A DNA stretch of 64,000 nucleotides from positions 1,240,001 to 1,304,000 of the forward strand of contig NZ_JAEQNA010000001.1 of assembly GCF_016722895.1 (NCBI RefSeq), in the 5' to 3' direction. The translations under genes and the position numbers were made by a program. Under the pieces are notes generated by a model. That model worked only from the letters and a program-made list of their open reading frames with translations. It was not told the DNA's origin and ran no database searches. Every line of letters starts with the position of its first letter. The first letter of the stretch is position 1. This document shows, piece by piece, positions 1 through 64,000 of this stretch. This stretch comes from Ramlibacter aurantiacus. Lineage in GTDB: Bacteria > Pseudomonadota > Gammaproteobacteria > Burkholderiales > Burkholderiaceae_C.

Positions 1-242
1 GCGGCGCCTTCCTGCAGCTGTATCGCGAGGAAGGCTGGTACCTGGAGCGCACGGTTCACTACGTCGGGCGCGTGGGGCTGGACTACGTGAAGAAGCGCAT
101 CCTGGACGATCACGAGGGCCGCGAGGCGCTGTGGCAGCGCCTTCAGTTCGCGCTCGACGGCGAACCCGATCCCTGGTTCGAGTTCGACAAGGCGCGGGTG
201 GACGCGCGGCAGTTCCACAAGATCGAGGCGGTGAAGGCATGA
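1..242 (+). CDS. nirB: Nitrite reductase [NAD(P)H] large subunit, C-terminal end (partial)
   Basis: Only the last 79 codons are present; the gene begins before the window and ends in TGA at 240-242. The tail (YLERTVHYVGRVGLDYVKKR, then EGREALWQRLQFAL and WFEFDKARVDARQFHKIE) is the usual C-terminus of the assimilatory siroheme/[4Fe-4S] NirB/NasD protein, which reduces nitrite to ammonium in the cytoplasm with NAD(P)H. The stop overlaps the ATG of nirD (ATGA at 239-242), so the two subunits are translationally coupled. The nirD and nasA genes downstream support the call. Domains upstream of this tail cannot be judged. Confidence 0.88.
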   Translation, partial: GAFLQLYREEGWYLERTVHYVGRVGLDYVKKRILDDHEGREALWQRLQFALDGEPDPWFEFDKARVDARQFHKIEAVKA

Positions 243-634
243 ACATGGGCGACTGGACGCTGATCTGCCGGGTGGAGGACATCCCGGTGCTGGGCTCGCG
301 GCGCGTCGAGCGGTCGCGCGGCATGGACGTCGCGGTGTTCCGTAACGACGCGGACCAGGTGTTCGCCCTGCTCGATCGCTGCCCGCACCGGGGCGGCCCG
401 CTGTCGCAGGGCATCGTCTTCGGCACCAGCGTGGCCTGCCCGCTGCACAACTGGGTGATCGGCCTGGAAGGCGGCTGCGCGCAGGCGCCCGACGAGGGCT
501 GCACGCCGCGCTTTTCGGTGCGCGTGGAGGCCGGATCGGTCTACCTGAACGCCCTCGAGTTGGCCAGCCATGCGCTGGATGCGCAGGCCCCCGTGGCCGG
601 GCCGGCGCGGCACATCGCCATCAAGGTCGCCTGA
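239..634 (+). CDS. nirD: Nitrite reductase small subunit, Rieske-type
   Basis: A 131-residue protein that starts at the ATG overlapping the nirB stop. It is a Rieske-fold partner of NirB for cytoplasmic nitrite reduction. The Rieske ligand pattern is complete: C48-P-H50, sixteen residues, C67-P-L-H70. Many dissimilatory NirD proteins (E. coli) lack these ligands, whereas NasE-like assimilatory subunits keep them, so this one probably binds a [2Fe-2S] cluster. A second ATG two codons in (245) is an alternative start. nasA begins 12 bases after the stop. Confidence 0.9.
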   Translation: MNMGDWTLICRVEDIPVLGSRRVERSRGMDVAVFRNDADQVFALLDRCPHRGGPLSQGIVFGTSVACPLHNWVIGLEGGCAQAPDEGCTPRFSVRVEAGSVYLNALELASHALDAQAPVAGPARHIAIKVA

Positions 635-645
635 GACGCGCCCGC

Positions 646-3441
646 ATGCCCAGCGAAACCCGGTCCACCTGCCCCTATTGCGGCGTCGGCTGCGGCGTGA
701 TCATCGAGTCCGATGGGGCGCAGATCACCGGCGTGCGCGGCGACCCCGAGCACCCCGCGAATTTCGGCCGGCTGTGCAGCAAGGGCTCGACCCTGCACCT
801 GACCGCCGCCGCGCCCATCACCCGACACGACCGCTTGCTGCATCCCATGCTGCGGGCGCGCCGGGGCGACGCCCTGCAGCGCACGGACTGGGACACCGCG
901 CTGGATACGACGGCCCGGCAGTTCGCGCGGGTGATCCGCGCCCACGGACCCGACGCCGTGGGCTTCTACGTCTCCGGCCAGTTGCTGACCGAGGACTACT
1001 ACGTCTTCAACAAGCTGGCCAAGGGCCTGGTGGGCACCAACAACATCGACACCAACTCGCGGCTTTGCATGAGCAGCGCGGTGGCCGGCTACAAGCTCAC
1101 GCTGGGCGCCGACGCGCCGCCGTGCAGCTACGAGGACGTGGAGCAGGCCGACTGCCTGTTCATCGTCGGCAGCAACGCGGCCTGGGCGCACCCGGTGCTG
1201 TTCCGGCGCATCGAGCAAGCCAAGGCGATGCGGCCCGACATGAAGATCATCGTGTGCGACCCGCGCCGCACCGACACCGCCGGCCTGGCCGACCTGTTCC
1301 TGCCGATCCAGCCGGGCACCGACGTGATGCTGTTCCACGGCCTGCTGCACATCATGCTGTGGGAGGGCTGGACCCAGCCCGACTGGATCGCGCGCCACAC
1401 CAGCGGCTTCGACGCGCTGAAGGCCCGGGTGCGCGAGTGCACGCCCGAGGCGGTGGCCCAGGCCTGCGGCATTCCGGCGGCCGACCTGCTCACCGCCGCG
1501 CGCTGGTTCGCCACCTCGCCCTCGACGCTCAGCCTCTATTGCCAAGGCCTCAACCAGTCGGCCAGCGGCACCGCCAAGAACGCCGCGCTGATCAACCTGC
1601 ACCTGGCGACGGCGCAGATCGGCCGCGCCGGCTGCGGCCCCTTCTCCCTCACCGGCCAGCCCAATGCCATGGGCGGCCGCGAAGTGGGCGGGCTGGCCAA
1701 CCTCCTGTCGGCGCATCGCGACCTGGCCAACCCGCAGCATCGCGCCGAGGTCGCCGCGCTCTGGGGCGTGCCTTCGGTGCCGGACAAGCCGGGCCGAACG
1801 GCGGTGGAGATGTTCCAGGCCGCCGCCGATGGCGAGATCCGCGCCCTGTGGATCGCGTGCACCAATCCCGCGCAATCCATGCCCGACCAGGCCACGGTGC
1901 GCCGCGCCCTCGAGCGCGCCGAGTTCGTCGTGCTGCAGGAGGCCTTCGCCACCACCGCCACCGCCGACTTCGCCGACCTGCTGCTGCCGGCGACCAGTTG
2001 GGGCGAGAAAGACGGCACCGTGACCAACAGCGAGCGCCGCATCAGCCGCGTGCGCCCGGCCGTCCCGGCACCCGGCCAGGCCCGGCACGACTGGGCCATC
2101 GCGGTCGATGTCGCGCGCCGGCTGGAGCGGTTGCTCCCCTCGCGGGCAGGCGCCGTCCCGAGCCTGTTCCCCTACGCCAGCCCCGAATCGGTCTGGCTCG
2201 AACACCGAGAGTCCACCCGCGGCCGCGACCTCGACATCACCGGCCTGGGCTACGCCCTGCTCGATCGCCGGCCCGAGCAGTGGCCCATGCCCGAAGGGGC
2301 GGCGGCAGGCCGGGCGCGCCTCTACGAAGACGGCGTGTTCCCCACGGCCGACGGCCGCGCCCGCTTCGCCGACGTGGCCTGGCAGCCGCTGGCCGAGCCG
2401 CGCGAGTCGCGCTATCCCTTTTCCCTCACCACCGGGCGCCTGCGCGACCAGTGGCACGGCATGAGCCGCACCGGCACGCTGGGCCGGCTGTTCGGCCACG
2501 TGCCCGAGCCGTCGGTGCAGATGCACCCGCAGGACATGGCCCGCACCGGCCTGGGCGAAGGCGACCTGGTGCACCTCACCTCGCGCCGCGGCTCCATCGT
2601 GGTGCCGGTGCAGGCCAGCGACGAGCTCGGCCTGGGCCAGGCCTTCATGGGCATGCACTGGGGCGGGGAGTTCCTGGGTGGCGTGTCCAGCACCGGCCAC
2701 CGGCTGGCGGGCGTGAACGCCATCACCACGTCGGCCTTCTGCCCCAGCTCCAAGCAGCCCGAACTGAAGCACGCCGCGGTCAAGATCATGAAGGCCGAAC
2801 TGCCGTGGCAGCTGCTGGCCATGGCCTGGCTGCCGCCGGAGCAGGCGCTGGCCGCGCGGACCGCGCTGCGCCAGTTGATGGAGCGCTTCCCCTTCGCCAC
2901 CTGCGTGCCCTTCGGGCGCGAGCGCAGCGGCGTGCTGTTCCGCGCGGCGGCCTACGAGCCGGCGTCGCTGGGGCTGCTGTCGCAGTTGGAGACGCTGCTG
3001 GGCATGGCCGGCGACCAGGGCGTGCGCTATGCCGACCCACGCCGCGGCCAGCACCGGGCGGTGCGGCTGGTCAGGCAGGGCGCGCAGAGCCGGCTCGAGG
3101 CCTTCCTGCTGGCCGGCGACACGCGCTCGCAGGCCTGGATCCGCGCCCTGCTGCAGGACGAGCTCGATGCGCGCAGCTACGGCCGCCTGCTGCTGGCACC
3201 CGGCGCCAAGCCACCGGTGGCGATCGCGCCCAGGGGTCGACAGGTCTGCGGCTGCCTGGACGTGAGCGAGCCCGCCATCCAGCGCAACCTGGCCAGCTGC
3301 CAGGGCACGCCCGAAGAGCGCCTGGCCCAGCTGCAGCAAGACCTGCGCTGCGGCACCCAGTGCGGCTCCTGCGTCCCCGAACTCAAGCGCCTCGTGCGGG
3401 CGCAAATTCCCATATCGCCAGAAGTCATGAGTCATTCATGA
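646..3441 (+). CDS. nasA: Assimilatory nitrate reductase catalytic subunit
   Basis: A 931-residue bis-MGD molybdoenzyme that reduces nitrate to nitrite in the cytoplasm and feeds NirBD. The N-terminal [4Fe-4S] motif is C9-x2-C12-x3-C16-x27-C44. The body has the molybdopterin oxidoreductase and dinucleotide-binding domains. From about residue 866 there is a BFD-like [2Fe-2S] domain (CGC at 868-870, then C902, C906 and C909). That extra C-terminal cluster domain is typical of NasA/NasC that take electrons from a NasB-type reductase or ferredoxin. No NasB gene is visible, so the electron donor is unknown. The stop (TGA 3439-3441) overlaps the next ATG. Confidence 0.92.
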   Translation: MPSETRSTCPYCGVGCGVIIESDGAQITGVRGDPEHPANFGRLCSKGSTLHLTAAAPITRHDRLLHPMLRARRGDALQRTDWDTALDTTARQFARVIRAHGPDAVGFYVSGQLLTEDYYVFNKLAKGLVGTNNIDTNSRLCMSSAVAGYKLTLGADAPPCSYEDVEQADCLFIVGSNAAWAHPVLFRRIEQAKAMRPDMKIIVCDPRRTDTAGLADLFLPIQPGTDVMLFHGLLHIMLWEGWTQPDWIARHTSGFDALKARVRECTPEAVAQACGIPAADLLTAARWFATSPSTLSLYCQGLNQSASGTAKNAALINLHLATAQIGRAGCGPFSLTGQPNAMGGREVGGLANLLSAHRDLANPQHRAEVAALWGVPSVPDKPGRTAVEMFQAAADGEIRALWIACTNPAQSMPDQATVRRALERAEFVVLQEAFATTATADFADLLLPATSWGEKDGTVTNSERRISRVRPAVPAPGQARHDWAIAVDVARRLERLLPSRAGAVPSLFPYASPESVWLEHRESTRGRDLDITGLGYALLDRRPEQWPMPEGAAAGRARLYEDGVFPTADGRARFADVAWQPLAEPRESRYPFSLTTGRLRDQWHGMSRTGTLGRLFGHVPEPSVQMHPQDMARTGLGEGDLVHLTSRRGSIVVPVQASDELGLGQAFMGMHWGGEFLGGVSSTGHRLAGVNAITTSAFCPSSKQPELKHAAVKIMKAELPWQLLAMAWLPPEQALAARTALRQLMERFPFATCVPFGRERSGVLFRAAAYEPASLGLLSQLETLLGMAGDQGVRYADPRRGQHRAVRLVRQGAQSRLEAFLLAGDTRSQAWIRALLQDELDARSYGRLLLAPGAKPPVAIAPRGRQVCGCLDVSEPAIQRNLASCQGTPEERLAQLQQDLRCGTQCGSCVPELKRLVRAQIPISPEVMSHS

Positions 3442-4361
3442 CAATGGCGGCGATGGCATCTATCAGTCACTACATCCGCGAGATCGGCCGGGGCAAGCAG
3501 GGCGCCCGATCCTTGGGCCGCGAGCAGGCGGCCGACCTGTTCGCGCAGGTGCTCGACGGCGCGGTGACCGATTTGGAGATCGGCGCCTTCTGCCTGGCCA
3601 TGCGCATCAAGGGCGAGACGCCGCAGGAGATGGCCGGCTTCCTCGACGCCACCGCCGCGCGCACGGCGCTCGTTCCGGCGGGTGCGCAGCCGCTCGTGGT
3701 GCTGCCCAGCTACAACGGGGCGCGCAAGCTGCCGGTGCTCACGCCGCTGCTGGGCCTGTTGCTCGCGCGGCGCGGCCTGCCGGTGGCGATCCACGGCACG
3801 TCCACCGAGAGCCGGCGCGTGTTCGTCGACGAGGTGCTGACCGCCCTGGACCTCGAGCCCCGACGCCACGTGGCCGAGGTCGCGCCCGGCGAGCTGGCCT
3901 TTTTCCCGACCGAACTGCTGTGCCCGGGCCTGAAGCGCCTGCTGGACGTGCGGCGGGTGGTCGGCTTGCGCAACTCGGCCCACAGCCTGGTCAAGCTCAT
4001 GAACCCCTCGGCGGGACGCGCGGTGATCGTGAGCAGCTACACCCATCCCGAGTACGCGGTGTCCATGGCCGAGGTGTTCAAGCTCGTCGGCGCCACGGCG
4101 CTGCTGTTGCGTGGCACCGAGGGCGAGGTGGTGGCCGATGCCCGGCGGCTGCCGCAGATGGACGGCTTCGTGCGTGGCGAGCATGTGCCGCTGGAGCCCG
4201 GGCGCAAGGGCACGCTGACCGACCTGCCCGACTGGCCCGAGGGCACCGACGCCGGCGCCACCGCCACCTACATCCGCGAGGTGCTGGACGGCCGCCGCCC
4301 CACGCCGCAGGCTCTGCGCGTGCAGGTGGAACATATCTTGCGACTGGCCCTCGCATCATGA
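3438..4361 (+). CDS. ybiB: YbiB/TrpD2-family protein (glycosyltransferase family 3 fold)
   Basis: A 307-residue protein starting at an ATG that overlaps the nasA stop by four bases. The N-terminal helical segment (ISHYIREIGRGK, LFAQVLDGAVTDLEIGAFCLAMRIKGET) and the following glycosyltransferase-3 domain (VVLPSYNGARKLPVLTPLLG; NSAHSLVKLMNPS) match the YbiB/TrpD2 group. Members resemble anthranilate phosphoribosyltransferase but are reported to bind nucleic acid rather than make tryptophan. Its place between nasA and cobA is a recurring betaproteobacterial arrangement, but its role in nitrogen assimilation is not known. The stop again overlaps the next ATG. Confidence 0.8.
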   Translation: MTMAAMASISHYIREIGRGKQGARSLGREQAADLFAQVLDGAVTDLEIGAFCLAMRIKGETPQEMAGFLDATAARTALVPAGAQPLVVLPSYNGARKLPVLTPLLGLLLARRGLPVAIHGTSTESRRVFVDEVLTALDLEPRRHVAEVAPGELAFFPTELLCPGLKRLLDVRRVVGLRNSAHSLVKLMNPSAGRAVIVSSYTHPEYAVSMAEVFKLVGATALLLRGTEGEVVADARRLPQMDGFVRGEHVPLEPGRKGTLTDLPDWPEGTDAGATATYIREVLDGRRPTPQALRVQVEHILRLALAS

Positions 4362-5137
4362 GGACGACGAACATGCAAGGCACCGTGACCCTGGTGGGCG
4401 CCGGCCCCGGCGATCCCGAACTGCTCACACTCAAGGCGGTGCGAGCCATCCGCGCGGCCACGGTGCTGCTGGTCGACGACCTGGTCGGCGACGAGGTCGT
4501 GGCCCTCGCCGATCCTGGCGCGCGGATCGTGCACGTGGGCAAGCGCGGCGGCTGCAAGAGCACGCCGCAGGCCTTCATCGAGAAGCTGATGGTGATTGCC
4601 GCGCGGGAAGGCGAGACGGTGGTGCGGCTCAAGGGCGGCGACCCCTTCATCTTCGGCCGCGGCGGCGAGGAACTGGAGCACCTGCGCGCGGCCGGCATCG
4701 AGGTGCGCGTGGTCAACGGCATCACCGCCGGGCTGGCCGCGGTGAGCTCGCTGGGCGTGCCGCTGACACACCGGGAGCATGCGCACGGCGTGGTCTTCGT
4801 CACCGGCCATGCCAAGCCGGGCGAGCGCGGCGTCGACTGGGCGCGGCTGGCCGCGACGGCGTGCGACGCGCGCCTGACGCTGGTGATCTACATGGGCGTG
4901 AGCGGGGTCGAGCAGATCGCGCAGGGGCTTCTCGCGGGGCTACCCGCGGCCACGCCGGCGGCCGTCATCCAGCACGCCAGCCTGCCGCAGCAGCGGCATG
5001 TGGCGTGCACCCTCGGGGAACTTGCCAGGACCGTGGCTCGTGAAGGCGTGGCCAGCCCGGCGGTGATCGTGATCGGGGACGTGATGTCGGGCCTGGCCGC
5101 GGCGGCGCGGGGCCAGCAGCTGTCGCGGGTGGCGTGA
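4358..5137 (+). CDS. cobA: Uroporphyrinogen-III C-methyltransferase
   Basis: A 259-residue SAM-dependent enzyme that methylates uroporphyrinogen III to precorrin-2, the first step to siroheme, which NirB needs. Family loops are clear: GAGPGDPELLTLKA near the N-terminus, VVRLKGGDPFIFGRGGEE in the middle and VVNGITAGLAAVSSLGVPLT after it. It lacks the N-terminal dehydrogenase/ferrochelatase half of CysG, so those steps must be encoded elsewhere. The ATG at 4358 overlaps the ybiB stop; a second in-frame ATG at 4373 is possible. It is the last gene of the operon. Confidence 0.92.
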   Translation: MRTTNMQGTVTLVGAGPGDPELLTLKAVRAIRAATVLLVDDLVGDEVVALADPGARIVHVGKRGGCKSTPQAFIEKLMVIAAREGETVVRLKGGDPFIFGRGGEELEHLRAAGIEVRVVNGITAGLAAVSSLGVPLTHREHAHGVVFVTGHAKPGERGVDWARLAATACDARLTLVIYMGVSGVEQIAQGLLAGLPAATPAAVIQHASLPQQRHVACTLGELARTVAREGVASPAVIVIGDVMSGLAAAARGQQLSRVA

Positions 5138-5180
5138 GTCGTTCGGGCACCCTCTGACAAGGTCTCAAAGCACCACCCGC

Positions 5181-5510
5181 CGTTCGGGCTGTCGAAGCCT
5201 GCATCGCACCTCGGGCCCTTCGACGGGCTCAGGGTGAACGGACGGGGCGCAAATTCCGTTCGGGCTGAGCCCGTCGAAGCCTGCACCGCGCGGCGTGCCC
5301 TTCGACAAGCTCAGGGTGAACGGGCGAGGCGCAAATTCCGTTCGGGCTGAGCCCGTCGAAGCCTGCACCGCGCGACGGGCCCTTCGACAAGCTCAGGGTG
5401 AACGGGCGAGGCGCAAATTCCGTTCGGGCTGAGCCCGTCGAAGCCTGCACCGCGCGACGTGCCCTTCGACAAGCTCAGGGTGAACGGGCGAGGCTCAGGG
5501 TGAACGGGCC
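5181..5510. repeat. Four tandem 82-bp REP-like units with imperfect inverted arms
   Basis: Units begin with CGTTCGGGCT at 5181, 5257, 5339 and 5421. The last three are spaced exactly 82 bases. The first is 76 bases because it lacks GAGCCC. A broken extra end (CTCAGGGTGAACGGGCC) follows to 5510. In each unit the arm CCGTTCGGGCTGAGCC...GTCGAAG is an imperfect reverse complement (about 19 of 24 bases) of CTTCGAC...GCTCAGGGTGAACGG, so each can fold into a long hairpin. The array fills the gap (5138-5515) between the convergent cobA and enolase genes. The conserved units leave no room for CRISPR-style variable spacers. Confidence 0.9.
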
Positions 5511-5515
5511 GGGCC

Positions 5516-6676
5516 CTACCAGGGCAGGAGCTGCGATTCCTTCAATTCGATCCCGAACCCCGGCGCATCCGAGGGCCGCACCTTGCCGTCCACCGGCACC
5601 GGCACACCTGGAATCTTCATCGCCTCGGCCAGCGGCACGCCCGGGTCGGACCCCAGCCAGTACTCCGCCAGCGAGGCCTCGGGCAGCGCGAAGTGGAAGT
5701 GCTGGCCGAAGGGCAGGCCGGCGCCCGAATGCGGAATCGTGGCCAGGCCCGCGGCCTCGCCGATGGTGTAGACCTTCAGCGCCTCGGTGAGCCCGCCCAG
5801 CCAGCGGATCTCCGGTTGCAGCACGTCGACGCAGCGCCGGTCGACCAGTTCACGGAAGGCGTGCCGGCCCTTGTGGTCCTCGCCGGTGGCAATGGGCAGC
5901 GTGGGCACCGCGCGCTTGAGCGCCACCAGGCCGTCGGTGTCGTGCGGCATCAGCGGCTCCTCGATCCAGCGCAGCCGGTAGGGCTTGAGGCGCTCCATCA
6001 GCCGGGCGGCGAAGTCGACGTTGAAGGACATCACCGGGTTGAACATCAGGTCGGCGTCGGGCCCCACCGCCTCGCGGGCCCGGGCGATCTTTTCCTCCAG
6101 CCGGTTCAGGCCCTCGGTGCCCTCTTCGTAGTGCACCGGGTTGCTCACCTTGAAGGCCTTGAAGCCCAGCTCCATCGACCAATCGAGGTCGTCGCTGGTG
6201 GCATAGCAGGCGATGGCTTCGCGGCAGGGCCCGCCGATCAGGCTGTAGACCGGCACCCCCAGCAGCTTGCCCTTCAAGTCCCACAGCGCCAGGTCGATCG
6301 CGCTGCGCGCCACCGAGGTGAGGCCGGTGGGCCCGAAGCGCTGGGTGGAACGCCACATCAGGTCGGCCAGGAACTCGATGGCCAGGCAGTCGCGCCCCTC
6401 CAGCAGCGGTGCGTAGTGCTCGCGCACCAGCGGCTCGACCAGGTTGCCCCAGTGGCACACGCCCAGGCCCCAGGTGCCGTCCTCGGCCGTCACCTGCACC
6501 CACATCTCGCCGGCCACCTCGCCCGGGATCTTGCGCAACTGGCGCGGGAATTCGGGGTACTTGTTGATCGGGAAGGCCCGGCGCGCCGACTGGTTGTAGC
6601 TCGGCCGGCGCGGCGTGGTGACGACCGGCCGGGCCGGCAGGTCCAGGCGCACCGCCCGGATGGACTTGATCTTCAT
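5516..6676 (-). CDS. Enolase-superfamily (mandelate racemase/MLE) protein, L-rhamnonate dehydratase-like
   Basis: A 386-residue protein with an N-terminal capping domain and a C-terminal TIM barrel. The C-terminal stretch (LAEYWLGSDPGVPLAEAMKI, then VPVDGKVRPSDAPGFGIEL) resembles the L-rhamnonate dehydratase group. Candidate active-site parts are K173/K176 (GFKAFKV), E239 (WIEEP), E266 (TGEDH) and H316 (IPHSG). The residue at the usual first metal ligand is N213 (LMFNPVMSF) where RhmD has Asp, and the Asp partner of the catalytic His appears as E289 (QPEIRW). The substrate is therefore uncertain. It lies 8 bases downstream of the IclR gene and is probably co-transcribed with it. Confidence 0.75.
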   Translation of the reverse strand: MKIKSIRAVRLDLPARPVVTTPRRPSYNQSARRAFPINKYPEFPRQLRKIPGEVAGEMWVQVTAEDGTWGLGVCHWGNLVEPLVREHYAPLLEGRDCLAIEFLADLMWRSTQRFGPTGLTSVARSAIDLALWDLKGKLLGVPVYSLIGGPCREAIACYATSDDLDWSMELGFKAFKVSNPVHYEEGTEGLNRLEEKIARAREAVGPDADLMFNPVMSFNVDFAARLMERLKPYRLRWIEEPLMPHDTDGLVALKRAVPTLPIATGEDHKGRHAFRELVDRRCVDVLQPEIRWLGGLTEALKVYTIGEAAGLATIPHSGAGLPFGQHFHFALPEASLAEYWLGSDPGVPLAEAMKIPGVPVPVDGKVRPSDAPGFGIELKESQLLPW

Positions 6677-6684
6677 GCGGGCTC

Positions 6685-7479
6685 CTACTGCAGCATGTGC
6701 GAGATCAGCTCGGCCGTCTCCAGCGCGGCGGGAACCTCGGCCTCCAGCGCTTCGAGCGACCGCCCGGCGATGCTGATGGCGGCGGCCGGCCGCTCGGCAC
6801 CGTCGAACACGGGCACCGCGATGCAGCACGAAGTGGCCGTGTTCTCGCGGAATTCGGTGGACCAGCCGCGGTCGCGCGTGGCGTCGAGCTCGGCCAGCAG
6901 CGCCGGCACCGAGGTCAGGGTGTTGGGCGTGCGCGCCACCATCGGCCGCTCGGCCAGGATGGCCTGCACCTGCGCCTGCGGCAGCCAGGCCAGGATGGCC
7001 TTGCCCAGGCCGCAACAGTGCACCGGCACGGTGCGCCCGAAGCGCGAGTAGATGGTGGGCAGGTGCGGCTTGTCGGCGCCGGCCAGGATCATGATGCGCC
7101 CCTGGTGCAGCACGCCCATGTTCACCCGCGTGTTGAGCTTCTGCGCCAGCGCCTGCAGGTGCGGCAGGGCATCGGTGCGCAGCCGGTGCGTGTCCAGCAG
7201 GCGCGAGGCCAGCGGCAGCACCGACAGGCCGATGGACAACCGGGCGTCGCGCGGGTTCTGCTGCAGGAAACCGGCGGCGACCAGCGTCTGCACCAGCCGG
7301 TGCGTGGTGGGCCGGCTCATGCCGGCGATCACGGCCAGCTCGCCGATGGTGGGCGGGTGTTCGCACTGACCCACCTTGTCCAGCAAGGCCAGCGCCTTGC
7401 CCAGCGTCTTGACCATGGCCTGGGGTGACGCCTCACCCATGTTGGCTTCTGCCTCCGGCACAGCGGCTGCCATCTCCAC
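6685..7479 (-). CDS. IclR-family transcriptional regulator
   Basis: A 264-residue regulator. An N-terminal winged helix-turn-helix (about residues 22-85, with TIGELAVIAGMSRPTTHRLV) precedes the IclR effector domain (VNMGVLHQGRIMIL; VPVHCCGLGKAILAWL; GWSTEFRENTATSCCIAVPV). IclR proteins usually repress or activate a neighbouring catabolic operon and respond to a small acid. It diverges from the ABC-transporter operon, and a perfect inverted repeat at 7526-7546 in between is a likely operator. The start could also be the ATG 13 codons downstream (7440). Confidence 0.88.
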   Translation of the reverse strand: MEMAAAVPEAEANMGEASPQAMVKTLGKALALLDKVGQCEHPPTIGELAVIAGMSRPTTHRLVQTLVAAGFLQQNPRDARLSIGLSVLPLASRLLDTHRLRTDALPHLQALAQKLNTRVNMGVLHQGRIMILAGADKPHLPTIYSRFGRTVPVHCCGLGKAILAWLPQAQVQAILAERPMVARTPNTLTSVPALLAELDATRDRGWSTEFRENTATSCCIAVPVFDGAERPAAAISIAGRSLEALEAEVPAALETAELISHMLQ

Positions 7480-7525
7480 TCCGTCTCATGTCGATGCCCG
7501 CAAGCCTACCGCAAAGCGCAGACGG

Positions 7526-7546
7526 CTTGTCCACAATCTGGACAAG
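7526..7546. promoter_or_regulatory. Perfect inverted repeat, putative IclR operator
   Basis: CTTGTCCA at 7526-7533 and TGGACAAG at 7539-7546 are exact reverse complements separated by five bases. A further ATGTCC lies just right at 7547-7552. The site is in the divergent gap between the IclR gene (starts 7479, minus) and the ABC operon (plus). IclR-type regulators bind short palindromes of this kind. Binding itself is inferred. Confidence 0.65.
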
Positions 7547-7645
7547 ATGTCCTCCGGGTAAACGAGAGCACCCGTTCGTGACCGAGCGTCACATCATTCG
7601 GGCGCAGTTTCCGTCGTGACTCGTCGCTCAAAGGAAGTAGCTCAG

Positions 7646-8839
7646 GTGCGTGTGGAATCGACAAGCAGCGGGGCGGTCTCTCGCCCCCACCCGGCCGCCG
7701 AGGCCGCGTCCGAGGCGCCCGCCGCCGTCCCGGAGCCCGGGTTGGCGGTCGAGGTGCGCGGCCTGCGCAAGCACTACGTGGGCAAGGGCGCCGACCGCCG
7801 CCGCAGCGAGGTGGTGGCCATCGACGGCGTGGACCTGCAGGTGCGCGCGGGCGAACTGGTCGTGCTGCTGGGCCCCAGCGGCTGCGGCAAGACGACGCTG
7901 CTGCGCTGCATCGCGGGGCTGGAGCGGCCGCAGCACGGCGAGGTGCGGGTGCACGGGCGCATCGTGTTCTCGGCCGAGGCGGGCGTGTTCGTTCCGCCCG
8001 AGCACCGCCACATCGGGATGATGTTCCAGTCGTACGCGCTGTGGCCGCACATGACCGTGCAGGACAACGTGGCCTATCCGCTGGCGGGCCACGCGCCGCG
8101 GGCGCAGCGCGAGCAGCAGGTCGACGGGATGCTCGAGCGCCTGGGCATCGCCGGGCTGGGCCACCGCTATCCGGGCGAGCTCAGTGGCGGCCAGCAGCAG
8201 CGCGTGGCGCTGGCCCGCGCGCTGATCGCCTCGCAGTCGCTGGTGCTGTTCGACGAGCCGCTGTCGAACGTGGACGCCAAGGTGCGCAAGCGCCTGCGCG
8301 CCGAGCTGCGCGAGGTCAAGCGGCGCAACGGCTTCGCCGGCGTGTACGTCACGCACGACCAGGAAGAGGCCATGGAGCTGGCCGACACGCTGGTGGTGAT
8401 GGAAAGCGGCCGCATCCGCCAGGTCGGCTCGCCCCGCGCGGTGTACGAGCGCCCGGCCTCGATCTACGTGGCGGACTTCGTCGGCGACATCAACCGCTGG
8501 CCGGCGCGGCTCGTCGAGCCGGGCCGGGCCCGCTGCGAACTGGGCACGCTGCAGCTGTCCGACCGCCCGGCCCAGGCCCGTGACGGCGACGACGGCTGGG
8601 TGGGCATCCGGCCCGAGCACGTGAACCTGGCACCCGCCTCCGCCGGTACGCTCATCAACCGGGTGCCGGCCATCGTGCAGGACATCGTGCACCTGGGTGC
8701 GCGCATCGAATGCCGCATGAGCGCCGGCGGGATGCCGCTGACCGCCCATGTGGCCGACGCCCAGGCCCACCACCTGTCGGTGGGCCAGGCGGTGGACGCG
8801 CTGCTGCCGCCGGAGATGCTCAGATGGCTGCCACGCTGA
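7646..8839 (+). CDS. ABC transporter ATP-binding protein, FbpC/PotA type
   Basis: A nucleotide-binding subunit of about 397 residues with Walker A GPSGCGKTT, Q-loop MMFQSYALWPHMTV, signature LSGGQQQRVALARAL, Walker B VLFDEPLSNVD and a C-terminal TOBE-like domain (WVGIRPEHVNL). This layout belongs to the ferric-iron, polyamine and phosphonate import group. I chose GTG at 7646 because AAGGAAG sits eight bases upstream; GTG at 7616 or 7652 is possible. It overlaps the permease start by 16 bases. The neighbours suggest an organic acid substrate rather than iron. Confidence 0.88.
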   Translation: MRVESTSSGAVSRPHPAAEAASEAPAAVPEPGLAVEVRGLRKHYVGKGADRRRSEVVAIDGVDLQVRAGELVVLLGPSGCGKTTLLRCIAGLERPQHGEVRVHGRIVFSAEAGVFVPPEHRHIGMMFQSYALWPHMTVQDNVAYPLAGHAPRAQREQQVDGMLERLGIAGLGHRYPGELSGGQQQRVALARALIASQSLVLFDEPLSNVDAKVRKRLRAELREVKRRNGFAGVYVTHDQEEAMELADTLVVMESGRIRQVGSPRAVYERPASIYVADFVGDINRWPARLVEPGRARCELGTLQLSDRPAQARDGDDGWVGIRPEHVNLAPASAGTLINRVPAIVQDIVHLGARIECRMSAGGMPLTAHVADAQAHHLSVGQAVDALLPPEMLRWLPR

Positions 8840-10560
8840 GCCTGCCGACCTCCGGGCGGGCCGAGCGACGGCCCCGGGCCGGCGGCCGGCTGCCGGTGCT
8901 GCTGGCCCTGGCGCTGACGGCGGCGACGGCGGTGGTGGTCTTCTATCCCATGCTGGCCATCGGCCTGCGGGCCTTGTTCCCGGCCGAAGGGTCGAGCCTG
9001 GAGCTGTGGCGCCAGACCCTTGCCAGCCGCGACCTGCACGTGGCCGTGCGCAACACCGCCATCCTCGCGGTGGCGACCACGGCGATCTCGGTGCCGCTGG
9101 GCACCTTCTTCGCCTGGCTGATCGAGCGCACCGACGCCCACTGGGGTGCGCTGTCGCGCCTGCTGCCGGTGGTGCCGCTGCTGTTGCCGCCGGTGGCCAT
9201 GGCCATCGGCTGGCTGTTCCTGGCCGATCCGCGCGCGGGCTTCCTGGCCAAGCCGCTGGTGGCCGGGTTCGCCGCGATCGGCATCGAACTGGACCCGTCC
9301 AGCCTGGCGATCCAGAGCTGGCCGGGCCTGGTGTTCCTGTACGTGCTGTGGGCGGTGCCGCATGTGTACGTGGTGGCGGCGGCCGCGTTCGGCAACATCG
9401 ATCCCTCGCTCGAGGAGGCGGCGCGCATGTGCGGCAAGGGTCGGCTGCGCTGCTTCTGGGAAGTGGCCGTGCCCTCGATCCGGCATGCGGTGGGCGCCTC
9501 GGTGCTGCTGTGCGTGATCTCCAGCATCGGGCTCTATTCGATCGCGGCGCTGATGGGAACGGCCGCGCGCATCGACGTGCTGTCGGTGCACATCTACCGG
9601 CTGCTCAATTTCGCCTACCCGCCCAGGATCGGGCAGGCCGTGGTGATCGGCCTGCTGCTGATGCTGTTCATCGGCTCGCTGTGGCTGCTGCAGCGCAAGC
9701 TCGCCTCGCGCGCCGGCGCCGCCACCGTCGGCGGCATGGGCGTGCGCCCCAACCGCGTGGCCCTGGGCGGCTGGCGCTGGCCGGCTCGGCTCCTGATCGT
9801 CGGCTACGTGGTGCTCACCTCGGTGCTGCCGCTGCTGGCGCTGTTCATCGTCGCCCTGCAACCGTTCTGGCGGCCGGTGATCGACCCGGGAATGCTGAGC
9901 CTGGCCAACTTCCGCGAGATGGCCGAAGCCAGCATGCCGCGCATGGCGATCGCCAACAGCACCTTGCTGGCGCTGGCCACGTCCACCGGCGTGGTGATGG
10001 TGGCCGGCATCCTGGCCATCCTCGCCAGCGGCCTCGGCGGCGCGCTGGAGAAGGCCATGGGCGTGGCCACCAAGCTGCCCTCGGCGGTGCCGCACATCGT
10101 GTTCGCGGTGGGCGTGCTGATCGCCTTCGGCTTCGCGCCGCTGCACCTGCAGGGCGGCTGGCTGATCCTGCTGCTGGCCTACCTGGCGGTGTACCTGCCC
10201 ACCGCCACCATCACCGCCGAATCGGCCGTGCGCCAGGTCGGCTCGCAGCTGGTGGAGGCTTCGCGCGTGTTCGGCGCCTCGCCGGCCCGCACCTTCTGGC
10301 GGGTGCAGCTGCCGCTGATCCTGCCGGGCCTGGCTGCGGGCTGGGCCTCGATCTTCGCGCTGGTGCTGGGCGAGCTGAACGCGGCGGCCATCCTCTCGGG
10401 GCCGCGCAACCCGACCATCGGCTACATGATCCTGACCCTGTTCGACAACGGCACCTACTCGCAGCTGGCGGCCATCGGCAGCCTGATCGGCGTGGTGTCG
10501 GCGATCACCGTGTCCTTCGTCCTGCTGCTTGGGCGCCCCCGCTACCACGCCAGCAGCTAG
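8824..10560 (+). CDS. ABC transporter permease with two fused permease domains (FbpB-like)
   Basis: A 578-residue inner-membrane protein with roughly twelve hydrophobic segments, built from two binding-protein-dependent permease halves as in FbpB/ThiP. Each half carries an EAA-type loop that would contact the ATPase: EEAARMCGKGRLRCFWEVAV in the first and VEASRVFGASPARTFWRVQL in the second. The ATG at 8824 lies inside the end of the ATPase gene. With that ATPase and the following binding protein it forms a complete importer. Confidence 0.88.
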   Translation: MAATLSLPTSGRAERRPRAGGRLPVLLALALTAATAVVVFYPMLAIGLRALFPAEGSSLELWRQTLASRDLHVAVRNTAILAVATTAISVPLGTFFAWLIERTDAHWGALSRLLPVVPLLLPPVAMAIGWLFLADPRAGFLAKPLVAGFAAIGIELDPSSLAIQSWPGLVFLYVLWAVPHVYVVAAAAFGNIDPSLEEAARMCGKGRLRCFWEVAVPSIRHAVGASVLLCVISSIGLYSIAALMGTAARIDVLSVHIYRLLNFAYPPRIGQAVVIGLLLMLFIGSLWLLQRKLASRAGAATVGGMGVRPNRVALGGWRWPARLLIVGYVVLTSVLPLLALFIVALQPFWRPVIDPGMLSLANFREMAEASMPRMAIANSTLLALATSTGVVMVAGILAILASGLGGALEKAMGVATKLPSAVPHIVFAVGVLIAFGFAPLHLQGGWLILLLAYLAVYLPTATITAESAVRQVGSQLVEASRVFGASPARTFWRVQLPLILPGLAAGWASIFALVLGELNAAAILSGPRNPTIGYMILTLFDNGTYSQLAAIGSLIGVVSAITVSFVLLLGRPRYHASS

Positions 10561-10595
10561 CTCCATCCCCAGCCCAGAAGACCAGGAGACCCCCC

Positions 10596-11621
10596 ATGCG
10601 CCGCCACCGCCTCGCTTCAGCCATCGCCGCCACCGGCTTCGCCCTGCTTGCCGGTGCGGCCGCCGCCCAGGCCCTGGGCACGCAGGAGCTGCCTCCCGAG
10701 GTGGTGAAGGCGGCGCAGGCCGAAGGTCAGGTCATGATCTATTCGTCCGAGGACGAATCGCAGCAGCGCTTCACCCTGGCGGCCTTCGAGAAGAAGTACG
10801 GCATCAAGGGCAGCTTCATCCGGTTCCCCACCGGGCCGCTGATGCAGCGCTTCAACACCGAGCACGACGGCGGCAAGCCGCAGGCCGACGTGGTGAGCGT
10901 GAGTTCGCCGATTCCCTTCCGCATGCACGCCGATCGCTTCTCCCAGCTCACGCCGCAGGGGGTGCCGAACCTGGCGCAGTGGCCCAAGGACGCGGTGCAG
11001 GGCAACTTCCTGAACCACACCATGGACATCGTGGCGCTGGTCTACAACACCGAGCAACTCAAGCCCGCCGAGGTGCCCAGGACCTGGTCCGACCTGGCCG
11101 ACCCCAAGTGGAAGGGCAAGTTCCTGCTGACCGACCCGCAGGTGGCGGACAACTACATGGGCTGGCTGGACGCGGTGGAGCGCGCCCACGGCATGGACCT
11201 GCTGCGCAAGATCGCCACGCAGCAGTACAAGGTGACGCCCTCCGGCGCTTCCGGCGTGCAGCAGGTGGCCGCCGGGGCCTACGTGTTCAACGCCCCCACC
11301 TTCACTGCCTTTTCCAAGCAGCTGATCGAGAAGAAGGCGCCGATCGCCATCCAGTACCTGTCGAACCCGACCGTGATCTCCCCACGCTCGATGGCGATCG
11401 CGGCCAAGGCGCCGCACCCGAACGCCGCGCGCCTGTTCGTCAACTGGATGCTGTCCGAGGAAGGCGTGCGCACCTACTGCAGCCATGCCAGGACCTCGGT
11501 CATCGGCGACCCCGCCGGCTCGCGCGGCTGCGTGGCCTTCCGCGACGGCGAGAACATGCGCTTCGACGTGCCCGAGGAGCGCCGCCGCGCGATGGCCAAG
11601 GCCCTGGGGGTGGCCAACTGA
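10596..11621 (+). CDS. ABC transporter periplasmic substrate-binding protein (FbpA/ferric-type fold)
   Basis: A 341-residue secreted protein. Residues 1-26 form a signal peptide (MRRHRLASAIAATGFALLAG, then an AAAAQA cleavage region). The body (VMIYSSEDESQQRFTLAAFE, ADVVSVSSPIPFRMHADRF, ARLFVNWMLSEEGVR) is the extracellular solute-binding family used by iron, thiamine and 2-aminoethylphosphonate systems. AGGAGA ends seven bases before the ATG. I do not see a convincing paired-tyrosine iron site, and the genes downstream are catabolic, so an organic ligand is more likely. Its stop shares a base with the next ATG. Confidence 0.85.
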   Translation: MRRHRLASAIAATGFALLAGAAAAQALGTQELPPEVVKAAQAEGQVMIYSSEDESQQRFTLAAFEKKYGIKGSFIRFPTGPLMQRFNTEHDGGKPQADVVSVSSPIPFRMHADRFSQLTPQGVPNLAQWPKDAVQGNFLNHTMDIVALVYNTEQLKPAEVPRTWSDLADPKWKGKFLLTDPQVADNYMGWLDAVERAHGMDLLRKIATQQYKVTPSGASGVQQVAAGAYVFNAPTFTAFSKQLIEKKAPIAIQYLSNPTVISPRSMAIAAKAPHPNAARLFVNWMLSEEGVRTYCSHARTSVIGDPAGSRGCVAFRDGENMRFDVPEERRRAMAKALGVAN

Positions 11622-12631
11622 TGTCCCCCGCCACCCTCTGCGCCACGCCCGTGGAGCACCCGGCCGCCTGGACCTCGGCCCGCCTCGGCGGACGACAGGC
11701 CATCACGCGCCGGCTCATGGGCGAGGAGCTGGCAGGCCTGGACCGCCTGCTGGCGCGCACCGCGCACCTGCCGCCGCAGGGCGCCACCCGCGCCGACTTC
11801 GACGAGCCGGCCGTCAACCGCCTGATGGACGAGGTGCGCGCCATCCTCACCGAGGGCCGCGGCGTGGTGCTGCTCGCCGGCATCGACACCGACCGCTACG
11901 CGCCGGAGGCGATGGAACGGATCTACTGGGGCATGGGCACGCACCTGGGAACGGCCGCCGTGCAAAGCCGCGGCGGCGACCGGCTGGGGCGCGTCGAACA
12001 GGACGACCAGGACCCGGTGCAGCGCGGCTACCGCTCGTCCAGCGAGCTGCGCATGCACACCGATTCCTACGAGCTGATCGGGCTGATGTGCATCCGCCAG
12101 GCCGCACGCGGCGGCCAGAGCGCCCTGGTCAGCTCCCTGGCCATCCACAACGTGCTTCTGCGCGAACGGCCGGAGCTGCTCGCGCCGCTGTACCGCGGCT
12201 TTCCGATGGCCATTCCCGAGGCGCGGCACAGCGCCCGGCCGATCACCGACACCGCCATCCCGGTGTTCTGCTGCGTCGACGGCGTGGTCAGCTGCAACTA
12301 CGCCGGCAGCTTCATGCGCGCGGCGGCGCAGCAGCTGGGGCAGGCGCTGCCGCCGGAGCTGGACGAAGCGCTGCGCGTGTTCTCCGAGATCGCCGAGCGC
12401 GACGAGCTGGCGCTGCGCTTCATGCTGGAGCCCGGCGAGATCCTGCTGTGGAACAACTTCACCAACCTGCACTCGCGCACCGAGTTCGAGAACGACGACG
12501 GGCACAGGCGCCTGTTGCTGCGGCTCTGGCTGCACGCCGGGCAGCCCAGGCCCACCGTGCCGCAGCTGCATGAACGCGCCCGGGTCTACGACCGGGTCTA
12601 CCAGGAACATGCCAAGGAGGTTCACCCATGA
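11621..12631 (+). CDS. TauD/TfdA-family Fe(II)/2-oxoglutarate dioxygenase
   Basis: A 336-residue cytoplasmic oxygenase. The facial triad is visible as H146-x-D148 (ELRMHTDSYEL) and distal H284 (NFTNLHSRTEF), with candidate 2-oxoglutarate Arg residues near 297-301. Such enzymes hydroxylate or release sulfite, amine or other groups from small acids. The N-terminal 80 residues differ from classical TauD and recall the clavaminate-synthase/gamma-butyrobetaine branch. It is coupled to its neighbours (stop 12629-12631 overlaps the next ATG). Substrate unknown. Confidence 0.8.
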   Translation: MSPATLCATPVEHPAAWTSARLGGRQAITRRLMGEELAGLDRLLARTAHLPPQGATRADFDEPAVNRLMDEVRAILTEGRGVVLLAGIDTDRYAPEAMERIYWGMGTHLGTAAVQSRGGDRLGRVEQDDQDPVQRGYRSSSELRMHTDSYELIGLMCIRQAARGGQSALVSSLAIHNVLLRERPELLAPLYRGFPMAIPEARHSARPITDTAIPVFCCVDGVVSCNYAGSFMRAAAQQLGQALPPELDEALRVFSEIAERDELALRFMLEPGEILLWNNFTNLHSRTEFENDDGHRRLLLRLWLHAGQPRPTVPQLHERARVYDRVYQEHAKEVHP

Positions 12632-13593
12632 AGGTCGTCCTCGCCAGCCGCGTCGCGCTCGACCCGGTGCTGAGCGTGCTGAAGTCGCAGCCGGAGATCG
12701 AGTTGATCCACTGCAGGGACCACGGCGAGGTGCCGCGGGCCCTGGAGGGCGCCGACCTGGCGGTGCTGTCCGACCCCAAGGGCGCCGAAGGGCCGCCCAT
12801 CGTGCGGGCGCTGCAGCAGCCGGGTCGCACCGTGCGCTGGGTGCAGGTCACCACCGCCGGCGCCGACGGGCTGCTGATGCACGGCCCCCTGCCGCCCGAG
12901 CTGGTGCTGACCAACCAGGGCGGCGCGGTGGCGCCCACGGTGGCCGAGCACGCGATGGCCATGATCCTCGCGATGACGCGGCAGATGCCCACCATCCTGG
13001 CGCGCTCATCCCGGCGCGAATGGATCAAGGAGTTCTCTCCGCCGCTGATGGCGCTGGAGGGACGCACGCTGGCGATCGTCGGCTACGGGCACCTGGGCCG
13101 GCAGGTCGCCAAGCGCGCGCGCGGCTTCGACCTGAAGATCGTCGGCCTCTCCCGCTCGCTCACCAGCGATCCGCTGGCCGACGAGATGCTGCCGCTGGAG
13201 CGGCTGCACGACGCGCTGGCGCGCGCCGACGTGGTGGCCGTGACCGTGGCCTCGGTGCCGGCCACCCGGCACCTGCTCGACGCGACGGCCTTCCAGACCA
13301 TGAAGCGCGGGGCGCTGCTGGTGAACGTGTCGCGCGGCGAGACGGTGGACCAGGTGGCGCTGCGCGCCGCCCTCCAGGACGGCCGACTGGCCGGCGCCTT
13401 CATCGACGTGGCCGACCCGGAACCGCTGCCGGCTGACGACCCGCTCTGGGACGCGCCCAACCTGATCGTCTCGCCGCACTCGGCCGGGCACGGCGGCACC
13501 CGCACCGGCGCGCGCATCGCGCAGACGCTGACCGAGAACCTCGCGCGCTTTCGCGCCGGCCAGCCCCTGCTGCACCGGCTGGAGACCGCATGA
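12628..13593 (+). CDS. D-2-hydroxyacid dehydrogenase (NAD(P)-dependent)
   Basis: A 321-residue oxidoreductase of the D-isomer 2-hydroxyacid dehydrogenase family. The Rossmann loop is VGYGHLGRQVAKRARGFDLK near the middle. The catalytic Arg region is LVNVSRGETVDQVAL, followed by Glu in DPEPLPADDPLW and His in SPHSAGHGG. It interconverts 2-oxo and D-2-hydroxy acids, which fits a pathway in which dehydratases produce 2-keto acids. The start overlaps the upstream stop and its own stop overlaps the next ATG, so it is an internal operon gene. Confidence 0.87.
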   Translation: MKVVLASRVALDPVLSVLKSQPEIELIHCRDHGEVPRALEGADLAVLSDPKGAEGPPIVRALQQPGRTVRWVQVTTAGADGLLMHGPLPPELVLTNQGGAVAPTVAEHAMAMILAMTRQMPTILARSSRREWIKEFSPPLMALEGRTLAIVGYGHLGRQVAKRARGFDLKIVGLSRSLTSDPLADEMLPLERLHDALARADVVAVTVASVPATRHLLDATAFQTMKRGALLVNVSRGETVDQVALRAALQDGRLAGAFIDVADPEPLPADDPLWDAPNLIVSPHSAGHGGTRTGARIAQTLTENLARFRAGQPLLHRLETA

Positions 13594-14762
13594 AGATCAC
13601 CGCGGTCGAACAACTGCACGTCAGCGGCGGCTGGGACAACTGGTCCTTCCTCAAGCTGAGCACCGACACCGGGCTGGTCGGCTGGTCCGAGTTCAACCAG
13701 GCGCGCGGCCGGCGCGGCCTGGCGCAGGTGATCGAGGGCCTGTCCGGACTGGTGGTCGGCGAAGACCCGCGCAACGTGTCGCGCCTGGCGGCCCGGCTGT
13801 TCTCGGCCACCCAGTCGACCACCGGCGGGCTGCAGTCGCTGGCCGCCGGCGCCTTCGAGAACGCCTGCCTGGACCTCAAGGCCAAGGACCTGGGGATCCC
13901 CGTGCACGAGCTCCTGGGCGGCGCGCTGCGCCGACGGCTGCCGCTGTACTGGTCGCATGCGGGCCTGTACCGGGCGGTGCACGCGCACCTGTTCGGTCCG
14001 GTGATCGACGCCGCCGCCGTGCGCTCGCCAGCCGACCTGACCGGCCTGGGTGCCGAGGTGCGGGGCAAGGGGTTTCGCGCGCTCAAGACCAACCTGCTGC
14101 GCTTCGCGCCCGGCGAGCGCACCGCGGTGCTGCGTGGCAGCGGTCCATTCGAGCTGAACATCGAGAAGCCCATCGTGGACACCGCGGTGTCGCAGCTCGA
14201 AGCCCTGCGGCACGGGGCCGGCGACGGGATCGGCCTCATGCTGGACCTCAACTTCAACTTCAAGCCCGAGGGCTTCCGGCGCCTGGCGCGCGCGCTGGAG
14301 CCGTTCGACCTCACCTGGCTGGAGATCGACAGCCACTCGCCCGCGGCGCTGGCATCGATCCGCCAGTCGACCCGGCTTCCGATCGCCTCGCTGGAGGCGG
14401 TGCTGGGCCGCCGCGCGCTGCTGCCTTACCTGGAGGCTCAGGCGGTGGACGTGGCCATCGTCGACGTGGTGTTCAACGGCATGGCCGAGTCGATGAAGAT
14501 GGCCGCGCTGCTGGACGCCTTCGACGTGAACGTGGCGGCGCACAACTCGCACGGGCCGCTGGGATCGCTCATGAGCGCGCACTTCTGCGCGGCTATTCCC
14601 AACTTCAGGATCATGGAATTCGACCCCGACGAAGTGCCCTGGCGACGGCAGCTGCTCACCGCGCCGTTCACGGTGGAAGGCGGCGAGTTCGAGCTACCCG
14701 CGGCGCCCGGCTGGGGCGCCGACATCGACGAAGCCGTGGCGCGCGCGCACCCGGCGCATTGA
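13590..14762 (+). CDS. Enolase-superfamily (mandelate racemase/MLE) dehydratase-like enzyme
   Basis: A 390-residue protein distinct from the enzyme at 5516-6676. Candidate catalytic K166 lies in ALKTN. Metal ligands look like D219 (LMLDLNFNF), E245 (WLEID) and E269 (IASLEAVLG). D292 (IVDVVFNG) and H318 (AAHNSHG) suit a His-Asp dyad. The motifs resemble galactonate/gluconate-type acid-sugar dehydratases, but I cannot name the substrate. Its position after a D-hydroxyacid dehydrogenase supports an acid-sugar pathway. ATGA coupling to the upstream gene is clear. Confidence 0.82.
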   Translation: MKITAVEQLHVSGGWDNWSFLKLSTDTGLVGWSEFNQARGRRGLAQVIEGLSGLVVGEDPRNVSRLAARLFSATQSTTGGLQSLAAGAFENACLDLKAKDLGIPVHELLGGALRRRLPLYWSHAGLYRAVHAHLFGPVIDAAAVRSPADLTGLGAEVRGKGFRALKTNLLRFAPGERTAVLRGSGPFELNIEKPIVDTAVSQLEALRHGAGDGIGLMLDLNFNFKPEGFRRLARALEPFDLTWLEIDSHSPAALASIRQSTRLPIASLEAVLGRRALLPYLEAQAVDVAIVDVVFNGMAESMKMAALLDAFDVNVAAHNSHGPLGSLMSAHFCAAIPNFRIMEFDPDEVPWRRQLLTAPFTVEGGEFELPAAPGWGADIDEAVARAHPAH

Positions 14763-14800
14763 GAGCACCCCACCCCAGGACCACCCCCAGGAGACTAGCC

Positions 14801-15823
14801 ATGGACGATCGCCACGTCATCTTTCCCCGCCGCCGCCTGCTCGCCGCCGGCGGACTCGCGGCGCTGGGCCTGTCCGGCCGGCCGGCGCGCGCGCAGGAGA
14901 TGCTCCGGCAGGCGACCCTCATCGTCGGCTCGCCCGCCGGCGGCGCCACCGACAAGGTCGCTCGCATGTACGCGGACGCGCTGCGGGGCCGCTATGCCGA
15001 GAACGTCATCGTCGAGAACAAGCCCGGCGCGGGCGGCGCCATCGCCTACGAGGGCGTCAAGCGCAGCGGCGTGAAGGACGGCAGCCTGGTGTTCCTGTCG
15101 CCGGCCTACCCGATCGTGATCTCGCCCCACCTGGTCAGCACCCTGCCCTACGACACGCTGCGCGACTTCGTGCCGGTGGCACCGGCGGGGCGCTCGTGCA
15201 TGACCTACGCCGTGGGCCCGGGCGTGCCCGACAACGTCGCCAGCTTCGCCCAGTACCTGGACTGGTGCAAGGCCAATCCCAGGCAGGCGCTGTACGCCGC
15301 GCAGACCGGCTCCAGCCAGCACCTGCTGGGATCGGTGCTGGCGCTGTCCACCGGGGTGCCGCTGGAGAACGTTTCCTACAAGGGCGACGCCCCGGCCATG
15401 CAGGACCTGATGGGCGGCCACGTGCCGGCAGTGGTGTTGCCCATCGCCAGCGCGCTGCCGCTGTACCGCCAGCGCAAGCTGCGCGTGCTGGCCACCGCCA
15501 AGGCCACCCGCACGCGCTTCATGCCGGACGTGCCCACGTTCGCCGAGCTGGGGCACCCGGACGTGCTGTTCCAGGACTGGATGGGATTCTTCGCGCCGGC
15601 CGACACGCCGCCCGGCCAGGTGCAGCGGCTCAACGGAGCCATCGCCGAGATCGCCCGCTCGCCGCGCGGCGTCGAGTCGCTGGAGGCGCTGGGCATCGAG
15701 AGCGAAATCGCCGATCCGCAGCAGTTCGTCGGCATGGTGCGCACCGACCACCAGCGTTATGCCGGGTTCATCGCACGCACCAAATTCCGCGAGGCCTTCG
15801 AAAAGGCCGGCGGCGGACGCTGA
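14801..15823 (+). CDS. Bug/TctC-type tripartite tricarboxylate transporter substrate-binding protein
   Basis: A 340-residue periplasmic binding protein. The N-terminus has a twin-arginine-like signal (FPRRRLLAAGG, hydrophobic run, ARAQE). The mature part has Bug hallmarks: LIVGSPAGGATDKVAR, VENKPGAGGAIAYEGVK and FMPDVPTFAELGHPD. CCAGGAGA lies upstream of ATG 14801. No TctA/TctB membrane genes are nearby, which is common for the many orphan Bug proteins of Burkholderiales. It may share a membrane partner or act as a sensor. Confidence 0.9.
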   Translation: MDDRHVIFPRRRLLAAGGLAALGLSGRPARAQEMLRQATLIVGSPAGGATDKVARMYADALRGRYAENVIVENKPGAGGAIAYEGVKRSGVKDGSLVFLSPAYPIVISPHLVSTLPYDTLRDFVPVAPAGRSCMTYAVGPGVPDNVASFAQYLDWCKANPRQALYAAQTGSSQHLLGSVLALSTGVPLENVSYKGDAPAMQDLMGGHVPAVVLPIASALPLYRQRKLRVLATAKATRTRFMPDVPTFAELGHPDVLFQDWMGFFAPADTPPGQVQRLNGAIAEIARSPRGVESLEALGIESEIADPQQFVGMVRTDHQRYAGFIARTKFREAFEKAGGGR

Positions 15824-15833
15824 GGGAGGCTCC

Positions 15834-16649
15834 ATGAGCAGCAGCCTTCTCATCGAGCCGGTCACTCCGGCCGTCGGCGCCGAGATCCGCGGGGTGGACC
15901 TGTCGCAGCCGCTGGAAGCACAGACGGTCCGCGCCATCCGGCAGGCGCTGGTCGATCACGGCGTGATCTTCCTGCGCGACCAGCGGATCGACCGTACCCA
16001 GTACGAGGCCTTTGCCGAATGCTTCGGCCAGCCGCGGCTGCCCGACAGCGGCATCATCCCGCCGCTACCCGGCTCACGCTTCACGTCCGAAGTGCGCAAG
16101 GACGAAGGCCGCGAGCGCAACATCGGCGGCAGTTGGCACACCGACCAGGTGTACCGGGCCCAGCCGAGCTGGGGCAGCATGCTGCTGTGCCGCCAACTCC
16201 CGCCGACCGGTGGCGACACGCTCTTCTCCAGCCTGGGCGCGGCCTACGACACCCTCTCCGACGGGCTGAAGAAGACGCTGGAGCCACTGCGCGCGGTGCA
16301 TTCCAACGCCGCCGTGCAGGCCCGCATGAAGACCGGGCGCGAACCCGACCCGGAAGTGGCGCACCCGGTGGTGCTGCGGCATCCGGACAGCGGCCGGCGC
16401 ATCCTCTACATCAGCCCCGGCTACACCACGCGCTTCGAGGGCTGGACCGAGGCCGAGAGCCGGCCGCTGCTGGAGTACCTGTTCCAGCATGGCCAGCGGC
16501 CGGAGTTCACGATGCGCTGGCGCTGGCGCGAAGGCTCGATCGCGTTCTGGGACAACTACCAGACCTGGCACTTTGCCGTGAACGACTATGCGGCGGGCGA
16601 ACGGGTGATGCACCGCATCGTGGTGGAAGGCACGCCCTTCGGCCGCTGA
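15834..16649 (+). CDS. TauD/TfdA-family Fe(II)/2-oxoglutarate dioxygenase (second copy)
   Basis: A 271-residue enzyme of typical TauD length. The triad is H102-x-D104 (GSWHTDQVY) and H246 (YQTWHFAVNDY), with R261 (MHRIVVEG) as the likely 2-oxoglutarate anchor. It is classical TauD/TfdA in architecture (GAEIRGVDLS near the N-terminus) and not a close copy of the dioxygenase at 11621-12631. GAGGGAGG gives a good ribosome site before ATG 15834. It is the last gene of the catabolic operon and presumably oxidises a related acid. Confidence 0.87.
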   Translation: MSSSLLIEPVTPAVGAEIRGVDLSQPLEAQTVRAIRQALVDHGVIFLRDQRIDRTQYEAFAECFGQPRLPDSGIIPPLPGSRFTSEVRKDEGRERNIGGSWHTDQVYRAQPSWGSMLLCRQLPPTGGDTLFSSLGAAYDTLSDGLKKTLEPLRAVHSNAAVQARMKTGREPDPEVAHPVVLRHPDSGRRILYISPGYTTRFEGWTEAESRPLLEYLFQHGQRPEFTMRWRWREGSIAFWDNYQTWHFAVNDYAAGERVMHRIVVEGTPFGR

Positions 16650-16681
16650 GGCCCTCCGCCGGGGCCTACACTGCGGCCCCC

Positions 16682-17899
16682 ATGGATTCCTTCGATGTCG
16701 TGATCATCGGCGCCGGCGCCGCCGGCCTGTTCTGCGCCGGCGTGGCCGGGCAGCTGGGCTTGTCCGTGCTGCTGATCGACCACGCGCCCAAGCTCGCCGA
16801 GAAAGTCCGCATCGCCGGCGGCGGCCGCTGCAATTTCACCAACCGCGAACTCGATCCGCGCGCGCCGCACAAGCATTTCCTGGGCGAGAACCCGCACTTC
16901 TGCCGCTCGGCCCTGTCGCGCTACACCGCGCAGGATTTCATCGACCTGGTGCGCCGGCACGGCATCCCTTTCCACGAGAAGCACAAGGGCCAGTTGTTCG
17001 GCGATCGCTCGTCGGAGGATTTCATCCGCATGCTGCTGGCCGAGTGCGACGCCGGCGGCGTGGTGCGATGGCAGCCGGCGAGCGTGCAGGCGGTGCGGCA
17101 GGCAGCCGAGCGCTGGGAGCTGGACACGGACCGCGGCACCGTGCAGTCGGCGCGCCTGGTGGTGGCGACCGGCGGCCTGTCGATCCCGCAAATCGGCGCC
17201 AGCGATTTCGGCCTGCGGCTGGCACGCCAGTTCGGCCATCGCGTGATCGATCCGCGTCCCGCACTGGTGCCCCTGACCTTCGACGGCGAAGCCTGGCAGC
17301 CGTACGCGCAGCTCGCGGGGCTCGCGCTGCCGGTGCGGGTGGAGACCGGCGATAAAAAGCAGCGCATGGCCTTCGACGAAGACCTGCTGTTCACGCATCG
17401 CGGACTGTCCGGCCCGGCCATCCTGCAGATTTCGAGCTACTGGCGGCCGGGCACGCCGCTGCGGCTGGACCTCGCTCCCAGCGAGAACCTGGGCGCTGAG
17501 CTTCTTCAAGCCAAGGCGCGATCGAAACGGCTGGTGGCCAACGAACTCGCCAGCCATGTGCCGGCCCGGCTGGCCGACGCCTGGGTGCAGCAGGACGCCA
17601 GCTGGCAGCGGCCGGTGAACGAGGCATCGGACAAGGCGCTGGTTGCACTGGCCACGCGGCTGTCTCAGTGGGAGCTGGTGCCCACCGGAAGCGAGGGCTG
17701 GCGCAAGGCCGAGGTGATGGCGGGCGGGGTCGATACGCGCGAGCTCGGCTCGCAGTCCATGGAATCGCGACGCCACCCGGGGCTGCACTTCATCGGCGAG
17801 GTGGTGGACGTCACCGGCTGGCTGGGTGGCTACAACTTCCAGTGGGCCTGGTCCAGCGCCTGGGCCTGCGCACAGGCGATGGCTGCAGCCCGGGCCTGA
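16682..17899 (+). CDS. HI0933/YhiN-family FAD-dependent oxidoreductase
   Basis: A 405-residue flavoprotein with an N-terminal dinucleotide-binding loop (VVIIGAGAAGLFCAGVAG) and the family signature RIAGGGRCNFTNRE. A second conserved block is LLFTHRGLSGPAILQISSYW, and the C-terminus ends GGYNFQWAWSSAWACAQAM. The biochemical role of HI0933/YhiN proteins is not established. It sits between the catabolic island and a convergent histidine kinase gene and is probably an independent chromosomal gene. Confidence 0.88.
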   Translation: MDSFDVVIIGAGAAGLFCAGVAGQLGLSVLLIDHAPKLAEKVRIAGGGRCNFTNRELDPRAPHKHFLGENPHFCRSALSRYTAQDFIDLVRRHGIPFHEKHKGQLFGDRSSEDFIRMLLAECDAGGVVRWQPASVQAVRQAAERWELDTDRGTVQSARLVVATGGLSIPQIGASDFGLRLARQFGHRVIDPRPALVPLTFDGEAWQPYAQLAGLALPVRVETGDKKQRMAFDEDLLFTHRGLSGPAILQISSYWRPGTPLRLDLAPSENLGAELLQAKARSKRLVANELASHVPARLADAWVQQDASWQRPVNEASDKALVALATRLSQWELVPTGSEGWRKAEVMAGGVDTRELGSQSMESRRHPGLHFIGEVVDVTGWLGGYNFQWAWSSAWACAQAMAAARA

Positions 17900-17924
17900 A
17901 TGCGCCTGCAGGGACGTCGGCCTT

Positions 17925-19628
17925 TCACACGCTGGCGAAGGAACCTACCTCCGGCAGGACCGGCAGGACCGGCTCAAGCGGCCGCTCGCCCAGGATCTCA
18001 GCCGGACGGCCAGTCAAACGCGAGATCACGGCCAGCAGGTCGTCCAGCAGCACCGGCTTGACCAGGTGTTCATCGAAGCCGGCCCGCAGCGCGCGGGATC
18101 GATCGCTGGGCGTGCCGTAGCCGGTGAGCGCCACCAGGTGCAAGCCGGCGGATTCGGGCCGGCCACGCAGGATGCGCGCGAGCTCCAGCCCATCCACCCG
18201 TGGCAGGCCGATGTCCAGCAGGGCCAGCTCCGGATCGAAGCCGGCGAGTTGGGCAAGCGCGTCGCTGGCGTCCTCGGCGATGTGGCAGTCGTGTCCGATC
18301 AGGCTGAGCAACTCGGCCAGCATCTCGGCCGCGTCGCGGTTGTCGTCCACCACCAGGATGCGCAAGGGGCGCTGGGCCGAGGCCGGCGGCGGCGCCGCGG
18401 GCAACAACGTGGCAGCGGCCGACACGGGCAGGCGCATCGTGAAGCGGGCGCCCTCGCCGGGACCCGCGCTGGCCGTCTGCACCGTGCCGCCGTGCAACTG
18501 CATCACACCGCGGACGATGCACAGGCCCAGGCCGAGCCCACCGGTCTTGCGGTCGCTGGGCTGGCGTGCCTGCACGAACGGCTCGAACAGGTGCGGCAGC
18601 AGTTCGGGCGCGATCCCGCAGCCGCTGTCTTCGACCTCGACGCAAGCCTGCGTGCCCTGCTCGTACAGGCGCAGGCTCACCGAGCCGCTGGCGGGCGTGA
18701 AGCGTGCGGCGTTCTGCAGCAGCTGGGCGATGGCCTGCGCGAGGCGGGTCGCGTCGCCGTCCACCCAGGTGGCTTCGTCGGGCAGTTGCGTCCGTGGCGC
18801 CGTCCGGCCGTGGAACGCGGCTGCGGCAAGGTCCAGCGCGTCGGCGACGACCTCGCGCAGGTCGACCGGCGCCCGGCGCAGGGTCAGCTCGCCGCGCGAC
18901 AGCCGGGAGACGTCGAGCAGGTCGTCCACCAGGCGTGAGAGGTGTGCGACCTGGCGCCTGATCACCGCGCGCTCGGCCACCAGCAGCGAGGGCTGCCGTC
19001 GATCGATGAGTTCGAGCGCACTGACAATGGGCGCGAGCGGGTTGCGCAGTTCGTGGCCGAGGCGGGCGAGGAAGTCGGATCGCTCCCGCGCGCACTGATC
19101 GGCCCACTCGGCGGAAAGGCGCCCGGCCACCAGCGTGGCCACGCGGTTGGCGTGCTCCAACTCCCCGGCAGAAAACCGATGGCGGGCACTCGCGCGGCAG
19201 AGCGTCAAGGCGCCGCTGAGGCGCTTGCCGACGCGGATCGGCAGGCTCAGCAGGGCTCCGACGCCGAGCTCACCCAGCAACCGCACATGAGGCTGCGCGG
19301 CTTTGCGCAGGCGCAGGTGCTCGGCTGGGCTGATCCCCTCGCGCAGGATGCGCTGCCCGCTCGCCATGGCACAGACTTCCAGCCGGGCGTCGGGCGGGCT
19401 CCATGGACAAGTGGCCAAGGCCGCAGCCACTTCCGGCGCCTGGTGCGCCGCCGCCAGTCGCAGCCCCGGCTCTCGATCGGGCACGTCCAGGACGATCCAG
19501 TCCGCCAGCACCGGCAGGCACGCCTGCAAGCAGCGTTCGAGGGAGCCCTCGAGCGATTCGCCTGGTTTGGACAACGCCACCGCCGCGGAAGAGAACGTGT
19601 AGAGCCAGGGGGCGAATGCGTGTGACAT
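17925..19628 (-). CDS. Hybrid sensor histidine kinase/response regulator with GAF-like input
   Basis: A 567-residue soluble protein with no membrane segment. A GAF-like input region (about 10-190) is followed by a HisKA dimerisation helix with the phospho-His (FLARLGHELRNPLAPIVSAL), an HATPase domain (N box LLQNAARFTP, G boxes VEDSGCGIAPELL and GGLGLGLCIVRG) and a C-terminal receiver domain (ILVVDDNRDAAEML, phospho-Asp in ALLDIGLPRVDG, Lys in HLVKP). No output domain or partner regulator is nearby. ATG 19658 (ten codons upstream) is an equally reasonable start; neither has a strong ribosome site. Confidence 0.87.
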   Translation of the reverse strand: MSHAFAPWLYTFSSAAVALSKPGESLEGSLERCLQACLPVLADWIVLDVPDREPGLRLAAAHQAPEVAAALATCPWSPPDARLEVCAMASGQRILREGISPAEHLRLRKAAQPHVRLLGELGVGALLSLPIRVGKRLSGALTLCRASARHRFSAGELEHANRVATLVAGRLSAEWADQCARERSDFLARLGHELRNPLAPIVSALELIDRRQPSLLVAERAVIRRQVAHLSRLVDDLLDVSRLSRGELTLRRAPVDLREVVADALDLAAAAFHGRTAPRTQLPDEATWVDGDATRLAQAIAQLLQNAARFTPASGSVSLRLYEQGTQACVEVEDSGCGIAPELLPHLFEPFVQARQPSDRKTGGLGLGLCIVRGVMQLHGGTVQTASAGPGEGARFTMRLPVSAAATLLPAAPPPASAQRPLRILVVDDNRDAAEMLAELLSLIGHDCHIAEDASDALAQLAGFDPELALLDIGLPRVDGLELARILRGRPESAGLHLVALTGYGTPSDRSRALRAGFDEHLVKPVLLDDLLAVISRLTGRPAEILGERPLEPVLPVLPEVGSFASV

Positions 19629-19734
19629 GGTGGTAATTCCGTACTGCGAATAATCCATTCTTATTCTTTTTTCGGGGCTTGTGGGGGTGAACCTCCCCGG
19701 GATTTCGCCGAGGCGAGAGCCATTGACCAATGGC

Positions 19735-19758
19735 TATAATTTCGGGCTTTGCTGGCAA
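19735..19758 (+). promoter_or_regulatory. rpsU promoter -10 box and conserved initial transcribed segment
   Basis: TATAAT at 19735-19740 is followed two bases later by CGGGCTTTGCTGGCAA (19743-19758). The same sixteen bases stand two bases after the rpsT -10 box at 62763-62768. The GC-rich stretch after the -10 is what a stringently controlled discriminator looks like. No good -35 is found 17 bases upstream: TTGACC at 19723 is only six bases from the -10 box. Confidence 0.6.
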
Positions 19759-19760
19759 AC

Positions 19761-19830
19761 CCCCGGCGGCCTGATCACCACATAGCCGGGGAACCCCGTC
19801 GCAAGCCCGATCTTCTTGCGACACCTTTTG
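19761..19830 (+). promoter_or_regulatory. rpsU 5' leader with two hairpins, possible attenuator
   Basis: Hairpin one pairs CCCCGGC (19761-19767) with GCCGGGG (19785-19791). Hairpin two pairs GTCGCAAG (19798-19805) with CTTGCGAC (19815-19822), a perfect 8-bp stem followed by ACCTTTTGG. The second looks like a weak intrinsic terminator ahead of rpsU. Function is inferred from the fold only. Confidence 0.4.
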
Positions 19831-19845
19831 GATCCAAACGAACGC

Positions 19846-20058
19846 ATGACGACCATTCGAGTCAAGGAAAACGAGCCCTTCGACGTGGCCCTGCGCCGCT
19901 TCAAGCGCACCATCGAGAAGCTGGGCCTGCTCACCGAGCTGCGCGCCCGCGAGTTCTACGAAAAGCCCACCGCCGAGCGCAAGCGCAAGAAGGCCGCCGC
20001 GGTCAAGCGCCACTACAAGCGTGTTCGCAGCATGCAGCTGCCCAAGAAGCTCTACTGA
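19846..20058 (+). CDS. rpsU: 30S ribosomal protein S21
   Basis: A 70-residue basic protein, [20 protein letters not shown] onward, with the [13 protein letters not shown] tail typical of S21. S21 joins the small subunit near the anti-Shine-Dalgarno helix and helps initiation. The start is set by the conserved MTTIRV N-terminus; an in-frame ATG ten codons upstream is not part of the family. It has its own promoter, leader and terminator, so it appears monocistronic, in contrast to the rpsU-dnaG-rpoD operon of enterics. Confidence 0.97.
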
Positions 20059-20102
20059 GCCCGGCGCCACACCGGCACCGACCCGGCCGCACGCGGCCAG
20101 CA

Positions 20103-20140
20103 AAGGCCCACCCGGGGACGCCCGCGTGGGCCTTTTCGTT
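20103..20140 (+). terminator. Intrinsic terminator after rpsU
   Basis: AAGGCCCAC (20103-20111) pairs perfectly with GTGGGCCTT (20126-20134) around a 14-base loop, and TTTTCGTTTT follows. It lies between rpsU and the YqeY gene. Confidence 0.85.
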
Positions 20141-20174
20141 TTCAAGCCTGTCATCACCTCTGGAGACCCATGCC

Positions 20175-20621
20175 ATGGCCCTCAAGGACCGCATCACCGA
20201 CGACATGAAAGCCGCCATGCGCGCCAAGGACAGCGAGCGCCTGGGCACCATCCGCCTGCTCACCGCGGCCATCAAGCAGAAAGAGGTCGACGAGCGCACC
20301 GAGCTCGACGACGCCCAGGTCGTCGCCGTGGTGGACAAGCTGATCAAGCAGCGCAAGGACAGCATCGAGGCGTTCGTGAAGGCTGGCCGGCAAGACCTCG
20401 CCGACAAGGAAGCCGCCGAACTCGCCGTGCTGCAGGCCTACCTGCCCGAACGCCTCTCGCGCGAACAGGTGCAGGCCGAGGTGGACGCCATCGTCGCCGG
20501 ACTGGGCGCGAGCGGACCCGGCGACATGGGCAAGGTCATGGGTGCGGTGAAGTCGCGCCTGGCGGGCAAGGCCGACATGGGCGAGGTGTCGGCCGCGGTC
20601 AAGGCGGCCCTGGCTCGCTGA
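20175..20621 (+). CDS. GatB/YqeY domain-containing protein
   Basis: A 148-residue protein, the usual YqeY length, beginning MALKDRITDDMKAAMRAKDS. It has the mostly helical domain (RLGTIRLLTAAIKQKEVDER; KLIKQRKDSIEAFVKAGRQD; QAYLPERLS; MGKVMGAVKSRLAGKADM) that is also found at the end of the GatB amidotransferase subunit and is thought to touch tRNA. Its free-standing role is unsettled. The position after rpsU is conserved in many beta- and gammaproteobacteria. Confidence 0.92.
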   Translation: MALKDRITDDMKAAMRAKDSERLGTIRLLTAAIKQKEVDERTELDDAQVVAVVDKLIKQRKDSIEAFVKAGRQDLADKEAAELAVLQAYLPERLSREQVQAEVDAIVAGLGASGPGDMGKVMGAVKSRLAGKADMGEVSAAVKAALAR

Positions 20622-20628
20622 CCGGGCC

Positions 20629-22005
20629 TCAGTTGCCGGCCACGGTCATGCGGTCGATCAGCACCGAGCCGACCGTCTTGGCGCCGTAGGTGTAGGTGTC
20701 GGCGCCCACGGCGCTGATGCCCGCGAACATGTGGCGCAGGTTGCCGGCGATGGTGATCTCCTGCACCGGATAGGCGATCTCTCCGTTCTCCACCCAGAAG
20801 CCGCTGGCACCACGCGAGTAGTCGCCGGTGACGTAGTTGACGCCCTGCCCCATCAGCTCGATCACGAACAGTCCCGTGCCGAGCTTGCGCAGCATCTCCC
20901 GGAGGTCGTCCTGCGGCTGCGTCGACCGCGAACTCAGCACCAGGTTGTGCGAGCCGCCGGCATTGCCGGTGGTCTTCATGCCCAGCTTGCGCGCGGAGTA
21001 GCTGCTGAGGAAGTAGCCCTCGACGCGACCGGCGTCGACCACCTTGCGCGCATGGGTGCGCACCCCTTCTTCGTCGAAAGGCGAGCTGCCCTTGCCGCGG
21101 CGCACGTGCGGATCTTCGGTGACGTCGATGTGGCTGGCCAGCACGTCCTTGCCCAGCGAGTCCAGCAGGAAGGTGCTGCGCCGGTACAGGGCCCCGCCGC
21201 TGGTCGCCTGCACATAGGCGCCGAGCAGGCCCGCCGCCAGGGGCGACTCGAAAAGCACCGGGCACTCGCGGGTGGAGATCTTGCGGGCGTTCAGGCGCGA
21301 GAGCGCGCGTTCGGCGGCGTAGCGCCCCACGGCCTCGGGCGCGGCGAGTTCATCGGCGCAGCGCATCGAGCTGTACCAGGCATCGCGCTGCATGTGGTCG
21401 CCGCGACCGGCGATGGGCGCGACCGAGAGGGAGTGGCGAGAGCTGGCGTACCCACCACGGAACCCGCGCGTGTGGGCGCTGAAAAAGTGGCTCTGCTGCG
21501 CGGAGACGCCGGCGCCTTCGCTGTTGGTGATCTTGCGCGAGGTCTTGAGCGCGGCCGCCTCGCAGGCCAGAGCGATCGCGGTGGCCCGCTCGCTGTCGAT
21601 GTCCCAGGGGTGGAAGAGGTCGAGCTCGGGCTGGTCGTCGGGGCCGGCGATATCGTCCGCGTCGGGCAGCCCGGCGACCGGGTCTTCGGCCGTGAAGCGC
21701 GCGATGTCGAAGGCGGCCTGCACGGTCTGCTCGATGGCGGCATCGGAGAAGTCGGACGTGCTGGCGTTGCCACGGCGCTGGCCCACGTACACGGTGACAC
21801 CCAGCGACTTGTCGCGGTTGCGCTCGACGTTCTCGAGTTCGCCCTTGCGCACCGAGACCGACAGGCCGCAGCCTTCGGACGCTTCGGCTCCCGCGTCCGT
21901 GGCTCCGAGCTTCCTGGCATGGGTCAGGGCCTTGTCGACCAGCTCTTCGAAATACGCGCGGCTGTAGGAGAAGCCGCGGTCGGCTCGGGGATCGGGTTTG
22001 TTCAT
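20629..22005 (-). CDS. pmbA: Metalloprotease PmbA (TldE)
   Basis: A 458-residue TldD/PmbA-family protein. It starts MNKPDPRADRGFSYSRAYFE, carries TDAGAEASEGCGLSVSVRKG near the N-terminus, and ends GADTYTYGAKTVGSVLIDRM. PmbA partners TldD to degrade unfolded peptides and mature small modified peptides; the metal site is on TldD, and PmbA lacks the HExxxH motif, as here. I chose ATG 22005 because upstream in-frame codons run into the divergent darP promoter. Confidence 0.93.
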   Translation of the reverse strand: MNKPDPRADRGFSYSRAYFEELVDKALTHARKLGATDAGAEASEGCGLSVSVRKGELENVERNRDKSLGVTVYVGQRRGNASTSDFSDAAIEQTVQAAFDIARFTAEDPVAGLPDADDIAGPDDQPELDLFHPWDIDSERATAIALACEAAALKTSRKITNSEGAGVSAQQSHFFSAHTRGFRGGYASSRHSLSVAPIAGRGDHMQRDAWYSSMRCADELAAPEAVGRYAAERALSRLNARKISTRECPVLFESPLAAGLLGAYVQATSGGALYRRSTFLLDSLGKDVLASHIDVTEDPHVRRGKGSSPFDEEGVRTHARKVVDAGRVEGYFLSSYSARKLGMKTTGNAGGSHNLVLSSRSTQPQDDLREMLRKLGTGLFVIELMGQGVNYVTGDYSRGASGFWVENGEIAYPVQEITIAGNLRHMFAGISAVGADTYTYGAKTVGSVLIDRMTVAGN

Positions 22006-22066
22006 GGCGGGGCTATGATACTTGCGGCCCTTTGCGGCACGGTTCGGCTTCCCTCCCCTCTCACCC

Positions 22067-22693
22067 ATGTCACGCAAACCCAAACGAGGCTACTTCGTGC
22101 GCGGCCAGTTCGTCGCCGAAGGCAGCGAGCTCGACCAGCAGCTCAAGTCCGAGCTCAAGGGCTCGGAGATCAGCAAGACCGACCTCAAGCGAGAAAGCGA
22201 AGAACTGCAGCAGCTCGGCGAAGACCTGACCCGCCTGCGCGCCGACCTGTTCGAACGCCTGCCCCTGCCGGAATCCCTGGTGACCGCCATGGACGAGTAC
22301 CGGCGCATCACCAACTTCGAGGGCAAGCGCCGGCAGCTGCAGTACGTCGGCAAGCTGATGCGCAAGCTCGACCAAGACACCCTGCAGGCGGCGCGCGAGG
22401 CCCTGCGCGAACAGCAGCAGGGGTCGGCCCGCGCCACCCTCGCCCTGCACGAGGCCGAACGCTGGCGCGACGACCTGATCGAGCGCGAAGCCGCCGTGGG
22501 CGAATGGCTCAGCCGTTATCCCGCAACCGATGCGCAGCAGTTGCGCGCGCTGGTGCGGCAGGCCCGCAAGGATCGCGTTGCGCCGGATGCCGACGCGGTG
22601 TCCCGGGGCCTGGCGCCGCGCCAGGGGCGCGCCTATCGCGAGATCTTCCAGCTCGTGCGTGAACAACTCGATTCGGCAGACACCCATGAATGA
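22067..22693 (+). CDS. darP: Ribosome-associated protein DarP (YjgA, DUF615)
   Basis: A 208-residue charged, helical protein starting MSRKPKRGYFVRGQFVAEGS, with conserved blocks ELKGSEISKTDLKRE and EYRRITNFEGKRRQLQYVGK. DarP is a 50S-assembly factor binding near the peptidyl transferase centre, and divergence from pmbA is the standard arrangement. TATGAT at about 22014-22019 is a plausible -10. The last eight bases overlap the next start. Confidence 0.95.
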   Translation: MSRKPKRGYFVRGQFVAEGSELDQQLKSELKGSEISKTDLKRESEELQQLGEDLTRLRADLFERLPLPESLVTAMDEYRRITNFEGKRRQLQYVGKLMRKLDQDTLQAAREALREQQQGSARATLALHEAERWRDDLIEREAAVGEWLSRYPATDAQQLRALVRQARKDRVAPDADAVSRGLAPRQGRAYREIFQLVREQLDSADTHE

Positions 22694-23279
22694 CTTCGAC
22701 CCGGTGCGCATCGGCATCGTCTCCATCAGCGACCGCGCCTCCAGCGGCACCTACGAGGACAAGGGCCTGCCGGCCCTCAAGGACTGGCTGGGCCGCGCGC
22801 TGCGCAACCCCATCACCTTCGAGCCGCGCCTGATACCCGACGAGAAGGATCGCATCAGCGCCGCGCTGGTCGAACTGGTGGACGCCGGCTGCGCGCTGGT
22901 GGTCACCACGGGTGGTACGGGTCCGGCGCGGCGCGATGTCACTCCCGAAGCGACACTGGCCATCGCCGACAAGGAGATGCCGGGCTTCGGTGAACAGATG
23001 CGCCAGATCAGCCTGCGCTTCGTGCCGACGGCCATCCTGTCGCGGCAGGTGGCCGTGATCCGCGGCGAGTGCCTCATCATCAACCTGCCGGGGCAGCCCA
23101 AATCGATCCAGGAGACGCTCGAAGGCGTGCGCGACGATAAAGGCCAGGTGCTGATGCCCGGCATCTTCGCGGCCGTGCCCTACTGCATAGACCTCGTCGG
23201 CGGGCCGTATCTCGAAACCGACGAAGCCGTATGCAAGGCCTTCCGCCCGAAGGCAGCCATCCGGCAACCGAAAGCCTGA
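22686..23279 (+). CDS. mogA: Molybdopterin adenylyltransferase
   Basis: A 197-residue MogA protein: IGIVSISDRASSGTYEDKGL at the N-terminus, VVTTGGTGPARRDVTPEAT in the middle and LIINLPGQPKSIQETLEGV later. It adenylates molybdopterin before molybdate insertion and so serves molybdoenzymes such as NasA in this window. It overlaps the end of darP by eight bases. Its stop lies two bases from the convergent cysE stop. Confidence 0.93.
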   Translation: MNDFDPVRIGIVSISDRASSGTYEDKGLPALKDWLGRALRNPITFEPRLIPDEKDRISAALVELVDAGCALVVTTGGTGPARRDVTPEATLAIADKEMPGFGEQMRQISLRFVPTAILSRQVAVIRGECLIINLPGQPKSIQETLEGVRDDKGQVLMPGIFAAVPYCIDLVGGPYLETDEAVCKAFRPKAAIRQPKA

Positions 23280-23280
23280 G

Positions 23281-24054
23281 CTACTTGCCGACCAGTTGGG
23301 TCAGCCGGTCGGCCTCGAAGCTTTCCTTGCGGGCCGCATCGTTGGGCACGCACCCGCCCTCGCGCCGCGCGGCCGATAGCGTTTCGATGGCTTGCCACAG
23401 CAAGGCGATCTGGTGCTCTTGCGAGGACGCGTTGTCGATCAGCCCCTTGAGCGCCTGCGACAGCGGATCGTCGTTCTGCGTGATGCCGTAGGCCGAGAAA
23501 CCCATCTTGCTGGCCGCGGCCTCGCGCCGCATCGAATCCTCGGCAGCAATGATGCGAGCGGGGATACCCACGGCGGTAGCGCCCGCTGGCACCGGCTTGG
23601 TCACCACCGCGTTGGAGCCGATGGCCGCGCCGTCGCCCACCTCGAATGCGCCCAGCACCTTGGCGCCGGCACCCACCACCACGTTGCGGCCCAGGGTGGG
23701 GTGGCGCTTGGCACCCTTGGACAGCGAGGTGCCGCCCAGCGTCACGCCCTGGTAGATGGTGCAGCCGTCCCCTACCTGGGCGGTCTCGCCGATCACCACT
23801 CCCATCCCGTGGTCGATGAACACGCCGTTGCCGATGGTGGCGCCGGGATGGATCTCGATGCCGGTGAGCCAGCGCGAGAACTGCGAGGTGAACCGGCCCA
23901 GCCAACGCAGGCCGCGCCCCCACATCGCGTGGGCCAGCCGGTGCAGCACCAGCGCGTGCAGGCCGGGGTAGCAGGTCACCACTTCCCATCTGCTGCGCGC
24001 GGCAGGGTCACGGTCGAGGATGCACTGGATGTCGGAACGCAGGCGGCTGAACAT
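23281..24054 (-). CDS. cysE: Serine O-acetyltransferase
   Basis: A 257-residue left-handed beta-helix acetyltransferase that makes O-acetylserine for cysteine synthesis. Conserved parts are [40 protein letters not shown] (catalytic His) and [20 protein letters not shown] followed by KRHPTLG. The C-terminus extends about 80 residues past the hexapeptide repeats, as in the shorter Burkholderiales enzyme. It is followed on the same strand by no gene; trmJ lies upstream. Confidence 0.92.
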
Positions 24055-24065
24055 GACGCCGGAGT

Positions 24066-24806
24066 CTAAGCCTTGGTTTTGGCCGCCGCTTGGGTCATGG
24101 CCTTGGCCACCCCACGAAGAATGTGGATCTCCTCGGCCGTGGGTTGCGCGCGGTTGAACAGCTGGTTGAGCCGCGGCATCAGCTTCTTGGGCGAGCCCGG
24201 ATCGAGGAAGCCGATGTCCACCAGCGCCTGCTCCCAGTGCGCCAGCATGCCGGCCACGGCCTGCGCGTCGGCCGCCGCCGCCCCTTGCGGCGCCGCGACC
24301 GCATCGGGCCCGAAGCCGCCCAGCGCCTGCCGCCATTCATAGGCGATGACCTGCATGGCTGCGGCCAGGTTGAGCGAGCCGTAGCCGGGGTGCGTGGGAA
24401 TGCTCAGCGCGACATGGCAGCGATAGACATCGGCATTGCTCATGCCGAATCGCTCGGAGCCGAAGAGGAAGGCGACCCCGGCGGGCGCCGGTTGCGTGGC
24501 GGCCAGGCTTTCGAGGTAGGGTCGCGGGGCGGCCGTGGGGGGGCCGAAGTCGCGCGGCGTCATGGCCGTGGCGCACAGGTGCGAGACACCGTCGAGCGCC
24601 TCGTCCAGCGTGTCGACCACGCGGGCGCTGTCCAGCACGTCTTGCGCACCACTGGCGCGCTGCAGCGCCTCGTCATGGCGCAGCACGTCGGGCCAGCGCG
24701 GGGCCACCAGCACCAGGTCACCGAAGCCCATCACCTTCATGGCGCGCGCGGCGGCGCCCACGTTGCCGGCGTGGCTGGTGCGAATGAGGATGAAACGGGT
24801 CTTCAC
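24066..24806 (-). CDS. trmJ: tRNA (cytidine/uridine-2'-O-)-methyltransferase TrmJ
   Basis: A 246-residue SPOUT-fold enzyme. [20 protein letters not shown] with [17 protein letters not shown] opens the fold; [20 protein letters not shown] and [20 protein letters not shown] form the knotted SAM site. TrmJ methylates the 2'-OH of position 32 in tRNA. The gene is 11 bases upstream of cysE and diverges from suhB, a common neighbourhood in this order. Confidence 0.92.
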
Positions 24807-24817
24807 ACAAGGAAAAG

Positions 24818-24823
24818 TACAAT
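24818..24823 (+). promoter_or_regulatory. Likely -10 box for suhB
   Basis: TACAAT at 24818-24823 followed by CGCG, the same form as the rpsT -10 (TACAATCGCG). It is 78 bases before the suhB ATG. A clear -35 is not visible. Confidence 0.4.
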
Positions 24824-24900
24824 CGCGCTATTGTCGTGCGTCCGCATCGCCGGACCTTCCCGCCTTCGCTCGCAAGGCGCGCTCCTCCCCTTAAAAACCG

Positions 24901-25824
24901 ATGTCGTCCAACCTGCACCCCATGCTCAACGTGGCCATCAAGGCCGCACGCGCCGCCGGCGCCATCATCAACCGCGCCGCGCTCGACGTCGAATCGGTGC
25001 GCATCTCGCAAAAGCAGGTGAACGACTTCGTGACCGAGGTGGACCACGCGGCCGAAGAAGCCATCATCGAGACCCTGCTGGGCGCCTACCCCGACCATGC
25101 GATCTGGGCCGAGGAATCGGGCCGCACGCGCGGCCGCCAGGGCTCCGACAACGTCTGGATCATCGATCCGCTGGACGGCACCACCAACTTCATCCACGGG
25201 TTTCCCGTGTACTGCGTGAGCATCGCGCTGAGCGTGCGCGGCCGCATCGAGCAGGCGGTGATCTACGACCCGACGCGCAACGACTTGTTCACCGCCACCC
25301 GGGGCCGAGGTGCCTACCTGAACGAGCGGCGCCTGCGCGTGAGCAAGCGCACCGACCTGCGCCAGTGCCTCATCTCCACCGGCTTCCCGTTCCGGCCCGG
25401 CGACAACTTCAACACCTACCTGCGCATCATGGCCGAGGTCATGTCGCGCACCGCCGGCCTGCGCCGCCCCGGCGCCGCGGCGCTCGACCTGGCCTATGTC
25501 GCGGCCGGCTACACCGATGGCTTCTTCGAGACCGGGCTGTCGCCCTGGGACGTGGCAGCCGGCTCGCTGCTGGTGACCGAGGCCGGCGGCCTGGTGGGCA
25601 ACTTCACCGGCGAGCCCGACTTCCTGGAACAGCGCGAGTGCCTGGCCGGCTCGCCGCGCGTCTACGGTCAGCTCGTGGCCATGCTTCAGAAGTACAGCAA
25701 GTTCGCCAGCGCCGGCGAGAAGGCGCAGGTGCGCCAGGCGCTCGGAACGCTGTCGCAGGCGTCGGACGGCGCCGCACCCGAAGTCGCGGCCGATGACGGC
25801 GAGCCGGCACCGCGCGACGCCTGA
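24901..25824 (+). CDS. suhB: Inositol monophosphatase family protein SuhB
   Basis: A 307-residue metal-dependent phosphatase. Metal ligands lie in WAEESG and [15 protein letters not shown], and the C-terminal signature is [18 protein letters not shown]. SuhB hydrolyses inositol-1-phosphate and, in enterics, also takes part in rRNA antitermination complexes. A C-terminal extension of about 40 Ala/Asp/Glu-rich residues goes beyond the E. coli protein. The next gene begins six bases after its stop. Confidence 0.93.
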
Positions 25825-25830
25825 ATCGCC

Positions 25831-26565
25831 ATGCTCCCCTCGCACGACCTCGCCCGGGCCTTCGCGCCAACGGGCCGCCTGCGCGCCTCCATCAACCTGG
25901 GCAACCCCATCCTGGCCGGCCGACGGCCCGCATCGGGCGAGGTCTTCGGCGTCTCGATCGACCTGGCTCGCGCGCTGGGCGAGCGGCTGGGCCTGCCCGT
26001 GGACCTGCTGGTGTTCGACACCGCCGGCCGCTCGGTGGAGGCGGTGACCCGCGAGGAGGCCGACATCGGGTTCTTCGCCATCGACCCCGAGCGTGGCAAA
26101 GGCATCCGCTTCACCGCGCCCTACGTGCTGAGCGAAGGCTGCTACCTGGTACGCGAGGGCTCCGCGCTCGCTTCCGACGACGAGGTCGACCGCCCCGGCG
26201 CGCGGGTGGTCGTCGGCCAGGGCAGCGCCTACGACCTGCACCTGTCGCGCACCCTGCAGCACGCCACCATCGAGCGCGCCCCCTCGTCGCCGGCGGTGGT
26301 CGATACCTTCGTCGCCGGCTCGGCCGACGTGGCGGCCGGAGTGAAGCAGCAACTCGAAGCCGACGCACGGCGCCTCGGTGGCCTGCGCCTGCTGCCCGGC
26401 CACTTCATGGTGATCCGCCAGGCCATGGGCTGCCCCGCCAGGCGCGAGCCCGCCGTGGGCGACGCCCTGGCGGCCTTTGTCGAAGACATGAAAGCCAGCG
26501 GCTTCGTCGCCCAGGCGCTCGCGCGCCACGGCATCGACGGTGCGTCGGTCGCACCCGCTCACTAG
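25831..26565 (+). CDS. Periplasmic-binding-protein-like (PBP2) domain protein without a signal peptide
   Basis: A 244-residue protein with the family 3 solute-binding fold: RLRASINLGNPILAGRRPAS, SIDLARALGERLGLPVDLLV, EADIGFFAIDPERGKGIRFT and VVVGQGSAYDLHLSRTLQ. The N-terminus (MLPSHDLARAFAPTGRLRAS) has no hydrophobic leader, so the product appears cytoplasmic, unlike normal amino-acid binding proteins. It follows suhB by six bases and precedes a thioesterase. It could be a ligand sensor or an enzyme-like PBP2 domain. No partner permease is present. Confidence 0.72.
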   Translation: MLPSHDLARAFAPTGRLRASINLGNPILAGRRPASGEVFGVSIDLARALGERLGLPVDLLVFDTAGRSVEAVTREEADIGFFAIDPERGKGIRFTAPYVLSEGCYLVREGSALASDDEVDRPGARVVVGQGSAYDLHLSRTLQHATIERAPSSPAVVDTFVAGSADVAAGVKQQLEADARRLGGLRLLPGHFMVIRQAMGCPARREPAVGDALAAFVEDMKASGFVAQALARHGIDGASVAPAH

Positions 26566-26575
26566 GACCTCTCCG

Positions 26576-27064
26576 ATGGACCTGCCCGCCCACCAGCTCA
26601 CGATGACGGTGCTGATGACACCGGAGACCGCCAACTTCGCCGGCAACGTGCACGGCGGCCACCTTCTCAAGTGGCTGGACCAGGTGGCCTATGCCTGCGC
26701 CAGCCGCTACGCCGGCAAGTACGTGGTCACCGTGTCGGTGGACCAGGTCACCTTCCGCGAACCCATCCTGGTGGGTGAACTGGTGACCTTTCTGGCCTGC
26801 GTCAACCACACCGGCACCAGCTCGATGGAAGTGGGCATCAAGGTGCTGGCACAGGACATCCGCAGCCAGAACGTGCGCCACGTCAACAGCTGCTTCTTCA
26901 CCATGGTGGCGGTGGACGACGACCGCAAGCCGGTCCCGGTGCCGCCGCTGCGGCCCTTCACGCCCGACGAGAAGCGCCGCTGGCAGGCCGCGATCACGCG
27001 CAAGTCGCTGCGCGAGGAAATGCGGCGCCGGCTGGAGTCGGCCTCGCAGGGCACCGGCGCCTGA
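26576..27064 (+). CDS. Acyl-CoA thioesterase, YciA-type hotdog fold
   Basis: A 162-residue hotdog-fold hydrolase. MTVLMTPETANFAGNVHGGH, then LLKWLDQVAYACASRYAG, is the YciA/BACH motif with the catalytic Asp in KWLDQ. VSVDQVTFREPILVGELVTF follows. It hydrolyses acyl-CoA, but the chain length cannot be read from sequence. ATG 26576 follows the upstream stop closely, so it is likely the end of the suhB transcript. Confidence 0.88.
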   Translation: MDLPAHQLTMTVLMTPETANFAGNVHGGHLLKWLDQVAYACASRYAGKYVVTVSVDQVTFREPILVGELVTFLACVNHTGTSSMEVGIKVLAQDIRSQNVRHVNSCFFTMVAVDDDRKPVPVPPLRPFTPDEKRRWQAAITRKSLREEMRRRLESASQGTGA

Positions 27065-27083
27065 GCCTGGCGCCGGCGTCGCG

Positions 27084-27521
27084 TCACTTCGAGCCGCGCC
27101 GCGACTGCGGCAACTTCGCTGTCTCCGCAGGCGCCAGCTTGCCTGCCCCGGCTGCCCGCAGCAGGCGCTTGAAGGTGGGGCATTCGGAATGGTTGGGCGC
27201 CGGGCACACCGCCGCGTGCCGCAGGCCCTTGCTCAAGGCCTGCAGGCGCTTGATGGTGCGGTCGATCTCGTCGGCCTTGCCGTCCAGCGACCGGCGGTCG
27301 ATCGCCATGCGTCCATCGGCCGAGAACATGCCCCTGATCTCGTCGAGCGAGAAGCCGGCCGCCCGACCCAGGGCGATCAAGGACAACTGATCCAGCACGG
27401 CCGGCGAGAACGTCCTGCGCAAGCCCGACCGTCCGGTGGAGGCGATCAGCCCCTTGTCCTCGTAATAACGCAAGGCCGAAGCGGGTATGCCGGACCGCCT
27501 GGCCACCTCCACGATGTCCAT
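27084..27521 (-). CDS. MerR-family transcriptional regulator
   Basis: A 145-residue regulator with the MerR winged helix (DIVEVARRSGIPASALRYYE, DKGLI) and a dimer coiled coil (DGKADEIDRTIKRLQALSKG). Two Cys near the C-terminus (AVCPAPNHSECPTFKRLL) could sense a metal or redox state, but they do not form the four-Cys SoxR cluster. It diverges from the DUF2938 operon, and the shared gap carries a palindrome inside a 19-bp-spaced promoter, the classic MerR arrangement. Confidence 0.87.
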   Translation of the reverse strand: MDIVEVARRSGIPASALRYYEDKGLIASTGRSGLRRTFSPAVLDQLSLIALGRAAGFSLDEIRGMFSADGRMAIDRRSLDGKADEIDRTIKRLQALSKGLRHAAVCPAPNHSECPTFKRLLRAAGAGKLAPAETAKLPQSRRGSK

Positions 27522-27531
27522 GAAAAAGTCC

Positions 27532-27562
27532 TTGACCTCAAGTTGACTTGAATTTGCATAGT
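27532..27562 (+). promoter_or_regulatory. MerR-type promoter with SoxR-like palindromic operator
   Basis: TTGACC (27532-27537) and CATAGT (27557-27562) are spaced 19 bases, the overlong spacing MerR regulators correct by DNA twisting. Inside the spacer, TCAAGT-TG-ACTTGA (27538-27551) is a perfect inverted repeat and resembles the SoxR core CTCAAGTTAACTTGAG. It drives the plus-strand operon beginning at 27600. Confidence 0.65.
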
Positions 27563-27599
27563 GGGCTCCATGCCACTTCCCGTCAACCAAGGAAAGACC

Positions 27600-28097
27600 A
27601 TGGATCCTCTCGTACAGGACATCGCCCGCGTCGCACTGGTCGGTGTCGGCGCCACCGCCACGCTGGACCTCTGGCTGCTGTTGCAGCAGCGCCTGGGCGG
27701 CCCGCCGCTCGACTTCTCGCCGATCGGCCGCTGGGTCGGCCATTGGCCGCGTGGCGTCTTCAGGCACGTCGCCATTGCCAAGGCCGAAGCCATCGAGGGC
27801 GAGCGCACCCTTGGCTGGTCGTTCCACTATGCGACCGGCCTGGCCTTCGCCGCGCTGCTGGTCGGCTTGGAGGGGGTCGAGTGGACCCGGAGTCCGACGG
27901 TGCTGCCCGCGCTGGCCATCGGAATCGGAACCGTGCTGGCGCCGTGGCTCGTGATGCAACCGGCCCTGGGCGCCGGCATCGCCGCGGCCCGCACGCCGTC
28001 GCCCCTGAAGAGCCGCGCCCGCAGCCTCGCCAACCACGCCGTCTTCGGGCTCGGGCTGTACCTGAGCGCCCTGTTCATCGCCTGGATCTCGCGATGA
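27600..28097 (+). CDS. DUF2938 integral membrane protein
   Basis: A 165-residue protein with about four hydrophobic segments (VALVGVGATATLDLWLLLQQ; YATGLAFAALLVGLEGV; VLPALAIGIGTVLAPWLVMQ; NHAVFGLGLYLSALFIAWIS). The motif GRWVGHWPRGVFRH between the first two matches DUF2938, whose function is unknown. AAGGAAAG precedes the ATG. It is the first gene of the operon apparently controlled by the adjacent MerR regulator. Confidence 0.82.
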   Translation: MDPLVQDIARVALVGVGATATLDLWLLLQQRLGGPPLDFSPIGRWVGHWPRGVFRHVAIAKAEAIEGERTLGWSFHYATGLAFAALLVGLEGVEWTRSPTVLPALAIGIGTVLAPWLVMQPALGAGIAAARTPSPLKSRARSLANHAVFGLGLYLSALFIAWISR

Positions 28098-28138
28098 GGC
28101 TTCTCGCCCATGAGATCCCCCACTCCAAGGACCGCACC

Positions 28139-28729
28139 ATGAAATCCCTCGCCGTCATCTATCACAGCGCCAACGGCCACACCGAGCGCATCGCCGGACT
28201 CATCGCGCAAGGCGCGCAGACCGTCCCCGGCGTGCGCGTGCACCTGCTGAAGGCCGCCGACCTGGCCCGTTCGCCCGAGCGACTGCTGGACTTCGATGGC
28301 TTCGTCTTCGGGTCGCCCACCTACCTCGGCGGCGTCTCCGCGCCCTTCAAGGCGTTCATGGATGCCACGGGCCGCCTGTGGAAGACGCACGCCCTCAAGG
28401 GCAGGCTGGCCGCCGGCTTCACCGTGTCCGCCCTGCCTTCGGGCGACAAGCAGTCGACGCTGATGTCCCTGTTCGTCTTCGCCATGCAACACGGCATGTT
28501 CTGGGTCGGCAACGCGATCCTGCCGGAGCAGCATGGGGGCGTTCCCGTCGACGAAGCCGCCAACAGGCTCGGCTCCTGGTCCGGGCTGATGGCGCAGGCC
28601 GGCCACTCGGCTCCGGCCGGCAGCACGTTCGCGCCGGGGGATCTCAAGACGGCCCGGATGTTCGGCGCCAACCTGGCCCGGGCGCTGGCCTGCGTGGCAT
28701 GCGAGCGGCAGGCGGAGGTGGCGCGATGA
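28139..28729 (+). CDS. Flavodoxin-family NAD(P)H-dependent FMN reductase
   Basis: A 196-residue WrbA/flavodoxin-like protein. The N-terminal phosphate loop is VIYHSANGHTERIAGLIAQG, and FVFGSPTYLGGVSAPFKAFM forms the flavin edge. Such proteins reduce quinones, azo or nitro compounds, or chromate. AAGG eight bases upstream supports ATG 28139; ATG 28094, which overlaps the DUF2938 stop, would add 15 residues. Co-expression with two small membrane proteins under a MerR regulator suggests a stress-induced redox function. Confidence 0.83.
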   Translation: MKSLAVIYHSANGHTERIAGLIAQGAQTVPGVRVHLLKAADLARSPERLLDFDGFVFGSPTYLGGVSAPFKAFMDATGRLWKTHALKGRLAAGFTVSALPSGDKQSTLMSLFVFAMQHGMFWVGNAILPEQHGGVPVDEAANRLGSWSGLMAQAGHSAPAGSTFAPGDLKTARMFGANLARALACVACERQAEVAR

Positions 28730-28953
28730 TCCCCCGCCGCTGGGAGCCGGTGCTGTTCGGCCTCCTGCTGTCGGGCCTGATGTCGCTGGTCGTCTCCGCG
28801 ATCTCGACCGCCGTGTCGCAGGGATTCGGCGAAGGCTTCGCGGCCGTCTGGGCCACGTCCTGGGTCACGGCCTGGCTGCTGGCTTTCCCGATCGTGCTGC
28901 TGGTGGGTCCCGTTGCCCGTCGCATCGTCCGGACACTGCTCGCGCCGGAGTGA
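28726..28953 (+). CDS. DUF2798 small membrane protein
   Basis: A 75-residue protein with two transmembrane helices (EPVLFGLLLSGLMSLVVSAI; TAWLLAFPIVLLVGPVARR), matching DUF2798 in length and layout. The start overlaps the upstream stop (ATGA at 28726-28729), so it is translated with the flavoprotein gene. Function unknown; it is the last gene of the MerR-controlled set. Confidence 0.82.
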   Translation: MIPRRWEPVLFGLLLSGLMSLVVSAISTAVSQGFGEGFAAVWATSWVTAWLLAFPIVLLVGPVARRIVRTLLAPE

Positions 28954-28984
28954 GGCCGCGCCCCGGCCGCTGCCCGTGCGGGCC

Positions 28985-29593
28985 CTACCGCACCGGGATC
29001 ATCAGGTGCTGGTAGGGCGTGCCCGGCCACATCACGTAGGGCACCCGGGTGTCGGGCTTGGCGTCCTTGGGATACATCTCGTAGAACGACGGCTCGGCGC
29101 CCACGATCATCACGTGCGGGCCGGTCTTGACCCAGTTGTTGTCGGCGGTGGGTTTTTGCGCATGCGGGTCGGTGTTGCTCGCGTCGGTGCCGCCCTCGAG
29201 CATGTACATGAAGCCCACCTTGCCGGCCGGCGGCGGCTTTTTCTCCATCCAGGCCTGGGCCCACTCCATCGCGGCCTTGTCCATGCACATCGGGTCCGGG
29301 CCGGGCGTGGCCGGGTTGTCGGGCATGCAGGTGAATCCGTTCTTGCCCTGGCGCAGGGTGCGCATCTTGCCGTCCGCCTCCACGGCCACGACGGTGGCGC
29401 CCTGTGCCACCTGCCGCGGGGCGGCGCGTTCGGCGCTCTGGATCAGCTGGCGATCGTCGGCCTTGGCCGGTTTGGCAGCCTGGGCCTTGGCCGGGGCCTT
29501 GTCGGCGGCGGCCGGCGCAGTCGCGGGCGATGGGGCATGGACCGCGAGCGCGGCAAAAAGGGCGCACGCGGAAAGAAGCAGCTTGTTCATCAT
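28985..29593 (-). CDS. Secreted hypothetical protein
   Basis: About 202 residues. The signal peptide (MNKLLLSACALFAALAVHAP) leads into an Ala/Lys-rich linker (ADKAPAKAQAAKPAKADD), then a folded region with NGFTCMPDNPATPGPDPMCM, EWAQAWMEKKPPPAGKVGFM, YMLEGGTDASNTDP and PHVMIVG. Similar uncharacterised proteins occur widely in proteobacteria, but I do not know their function. GGAG lies upstream, and ATG 29593 or 29590 may be used. It diverges from mutS. Confidence 0.75.
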   Translation of the reverse strand: MMNKLLLSACALFAALAVHAPSPATAPAAADKAPAKAQAAKPAKADDRQLIQSAERAAPRQVAQGATVVAVEADGKMRTLRQGKNGFTCMPDNPATPGPDPMCMDKAAMEWAQAWMEKKPPPAGKVGFMYMLEGGTDASNTDPHAQKPTADNNWVKTGPHVMIVGAEPSFYEMYPKDAKPDTRVPYVMWPGTPYQHLMIPVR

Positions 29594-29762
29594 GGGCTCC
29601 TTCACAAGCTCGCCGGGCCCGAGCCACTCCGGCCGGCCCGGAAAGCGGCGCGATGATGCGCCGGAACGCGCAAAGGGGTGTACGCCGCAGCCGCCAACAC
29701 CTGTAGTTGCCCGCTGACGGAACCGCACCCGGCGACAATACCGGCCCTTCCAGACGACCCGC

Positions 29763-32387
29763 ATGAAACTTCCTGCCGACGCCCCGGAGGTGGCCCCCAC
29801 GCCGGGCGACCTCGACAAGCACACCCCCATGATGGCGCAGTACCTGGCCGTCAAGCACCAGTACCCGGACATCCTGGTCTTCTACCGGATGGGCGACTTC
29901 TACGAGCTGTTCTGGGAAGACGCCGAGAAGGCCGCGCGCCTGCTGGACATCACGCTCACCCGGCGCGGCCAGTCGGCTGGCCGACCCATCACCATGGCCG
30001 GCGTGCCCTTCCACGCGGCCGAGACCTACCTCGCTCGGCTGATCCGCATGGGCGAGTCGGTCGCCATCTGCGAACAGATCGGCGAAGTGGGCGCCAGCAA
30101 GGGGCCGGTGGAACGCAAGGTGGTGCGCGTGGTCACGCCCGGCACCCTCACCGACACCGCCCTGCTGCACGACAAGAGCGAGGCGCTGCTGCTGGCCGTG
30201 CAGCAAGGGCCGCGCAACCGGCTGGGCCTGGCCTGGATGGCGCTGACCCAGGGCATGGTGCACCTGGCCGAATGCGCCGGCGATGAACTGGAGCCATGGG
30301 TCGGCCGCATCGGCGCCAGCGAGGTGATCTACAGCGGCGAGGTGACGCCGGCGTTCGAGCAGCGCCTGAAGGCCCTGCAGTCCGCGGGCGCGCCCTCGCT
30401 GGCGTTGCGCCCCGCGTTCCAGTTCGACGCCGGCCTGGGCCAGCGCAAGCTGCTCGAGCAACTGCAGGCCACCAGCCTTGCGGCCTGGGACGCGCAATCA
30501 CTGGAGCAGGCCCACGCGGCCGCGGCCGCCCTGCTGGCGTACGCCGAACACACGCAGGGCCGGGCCCTGACGCACGTGCACGCCCTGCAGGTGCAGCGCG
30601 ACGACGAACTGATCGACCTGCCGCAGGCCACCCGGCGCAACCTGGAGCTGGTGCAGACCCTGCGCGGCGACGACGGCCCGACCTTGTTCAAACTGCTGGA
30701 CGCCTGCGTGACCGGCATGGGCAGCCGCCTGCTCAAGTGCTGGCTGCTGGAGCCGCGGCGAGACCGCACGGCGGCCACCCAGCGCCAGGATGCCATCGCG
30801 GCCCTGCGCGAAGGACCGCTGGACGCGTTGCGCGGGGCCTTCAAGGGCATCAACGACATCGAACGGATCACCGCCCGCCTGGCCCTGCGCCAGGTGCGTC
30901 CGCGCGAGCTGGTGGGCCTGCGCCAGTCGCTGGAGCTGGCGGCGCAGCTGGCACCCATCCTGGCCAGCCAGGCCGGGCTGCTGGGCGAGATCGGTTCGCA
31001 GCTGCAGGCGCCGCCGGGCTGCGCCGAGCGCCTGGCCGGCACGCTGATGGCCGAGCCCGCCGCGCTGGTTCGCGACGGCGGTGTCATCGCCGCCGGCTGC
31101 GACGCCGACCTCGACGAGCTGCGGGCCATCCAAAACAACGCCGATGGCTTCCTGCTGCAGCTGGAAGCGCAGGAGCGCGAGCGCACCGGCATCGCCAACC
31201 TGCGCGTGCAGTTCAACCGGGTGCACGGTTTCTACATCGAGGTCACGCAGGGACAGCTGGACAAGGTGCCGGCCGATTACCGCCGGCGCCAGACGCTGAA
31301 GAACGCCGAGCGCTTCATCACCCCGGAGCTGAAGGCGTTCGAAGACAAGGCGCTGTCGGCCCAGGAGCGGGCCCTGGCGCGCGAGAAGTGGCTCTACGAG
31401 CAGTTGCTCGACGAGCTGCAGGCCCACGTGCCCGCGCTCACCCGGCTGGCGCGGGCCATCGCTTCGCTGGATGCGCTGTGCGCGCTGGCCGAGCGCTCGC
31501 TCACGCTGGGCTGGTGCCGCCCGCAGTTCACGCGCGAACCGGGCATCGAGATCGCGCAGGGCCGCCATCCGGTGGTGGAGGCACGGCTGGCCGAGACCGG
31601 CAGCGGCGCCTTCATTCCCAACGACACGCGGCTGGGGCCCAAGCAGCGCATGCAGATCATCACGGGGCCCAACATGGGCGGCAAGAGCACCTACATGCGG
31701 CAGGTGGCGCTGATCTGCCTGCTCGCCTCGATGGGGTCGTGGGTGCCGGCGCGCAGTTGCCGCCTGGGGCCGATGGATGCGATCCACACCCGCATCGGCG
31801 CGGCCGACGACCTGGCCAATGCGCAATCCACCTTCATGCTGGAGATGACCGAGGCCGCGCAGATCCTGCACGCGGCCACGCCGCGCAGCCTGGTGCTGAT
31901 GGACGAGATCGGCCGGGGCACGTCCACCTTCGACGGCCTGGCGCTGGCCTCGGGCATCGCCGCCTACCTGCACGACCGGACACAGGCCTACACCCTGTTC
32001 GCCACGCACTACTTCGAACTCACCGAGTTCCCGGCGCGGCACCATGCCGCCGTCAACTGGCACGTGAGCGCCACCGAATCCGGCCACGACATCGTGTTCC
32101 TGCACGAGTTGCAGCCCGGCCCCGCCAGCCGTAGCTACGGCATCCAGGTGGCGCGGCTGGCGGGCATGCCCGCGGCCGTGGTCCACCACGCGCGCCATGC
32201 CCTCGCCGCGCTGGAGGAACAACAGACGCAGGCCCGCGAGCAGGTAGACTTGTTCGCACCTGCGCCCGAGCCCGCCGTGGCCACGCGCAGTCCGGCCGAG
32301 GCCGCGCTGGCCGCCCTCGATCCGGACGCGATGAGCCCCCGCGAGGCCCTGGACGCGCTCTACCAACTCAAGAAGCTCAGCTCATGA
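29763..32387 (+). CDS. mutS: DNA mismatch repair protein MutS
   Basis: An 874-residue mismatch-recognition ATPase. Domain I has the Phe-x-Glu mismatch wedge ([17 protein letters not shown]). The core clamp carries [20 protein letters not shown] and [20 protein letters not shown]. The ATPase has Walker [16 protein letters not shown] and [20 protein letters not shown]. Length fits the family. The ATG at 29763 follows a short leader with GACAAT as a possible -10. Its stop overlaps the next ATG. No mutL is in the window. Confidence 0.97.
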
Positions 32388-33211
32388 CCTACTGCGTCGG
32401 CATCCGGCTCAACGCAGGCCTGGTGTTCCTCTCGGACTCGCGCACCAACGCCGGCGTGGACCACATCAGCACCTTTCGCAAGATGCTGATCTACGAGCGC
32501 AGCGGCGACCGCTTCATGGTGCTGCTCACCGCGGGCAACCTCTCCATCGCGCAGACCATCCGCGAAGCGCTGCAGACCGAGGAACTCACCGACGGGGACG
32601 CCACCGAACCCCTGACCATCTGGAACGTCCGCAGCATGTTCGATGCCGCGCGCGTGCTGGGCCAGACGGTGCGGCGGATGCACCAGCGCGAGGGCGAATC
32701 GCTGCGCCGCGCCGGGCTCGACTTCAACGTGTCGCTGATCTTCGGCGGACAGGTGGCCGGCGAACCGCCGCGCCTGTTCAACGTCTACTCGGCCGGCAAC
32801 TTCATCGAGGCCACGGCCGAGACGCCGTTCTTCCAGATCGGGGAATTCAAGTACGGCAAGCCGGTGCTGGACCGGCTGCTCAGGCCGGAGACGCCGCTGG
32901 CCGAAGCCACCAAGTGCGCCCTGGTGTCGATGGACTCGACGATGAAGTCCAACCTGTCGGTGGGACCGCCGCTGGACCTGGTGGTGTACGAAACCGACCG
33001 GCTCTCCTCCGAGCGTGTCGCGTGCATCGACATGGCCAACCCGTACTACCGGATGGTGCACGAGAGCTGGGGCCAGCGCCTGCGCGAGGCGTTCGACAGC
33101 CTGCCCGACCCGGTGTGGGACGGCGAGCAGACCGACACGCCGCTGCGCGTGAACTGCGGCTCGCGCAAGCCGCTGCCCAAGATCACCGACCCTGGCGAGA
33201 AGCTCCTGTAG
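32384..33211 (+). CDS. Proteasome-type protease, Anbu/COG3484 family
   Basis: A 275-residue Ntn-hydrolase. [20 protein letters not shown] followed by [14 protein letters not shown] places Thr2 (exposed after Met removal), D18 and K33 as the proteasome catalytic set. [20 protein letters not shown] and [20 protein letters not shown] follow. Anbu is the ancestral-beta-subunit homologue of HslV and proteasome beta subunits. Elsewhere it often sits with transglutaminase, alpha-E and ATP-grasp genes, none of which is here; instead it overlaps the mutS stop. The separate BPH family is an alternative assignment. Confidence 0.85.
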
Positions 33212-33220
33212 CCGCTGCGT

Positions 33221-34033
33221 TCACAGCCACGAGGCCGTCGCCAGCACCACGATGCCGAACACGATGCGATACCAGGCGAACGGCACGAAGCTGTTGCTGG
33301 CGATGTAGCGCAGCAGCCAGCGCACGCAAAGCCACGCACTGGCGAACGAGAACAGCAGGCCCACCAGGAACATCGGCAGGTCGGCCGCCGAGAGCAGCGC
33401 ACGTTCTTTCCAGAGGCTGTAGCCGCCGGCGCCGATGAGGGTGGGAATGGCGAGGTAGAACGAAAAATCGGTGGCGCTGCGGCGTGAAAGGCCCAGCAGC
33501 ATGCCACCGATGATGGTGGCGCCGCTTCGGCTCATGCCGGGCACCAGCGCCACGCACTGCACCAGGCCCACCTTGAGCGCGTCCCAGGGCTTCATGTGGT
33601 CGACTTCGTGGATGCGCACGGTCTGCGCGTGCGCCTGCCGCCGCTCGGCCCAAAGGATGATGAAGCCGCCCACGATCAAGGCGCTGGCGACCACCTGGGG
33701 GGTGAACAGGTGCGCCTTGATGGCCGCGCCGAGCAAGAGGCCCAGCACCACGGCCGGCACCACGCCGATCGCCACGTTGATCCAGAAGGCACGGGCCTTG
33801 ACCTCATGGGGAAGGGCCACCACCGTGCGCCGCAGGCGCTCCCAGTACACCAGGATCACCGCCAGGATCGCCCCGGTCTGGATGGCGATCTCGAACACCT
33901 TGGCCTTCGCGTCGGTGAACCCCAGCAGGTGGCCGGCCAGGATGAGGTGTCCGGTGCTCGAGACGGGAAGGAACTCGGTCAGGCCCTCGACGATGCCCAT
34001 CAGAGCGGCCTTGATCCACAACTCGATATCCAC
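33221..34033 (-). CDS. uppP: Undecaprenyl-diphosphatase
   Basis: A 270-residue polytopic inner-membrane enzyme (BacA/UppP) that recycles undecaprenyl pyrophosphate for cell-wall synthesis. The catalytic motifs are [20 protein letters not shown] near the N-terminus and [20 protein letters not shown] in the second half. It is convergent with the Anbu gene, with nine bases between the stops. GATAAT on the minus strand (about 34051-34056) is a plausible -10, close to the start. Confidence 0.95.
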
Positions 34034-34352
34034 GTACGACCCCGCTCGACAAAGAGCGCGATTATCGCTGTGCCACCCGAGCTGGCAGGGGTTGCCGAAG
34101 CGCTTTCGAGCGACCCCGCGGAGACGACGCCACAGATGCTTTTTAGAGCCATGCTCCGGCAGGGGAACAAGCCTGCGTCCTACAAAAATGGCTGAGGCTT
34201 GCCGCGTCTACTACACCCATTCCGAATGCACGAGGCCGCGGGAATTCGACTGATCCGCGCACCCCGCCACAGGAAATCACCCCGACTCCTCTGAGTCCCC
34301 TCCTCCTCCGGGGTGAGCTGGTCCGGCCCTCCGTCCCGCGACTGGCATATTC
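34034..34352. other. Gene-free stretch, possible structured transcript
   Basis: I see no credible protein gene between uppP and the repeat-rich secreted gene. The left part holds the uppP promoter region. The right part has plus-strand pairing potential: CACCCCG around 34277 with CGGGGTG around 34310, and GACTC-CTCT-GAGTC nested inside. It runs straight into the terminator at 34353-34384, although no plus-strand gene precedes it. A small RNA is possible but unproven. Confidence 0.35.
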
Positions 34353-34384
34353 GCCCCCAGGCTTCCACCTGGGGGCCTTTTTTT
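34353..34384 (+). terminator. Strong intrinsic terminator without an upstream gene
   Basis: GCCCCCAGG (34353-34361) pairs perfectly with CCTGGGGGC (34368-34376) around a six-base loop and is followed by seven T (34378-34384). Orientation is plus-strand, because the minus strand has no T-tract after the stem. The genes on both sides are on the minus strand. Confidence 0.8.
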
Positions 34385-34404
34385 GCGCGCCGGGTTCGTG
34401 GAGT

Positions 34405-34869
34405 TCAACGTCCGTGCGGCCTTGCGCCCCAGCCGCGGTGTCCGTGAGGGTGATGCGGCTTGAAGCGTCCATGGCCGGGTGCCAGGTGGATCGGCTGCTG
34501 CCCATACACCACCGGGGGCGGGCTGTAGATGACCGGCGGCTGCGAATACACCGGGGCCGGATGGACGTAGACCGGTGCGGGCTGCACGTACACGGGCGCC
34601 GGCTGGACGTAGACCGGGGCGGGCCGCACGTAGACCGGCGCCGGCCGCACGTAGACCGGCGCCGGCCTCACATAGCTCGGCGGCTGCACGTAGACCGGCG
34701 CGGGCTGCACGTAGATCGGCCGGGGGTAGTGCGTGACGCCCACCGTCACGCCCGGGCTGCTGATGACCACCGATCCATGGATCTGGGTGCCTGCCTGCGC
34801 CACGCTACAGCCCACCCACACGGCGCAGGCGGCCGCCAGGCGCATCAGCTTGTGTCGTGACGGGTTCAT
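34405..34869 (-). CDS. Secreted Pro/Tyr/Val heptad-repeat protein
   Basis: A 154-residue protein. The signal peptide (MNPSRHKLMRLAAACAVWVG, cleaved after AQA) is followed by GTQIHGSVVISSPGVTVGVT and then a run of heptads of the form PAPVYVR/Q, ending in a His/Gly/Arg-rich tail (HHPHGHRGWGARPHGR). GAGGAG sits six bases before ATG 34869. Such PxYV-rich envelope proteins are common in Burkholderiales but have no known role. The 21-bp DNA repeat should make length variable between strains. Confidence 0.78.
   Translation of the reverse strand: MNPSRHKLMRLAAACAVWVGCSVAQAGTQIHGSVVISSPGVTVGVTHYPRPIYVQPAPVYVQPPSYVRPAPVYVRPAPVYVRPAPVYVQPAPVYVQPAPVYVHPAPVYSQPPVIYSPPPVVYGQQPIHLAPGHGRFKPHHPHGHRGWGARPHGR
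34567..34719. repeat. 21-bp tandem repeat inside the secreted heptad protein
   Basis: GTAGACCGG recurs with a 21-base period from 34567 to about 34719, coding for seven-residue PAPVYVx units on the minus strand. One unit is degenerate (encodes PPSYVR). Confidence 0.85.
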
Positions 34870-34997
34870 GGACGGCTCCTCGGTCTGCGCGCGCTTCATC
34901 GACGCGACTTCCATTGGACGCTGCCGGGCCGGCGCCCGGTCCGACGAATTGGTTGCAAGCGGTAACGACCTGGGCCGCCGCCTAGAATCGAAGGCTT

Positions 34998-36779
<1,782 letters not shown>

Positions 36780-36875
36780 GCGCAACCGCGCCGGCGCCGG
36801 CAAGCCCGGGCGCCGTGTCACGGATTGGAACCCGCGGCCCACGGCCGGCTCGACGGGCATCACAATGTCGCGAGC

Positions 36876-37475
36876 ATGCCCCTGCCTGCCCTGACCCTGC
36901 GCGAGAGCCGTCGCCACCATCTGCGGACCCTGGCCGCCTGCGCCATGGCGGGCGCCCTGGCCGGATGCGCGGGTCTGGGCACGCCCCGGCATTTCGAGAT
37001 CAGCACCGCGCGGCTCGAGCGCAAGCTCCAGGAGCGGGTACCGCTGCGTCATTCGCTGCTGGGCGTGGTCAACCTGCAGGCCCGCGTCGACCGGCTGCGC
37101 ACCTTGCCCGAACAGGACCGGCTGGCGGCCGAGATGCGTTTCGACGCCAGCGGCGCGTTGCTGCCCCAACCGTGGCACGGCACCTTCGACCTGCTGTTCG
37201 GCCTGCAGGTCGACCCCGAGGACTTCAGCGTCCGCATGCGCAACGTGGAGCTGGCCTCGTTGAAGCTGCCGATGGTGATGGGGCGCAGCGCGGAGCTGCT
37301 GCAGGGCGCGCTCAGCGCCATCGCGCATCAGTTCGCCAGCGACACCGTGCTCTACCGGATGGAGCCAGGCGACGTCGAGCGCCTGCGCTCGCTCGGCCTG
37401 CGCCCGGAACCGATCCGCGTCACCTCGCAAGGCCTGAGCATCGACTTCGCGCGGTCCGGCGGCACCTACCGCTAG
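36876..37475 (+). CDS. DUF1439 lipoprotein
   Basis: A 199-residue predicted lipoprotein. A hydrophobic leader ends in lipobox AGALAGCAGLG. The mature part (RHFEISTARLERKLQERVPL; DFSVRMRNVELASLKLPMVM; PEPIRVTSQGLSIDF) matches the DUF1439/YceB pattern, a lipid-binding-like beta sheet of unknown function. The start was set at MPLPAL just before the leader. It follows glnS by 96 bases. Confidence 0.82.
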   Translation: MPLPALTLRESRRHHLRTLAACAMAGALAGCAGLGTPRHFEISTARLERKLQERVPLRHSLLGVVNLQARVDRLRTLPEQDRLAAEMRFDASGALLPQPWHGTFDLLFGLQVDPEDFSVRMRNVELASLKLPMVMGRSAELLQGALSAIAHQFASDTVLYRMEPGDVERLRSLGLRPEPIRVTSQGLSIDFARSGGTYR

Positions 37476-37496
37476 GCGCCGTGCCAGGAGACCGCC

Positions 37497-37823
37497 GTGA
37501 CCACCGACCCCGTATTCCGCACGCTGCTGTACCGATACTTCTTCTTCGGCTGGCTGTTCAAGGACGTGAACCGCGGGAGCGTGTTCGAGCGGGCCGCGGC
37601 CTGGCGGCACAACCAGGCGCAAGCCCAATGGTTGCCCACGTACATGCGCCGGTGGCTCTCGATCGGGCTGTTCCTGTGCCTGCTGGGATGGCTGATCGAG
37701 CTGGCATGGAACGCGCCAGGGCTGTCGGCCCTGTTCTACGTGCCGGGGGCGCTCAGCGTGCCCGTCAACGCGGTGATCGGCGCAATCTGGGTCGGCTTGA
37801 AAGCGCTGCCGGGGCCGCTGTGA
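37497..37823 (+). CDS. Small membrane protein, unknown
   Basis: A 108-residue protein starting at GTG with AGGAG seven bases upstream. The N-terminus is basic and aromatic (FRTLLYRYFFFGWLFKDVNR), followed by RRWLSIGLFLCLLGWLIELA and VPVNAVIGAIWVGLKALPG as membrane segments. I do not recognise the family. It lies 21 bases after the lipoprotein gene and may share its transcript. Confidence 0.68.
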   Translation: MTTDPVFRTLLYRYFFFGWLFKDVNRGSVFERAAAWRHNQAQAQWLPTYMRRWLSIGLFLCLLGWLIELAWNAPGLSALFYVPGALSVPVNAVIGAIWVGLKALPGPL

Positions 37824-37857
37824 CGCGGCTGTCGGGCGCGTCTGCGCGGACCATCCG

Positions 37858-38772
37858 CTAACCGGCCCGGTGCGCGCGCACGAGCCCCATCTCGTGCGCA
37901 CCCTGCACGCTGCCACTGTCGGGCACGATCTCGCCGGTGCCGCGGTCCACCACCTCGGCCAGCCGCGCCGCCAGTTGCTCGTCCGTGTCGGCGCCATCGC
38001 CCAGGTGGATGCCGCGCGTCAAGGTGATGTGCGCCGCCTCGAAGGCGCCCGCCCCGGCGCACAGGATGGTGCGGGTCGGCGCCGACTCGGCCGCCAGCAC
38101 CAGCATGGCCGGCACCACCGCCCGCGGCGCGAAGGGCTCGCGCATGTCGGGCGGGAACAGGTTCTCGGTCATGCGCGTGGTCGCGGTCGGTGCGATGCAG
38201 TTGACGTGGATGCCGTGCCTGCGCCCTTCGAGCGCGAGGGTCTGCATGAAGCCCACCAGCGCCAGCTTGGCGGCCCCGTAGTTGCTCTGGCCGAAATTGC
38301 CGTACAGCCCGGTGGACGAGGTGGTCAGCACGATCCGGCCGTACCTGCGCTCCACCAGGTGGGGCCAGGCCGCCTTGCACAGGTGAACGGCGCCCATCAG
38401 GTGCACGTCGAGCACCTGCCGGAAATCGGCCAGGTCCATCTTGGCGAAGGTCTTGTCGCGCAGGATGCCGGCGTTGCTCACCAGGATGTCGAGCCGGCCC
38501 CAGGTGCCGATGGCCTGCTGCACCAGCTGTTCCACGGCCGCCGGATCGGTCACCGAGGCGGCATTGGCGACGGCCTCGCCGCCGGTGGCGCGGATCTCGT
38601 CGACCACCGCCTGCGCGGCCCCGACGCCGCCGCCCGTGCCGTCCACCGCGCCGCCGAGATCATTGACCACCACGCGTGCGCCGCGGGCGGCGAGCGCCAG
38701 CGCATGCTCGCGGCCGAGGCCTCCGCCGGCGCCGGTCACGATCGCGACACGTTGACTGAAATCGAGCGGCAT
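37858..38772 (-). CDS. SDR-family oxidoreductase
   Basis: A 304-residue short-chain dehydrogenase. The coenzyme loop is VAIVTGAGGGLGREHALALA; NDLGG fits the peroxisomal-multifunctional-enzyme-like SDR branch; SNAG is followed by the catalytic Ser (LTTSSTGLYGNFGQSNYGAA) and YxxxK. The C-terminus (GIHLGDGADTDEQLAARLAE) is longer than in minimal SDRs. AGGGAGA precedes ATG 38772. It may act on a hydroxyacyl-CoA, but the neighbours do not show a pathway. Confidence 0.85.
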   Translation of the reverse strand: MPLDFSQRVAIVTGAGGGLGREHALALAARGARVVVNDLGGAVDGTGGGVGAAQAVVDEIRATGGEAVANAASVTDPAAVEQLVQQAIGTWGRLDILVSNAGILRDKTFAKMDLADFRQVLDVHLMGAVHLCKAAWPHLVERRYGRIVLTTSSTGLYGNFGQSNYGAAKLALVGFMQTLALEGRRHGIHVNCIAPTATTRMTENLFPPDMREPFAPRAVVPAMLVLAAESAPTRTILCAGAGAFEAAHITLTRGIHLGDGADTDEQLAARLAEVVDRGTGEIVPDSGSVQGAHEMGLVRAHRAG

Positions 38773-38909
38773 GGCGATCTCCCTGCAGAGTGGTCGAGTG
38801 GACCCGCCGAGCTTACCTGCCCGACGGCCCAGCCCACACGCCGCGAGGAGCCCGGGCGGCATGGCGCACCGGCGCGGGCTCGTACCTCTGCCGCCCGGAC
38901 TCCCAGGGA

Positions 38910-40466
38910 TCAGACCGATGCCAGCGACGGCGCCACGGCGGTGCGCGTCAGCCCCAGCCGCTCGGGCGCGATGTACTGGCGGCGATAGGACTCGAAGCTC
39001 ATCGAGTCGTTCTCCTCGATGCGTCGCTGCTCCTGGTGGGACTGCTCGCTCAACTGGGAATAACGCGCCTGTTGCTCCGCGCTGAACGGCAGCGACAGCA
39101 GCTTCGTGCGCGTGGCCTGCGAATGCCCGATGCCGAAGTCGATAAACGAGTTGCCGAAGTCACGCGACAGCGCCTCCAGCACCCGGGCGGACGGCAGCAG
39201 CGAGGGATCTTCCAGCAGCGCCAGTGCGCCGCGCAGCGCGTCCATGTGATCGGTGGTGCCGCCCGCCGCGTCGTCGAGCGCCTGCGCCACCGGCTCGCAA
39301 GCCTGCAGGATCTCGGCACCCCAGTCGGTCAGGCGCACCTGTTCGTCGCCGCGCTCGAGCAGCAGGCCGGGCTGCCGTCCATGCGCCGCGGTCAGGTGCT
39401 GGTTGCGCCCGATCTGTGCGATTTCGTGGGGAGTGTCCGGCGGGCTGTCGGACAGCAGGCAGTGCAGCAGGAAGACGTCGATCAGGCGCATGGTGGGCGC
39501 CTTGATGCCGACCGGCACGAAGGGGTCGAGGTCGAGCAGCCGGACCTCCACGTACTCGACGCCGCGCTCGCGCAGCGCGTGCAAGGGCCGCTCGCCCGGG
39601 AAGATCACGCGCTTGGGACGGATGACGCCGTAGAACTCGTTCTCGATCTGCAGCAGCGTGGTGGCGAGCTGGTTGTACTCGCCGCCGGGGTTCATCACGC
39701 CGACCGACTCGTAGGTAGGGAACGGCCGCGTCAGCGCATCGTGCAGCGAGGCGGCATAGCCGTCGAGTCCGTTGTAGCTCACGGCCAGGCTCGCCTGCGC
39801 GTCGCTCTGGTAGCCGAGGCGACCCATGCGCAGCGAGGTGCCGTGCGGCATGTACAGGGTGCCGTCGCCGAGCGTCTGCAAATCGTGCTGCCGGCCTTCC
39901 ACGAAGGACGAGCACACCGCTGGCGAAGCGCCGAACAGGTACAGCAGCAGGAAGGCATGACGCCGGAAATTGCGGATCAGGCCGAAGTAGCCCGCGCTGT
40001 CCACGCCGGGCATGGACCAGTTGTAGTGGATGCCGGAAATCGTCTGCATGCGCCGGCCGTAGCGGTGCGCAAGCCCCATGCGATAGACGCTCTTGGCCCG
40101 GCCCACGTTGGACGATCCGTAGCGGCCGATCGGAATGTTCTCGTCCGCCGGCAGCCGGCACGGCATGCTGGACACCCACAGCAACTCGTCTCCGAGCGCG
40201 CGCAAGGTGAACTGGTGGATGCGCATCAGCTCCTCCAGGCAGGTCTCCGGGGTGGCATGCACGCCGGTGATCAGCTCGAGCTGCGATTCGCTGTAGTCGG
40301 TGGTGATGTGCGGATGCGTGAGCGCCGAGCCCAGCGCATGCGGATGCGGCGTGAGCGCCAGGCTGCCGTCGGCGGTGGCGCGCAGGCTCTCCTTCTCGAC
40401 ACCGCGACGGATGCCTTTGATGCGTTCAGTGTCGAGCGTGGCCAGGGCCTCTGCGTGGATTCTCAT
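38910..40466 (-). CDS. gshA: Glutamate-cysteine ligase (E. coli type)
   Basis: A 518-residue enzyme for the first step of glutathione synthesis. Family blocks include IRRGVEKESLRATADGSLAL, THPHITTDYSESQLELITGV, MPCRLPADENIPIGRYGSSN and MQTISGIHYNWSMPG. The E. coli-type ligase is less usual in betaproteobacteria, where a different gshA family is common. No gshB is nearby. The start MRIHAEALATL is the first ATG in the frame. Confidence 0.92.
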   Translation of the reverse strand: MRIHAEALATLDTERIKGIRRGVEKESLRATADGSLALTPHPHALGSALTHPHITTDYSESQLELITGVHATPETCLEELMRIHQFTLRALGDELLWVSSMPCRLPADENIPIGRYGSSNVGRAKSVYRMGLAHRYGRRMQTISGIHYNWSMPGVDSAGYFGLIRNFRRHAFLLLYLFGASPAVCSSFVEGRQHDLQTLGDGTLYMPHGTSLRMGRLGYQSDAQASLAVSYNGLDGYAASLHDALTRPFPTYESVGVMNPGGEYNQLATTLLQIENEFYGVIRPKRVIFPGERPLHALRERGVEYVEVRLLDLDPFVPVGIKAPTMRLIDVFLLHCLLSDSPPDTPHEIAQIGRNQHLTAAHGRQPGLLLERGDEQVRLTDWGAEILQACEPVAQALDDAAGGTTDHMDALRGALALLEDPSLLPSARVLEALSRDFGNSFIDFGIGHSQATRTKLLSLPFSAEQQARYSQLSEQSHQEQRRIEENDSMSFESYRRQYIAPERLGLTRTAVAPSLASV

Positions 40467-40559
40467 GGTTGTCAGGGGTGAAGGCCGAGGCGGCGAGAGC
40501 TGTGGAAGTTATCACCATCACGGTTTTCCTGCTGCGGGCGGCCCAAGGCCATCGCAACG

Positions 40560-41228
40560 TTATTCCGGGGCCGCCAGGGTGTCCAGCAGCCAGCGCTGCA
40601 GGTCGGCGATTTCCTGGGGCGATACCGCATGGCCGATCGGGTACTCGTGCCACCGCACCGGGTACTCGAGCGCCTGCAGCAGGTCACGGCTGGCGAGCGC
40701 GCGCTCGAACGACACGATCTCATCGTGGCGGCCATGGGCCAGGAAGATGGGCACCCCGGCATTGGCCGCGCTGCGCTCGGCTGCGGTGGTGGCGGCCAGC
40801 GGCAGGTAGCCCGACAGGCCCACGATGCCGGCCAGTCGCCGTGGATAGCGCAGCCCCGCGAGCAGCGACATGGCACAGCCTTGGGAGAACCCGGCCAGCA
40901 CGATGCGCTCAGCTGGCACGCCCCTTTCTTCCTCGCGCGCAAGGAGCGCCTGCACCACCGCCGCGGAGCCACGCAGGCCGGCTTCGTCCTCGCGGCCGGC
41001 GCCGTCGCGGCCGGTGATGTCGTACCAGGCGCGCATGCGAAAGCCGTTGTTGACCGTCACCGGGATCACCGGTGCGTGCGGCAACACGAAGCGCACGGGC
41101 ATGGCCAGGCTCAGCGAGCGCACCACGGGCTCGAAGTCATGGCCGTCCGCGCCCAGCCCGTGCAACACGATCATGCTGGCCACGGGTGACGGCCCGGTCT
41201 CGATCTCGACGGCGTCCAATTGGCTCAT
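40560..41228 (-). CDS. Alpha/beta hydrolase, carboxylesterase/phospholipase type
   Basis: A 222-residue serine hydrolase of the acyl-protein-thioesterase/carboxylesterase family. MIVLHGLGADGHDFEPVV is the oxyanion loop, VLAGFSQGCAMSLLAGLRYP the nucleophile elbow, then HGRHDEIVSF (Asp) and HEYPIGHAVSPQEIADLQRW (His). Start MSQLDAVEIETG was chosen over longer frames. It lies 93 bases upstream of gshA on the same strand and diverges from hpf. Confidence 0.9.
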   Translation of the reverse strand: MSQLDAVEIETGPSPVASMIVLHGLGADGHDFEPVVRSLSLAMPVRFVLPHAPVIPVTVNNGFRMRAWYDITGRDGAGREDEAGLRGSAAVVQALLAREEERGVPAERIVLAGFSQGCAMSLLAGLRYPRRLAGIVGLSGYLPLAATTAAERSAANAGVPIFLAHGRHDEIVSFERALASRDLLQALEYPVRWHEYPIGHAVSPQEIADLQRWLLDTLAAPE

Positions 41229-41324
41229 GTTCTGATCCTCTTCATCGGGGTGGCATTGTCCTACAGGGCGCGCGTGCGCCTGCTGGACACACTGCGGGGC
41301 AACCGAGCAAACAGGAGCAAGTGA

Positions 41325-41690
41325 ATGCAAGTGCAAGTCAACCCCGGCGATGGCATCGAAGGCAAGGAAACCCTTGAACTCTGGGCCAGCGAATACCTCA
41401 ACGAACAACTCGCGCGCTTTCGCCAGGACATCACCGGCGTCGAGGTGCAGCTCAAGGACGAGAACAGCGGCAAGAGCGGTCCGGCGGACAAGCGTTGCCT
41501 GCTGGAGGCGCGCGTCACCGGGCACGATCCGCTGGTCGCCGAGCACCGCGCGGAAAACCAGGACATGGCCATCCGTGGCGCGGCGCAGAAGCTGATCAAG
41601 GTCCTGGACAGCAAGCTGGGCAAACTCGACCGGCGCGAGCACCGCGACCGCGAGACCATCCGCAAGACCGGCAGCGAGCTCGCCGAGTAG
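41325..41690 (+). CDS. hpf: HPF/RaiA-family ribosome-associated protein
   Basis: A 121-residue protein of the sigma-54-modulation/ribosome hibernation family (short form). The betaalpha fold is seen in LELWASEYLNEQLARFRQDI, GVEVQLKDENSGKSGPADKR and AIRGAAQKLIKVLDSKLGK, with a basic C-terminal helix (LDRREHRDRETIRK). It probably binds the 30S decoding centre in stationary phase. The Ser/Gly/Pro-rich loop after residue 45 is an unusual insertion. Confidence 0.82.
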   Translation: MQVQVNPGDGIEGKETLELWASEYLNEQLARFRQDITGVEVQLKDENSGKSGPADKRCLLEARVTGHDPLVAEHRAENQDMAIRGAAQKLIKVLDSKLGKLDRREHRDRETIRKTGSELAE

Positions 41691-41710
41691 TCACGCCTCA
41701 GCCCTCCCGC

Positions 41711-41750
41711 ACGACACCCCGCCGCGCCGGCAGGCACGGCGGGGTGTCGT
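41711..41750. terminator. Perfect 14-bp inverted repeat after hpf
   Basis: ACGACACCCCGCCG (41711-41724) pairs with CGGCGGGGTGTCGT (41737-41750) around a 12-base loop. No T-tract follows (CCCTTG), so it may be a processing or pause hairpin rather than a textbook terminator. Confidence 0.55.
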
Positions 41751-42042
41751 CCCTTGTGCCGCGCCCCGGGTGGATGACGGCCGGCGGCTGGCCCGACGCT
41801 GCTGACGCCAGGTAGGCGACGGGCGTTTGCAGGCGCCCGAACCGGACCTACGCGACGACAGGAGCGCGACTCTCGCGCGCCCACCGCCCGGCTGCCCACA
41901 CTGGAACTGCGCCGGGCCAGCCTCGCGCGACCGGACAGGGATCGGAACTTTCGCAACCCTCGGAAGCGAAACGGCAGGACCATTGTCCAGCGAGGCTGGG
42001 CCGGCACTCACCCTTGTGTGGGATTGCCGCCGGAGAGCCCCT
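41751..42042. other. Gene-free stretch before the DUF4864 gene
   Basis: About 290 bases with no convincing coding region. Beyond GC-rich palindromic fragments (for example GGGCGTTTGCAGGCGCCC near 41820) I see no promoter box, terminator or repeat that I can support. Confidence 0.4.
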
Positions 42043-42540
42043 ATGAACACCTTTCCCCTGCACCGCTTGCTGCTTCCCGTCGCCCTGGCGCTCACCGCCG
42101 GCACGATGACGGCCACCGCTTCGGAGCCGATCATGCAGCGCATCTCCGAACCCGCGCTGCCGCGCGCCGTGATCGACGAGCTGCTGCCCGCAGCCGAAGC
42201 CACCGAGGTGCGCAAGGTCATCATCGCGCAGATCGAGGCCATGGCGCAGAGCGACGCCGAGCGCATGTTCGACACCACCACGCCGCGTGTGCGGGAGGCC
42301 GTCGGCAGCTCGGGCCGCTTCCTCGCCATGATGATGGGCGCCTATCCGATGGTCTACCAGCCTTCGCAGGTGAACTTCCATCCGCCGCGTCGCAAGTCCG
42401 ACGGTGCCTTCCAGCTCGTGGAGATCAAGGACCGCGACGACAACTCCTGGCTGGCGGTCTTCATCCTGGAGCAGCAGCCCGACCGCAGCTGGCGCATCAG
42501 CGGTTGCGCGGTGACGCAGAACCCCTGGATGCCGGCCTGA
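42043..42540 (+). CDS. Secreted DUF4864 protein
   Basis: A 165-residue exported protein. The signal peptide is MNTFPLHRLLLPVALALTAG, then TMTATA. The mature domain (EVRKVIIAQIEAMAQSDAER, MFDTTTPRVREAVGSSGRF, WLAVFILEQQPDRSWRISGC) matches DUF4864, an NTF2/SnoaL-like fold of unknown function. It ends at a strong terminator shared with the convergent repeat-protein gene. Confidence 0.82.
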   Translation: MNTFPLHRLLLPVALALTAGTMTATASEPIMQRISEPALPRAVIDELLPAAEATEVRKVIIAQIEAMAQSDAERMFDTTTPRVREAVGSSGRFLAMMMGAYPMVYQPSQVNFHPPRRKSDGAFQLVEIKDRDDNSWLAVFILEQQPDRSWRISGCAVTQNPWMPA

Positions 42541-42561
42541 GCCGGTTTGCGGAAGCCAAAG

Positions 42562-42587
42562 AAAAAGCCGGCTCGCGCCGGCTTTTT
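42562..42587. terminator. Bidirectional intrinsic terminator
   Basis: AAAAAGCCGGC (42562-42572) and GCCGGCTTTTT (42577-42587) form a perfect stem with a TCGC loop. It has T-tracts in both directions and serves the convergent genes on either side. Confidence 0.92.
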
Positions 42588-42607
42588 CAATCCTCCCTGG
42601 AGTGCGC

Positions 42608-43366
42608 TCAGTTGCGGTCCATCCGCATCCGATCACCCGCGGCGCCCATGCCGCCAGCCGCGCCCATGCGGCGCTCGGCATCGGTCTGGGTGGTCGTGGT
42701 CGTCGAGCGGGTGGTGGTATCACGAGTGGTGCTGCCCGTGGTGCCCATCGTCGAGCTGGAGCCAGCGTTCGCACCGGCCGTATCGGAGCGCAAGGTGCTG
42801 GGAGCACCGACGCCGGAGCCGGCGGTCGGGCCGGCGCTCGTGCCTGCGCCGCCCGGCGTGGTGGCCCGCGTCGTGCCGGGGGTGTAGGGCGCGCCCGAGC
42901 CGGCCGAGCCGCTGGCGCCCATCGTGGACCCTGCGCTGGAACCGCTGGAACCTGCGTTCGCACCAGGCATGTCGGAGCGCAAGGTGCTGGGTGCGCCGAC
43001 GCCGGAGCCGGCGGTCGGTCCGGCGTTGGTGCCCGTTCCGCCCGGGGTGGTGGCACTGGTCGTACCCGGGGTATAGGGGGCGCTGCCCGAGCCGGCGGCG
43101 CCGCTGGCGCCCATCGTGGACCCTGCGCTGGAACCGCTGGAACCCGCGTTCGCACCAGGCATGTCGGAGCGCAAGGTGCTGGGTGCGCCGACGCCGGAGC
43201 CGGCGGTCGGGCCGGCGCTCGTGCCGGTACCGCCCGGGGTGGTGGCGCTGATCGTGCCAGGGGTGTAGGGGGCGCTGCCCGAGCCGGTGCTCTGAGCCAT
43301 GGCCACGCCCATGACGGCGACGCCGGCCGCCGTGAGCATGCCCTTCAGAAGAGACGAAATTCGCAT
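42608..43366 (-). CDS. Secreted Gly/Ser/Thr/Ala-rich repeat protein
   Basis: A 252-residue low-complexity protein with a signal peptide (MRISSLLKGMLTAAGVAVMG, cleaved near AMAQ). It holds two and a half copies of a 63-64-residue unit starting APYTPGT and containing GSGVGAPSTLRSD and PGANAGSS, then a Thr/Arg tail (STTRDTTTRSTTTTTQTDAE) and DRMRMDRN. I recognise no enzymatic domain. It probably lies in the envelope or periplasm. Composition alone could mimic coding, but frame, signal peptide and terminator support a real gene. Confidence 0.72.
   Translation of the reverse strand: MRISSLLKGMLTAAGVAVMGVAMAQSTGSGSAPYTPGTISATTPGGTGTSAGPTAGSGVGAPSTLRSDMPGANAGSSGSSAGSTMGASGAAGSGSAPYTPGTTSATTPGGTGTNAGPTAGSGVGAPSTLRSDMPGANAGSSGSSAGSTMGASGSAGSGAPYTPGTTRATTPGGAGTSAGPTAGSGVGAPSTLRSDTAGANAGSSSTMGTTGSTTRDTTTRSTTTTTQTDAERRMGAAGGMGAAGDRMRMDRN
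42740..43273. repeat. 192/189-bp tandem repeat within the secreted repeat protein
   Basis: On the minus strand one unit runs 43273-43082 (192 bp), a second 43081-42893 (189 bp, one codon shorter) and a third, partial unit from 42892 to about 42740. Near-identical stretches such as CGCAAGGTGCTGGG recur in each on the plus strand, a sign of recent duplication. Confidence 0.85.
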
Positions 43367-43519
43367 GTGAAAGCTCCTTACCTGAGAAGAGTGAGTCGGA
43401 GCCGGCTCGGTGGCCGACTGGGTCCTAGACTAGTGGGCGCAGCAAACGGCCCCGTCAGCGCTTCTCAGGTTTGGGTGTCGGACGGTAGCCGCCTCGACTC
43501 GAGCTTTGTCACATCTGAT

Positions 43520-44128
43520 TCACAGGTCGAGCGCCGCCCACTGCGAAATGCCTGCTTCGGGCAGCACATAGACGACGCTGCGCCGCGACAGCAACGGCTG
43601 CACCTGGTCCAGGTAGAACGCCACGGGCACCACCACGCAGCCCAGCGTGTCCCGGTTGTCGCGCGGGCTGGGGCTGGCCAGGCGGGCCAGGCGCTGGTCG
43701 AGCCGTGCACCCGGGCGCAGGCGATGGATCGCGAAGGCCGCTTCGTAGTCGAGCCAGAGCACGTGCTCGCCCTTGTCGTTGCGCCCCGGCCGGATCTCGA
43801 ACCGCCCGGCCGGGGTGGTGCGCTCATGCAGCCCCACCCGCCCCTCCTGCGTGCGCTGCCCCACGCCCTCGACGGTGTGGTCGCCCACGGTCTGCCCCAG
43901 CAGCACGTCGCTGGAGGCGACCAGTTGGTGCCGGGCGTCGAACAGGTGGATGCGCGCGGATTTCTTGTCGACGATGGCGTAGGGCCTGCCGGCGGCGTCG
44001 CCGCTGCGAACGACCCACGTGGCGAGTTCGCGCGCATCGCCGGAGACGCGCTGCTCCTGTGCCTGCACATGCGCGCCCGCGAGCACCCACGAAAGCGCCG
44101 CTGCGAGCGCCCACCCCCTCATCCCCAT
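43520..44128 (-). CDS. L,D-transpeptidase-like (YkuD) periplasmic protein
   Basis: A 202-residue exported protein with signal peptide MGMRGWALAAALSWVLAGAH. YkuD hallmarks: RTTPAGRFEIRPGRNDKGEH, then the His in AIHRLRPG, then the catalytic Cys in RDTLGCVVVPVAFY. Such enzymes cross-link peptidoglycan or attach lipoproteins to it. The usual S-x-G-C is altered to T-L-G-C. It is a shorter paralogue of the protein encoded at 44275-45180, with the same motif order. Confidence 0.78.
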   Translation of the reverse strand: MGMRGWALAAALSWVLAGAHVQAQEQRVSGDARELATWVVRSGDAAGRPYAIVDKKSARIHLFDARHQLVASSDVLLGQTVGDHTVEGVGQRTQEGRVGLHERTTPAGRFEIRPGRNDKGEHVLWLDYEAAFAIHRLRPGARLDQRLARLASPSPRDNRDTLGCVVVPVAFYLDQVQPLLSRRSVVYVLPEAGISQWAALDL

Positions 44129-44274
44129 TCGCCGCCCCTGCGTCCTGGCACGCGTGGCCGCGCCACGCGGGTGCGGGAGCCAGGCCCCTCGCCCGGCTCG
44201 ACCGCCCGCGCATGCTAATGGCAGAGGTTACGAATGCAGACCCGCCCAACCGTGGACGGGAAAGTGACAGCCGG

Positions 44275-45180
44275 TTACCGCGACTTTTTGGTGAACAGGG
44301 CCAGCACGTCGGCGTTGGGCACGTCGTACGAGCCGAACACCTCGGTCGGCGTGCGGGTCTCCGGCAGGACGTAGATCACGGCGCCGCCGCCGCGCACGGT
44401 GGGGCTCAGCACCTTCTCGTAGAACGCGCGAGGCAGGTTGATGCAACCGTAGGAGATGCGGTTGTCGGCCGGCGTGGGTGAGGCCAGACGCTCGAGGCGG
44501 CGCTCGGCCTTGACCAGGGGCCGCACCCGGTGCATGGATACCGCGGCGTCGAAATCGACCCAGACCACGTCTTCGCCCTTGGTGTTGCGTCCGGGCTCGG
44601 CGATGAAGCGGCCGGCGGGCGTGGTGCGTTCTTCGGGCAGCACCTCGGCGATGGGCTTGTCGCCTACGCCCGGCACGGTGTGGTCGCCCACCATGGAGCC
44701 GAGCAAAACGGGCGACGACCCGAGCAGCTCGCCCTCGGGGTCGAACACGAACACACGGGCGTCCTTCTTGTCGACCACCACCACCGACAAGCCTTCGTTG
44801 TCACCCGAGTACAGCGCCCAGTTGGCGACGTGCCGTGCCTCGGCCGACGCCCGCTGGTCGCCGAAATGCGCCACCCGCACCACGCGGGGTGCCTGCCGCT
44901 CGACGCGCACCTCGCCTGTCGACTGGAGCGACGCGGGCGAAGCAGGCTTGCCGGCCGCCGCGGGCTTCGCCTGCGGGACGACCGGGGCCGCGGCCGTGAG
45001 GCCGGAGCTGGAGCTGGAGGTGGCGCTGGGTGATGGCGACGCGATGGCCGTCGGCTGCTGGCCGGACGGCAGCACGAGCAGCGCGGCCCCCACCGCGAGC
45101 AGGCCGATCAACAGCCCGTCGCGCAGCCTGCGCAGCCCGCCAAGGCGCTTGCGGGGGGCGCTTTCGTCGCCAGGGCTCAT
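44275..45180 (-). CDS. L,D-transpeptidase-like (YkuD) membrane-anchored protein
   Basis: A 301-residue protein. A cytoplasmic basic stretch leads into a single N-terminal membrane anchor (LLIGLLAVGAALLVLPSG), a Ser/Ala/Pro-rich linker and then a YkuD-like catalytic domain: ERTTPAGRFIAEPGRNTKGE, His in SMHRVRPL and the Cys motif RISYGCINLPRAFYEKV. The active-site sequence is closer to standard than in the paralogue at 43520-44128. It probably acts on peptidoglycan from the outer face of the inner membrane. Confidence 0.82.
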   Translation of the reverse strand: MSPGDESAPRKRLGGLRRLRDGLLIGLLAVGAALLVLPSGQQPTAIASPSPSATSSSSSGLTAAAPVVPQAKPAAAGKPASPASLQSTGEVRVERQAPRVVRVAHFGDQRASAEARHVANWALYSGDNEGLSVVVVDKKDARVFVFDPEGELLGSSPVLLGSMVGDHTVPGVGDKPIAEVLPEERTTPAGRFIAEPGRNTKGEDVVWVDFDAAVSMHRVRPLVKAERRLERLASPTPADNRISYGCINLPRAFYEKVLSPTVRGGGAVIYVLPETRTPTEVFGSYDVPNADVLALFTKKSR

Positions 45181-45337
45181 GCCGATTCCGTGCCTGGAGG
45201 CCGCACGGGAAGCGTGTTCTTCATGGTGAGGTCCTTGATGGGTGGCAAGCCGGTCCGCGACCGGTCGCCCTGAAGGCTAGGCCGATGCGATGAGCCGGCA
45301 AGTGCGGCGATGGCGGGACGAGGTGTAGGAAGCGCAC

Positions 45338-45619
45338 TCAGCCGGACGCAGCCCTCGTCGAGTGGGAGGGCTCGGGCACCTCGGTCTTGAGCACGCCGCG
45401 GATGTTCAGCCCCGCCAGCGCCAGCTGCAGCGTGATCAAAGCCCAGGCGCCACCGTCATGCAGGCCCCAGACGATCCACAGCGCATTGCTCACGAGAAAC
45501 ACCCAGAAGCCGACGTTGCGGCGCGTCTTGCGAGTCGATGCGACCAGCCACGCGGCCGTGACGGTGAACACCATCGCGGGCCATTGCACCCAGTCGATCC
45601 AGTCGGCGGAAAAGTCCAT
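45338..45619 (-). CDS. Small three-helix membrane protein, unknown
   Basis: A 93-residue protein with hydrophobic segments WPAMVFTVTAAWLVAST, NVGFWVFLVSNALWIVWGLH and WALITLQLALAGLNIRGVL. The size and three-helix layout recall SemiSWEET or PnuC-fragment-like proteins, but I see no diagnostic motif. It is 50 bases upstream of the methyltransferase stop on the same strand, without clear coupling. Confidence 0.65.
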   Translation of the reverse strand: MDFSADWIDWVQWPAMVFTVTAAWLVASTRKTRRNVGFWVFLVSNALWIVWGLHDGGAWALITLQLALAGLNIRGVLKTEVPEPSHSTRAASG

Positions 45620-45669
45620 GATGGCCGCACCTTAGAAGGGGCTCCGTGCGCCCCCTGTAGGACTGCGGC

Positions 45670-46821
45670 TCAGGCGCGGACCAGCCGCCACAGCGAGGTG
45701 ACCTCCCGGCTGCGGGCCATCGCCAGCGGGTCGGCGGCATCCGCCGCCTTCGGATGGCGGGGCCGGATGTCCAGCCGCTCGCGCACCTGCAGGCCGCCCT
45801 GCGCGATCAGCGCCAGCAGCTGCTCCCGGCTTCGCAGCCCCAGGTGCTCGGCCAGGTCGGACAGGATCAGCCAGGCCTCGCCGCCCGGTCGCAGCCGCGC
45901 CGCCACCCCCGCGAGGAACCCGGCCAGCATGCGGCTGTCGGGGTCGTAGACGGCGTGCTCCAGCGCCGACGAAGGCCGCGCCGGCAGCCAGGGCGGGTTG
46001 CACACGACCAGCGGCGCGGCGCCTTCGGGAAACAGGTCGGCCTGCCGCACCTCCACCCGGTCCTGCAGTTGCAGGCGCTGGAGGTTCTCGCGCGCGCAGG
46101 CCAGCGCCCGTGGATGGTTGTCGGTTGCAACCACATGCGCCACGCCGCGCCGCGCCAGCAGCGCGGCGATCACGCCGGTGCCCGTGCCCACGTCCCACGC
46201 CAGGCTGCGGTCGGCTGGCAGGGGCGCACGCGCGACCAGGTCGAGGTACTCGCCACGCACCGGCGAGAACACGCCGTAGTGCGGATGGATGCGGTTGTCG
46301 GGCGGCGGCCCCAGCGCAGGCACCTCCACCCCCTTCTTGCGCCACTCGTGCGCGCCCACCAGCCCCATCAGCTCGCGCAGCGCCACCAGTTGCGGCTGCC
46401 CGTCGGGCGCACCCCAGGCCTCGATGCAGGCCGCGCGCAAATCGGGCGCGCGCCGCAGCGCGATCGAGTAGTCGCCCTGCAACTCGACCAGCACCATGGA
46501 GAGCAGGCGCGCCCGCCGCGCCTGCGCCTGCCGGTGGCGGTGGAACAGCGCCTGTGGCTCGGACTCCGGCGGCGGGGCCGCAGCCTTGCGCGGCTTGCGG
46601 TCGATGCGCCGGGCCAGCGCCTGCAGCAGCTGGCGCGCATTCTGGTAGTCGCCGCGCCAGAGCAGGGCCGTGCCTTCGCAGGCCAGGCGGTAGGCAACGT
46701 CAGCCGCCAGGGTGTCGTCGGCGAGTGAAATGCGCGCCGGCACGGGCCAGCCGGACTCGGAGCGCCAGCGCGCCTGGCGTTCGGCGCCGTCCTCGGTCCA
46801 GGCGACCCGCAGGTCGCTCAC
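45670..46821 (-). CDS. Class I SAM-dependent methyltransferase (HemK/PrmC-like)
   Basis: A 383-residue protein. The N-terminal 170 residues are a helical domain ([40 protein letters not shown]). The C-terminal Rossmann fold has motif [21 protein letters not shown], an acidic [18 protein letters not shown] and the NPPW motif ([14 protein letters not shown]), typical of N6-adenine or glutamine methyltransferases. The target is unknown. It overlaps the DUF808 stop by four bases. Confidence 0.85.
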
Positions 46822-47735
46822 GCCGCCGCCCGCTGGGGCACCAGGCGGCGGGCGAGCAGGACCAGCCCCAGGATGATCGCCCCGGAAACCAGTCCCACCA
46901 GGGCATCGGCCAACAGGCCCAGCAGCATTTCAGCGGCGCCGCCCAGGGGATGCAGCAGCCCCTCCACCCAGTGGGCCAGCGGTGCGACCCCGTGCAGCAG
47001 GATGGAGCCGCCCACCAGGAACATCGCCGCCGTGCCGACCACCGACAGCGTCTTCATCAGCCACGGCGCGGCACGAAGGATGCCGCGCCCCAGGGCCTGC
47101 GCGCCAGCGCTCGCGCGGCGGCTCAGGTGCAGCCCCAGGTCGTCCAGCTTCACGATGCCCGCGACCAGCCCGTAGACACCCACCGTCATCAGCAGCGAAA
47201 TGCCCACCAGGACCGCCACCCGCTGGGCGAAGCTGGCCTGCGCCAGCGTGCCCAGGGAGATCACGATGATCTCGGCCGAGAGGATGAAATCGGTGCGCAC
47301 CGCGCCTCGGATCTTGTCCTTCTCGAAGGCGAGCACGTCCACCCGCGGGTCGGTCACCGCCTGCACCAGTTCCTGGCGGTGCACCTCGTCTTCGTGCCGG
47401 CTGTGGCTCAGGCGGTGGGCCAGCTTCTCGAAGCCCTCGTAGCACAGGAATGCGCCACCCAGCATCAGCAGCGGAACGATCGCCCAGGGCGCAAGGGCGC
47501 TGATCGCCAGCGCCGCCGGCACCAGGATCACCTTGTTCAGCAGCGACCCCTTGGCCACCGCCCACACCACCGGCAACTCGCGCTCGGCCCGCACCCCCGT
47601 CACCTGCTGCGCATTCAACGCGAGGTCATCCCCCAACACCCCGGCCGTCTTGCGAGCCGCCACCTTGGTCATCGTGGCGACATCGTCGAGCAAGGTGGCG
47701 ATGTCGTCGAACAGGGCAAAGAAGCTGGAGGCCAT
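46818..47735 (-). CDS. DUF808 (YedI-family) inner-membrane protein
   Basis: A 305-residue polytopic protein. [20 protein letters not shown], then [20 protein letters not shown], is the DUF808 N-terminus; several membrane helices follow ([40 protein letters not shown]). YedI-type proteins have no established function. It is translationally coupled to the methyltransferase (ATGA at 46818-46821). Confidence 0.9.
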
Positions 47736-47819
47736 GGGTCGTGCTCGAGTGAAGGTTGGCGCGGATTATCCGAATGAAAAAGACAAGCGCGACAAGACTC
47801 GCCCTCCACCCCCCGCGCA

Positions 47820-47943
47820 CCGGTAGGCCCCCCCAGGCCACCGCGCAGCGGTAGGCCCCTCCAAGGCAACCGCGGAACCGGCTTCGCCGGGCCGCCGGTT
47901 GCGCCCCCTGGGGGGAGGCGGCCGATAGGCCGCTTCGGGGGGG
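47820..47943. repeat. GC-rich hairpin-forming intergenic element
   Basis: The gap holds clustered short palindromes: CAACCG with CGGTTG around 47868-47900, and GGCGGCC-GATA-GGCCGC near 47920-47935, bordered by runs of C and G (GGCCCCCCCAGG; CGGGGGGGTC). This form of intergenic element is frequent in Comamonadaceae genomes. It may end transcription of the small gene at 47944 and the DUF808 gene's upstream neighbour. Confidence 0.55.
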
Positions 47944-48138
47944 TCAAGTGTTCCCGGTCGGGTACGGCCCCCGCAGCCGGCGCCCGTCGGGGCCGAGCGG
48001 CTCGTGCGTTCGGTCGGCCTGCGGGTTGGGCTCGTGCTGGATCGCGTTCGAGCCTTCGGAATCGCTGCCGACCTCGGGCTCGGGCGGCGGGCGGGGCGGG
48101 ATCACGTCGGGCGCGGATGCGGGTTTCTTGTCGGTCAT
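47944..48138 (-). CDS. Small Pro/Asp/Glu-rich hypothetical protein
   Basis: A 64-residue disordered-looking protein, MTDKKPASAPDVIPPRPPPE to PLGPDGRRLRGPYPTGNT. GGAGG lies five bases before ATG 48138. No domain or membrane segment is visible. It diverges from the cytochrome gene. The good ribosome site argues for translation, but the composition leaves doubt. Confidence 0.55.
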   Translation of the reverse strand: MTDKKPASAPDVIPPRPPPEPEVGSDSEGSNAIQHEPNPQADRTHEPLGPDGRRLRGPYPTGNT

Positions 48139-48234
48139 GGGGACCTCCATGCGGGACCAGGAACTCGACTCTATGCAGCGCGGCCCAGCCGCCTTGTAGG
48201 AGAGCGCGCAGGCGCGGCGCGCGCAAACCCGGGC

Positions 48235-48957
48235 ATGATCGCGGACGCCGTGAAACTCCGCATCCTCCTGTCCCTTGCCTGCGCCGCCACGGTGGCGCAG
48301 GCCGCCCCCGCCTTCGAGAACACCATGGCCCAGCGCACCCTGGCCTGCACCGCCTGCCACGGCGACCAGGGCCGCGCCGGCCCCGACGGCTACTACCCGC
48401 GCATCGCCGGCAAGCCCGCGGGCTACCTGTACAACCAGCTGCTGCACTTTCGCGACGGCCGGCGCCACTACGGGTTGATGACCCGGCTGCTCGACCCGCT
48501 CTCCGATGCCTACCTGATGGAGATCGCGCAGCATTTCGCCAGCCTCGACGTGCCCTACCCGCCCCCGGCTGCGCCCCGGGTGCCACCCGCCACGCTCGAG
48601 CATGGCCGGGCGCTGGCGCTGCAAGGCGATCCGTCGCGGCAGCTGCCGTCCTGTGCCGGATGCCACGGCGCCGCGCTCACCGGCGTGCAGCCCAACACCC
48701 CTGGCCTGCTGGGCCTGCCGCGCGCCTACCTGCTGGCCCAGCTGGGTGCCTGGCGCAGCAGCCAGCGCCGCGCCCACGCGCCCGACTGCATGGCCGACAT
48801 CGCCAGGCGCCTGCAGCCGGCCGACCTGGAGGCGGTCGCCGGCTGGCTCGCGGCCCAGCCCGTCCCGGCCGACGCCAAGCCCGTGGCGCGGCTGCCCGAA
48901 CCGCCCCCCATGGCCTGCGGCAGCGCCGTGCTGCCCGCCGGGAGGCCGGCGCCATGA
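48235..48957 (+). CDS. Di-haem cytochrome c (c4-like)
   Basis: A 240-residue periplasmic cytochrome. Signal peptide about residues 1-23 (KLRILLSLACAATVAQAAPA). Two haem c sites: CTACHG (first domain) and CAGCHG (second domain), the two-domain pattern of cytochrome c4. The second domain ends with IARRLQPADLEAVAGWLAAQ. GTG 48250 is an alternative start. It is translationally coupled to the next cytochrome gene (ATGA). Confidence 0.87.
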   Translation: MIADAVKLRILLSLACAATVAQAAPAFENTMAQRTLACTACHGDQGRAGPDGYYPRIAGKPAGYLYNQLLHFRDGRRHYGLMTRLLDPLSDAYLMEIAQHFASLDVPYPPPAAPRVPPATLEHGRALALQGDPSRQLPSCAGCHGAALTGVQPNTPGLLGLPRAYLLAQLGAWRSSQRRAHAPDCMADIARRLQPADLEAVAGWLAAQPVPADAKPVARLPEPPPMACGSAVLPAGRPAP

Positions 48958-50222
48958 CGCGGCGCCTGTCGCTCGTGGCCCTCGCCCTGCTCTTGCTGCT
49001 GGCCGCCGCGTTTGCCTGGCTGTCCTGGCGCAGCCAGCACGAGCCGGCGACGGCGGCCGCGCCCTCCACCCTGCAGGGCGCCGCCCTGGTGGAGCGCGGC
49101 GCCTACCTCGCCCGCGCCGGCAACTGCATGGCCTGCCACACCGAGCGCGGCGGCGCGCCGTACGCCGGCGGCCGGGCCATCGACACGCCCTTCGGCACGC
49201 TCCATGGCAGCAACCTCACGCCCGCCGCAACGGGGCTGGGCGCGTGGACGGCCGACGACTTCTGGCGCGCGCTGCACCACGGCCGCTCGCGCGACGGGCG
49301 CCTGCTGTACCCGGCTTTCCCGTACCCCAACTACACGCGCGTCACCCGTGCCGACGCCGACGCCTTGTTCGCCTATCTGCGCAGCCTGCCGGCGGTGGAG
49401 CGCGCGAACACACCGCACGACCTGAGCTGGCCGGTGAGCACCCAGGCGGCACTGGCGGTGTGGCGGGCGCTCTACTTCCGCCCCGGCGTGTACGCCGACG
49501 AAGCAGGCCGCAGCGCCGAGTGGAACCGCGGCGCCTACCTGGTGCAGGGCCTGGGCCACTGCTCGGCCTGCCACAGCACCCGCAACGCCCTGGGCGCGAC
49601 GGAACTGATGGACCTTTCGGGCGGGATGATCCCCATGCAGGGCTGGTACGCCCCCTCGCTGGCCTCGCGCGCGGAAGCGGGCCTGGCCGGCTGGGAGATC
49701 GACCGCATCGTGCAGCTCCTGGGCACCGGCTCGGCACCGGGCGCGAGCACGCTGGGGCCCATGGCCGAGGTGGTGCTGCACAGCACACAGCATCTGTCGG
49801 CGCCCGACCTGCGCGCCATGGCCGTGTTCCTGCGCGAGGTGCCGGAAACCGATGCCTCGCCCGACAGTGCCCCGCCCGCTGGCGCCGCCTTGCGCGAACG
49901 CGGCGCGCGCCTGTACGCCGAGCACTGCGCCGCCTGCCACGGCGAGCAGGGCCAGGGCATCGCCGGCGCCTACCCGCCGCTGGCAGGCAACCGCGCCGTG
50001 ACCATGCCGGTGACCGCCAACCTGGTGCAGGTGGTCATGTACGGCGGCTTCCCGCCGGCCACGCAGGGTCATCCCCGGCCTTTCGGCATGCCGCCGTTCG
50101 CGCTGGAACTGAGCGACGCCGAGGTCGCGGCCGTGCTCAGCTTCATCCGAGGCGCCTGGGGCAACTCGGCCGGCGCGGTGAGCGAGCTCGATGTCGCGCA
50201 GCAGCGCGGCACCACCCGCTGA
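48954..50222 (+). CDS. Tri-haem cytochrome c, membrane-bound dehydrogenase type
   Basis: A 422-residue protein with an N-terminal anchor (RLSLVALALLLLLAAAFAWL) and three haem sites: CMACH, CSACH and CAACH. The layout (GAYLARAGNCMACHTERGGA; FPYPNYTRVTRADADALFAY; YLVQGLGHCSACHSTRNALG) is that of the cytochrome subunit of gluconate/alcohol/aldehyde dehydrogenases, which pass electrons to ubiquinone. No flavin or quinoprotein dehydrogenase gene is adjacent, so its electron donor is elsewhere. Confidence 0.9.
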   Translation: MTRRLSLVALALLLLLAAAFAWLSWRSQHEPATAAAPSTLQGAALVERGAYLARAGNCMACHTERGGAPYAGGRAIDTPFGTLHGSNLTPAATGLGAWTADDFWRALHHGRSRDGRLLYPAFPYPNYTRVTRADADALFAYLRSLPAVERANTPHDLSWPVSTQAALAVWRALYFRPGVYADEAGRSAEWNRGAYLVQGLGHCSACHSTRNALGATELMDLSGGMIPMQGWYAPSLASRAEAGLAGWEIDRIVQLLGTGSAPGASTLGPMAEVVLHSTQHLSAPDLRAMAVFLREVPETDASPDSAPPAGAALRERGARLYAEHCAACHGEQGQGIAGAYPPLAGNRAVTMPVTANLVQVVMYGGFPPATQGHPRPFGMPPFALELSDAEVAAVLSFIRGAWGNSAGAVSELDVAQQRGTTR

Positions 50223-50236
50223 TCGACAATTGCGGC

Positions 50237-50713
50237 ATGCCCGCCCGCGCCGTCGAACTCCCTGCCGACGTCCCCGGCCGCCTCTGGCTGGCGTCCATGC
50301 CGGGGCGCTTCGAGCCCTGGCCCGAATTCCTGGCCGAGGCCCACCGCCTGGGCATCGGCCGCGTGGTCAGCCTCACCCCGCGCGCCGAACTGGCCGAACT
50401 CTCCCCCGCGTATCACGCGGCCGTCCTGGCCGGCAAGCTGCCCTTCGCCTGGTCGCACCTGCCCATGCGCAACTTCGGCCTGCCCGAAGACATCGTCGGC
50501 TTCCGCCAGGAGGTGCGCGCGCTCGCCACCGCGCTGCGCCAGGGCGACACCGTGCTGCTGCACTGCGCCGCCGGCATGGGCCGCACCGGCAGCGCCGCGG
50601 CCTGCGTGCTCAAGGCGCTGGGCCTGGACACGCCGCAGGCGCTGCGCAAGGTGCGCGAGGCGGGATCGAACCCGCAGAACGCGGAACAGTCGGGCCTGGT
50701 GGAGTGGTTCTAG
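50237..50713 (+). CDS. Protein-tyrosine/dual-specificity phosphatase
   Basis: A 158-residue cysteine phosphatase. The P-loop VLLHCAAGMGRTGSAAACVL carries the catalytic Cys and Arg, and the WPD-like region is LPMRNFGLPED. It resembles the cyclin-dependent-kinase-inhibitor-3/DSP group found singly in bacteria. It begins 14 bases after the cytochrome stop and could share its transcript. Substrate unknown. Confidence 0.83.
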   Translation: MPARAVELPADVPGRLWLASMPGRFEPWPEFLAEAHRLGIGRVVSLTPRAELAELSPAYHAAVLAGKLPFAWSHLPMRNFGLPEDIVGFRQEVRALATALRQGDTVLLHCAAGMGRTGSAAACVLKALGLDTPQALRKVREAGSNPQNAEQSGLVEWF

Positions 50714-50860
50714 GCTCACGCGGAGACGAACACTCTTCACGGTGCGCGGAAGCCTCGGCGGACCACACCCGCCGAAGGTAGTCTTCTCCGGCCGCGGCCG
50801 CGGTGATGAGAAGCTCGGGGCGGACGGGGGGATGCTCCGGGCGATTGGAATGCGCGCCCT

Positions 50861-53800
50861 TCAGCCTGGATGCACCGGAGCCAACGTATCGCCCGCCAGC
50901 CCCTGGCACCGCGCCGCGTCCAGCGGCTGCCCCGCCTCGGCGAAACCCCGTGCCGCCAGCGCGAAACCGAGTCGGGCCTCGCCCACCTCCCCCGCCGCCA
51001 GCGCCACGTGCGCCCGCGCCTCGCGCAGCGCGGCATACCAGGCCGGCAGCTTCATCACCACATTGGCCAGGTACTCCGACAACCGCAGGTGGCCGGCCGC
51101 CAAGTCAGGCTGCCGAGCCCTGGCAGCGGCGATGGTGGCCGGGATGGCGAAGGTGATGCGGCAGCCCGGGCAGGTCTCCAGCGGACCGCGCACCGCCGCT
51201 TCGGCTTCTTCCAGCACGTTCAGCGCGGCGTCGGGCCCGCCGGCCAGCGCAATGCGCGTGCCGTAGATCCGGTCCAGCAGGTGGAAGCCCACGTCCGACG
51301 CGCGGGCGACGTCCAGCGCCTCGTCCAGCAGGGCGCGCGCAACGTCGCGGCGGCCCCGCAGCAGGGCCAGCTCGGCCCGGCGCTGCAGCGACAGCGCCTC
51401 GCCGGTGGCGCCGCCGATGTCGCGGTGCAGCCGCCCACCGGCGACCAGGTCCTGCTCGGCCGCGTCGAGCTGGCCGCTGAGCAGCCGCGCCTCGCCCCGC
51501 AGGGTGACGGCGAAGGCGTGGCCCCGCGCCGCCCCGAGCCGCTGGGCCTCGGCGGCGAGCCGGTCGGCGAAGGTGATCACGTCGGCATACGGCCGCGACC
51601 CGTACAGGAAACGCTGGGTGATGCACAGGTGGCCGTCGAAGACGCGCACCGCCAGTTCGGGCAGATGGCTGGTCTCGCGCAGGTCGGCCCAGACGCTGCC
51701 ATGCAGGTCGCCCCGGGCGTGGGCCGCCGCGGCCTGGGCCCACGACGCGATGACCAGCGTGCCCTGGTCACCGGTTTCCAGCGCGAGGCGGCGTACTTCG
51801 GCCGCGCGGCGGGATCCCTCGGCCGGGTCGCCGAAGCCGAGCGCGGCCGCGCCGCTGTAGGCCAGGGCTTCGGCCAGTCGCCCCGCCACGGTGGTCGGAT
51901 GGACGCCCTGCAGGTACCGCAAGGCCCCCGGCGGATCGCTCATCTTCACCTGGGCGAGCGCGCGCTTGGCCCGCAGCTCGTCGGCCAGCGGCTGGGGCGA
52001 GACCGCGGCTGCGGCGTCGTAGGCGGCCAGGGTGCCGGGCCGAGCCAGCGCATCCATGGCTTCGGCGCGCAGCACCAGGGCCTCGGGCTGGGCGGGGCGA
52101 TGCGCCAGCACCGGCTCGACGTGCCGCAGCACATCCTCGAAGGCGCCCAGGCGGCACCCGTCACGCGCCGCCGCCAGCGCGAACGGCAGGGCCCGGTCGG
52201 TCTCGTCGGCCGCGAACCAGTGCCGGGCCACCAGGCCCGGCGCGGCACCGCCCCGGGACAGGCGCGTGGCCAGTTCGCCACGCAGGGCGCGCTGGCGGTG
52301 CGGCGCCAGCCCGTCGACCAAGGCCTGCCGCAGCAGGTCGTGGGCGAAGGCGTAGCGGCCTGCGTCGACCCGAAGAACCCCGCGGCCCAGCGCAGCGTCG
52401 AGCCGCCGTGCCCCATCGGCTCCGTCGTCCGCAGCCAGCGCCAGGGCGGTGGCGACGTCGAAGTCCTGCCCGACCAGCGCCAGCCGGCGCAACGCGTCCA
52501 TGGCCTCGGGCTCGACATCGGCCAGGCGCTCGGCAATCGCGGTGGAGATGTCGCGCGGCCAGGGCGGTGCGCCATGGCTGGCCCGGGCCAGCTCCACCAG
52601 CGCGAACGGCAGTCCCCGGGCCGCCCGCACCACCGCGTCCGTCGATGCGGCCGGCAGGCTGCGAGCGGCGGCACGCTGGACCAGCAGCGCGGACTCGTCC
52701 GCCGACAGGGGCGGCAAGTCGAGCGCCTGCAGGACGCCGGAGCGCAGCAGGCGGTCCGTCTGCCGCTGCAGGCCTTGCGGCAAGGCCGGGCGGCCGGCGA
52801 GCAGCACGAACAGGGGCGGGCCACTGCTGGCCAGCTGGGCCAGCAGTTCGGCACTGGCCTCGTCGGCCGCATGCGCGTCGTCCACCATCAGCAGCACCGG
52901 CTGGCCGCCCGAGGTGGCGAGCAGCAGCCGGCGGACCGCGCCGACCACCTGGTGCCGCCCGATGGGCAGCGCCAGCGGTGTGGCCGCTCCAGCGGCCGGC
53001 GTGAGCGCCGCGAGGATGGCACGGGCATGGGGGCCGATCGCATCCAGCACGTCCCGGCCGCCCTCCTGCACAAGAGGTTCGACCAGTTCGCAGGTGAGCC
53101 CGTGCGGCCGCGTATCGTCGTCCGCCTGCAGCAGGCGGACGCGCCAGCCGGCGGCGCGCGCTTCGTGCAGCAGCTTGCGGCAGAAGGCGGTCTTGCCCAT
53201 GCCGGCCGGCGCGCGCAACAGCAAGCCGCCGGGGGCGCCCTGCCCCGCGCCACTCAACAGGGCCAGCACCCGCGCCAGTTCGACGCCGCGCCCGACGAAT
53301 GCGGGGACATCGCCCTCCAGCCCGTCCACGCAGCGCCGGTAGAGCGCCTCGACGCGCGGACCGGGGGCGACGCCCAGGCTGGCCTGCAAGTGGTCGCGCA
53401 GGTGTGCCCACCAGCGCAGCGCCGCCGTGCGGCGCCCGGCCGCCAGCTCGGCTTCCATCAGCGCGAGGTGCGCCGCCTCGTCCGCCGGTTCTTCCTGCAC
53501 CAGCCGCTCCAGCTGCCCGGCCTGCCGCAGCAGGCGCAGGTACTTGTCGCGCAACCGCTGGCGCGGCTGCTCGGCCCAGGGTTCGTAGCGGGCGTCGGGC
53601 AGCAGCTCGCCCCGGTACAGCTCGAGCGCGTCGCGGCAGGCCTGCGGATCGCCACGCGACAAGGCGTGGTCGGCCGCCCGCTCGAAGTGTTCGGCGTCGC
53701 AGTCGACGCCGCGTCCCGGCAGCAGGAACACCCGGCCACCGCGCAGGACGAGCGCATCGGGCGTTCCGACGTAGCGACGCGCGTGGTGCGCGGCCTTGCG

Positions 53801-54025
53801 CAGGTTGGCGCTGCCGGCCCCGGGGGAAAGATGGGGCCACAGCGCCTCGACCACCTCGTCGTGCAGGAGGCTGCGTTGGGGCTGCAGGCTCAGCAGTTCG
53901 AGCAGCTGGGTCGCGCGCCGGCCCAGCGCCGTGTCACCTCGGGCCGGCTCGAGCGCGAAGCCGCCGAGCAGGCGGATGGAGACGTCGACCGGTGCGGGCT
54001 GGCTCGATCCCGAAGCGATTGCCAT
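50861..54025 (-). CDS. SARP/BTAD-type regulator with AAA ATPase and TPR-like region
   Basis: A 1054-residue regulator. About residues 15-95 are a winged helix with DNA-binding character (IRLLGGFALEPARGDTALGR; ALWPHLSPGAGSANLRKAAH). Residues 105-235 resemble the bacterial transcriptional-activation (BTAD) domain (RDALELYRGELLPDARYEPW). An ATPase follows with Walker A LLRAPAGMGKTAFCRKLL and VLLMVDDAHAADEASAELLA. The rest is a long helical, TPR-like section. There is no LuxR HTH at the end. SARP-like ATPases integrate signals to activate nearby genes; here the divergent neighbour is a truncated haemoglobin. Confidence 0.85.
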   Translation of the reverse strand: MAIASGSSQPAPVDVSIRLLGGFALEPARGDTALGRRATQLLELLSLQPQRSLLHDEVVEALWPHLSPGAGSANLRKAAHHARRYVGTPDALVLRGGRVFLLPGRGVDCDAEHFERAADHALSRGDPQACRDALELYRGELLPDARYEPWAEQPRQRLRDKYLRLLRQAGQLERLVQEEPADEAAHLALMEAELAAGRRTAALRWWAHLRDHLQASLGVAPGPRVEALYRRCVDGLEGDVPAFVGRGVELARVLALLSGAGQGAPGGLLLRAPAGMGKTAFCRKLLHEARAAGWRVRLLQADDDTRPHGLTCELVEPLVQEGGRDVLDAIGPHARAILAALTPAAGAATPLALPIGRHQVVGAVRRLLLATSGGQPVLLMVDDAHAADEASAELLAQLASSGPPLFVLLAGRPALPQGLQRQTDRLLRSGVLQALDLPPLSADESALLVQRAAARSLPAASTDAVVRAARGLPFALVELARASHGAPPWPRDISTAIAERLADVEPEAMDALRRLALVGQDFDVATALALAADDGADGARRLDAALGRGVLRVDAGRYAFAHDLLRQALVDGLAPHRQRALRGELATRLSRGGAAPGLVARHWFAADETDRALPFALAAARDGCRLGAFEDVLRHVEPVLAHRPAQPEALVLRAEAMDALARPGTLAAYDAAAAVSPQPLADELRAKRALAQVKMSDPPGALRYLQGVHPTTVAGRLAEALAYSGAAALGFGDPAEGSRRAAEVRRLALETGDQGTLVIASWAQAAAAHARGDLHGSVWADLRETSHLPELAVRVFDGHLCITQRFLYGSRPYADVITFADRLAAEAQRLGAARGHAFAVTLRGEARLLSGQLDAAEQDLVAGGRLHRDIGGATGEALSLQRRAELALLRGRRDVARALLDEALDVARASDVGFHLLDRIYGTRIALAGGPDAALNVLEEAEAAVRGPLETCPGCRITFAIPATIAAARARQPDLAAGHLRLSEYLANVVMKLPAWYAALREARAHVALAAGEVGEARLGFALAARGFAEAGQPLDAARCQGLAGDTLAPVHPG

Positions 54026-54148
54026 GTAGGGCCTCCCTGTCCGCGACGGGCGCGGGAACGTTTCGGGAACACGCGGTGTGGAGCATGCCCCTCAGCAGGT
54101 GCGCTGGCGCCTGCGTCCACTTCGCAGACTTCGACAGGAGTATTGACC

Positions 54149-54523
54149 ATGACACCCGTGGAAACCAAGTCTCTGTATCAACGGCTCGGCGGCTTCGATG
54201 GCATCACCCGGATCGTTCACGACGTGATGGATGCCCATTTGTCGAACCCGCTGGTGGCGCCACGCTTCCAGGCTTCCGAGGACCTGGACCATGCCAAGCA
54301 GATGGCGGTCGAGTTCTTCTGCGCCGGCTGCGGCGGGCCCGAGGCCTACACGGGCCGCGACCTGCTGGTTGCGCACAAGGGCATGAACATCAGCGAGCAG
54401 GAGTACATGGCCGCGATGGACGACATCCTGGGCGCGCTGCGGAAGAACGACATCGACGATGCCACGCGCGGCGAAGTGACGGCCATCCTGTACTCGCTCA
54501 AGGGACAGATCATCCGCGTCTGA
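54149..54523 (+). CDS. Group 1 truncated haemoglobin
   Basis: A 124-residue globin: LYQRLGGFDGITRIVHDVMD, PRFQASEDLDHAKQMAVEFF, GPEAYTGRDLLVAHKGMNIS. The proximal His is probably in LVAHKGMNIS. Group 1 (HbN-like) truncated globins bind oxygen or nitric oxide and often detoxify NO. The start follows a GACAGGAG ribosome site. It is divergent from the SARP regulator, so that protein may control it. Confidence 0.9.
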   Translation: MTPVETKSLYQRLGGFDGITRIVHDVMDAHLSNPLVAPRFQASEDLDHAKQMAVEFFCAGCGGPEAYTGRDLLVAHKGMNISEQEYMAAMDDILGALRKNDIDDATRGEVTAILYSLKGQIIRV

Positions 54524-54532
54524 GGCGCGGCG

Positions 54533-55009
54533 TCACGAGCCGATGCGTTCGATCGACTGGTGGGCCAGCTCGGCCAGGCGGGCGCGGTCCACCCGCTGCG
54601 GCGCGATCTCGGCCAGGGGCAGCAGCACGAAGGCCCGATCGACCATGCGTGGATGCGGCAGCGTGAGCGCGGGGCTGTCGATGCGGCCGTCGCCGTACAG
54701 CAGCAGGTCGAGGTCGAGCGTTCGCGGCGCATGGTGGTACGGGCGCTCGCGCCCGGCGAGCCGCTCGAGGCGTTGCAGCTCGGCCAGCAACACGGGGGCC
54801 GGCAGGCGGGTGGAGAGGGCCGCCACGGCGTTGACGAATGGCGGCCCCTGGGCATCGATCGGCGCGCTGCGGTACAGCGCGGAGGCGGCGACCCGATGCG
54901 TCTCGGGCAGGTCCTGGTCCAGCGCGGCCAGCGCATGGCGGACCGCGGCCTGCGCATCGCCGAGGTTGGCGCCCAAGGCCACGTAGGCGAGGACCGGCTC
55001 GCGGACCAC
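54533..55009 (-). CDS. folK: 2-amino-4-hydroxy-6-hydroxymethyldihydropteridine pyrophosphokinase
   Basis: A 158-residue HPPK of the folate pathway. LAYVALGANLGDAQAAVRHA is the N-terminal motif, and GRERPYHHAPRTLDLDLLLY carries the substrate and Mg2+ residues. LTLPHPRMVDRAFVLLPLAE closes it. It is the last gene of the hda-to-folK run, 15 bases after the pcnB stop, the usual betaproteobacterial pair. Confidence 0.95.
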   Translation of the reverse strand: MVREPVLAYVALGANLGDAQAAVRHALAALDQDLPETHRVAASALYRSAPIDAQGPPFVNAVAALSTRLPAPVLLAELQRLERLAGRERPYHHAPRTLDLDLLLYGDGRIDSPALTLPHPRMVDRAFVLLPLAEIAPQRVDRARLAELAHQSIERIGS

Positions 55010-55024
55010 CTCGGCAAGCCCCTG

Positions 55025-56635
55025 TCAGCCGGGCTCGGCCCCGGGTTCCATCGGCCGGGCATCTCCAGCGTCGGATGCCGGCTTGCGCCGACGCCGGCGC
55101 CGCTTGCGCGCGGGAGCTTCGCCGCCGTCTTCGGCGACGGACGGCTCGGGCGCCTCGTGCGCCTCGTGCGCCGGAGCACGCGCCGCCCGGGGAGCGGGGG
55201 CGGCATCGCCTTCGAGCAGGCCGGCCGCATCGACCGGCGGCCGCGCGGCGCGCACGCGTCGCTTGCCGCGCTGCTGCTCCTGCCGCTGCTCGGCCACCAT
55301 GTCCTCGCGCTGGGCGTCGCTGGCGGTGCTGAACTCCTGCCACCAGTCAGCCAGCACGACGTCGATTTCGCCGACGTCGGCTCGCAACCGCATGAAGTCG
55401 AACGCGGCGCGAAAGCGCGGCTGCTCGACCAGGCTGAAGGGCGTGCTGCCGGTGCGCTTCTCGAAGCGCGGCTGCATCATCCAGATCTCGCGCATGTCGG
55501 CGGCCAGCTTGCCGCGGCCGGACACGTCGCCGATGCGGGCGCTGAACACCTCGTCGATGGCGTCCTGCAGGGCCGGGAACGGATGCTGTCGCTCGGCCAG
55601 GCGGCGGTTCCAGTTATCGCGCACGTCGGCCCACAGCACGCAGGCCAGCAGGAAGCTGGGTGCCACCGGCTTGCCCTCGCCCACGCGCCGGTCGGTGTCC
55701 TCCAGCGCGGCGCGGACGAAGGGCTGGCCGGCGCGCTCGACCACCAGCGACAGCAGCGGGTAGATGCCCTGCGCCAATCCCAGCGCGTTGAGCTGTGCCA
55801 CGGTGTCCAGCGCATGGCCGGTCTGCAGCAGCTTGAGCATCTCGTCGAACAGCCGGCTCTGCGGCACCTCGCCGAGCATCGGCAGGCATCCCGACAAGGG
55901 CGCGCCGGTCTTGGGCTCGAGCTTGAAGCCCAGCGGATGCAGCTTGGCCATGAAACGCACGGCGCGGATGATGCGCACCGGGTCTTCGCGGTAGCGGGCG
56001 GTGGGGTCGCCGATCATGCGCAGCAGCTTCTTGCGCGCGTCCTTCAGGCCCCCGTGGTAGTCGACCACGATCTGCGTCTCGGGGTCGTAGTACATCGCGT
56101 TGACGGTGAAGTCGCGGCGGGTGGCGTCCTCGTCCTGCGGGCCCCAGACGTTGTCTCGCAGCACGCGGCCGCTGGCGTCGACCGCGTGGTGCATGCCGGC
56201 CAGTTCGCTGCGCGAGGTGCGCTCGTTGCCGGCCACCGCCTCGGCGCTGGCGTTGTCCATGTAGGCGCGGAACGTGGAGACCTCGATCACCTCGTGCTCG
56301 CGGCCACGGCCGTAGACCACGTGGACGATGCGGAAGCGCCGGCCGATGATGAAGGCGCGCCGGAACAGCGACTTGACCTGTTCCGGCGTGGCGCTGGTGG
56401 CGACGTCGAAGTCCTTGGGTCGCAGGCCCAGCAGCAGGTCGCGGACCGCGCCACCCACGATGTACGCCTCGTGCCCGGCCTCCTTGAGGGTGCGCACCAC
56501 GTTCAGGGCCCGCTCGTCGACCAGGGTGACGTCGATGCCGTGTTCGTCACGGGCGATTTCGCGGCGACTGCCGAAGCTGGGCTTGCGGCCATTGCCGGCC
56601 GCACCCAGCAGCCGGCCGATGAATTGCTTGATCAT
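55025..56635 (-). CDS. pcnB: Poly(A) polymerase I
   Basis: A 536-residue class II nucleotidyltransferase. GGAVRDLLLGLRPKDFDVAT is the catalytic head, FRRAFIIGRRFRIVHVVYGR is the signature that separates PAP from CCA-adding enzymes, and RRDFTVNAMYYDPET follows. The long basic C-terminus (ARKRRRRRRKPASDAGDARP) is typical. It adds 3' A-tails to RNA and promotes decay. ATG 56635 overlaps the HAD gene stop by four bases. Confidence 0.95.
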   Translation of the reverse strand: MIKQFIGRLLGAAGNGRKPSFGSRREIARDEHGIDVTLVDERALNVVRTLKEAGHEAYIVGGAVRDLLLGLRPKDFDVATSATPEQVKSLFRRAFIIGRRFRIVHVVYGRGREHEVIEVSTFRAYMDNASAEAVAGNERTSRSELAGMHHAVDASGRVLRDNVWGPQDEDATRRDFTVNAMYYDPETQIVVDYHGGLKDARKKLLRMIGDPTARYREDPVRIIRAVRFMAKLHPLGFKLEPKTGAPLSGCLPMLGEVPQSRLFDEMLKLLQTGHALDTVAQLNALGLAQGIYPLLSLVVERAGQPFVRAALEDTDRRVGEGKPVAPSFLLACVLWADVRDNWNRRLAERQHPFPALQDAIDEVFSARIGDVSGRGKLAADMREIWMMQPRFEKRTGSTPFSLVEQPRFRAAFDFMRLRADVGEIDVVLADWWQEFSTASDAQREDMVAEQRQEQQRGKRRVRAARPPVDAAGLLEGDAAPAPRAARAPAHEAHEAPEPSVAEDGGEAPARKRRRRRRKPASDAGDARPMEPGAEPG

Positions 56636-57309
56636 TTTTTCTGGTTGAACAGGTCGAGTATGCGCCAGCCCCGCTCCTGGGCCACCTGGCGCAGCCGCGG
56701 ATCGGGGTTGGTGGCCACGGGATGCGTGACCTTCTCCAGCAGCGGCAGGTCGTTCATGGAGTCGGAATAGAAAGTGGTCACGATGCGGTCCCACGCGAGC
56801 CCGTTCGCGCCGAGCCACTCCTCGAAACGGTGCACCTTGCCCTCGCGCATGGAGGGCACGCCGTCGATATCGCCGGTGATCCAGCCATCGGCGCCACGCG
56901 CCAGCCGCACGGCGATCAGCTCCTGCACGCCCAGCGCGTCGGCGATGGGGCGGGTGACGAACTCGTTGGTGGCCGTGATGATGAGGATGCGGTCACCGGC
57001 CTCGCGGTGCCGCTCGACCAGCTCGCGCGCCGCCGGCAGGATGGCCGGCCGCACCACCTCCTGCATGAAGCGCCGGTGCGCCTGGGCCGCGGCTTCGGGC
57101 CCGCGCAGGCGCACGGCCTCGGTGGCGAAGCGCACGTACTCGTGCACGTCCAGCGTGCCGGCCTGGTACTGCGCGAAGAACGCGTCGTTGCGGGCACCGA
57201 ACTCGGCCGGGTCGCACCACCCGATCGCCTGGGTGAAGGCCCCCCAGGCATGGTCGGAGTCGATGGGCAGCAGGGTGTGGTCGAGGTCGAAGAGCGCGAT
57301 GTTCGTCAT
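56632..57309 (-). CDS. HAD-IB family phosphatase
   Basis: A 225-residue HAD hydrolase of the SerB-like IB subfamily. Motif I IALFDLDHTLLPIDSDHAWG (nucleophile Asp), motif II ILIITATNEF, and motif III plus IV with YSDSMNDLPLLEKVTHPVAT. Such enzymes act on phosphoserine-like or phospholipid substrates; the exact substrate is unclear. It is coupled to pcnB and overlaps the nucleotidyltransferase-fold gene by four bases, so the run is one operon. Confidence 0.88.
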   Translation of the reverse strand: MTNIALFDLDHTLLPIDSDHAWGAFTQAIGWCDPAEFGARNDAFFAQYQAGTLDVHEYVRFATEAVRLRGPEAAAQAHRRFMQEVVRPAILPAARELVERHREAGDRILIITATNEFVTRPIADALGVQELIAVRLARGADGWITGDIDGVPSMREGKVHRFEEWLGANGLAWDRIVTTFYSDSMNDLPLLEKVTHPVATNPDPRLRQVAQERGWRILDLFNQKK

Positions 57310-58364
57310 GTGGTGGCAGCGGTGAATTCGGCCAGCGGCAATTGAGGATGGGCGCGGCGAAGTGCAGCCATGCCCTCGACCGCGCGCTTGCGCCAGCCAG
57401 GGCCACGCCCGGTGGCGTCGTTCCATGCACTGTGCAGGTCGTCGGGCCGCGTGGACAACAGGTGTTCGAACAGCGCCGCTGCCTGCTGGACATCCTTGTT
57501 GGCTTTGGTGCGAAGGGTGCCACTGCGCTCGCCGGCCACCAGCAGCTTGTGGACCGCGTAACGCTCGGGGGCCGGAATGCTCACCACCACCGCACCTCCG
57601 TTGCGGTCGATCAGCACAGCCTGAGCCACCTGTTCGAGCGAGAACTCCATGAAGCGCAGCGGCTGCAGCCCCACGTTCAGGTTGGGCAGCATCACGGGCG
57701 CGTCGGCACCGCGATGGTTGGACGTGAGGAAATCGATCTGGAATTCGGGGTCGCCACTGAGCTTGTACGAGGCACCGGCCCCGCCGCTGAGCTGCACCAT
57801 GGGAATGAACCCCTGTTCGAAGCTGGTGAGGGCCTCGTGCACGTCGATGCGCACATCGGCTGGTAGCGCCACCGAGATGTTCTTGCCGGCGTGCGCAAAA
57901 TCCACGTCCGTGGTGGAGTTGCCATCTCGCCACCGAACGCCCAGCAGGTTGCCCATCGCCAGGAACGCGTGGGTGCCGACGAGCACGCCGCCGGCCCTGA
58001 AGAAACCATAGTCACCCAGCTTCCGAACAGCCCGCAGGTGCTTGGGGAGCGCCGCCGCGCAGCCCAGGGCCACTGCGGAGCGTGCCAAGGGAGCCAACGA
58101 TTCGTCCGGCCGGACCTGGGCGTTGCGGGCGCGCTCCACTGCGCCGCGCACCGCCTCGGTATCGGGTCCTACATACAGCTGGCGAACGCGACCGTCCAGG
58201 TCGCGGAAAGCGAAGTACCAGTAGCGGGCGCCCTGCACGGTCTTCGTCGAAAAGCTGCCGTGCAGGTGCTCGATGCTGCGGTCGAGCTCCAGCGACAGCG
58301 CCACGTCCGTCAACTGGGCATAGGCCGTCTGGGCAGACAGGGGCAATTCGGTGTGCAGGAGCAT
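57306..58364 (-). CDS. Nucleotidyltransferase-fold protein (GSU2403/NTP_transf_8 type)
   Basis: About 352 residues from ATG 58364. It fits the GSU2403/NTP_transf_8 family: GSFSTKTVQGARYWYFAFRD, RAGGVLVGTHAFLAMGNLLG, NSTTDVDFAHAGKNISVALP (the acidic T-D-V-D-F resembles a nucleotidyltransferase metal site) and ERYAVHKLLVAGER. Function is unknown. It stands between hda and the HAD gene, which are normally close. A longer start at 58412 is unlikely because it would run through the operator-like palindrome at 58378-58407. Confidence 0.75.
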   Translation of the reverse strand: MLLHTELPLSAQTAYAQLTDVALSLELDRSIEHLHGSFSTKTVQGARYWYFAFRDLDGRVRQLYVGPDTEAVRGAVERARNAQVRPDESLAPLARSAVALGCAAALPKHLRAVRKLGDYGFFRAGGVLVGTHAFLAMGNLLGVRWRDGNSTTDVDFAHAGKNISVALPADVRIDVHEALTSFEQGFIPMVQLSGGAGASYKLSGDPEFQIDFLTSNHRGADAPVMLPNLNVGLQPLRFMEFSLEQVAQAVLIDRNGGAVVVSIPAPERYAVHKLLVAGERSGTLRTKANKDVQQAAALFEHLLSTRPDDLHSAWNDATGRGPGWRKRAVEGMAALRRAHPQLPLAEFTAATT

Positions 58365-58377
58365 CGGGCGGCCGCAA

Positions 58378-58407
58378 CTATACAACAAACAATTTTTTGT
58401 TGTATAG
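58378..58407. promoter_or_regulatory. AT-rich 11-bp inverted repeat, putative operator/promoter
   Basis: CTATACAACAA (58378-58388) and TTGTTGTATAG (58397-58407) are exact reverse complements with eight bases between. On the minus strand TATAGT (58382-58377) could be a -10, putting transcription within a few bases of the nucleotidyltransferase gene ATG at 58364. It stands out by AT content in a GC-rich region. Confidence 0.6.
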
Positions 58408-58422
58408 CTCAAACCTCTCGGG

Positions 58423-59097
58423 TCAACCCTCTTCGAGCATGGCCCGGATCAGGGGGATCGTGATCGCCCGCTGGGTGCGCAACGCATAGGCGTCCAGGTG
58501 GTCGAGCAATTGCATCAGGCTGCCGAGGTCGCGCGAGAAACGCTTGAGCATGTAATCCATGACCTCGTCGCCCAGGAACACGCCGCGCTCGTCGGCCGCC
58601 TGGCGCAGCACGGAGCGGCGCTCGTGTTCGGTGAGGGCCTGCAGCTGGAAGACATGGCCCCAGCCCAGGCGGGTGCGAAGGTCCTCGCGCAGGCGCAGGT
58701 CGGCCGGTGGCAGCTCGCCGGCGGCCAGCACGCCACGCTGCAGCGACTGCGCGTTGATGAACCAGTTGAAGGCGGCGTGCTGCTGGGTGGCCGTGTACAG
58801 GTGCACGTCGTCCATCAGCACCGCGGCCCAGCGCTCGTCGAAGGCAGGCGGGTCGGTGCGCGTCGGGTCCAGCCAGCCGCAGAAGGCGCCCTGCTCGCGC
58901 AGGGCCTCGGCCACCGCCTTGAGCAGGTGGGACTTGCCGCTGGCGGACTCGCCCCAGAGGTAGGTGGGCACCGGTGAGCGGGTCGGGCTGCCGGTCCAGA
59001 GCAAGAGATGGGCGAGCGCCGCCTGGTTGGGGCCGGGACAAAAACTCGCCAGGGTGGGAGGTCGGGCCAGCCCGATGTCCAGGGCGATCTGTTTCAT
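58423..59097 (-). CDS. hda: DnaA regulatory inactivator Hda
   Basis: A 224-residue DnaA-like AAA protein that, with the sliding clamp, switches DnaA-ATP to the ADP form. The N-terminus [20 protein letters not shown] holds a clamp-binding-like Q-I-A-L motif. Walker A is [20 protein letters not shown], Walker [21 protein letters not shown], and sensor-region [20 protein letters not shown] follows. It diverges from purM, the common order in this group. Confidence 0.93.
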
Positions 59098-59151
59098 GCA
59101 AGGGCCAGGCGCCACGCGAGGAGCGCCCGGATCGGGGTGGGGACGGTCAGT

Positions 59152-59157
59152 AAAATC
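59152..59157 (+). promoter_or_regulatory. Likely -10 box for purM
   Basis: TAAAAT at 59152-59157 lies 52 bases before the purM ATG in the hda-purM divergent gap. No convincing -35 is seen. Confidence 0.35.
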
Positions 59158-59208
59158 CCGCAAATTCTATCGGCCCGTTTCGGCGCTCCACGCGCAGCGC
59201 ACACCCCC

Positions 59209-60233
<1,025 letters not shown>

Positions 60234-60240
<7 letters not shown>

Positions 60241-61085
60241 CGCGCCCGGCGCAGGCTCGCCACGCGCTCGGTGATGGCGTCGATGTCGAGCGCGTCGCGT
60301 GCGTGGGCCAGGTAGGTCTCGAGGTCGCGCACGGCCTGCGCCGCGTGGCCCTGTTCGGCGTGCGCCAGGCCGCGGTCGCGCCACTCGCCCCAGGCCTCGG
60401 GCATGAGGATCACCAGCCGGTCCTGCACCGCGATCAGCCGCAGCCAGTCTTCCTGGGCGCGGTGGATCTCCTTCAGGTTGCGCAGCATGCGGGCGATGAT
60501 GTCCCGCGGCATCGCCGACTGCAGGTACAGCCCCAGCGGCACCTCGAATTCACCCGTGAGGCCGCTGCGCCGCTTGTAGGGCTCGAGCCGCTCGGACAGC
60601 TCCTCGCGCGAGAGCGACTGGCCGGTGAAGGGGTCGATGACCACCTGGCCCTTGGGCAGGTTGACCTTGACCATGAAATGCCCCGGAAAGCACACGCCGC
60701 GCGCATGCAGCCCCAGGCCCTGCGCCAGCTCCAGCCAGAGCACGGCCAACGAGATCTGGATGCCGCGGCGGGTGCGCAGCACCACATTGAGGTGGCTGTT
60801 GTCGGGGTCGCAGTAGTCGTTGACGTTGCCGCCGAAGCTCAGGTCGCGGAAGAAGAACTGGTTGAGGCTGCGCAGCCGGTGCAGCGCCGGCGCGTCGGCG
60901 GGGATGCGGCGCTTCAGGCGCCCGAGCAGCAGGTCGACTTCATCGAGCACCTCCTGCACATCGAGCTCGGGGTATTCGTCCTGCGCGATGCTGGCCGCCG
61001 CCTCCAGCAGCGGGAACTGGTCGTCGCTATGCACCAGCGAGCTGAAGTACTCGAGGGGAGTCGGGACCGTGAGGTTCAGCTGCAT
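60234..61085 (-). CDS. SirB1-family transglutaminase-like/TPR protein
   Basis: A 283-residue protein with the transglutaminase-like core of SirB1/YchA ([40 protein letters not shown]) followed by the [12 protein letters not shown] motif, then a TPR-like C-terminus ([40 protein letters not shown]). Function is not established. ATG 61085 ([14 protein letters not shown]) is the best start. It shares the murJ direction but has a 56-base gap. Confidence 0.85.
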
Positions 61086-61141
61086 CAAAGCGTTGTAAAT
61101 CGCCGTCCCCGCTGCCGTCAAGCCAGGGGCACCGGGCACTT

Positions 61142-62707
61142 TCACCGAGTTACAAACTGCCGAAGGCGCACGCCACTGGCGGCGAGCGCCGCGAAGTAGA
61201 TGGCCCCCGCGCCGGCGAGCAGGCCGGCCAGCAGGCTCACCCGCAGCAGCGCCTGCTGGCGCAGCTGGATCCAGGCGAAGCTGCCCGAGGCCCACATCAG
61301 GAACACCGCCAGCAGGGCGGTGGCGGCCAGCACCTGCAGCAGGAAGCGGCCCCAACCCGGGCTGGGTTGCCAGCTGCCGCGGCGGCGCAGGCCGAACGCC
61401 AGCCACCCCGCGTTGAGCATCGCGCCCATGCCGATCGACAGCGCCAGCCCGGCGTGTCCGAACAAGGGCACGAAACCGATATTCATCAGCTGCGTGGCGA
61501 TCAGCACCACCACCGCGATGCGCACCGGCGTGCGCATGTCCTGGGTGGCGTAATAGCCTGGCGCCAGCACCTTGATCGCCACCAGTCCCAGCAGCCCGGC
61601 GCCGTAACCGGTCAAGGCGAGCGACACCATCCGCACGTCTTCCGCGGTGAAGGCGCCGTAGTGGAACAGCGTGGTGACCAGCGGCACGCCGAACACCAGC
61701 AGCGCCACCGAGCTGGGCACCGCCAACAGCACGACCAGCCGCAGGCCCCAGTCGAGCATGGCCGAATAACGCTGGTGGTCCTCGGCCGCGCGGGCCGCGG
61801 CGAGCTGGGGCATCAGCACCACGCCGAGGGCGACCCCCAGCAGTGCGGTCGGGAACTCCATCAGCCGGTCGGCGTAGCTCAGCCAGGTGACGCTGCCACG
61901 CGGGAGCCAGGAAGCGATCTGGGTGTTGATCAGCAAGGAGATCTGGGCCACGCCGACACCCAGCAGCGCCGGCAGCATCAGCCCGCCGACGTGCCGCGTG
62001 CCCGGATGGGCCCAGGCCGTTCGCAATCGGCTCCAGCTCAGGCCGATGCGCGGCACCCGGTGCAGCCGCCGCAGCACCGGCACCTGCACCGCCAGCTGCA
62101 GCACGCCGCCCAGCATCACGCCGCCGGCCATGGCGTAGATCGGCTCGATGCCTCGCGCCTGCAGCCAGGGCGCCCCGAACCAGGCAGCGGCGATCATCGC
62201 GAGATTGAGCAGCACCGGCGTGGCCGCGGGCGCGGCGAAGCGCCGCCAGGTGTTGAGGATGCCCGCCGACAAGGCCACCAGGGACATGAAGCCGATGTAG
62301 GGGAACATCACCCGCGTCATCAGCACGGCCGCGTCCATGACCTCGGGCTCTTTCAGGAAGCCGCTGGCCGTGGCGAGCACCAGCAGCGGCGCCGCGGCCA
62401 CCCCGACGACGCAGGCGGCCACCAGCACCCAGAACAGCACCGTGGCCACCTGGTCGATCAGCTCCTGGGTGGCCAGCTCGCCATCACGCTCCTTGGAATG
62501 CGACAGGGCGGGCACGAAAGCCTGGCTGAACGCGCCTTCGGCGAACAGCCGGCGAAACAGGTTGGGAATGCGGAACGCGACGTTGAACGCGTCGGTCATC
62601 GCGCTCGCCCCGAAGATGGTGGCCATGGCCAGGTCGCGCACCAGGCCGGTGATGCGGGATGCCAGCGTCAGCAGGGAGACGGTGGAGGCGGCTTTGAACA
62701 GGGACAC
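61142..62707 (-). CDS. murJ: Lipid II flippase MurJ
   Basis: A 521-residue MOP-superfamily membrane protein, about 14 helices, that moves lipid II across the inner membrane. SLFKAASTVSLLTLASRITG and AFRIPNLFRRLFAEGAFSQA are the classic MurJ N-terminal motifs. Divergence from rpsT is the standard arrangement in betaproteobacteria. The start MSLFKAAS is supported by the family. Confidence 0.96.
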   Translation of the reverse strand: MSLFKAASTVSLLTLASRITGLVRDLAMATIFGASAMTDAFNVAFRIPNLFRRLFAEGAFSQAFVPALSHSKERDGELATQELIDQVATVLFWVLVAACVVGVAAAPLLVLATASGFLKEPEVMDAAVLMTRVMFPYIGFMSLVALSAGILNTWRRFAAPAATPVLLNLAMIAAAWFGAPWLQARGIEPIYAMAGGVMLGGVLQLAVQVPVLRRLHRVPRIGLSWSRLRTAWAHPGTRHVGGLMLPALLGVGVAQISLLINTQIASWLPRGSVTWLSYADRLMEFPTALLGVALGVVLMPQLAAARAAEDHQRYSAMLDWGLRLVVLLAVPSSVALLVFGVPLVTTLFHYGAFTAEDVRMVSLALTGYGAGLLGLVAIKVLAPGYYATQDMRTPVRIAVVVLIATQLMNIGFVPLFGHAGLALSIGMGAMLNAGWLAFGLRRRGSWQPSPGWGRFLLQVLAATALLAVFLMWASGSFAWIQLRQQALLRVSLLAGLLAGAGAIYFAALAASGVRLRQFVTR

Positions 62708-62762
62708 CGGCTGAGTTTAGCGGCGGGCCAACCCGGCGCCGGCTGCGGTCATGTGCGTGGAA

Positions 62763-62786
62763 TACAATCGCGGGCTTTGCTGGCAA
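62763..62786 (+). promoter_or_regulatory. rpsT promoter -10 and conserved initial transcribed segment
   Basis: TACAAT at 62763-62768, two bases, then CGGGCTTTGCTGGCAA at 62771-62786, identical to the segment after the rpsU -10. AAAGGAAC lies seven bases before the rpsT ATG. Confidence 0.6.
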
Positions 62787-62813
62787 CATCCTCAGACACA
62801 AAGGAACACATCC

Positions 62814-63134
62814 ATGGCATCCGCCAAGCCCAAGAAAAAGAACCCGCGCCTCGCGTCGGGCCGTAAACGCGTCCGCCAGGACACCAAGCTCAACGCCGCC
62901 AACACCTCGCTGCGTTCACGCTACCGCACCGCGGTCAAGAACGTCGAGAAGGCCGTCGCCGCCGGCGACAAGACCCGCGCCACCGAACTCTTCGCCAAGG
63001 CCCAGTCGGTCATCGACACCATCGCCGACAAGCAGATCTTCCACAAGAACAAGGCAGCTCGCGACAAGAGCCGCCTGTCCGCCAAGGTCAAGGCCCTGAG
63101 CCTGGCCCAGCAGACGCAACAAGCCGCCGCCTGA
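62814..63134 (+). CDS. rpsT: 30S ribosomal protein S20
   Basis: A 106-residue basic protein: [20 protein letters not shown], then [20 protein letters not shown] and [18 protein letters not shown]. It binds 16S rRNA early in 30S assembly. It has its own promoter and terminator. The start is the conserved MASAK; the ATG at 62751 would swallow the promoter. Confidence 0.97.
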
Positions 63135-63210
63135 GGCCCACGCCTCCAGGCCCCGCCCGGGCCCTCGCCTCGCGAGAGCCTGCCGTTTGAAACGGGTGCG
63201 CTGACAGCAA

Positions 63211-63248
63211 GAAACGCAATAACCGCCTTCGGGCGGTTTTTGCGTTTC
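63211..63248 (+). terminator. Intrinsic terminator after rpsT
   Basis: AACCGCC-TTCG-GGCGGTT (63221-63238) followed by T's, flanked by a second pairing layer GAAACGCAA (63211-63219) with TTGCGTTTC (63240-63248). Confidence 0.88.
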
Positions 63249-63324
63249 AGGGGTCAGGTCTAGGCGAACAGCCAACGCCCGCCTGCGTTCGCGCCGCAGG
63301 CGCCGTTCCCTGATCCCTGGCCCC

Positions 63325-63639
63325 CTACCCCCTTCTCTCGGGCACCAGGCACGCCTCCCCCACCTGCAGATCGTTGTCGCGGGCGAAGTTCATGACGAAG
63401 TCCCAGGCCATGGGTTCGTGCTCGCGCAACTGGCTGTTGACCACCACGCATTTGACGCCGCCGATGACGGTGGGCACGCACCAGGGGGAGTAGCTCAAGT
63501 GGCTGCCGGGGGAGGCGCCGCCTGGCCGGAAGGAACTCATCACCCCCGCCAGGCGCTCGGCCCAGTCGCTCGGCCGGAAGGTGCGGCCCTGGCTGGTGAT
63601 GCCCTGGATGCAGATCTCTTTGGGGGTGTTCGAATCCAT
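63325..63639 (-). CDS. DUF3579 protein
   Basis: A 104-residue protein: KEICIQGITSQGRTFRPSDW, AERLAGVMSSFRPGG, LSYSPWCVPTVIGGVKCVVV, REHEPMAWDFVMNFARDNDL. This is DUF3579, a betaproteobacterial family of unknown role that usually sits next to argD/argF. Here it diverges from argD. ATG 63639 is the first credible start; upstream codons fall in the promoter region. Confidence 0.85.
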   Translation of the reverse strand: MDSNTPKEICIQGITSQGRTFRPSDWAERLAGVMSSFRPGGASPGSHLSYSPWCVPTVIGGVKCVVVNSQLREHEPMAWDFVMNFARDNDLQVGEACLVPERRG

Positions 63640-63707
63640 TGAAAACGCAGGAGAAAAGCCGCTGCAGTCAGCGCGAGCGCGTCGTGCTGCACTGCGCAAG
63701 TAGTCTA

Positions 63708-63719
63708 TCTTATATAAGA
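63708..63719. promoter_or_regulatory. Perfect AT-rich palindrome TCTTATATAAGA
   Basis: A 12-base perfect palindrome in the gap between DUF3579 and argD, in a sharply AT-rich island. Such ATATAAG-centred palindromes are often regulator-binding sites or promoter cores; which gene it serves is not clear. Confidence 0.45.
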
Positions 63720-63846
63720 GTTGGACCCGTCCCGGGCGGCGCGGCCCACAGCCCCGGATCATCCTCCAGCGTTGCAAAGACGTGTGCCTAAAATCAGGCC
63801 TCAACGGCTCACCGCGTTGAGCCGCTTTTCATTTCTGGAGGATCGA

Positions 63847-64000
63847 ATGGCACTCGCCCCGGCTGCGTCGCCGCACGTCATGAACACCTATGCCCGCCTG
63901 CCGCTGGCGTTCTCGCACGGCAAGGGGGTGCGCGTCTGGGACGTCGACGGCAAGGAGTACCTCGACGCGCTGGCCGGCATCGCCGTGAACACGCTGGGCC
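63847..64000 (+). CDS. argD: Acetylornithine aminotransferase, N-terminal part (truncated by window)
   Basis: Fifty-one codons, continuing beyond the window. HVMNTYARLPLAFSHGKGVR and VWDVDGKEYLDALAGIAVNT are the N-terminal motif of class III PLP aminotransferases of arginine synthesis. TAAAAT at about 63787-63792 is a possible -10. The DUF3579-argD arrangement supports the call; paralogous class III aminotransferases cannot be fully excluded from this fragment. Confidence 0.88.
   Translation, partial: MALAPAASPHVMNTYARLPLAFSHGKGVRVWDVDGKEYLDALAGIAVNTLG

Follow-up and report, generated by a model that had tools for sequence, protein, structure and literature searches.

The window, meaning the whole 64-kb stretch of DNA that was analyzed, carries a gene for an IclR-family regulator standing back to back with the first gene of a presumed uptake and breakdown operon, and the 172-bp gap between them contains an inverted repeat with further boxes beside it. 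The features are listed here, with reference where useful to G046, a genome of the same genus that holds the sole ortholog of the regulator found.

5516–6676, minus strand: enolase-superfamily gene directly behind iclR (MR_MLE_C and MR_MLE_N)
6685–7473, minus strand: IclR-family regulator, ATG behind GGAG (Pfam IclR_C 5.2e-38, HTH_IclR 4.2e-14)
7526–7546, no strand: perfect 8-bp inverted repeat, by direct reading; TTGTCCA-N5-TGGACAA occurs exactly once in the source genome (5.1 Mb, 28 contigs)
7528–7544, no strand: putative primary operator core TGTCCA-CAATC-TGGACA, boxes 1 and 2; 16/17 consensus, the unique top score in the window
7548–7552, plus strand: third box TGTCC in alternating orientation, separated from box 2 by 3 bp; matched in G046 by TGTTC with identical spacing
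7559–7564, minus strand: possible weak fourth box TAAACG (G046 TAAACA), tentative; GGGTAAAC conserved in G046
7646–8839, plus strand: ABC transporter ATPase (Pfam ABC_tran), first gene of the divergent presumed operon
8824–16649, plus strand: remaining presumed operon, from family searches

The regulator belongs to the IclR family, scoring 52.5 bits against HTH_IclR (cut-off 22) and 130.8 bits against IclR_C (cut-off 24), and the solved structures closest to it are other IclR-family proteins (2g7u, 2.4e-20). Across the gap, the ATPase gene is followed by genes for a permease, a binding protein, a TauD-like oxygenase, a 2-hydroxyacid dehydrogenase and then, in this order, a second enzyme of the enolase superfamily, a receptor of the TctC type and a second TauD-like oxygenase. 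The overlap of adjacent ORFs suggests that the divergent genes from the ABC ATPase on form one operon, the limits of which are predicted. In an NCBIfam search of the locus proteins, none scored above cut-off among the matches listed; sugar-acid dehydratases and 2-aminoethylphosphonate-type transport figure among the highest-scoring models under threshold, the best model being L-rhamnonate dehydratase for the product of 5516–6676 (248.8 bits, under the cut-off of 393) and PhnT2 for that of 7646–8839 (also under its cut-off).

The inverted repeat consists of CTTGTCCA (7526–7533), a centre CAATC (7534–7538) and TGGACAAG (7539–7546). A first-pass annotation had described exact 8-bp inverted arms around a 5-bp spacer and an ATGTCC beside them, and direct reading bears out both: the arms are exact reverse complements, and ATGTCC is present at 7547–7552, directly after TGGACAAG. 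Its placing of the palindrome at the centre of the gap is roughly right and not exact: with ATG 7473 taken as the start of iclR and GTG 7646, behind AAAGGAAG, as that of the ABC gene, the palindrome centre at 7536 lies 63 bp from the former and 110 bp from the latter. One terminator-like stem (7569–7588, minus strand; shuffle mean 0.1) lies between the palindrome and the ABC gene. A reading of TTGTCCACA as a DnaA box was dropped, as it left the right arm unexplained.

Palindromy by itself is weak evidence for an operator, since 68 of 5000 dinucleotide-shuffled versions of the 172-bp gap also contained 8-bp arms around a 3–8 bp centre; 36 such arm pairs, some of them nested duplicates, were listed in the 64-kb window. 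The full 21-bp pattern is rarer, with two places in the window at up to three mismatches (0.07 expected), the second of which has three mismatches. More specific is the fit to a published site type. In their survey, Suvorova and Gelfand (2021; PMC8222616) describe within group 1 of the IclR family a subgroup with TGT-11-ACA sites of consensus TGTYCRYW3RYGRACA. TGTCCACAATCTGGACA agrees with this consensus at 16 of 17 positions; the runner-up in the window reaches 13.

Conservation was followed through orthologs of the regulator. The protein of G046 is 75% identical, and the regulator was found in two of the 60 genus genomes, the window's own and G046. Among family (399), order (399) and phylum (398) genomes it was detected only in the window's own at the E-value limits used; in a sample of 99 genomes of relatives only G046 was close besides the own genome (next best 35% identical); and two further genera (6 and 21 genomes) gave no ortholog. 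Plasmids yielded 31 records matching the regulator, all below 60% identity, and genome_contigs four loci at 25–29% identity; in a plasmid DNA search with 7400–8900, the best 10 of 2015 matches all begin at 7811 or later, within the ABC gene. The genome samples overlap one another, most searches used E-value limits of 1e-35 to 1e-50, and part of the hunt scored at most six candidates per genome among the matches listed, so a distant ortholog could be missed.

The flanks of the gap align with G046 at 82.7% over 5519–7437 and 78.1% over 7747–16649, and 7438–7746 falls outside both alignments. Within this unaligned region an island is nevertheless recognizable, reading TGTCCA CAATC TGGACA AGA TGTCCT CCGGG TAAACG in the window and TGTTCA CATAG TGGACA AAG TGTTCT CGGGG TAAACA in G046. 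When the two gaps are compared by ungapped 37-mers, the best match is window 7527–7563, one base off the island, with identity at 28 of 37 positions (shuffles: mean 19.3, maximum 24, n=200); the best 27-mer has 21 identities, against at most 19 in shuffles. The G046 core agrees with all 17 positions of TGTYCRYW3RYGRACA and occupies the corresponding divergent gap, the spacing of the three boxes being unchanged and its centre lying 38 bp from the iclR start (63 bp in the window) and 98 bp from the ABC start, with start codons as read. Because a single ortholog was found, this footprint compares two sequences. The box pattern is kept in G046 and the perfect symmetry is not, TGTTCA and TGGACA being one base short of it within the boxes; as read from these sequences, the conserved unit is TGTYCA-N5-TGGACA-N3-TGTYC and not a perfect palindrome. 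A chance palindrome, with the regulator binding elsewhere, which the counts from shuffled gaps and from the window would allow, appears very unlikely given that pattern and spacing are kept where most of the gap is unaligned and that no other stretch of the window equals its consensus score.

Conservation supports box 3 as part of the predicted operator. The half-site beside the palindrome, as first annotated, has its counterpart in G046, and the unit of 7526–7546 drawn at that time needs extension to take it in. The exact three-box pattern occurs once in the source genome and once in G046, and among 399 family genomes only in the window and at a single locus of G336. In this 2.7-kb locus two short, near-identical stretches adjoin each other, and the locus showed no detected IclR gene. 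Membership of box 4 in the operator is more tentatively proposed. With it, a second palindrome would span 7548–7564 (centre 7556, 20 bp from the first), which reaches 11/17 of the consensus in the window and 12/17 in G046 and is not above window background, as background positions reach 11/17 in 15% of draws and 12/17 in 4%. The best neighbor of the window site at 16–24 bp is another place, with 12/17 at -22.

As a positive control, the consensus was followed through the genus. In the 60 genus genomes, TGTYCRYW3RYGRACA occurs exactly at eight places (one for the backward control), and seven of the eight adjoin an IclR gene, the G046 ortholog (L075) among them; at the eighth, L080, no IclR gene was detected in the 3-kb locus. 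Five of the seven lie upstream of the IclR gene (L075, L079, L083, L084 and L085, with start codons as read) and two between the IclR gene and the next gene (L081 and L082). The seven are not independent, as one is the ortholog and the helices of L084/L085 and of L079/L083 are near-identical. With up to one mismatch, the window's genome and G046 each have two places and the backward control none; the second in G046 (L077) adjoins another IclR gene. At L081 and L082 the exact matches (1501–1517 in each) fall between the IclR 3' end and the start of the next gene, read from translations as a TctC-type receptor and a Rieske-type oxygenase, which suggests that these sites may be target promoters of those IclR regulators.

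The association does not extend to IclR genes at large. Upstream of 28 other IclR genes of relatives the best match is at most 14/17, and at these 28 loci, with the window and its ortholog left out, a similar pattern was not enriched upstream over controls (p = 0.25 and 0.15), two loci reaching 11/12 versus one of 224 control stretches. The TGT-11-ACA motif is not a general IclR mark in these relatives, a result to be anticipated if site type varies among IclR subgroups, as the survey pictures it (PMC8222616). Two observations on individual loci may be added. Apart from the sites of the window and its ortholog, seven IclR-adjacent sites were compared for partners at 19–20 bp, which are clearer at four (scores out of 17: L077, 15; L079, 13; L082, 13; L083, 15) and not at three (L081, 11; L084, 10; L085, 10); L077, L079 and L083 have similar helices and, near position 1501, TGT-11-ACA-like palindromes 19 bp apart. 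The recognition helix starts with [S/T]-R-[P/A] in all nine site-bearing IclR proteins (P0001 of the window, L075, L077, L079 and L081–L085) and in one of the 28 others, L036, which has a 14/17 match upstream. This helix pattern was seen post hoc, in related proteins grouped by site, and is a lead only.

These data also bear on whether the conserved island might be the operator of a regulator other than the IclR protein. Conservation names no protein, and binding by the IclR protein is a prediction; however, the sequence is of the published IclR TGT-11-ACA type (PMC8222616), and exact consensus matches in the genus adjoin IclR genes at seven of eight places, so that another reader of the site has, in our estimate, as slim a chance as a fortuitous palindrome. 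Least probable of all, to the point of being nearly negligible, is that the island is conserved mainly as a core promoter with incidental symmetry, for although its most strongly conserved bases include TGGACA and GGGTAAAC, a promoter scan of 7440–7680 recognized no sigma-70-type promoter in the gap and the third box would be left unexplained; the island may still overlap a promoter while being an operator.

The palindrome had also been put forward as a means of finding other members of the regulon, and here it disappointed. TTGTCCA-N5-TGGACAA with up to three mismatches gave 270 places in the source genome against 305 for the backward control, hence no regulon signal, and no second intergenic site with at most one mismatch was found in that genome. 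Its one-mismatch place C27:40697 is within a 174-codon ORF; since the only other consensus match with up to one mismatch in the source genome lies inside a 174-codon ORF, the regulon looks local. The three-box pattern with up to three mismatches was found at 26 + 26 places in the source genome (control 14 + 22) and at 39 + 45 in G046 (control 26 + 21).

Taken as a whole, the best explanation, and in our view a highly probable one, is that 7526–7552, perhaps extending to 7564, serves as operator for the divergent IclR-family regulator. The natural candidate operator of the first-pass annotation is in this respect well chosen, given the 16/17 consensus, the site kept in G046 and the company of IclR genes. 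A dimer of the regulator would read boxes 1 and 2 (TGTCCA-N5-TGGACA), and the third and perhaps the fourth box, which lie on the same DNA face, would probably be used by further subunits. Bound in this way, the regulator would control, by repression or activation, its own gene (autoregulation) together with the adjoining enolase-type gene in one direction and the ABC-transporter/oxygenase/dehydrogenase operon in the other. This control would be altered by a pathway compound that binds to the C-terminal domain. It is conceivable, if rather doubtful, that the operator is a composite on which an IclR tetramer can pair its reading heads over the boxes in two ways (1-2 and 3-4, or 2-3), an effector shifting control between the divergent units, and that the [S/T]-R-[P/A] helix start marks the readers of this box type in the genus.

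The operator reading provides a precise candidate site for an uncharacterized regulator whose uptake and breakdown operon is uncommon. It also indicates that the published IclR consensus picks regulator-adjacent sites well in this genus (seven of eight places). The general picture of how IclR regulators act is unchanged, and the switch would be of an ordinary bacterial type.

Comparison with known systems is made with the survey of Suvorova and Gelfand (2021; PMC8222616). Like the TGT-11-ACA sites described there, the window core adjoins the regulator gene, and its centre, 63 bp upstream of iclR, falls inside the -20 to -80 zone that holds most IclR site centres; it differs in the off-consensus C at position 11 and in the distance of 110 bp from the palindrome centre to the operon start (GTG 7646 reading). 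Three-box IclR sites, reported there for 32 orthologous groups, share with the window three boxes of alternating direction. Tandem IclR sites 18–22 nt apart are reported for 94 orthologous groups, and the window has a possible second palindrome 20 bp away, though with a weak fourth box. The pair TGGACA-N3-TGTCC may be set against the group 2 consensus quoted there, TGRAACAN1-2TGTTYCA: the 15-bp span TGGACAAGATGTCCT fits the N1 form in length, whereas the inner bases differ. The regulator itself is not classed as PcaR/PcaU/PobR, since its score against TIGR02431 (130.6 bits) is under the cut-off of 284.75. For the PobR operator of Acinetobacter, given in Table 1 of the survey as TTGTCCGATSATCGGACAR, the inner G/C pair is A/T in the window palindrome, and the arms TTGTCC/GGACAA and a centre of equal length are shared.
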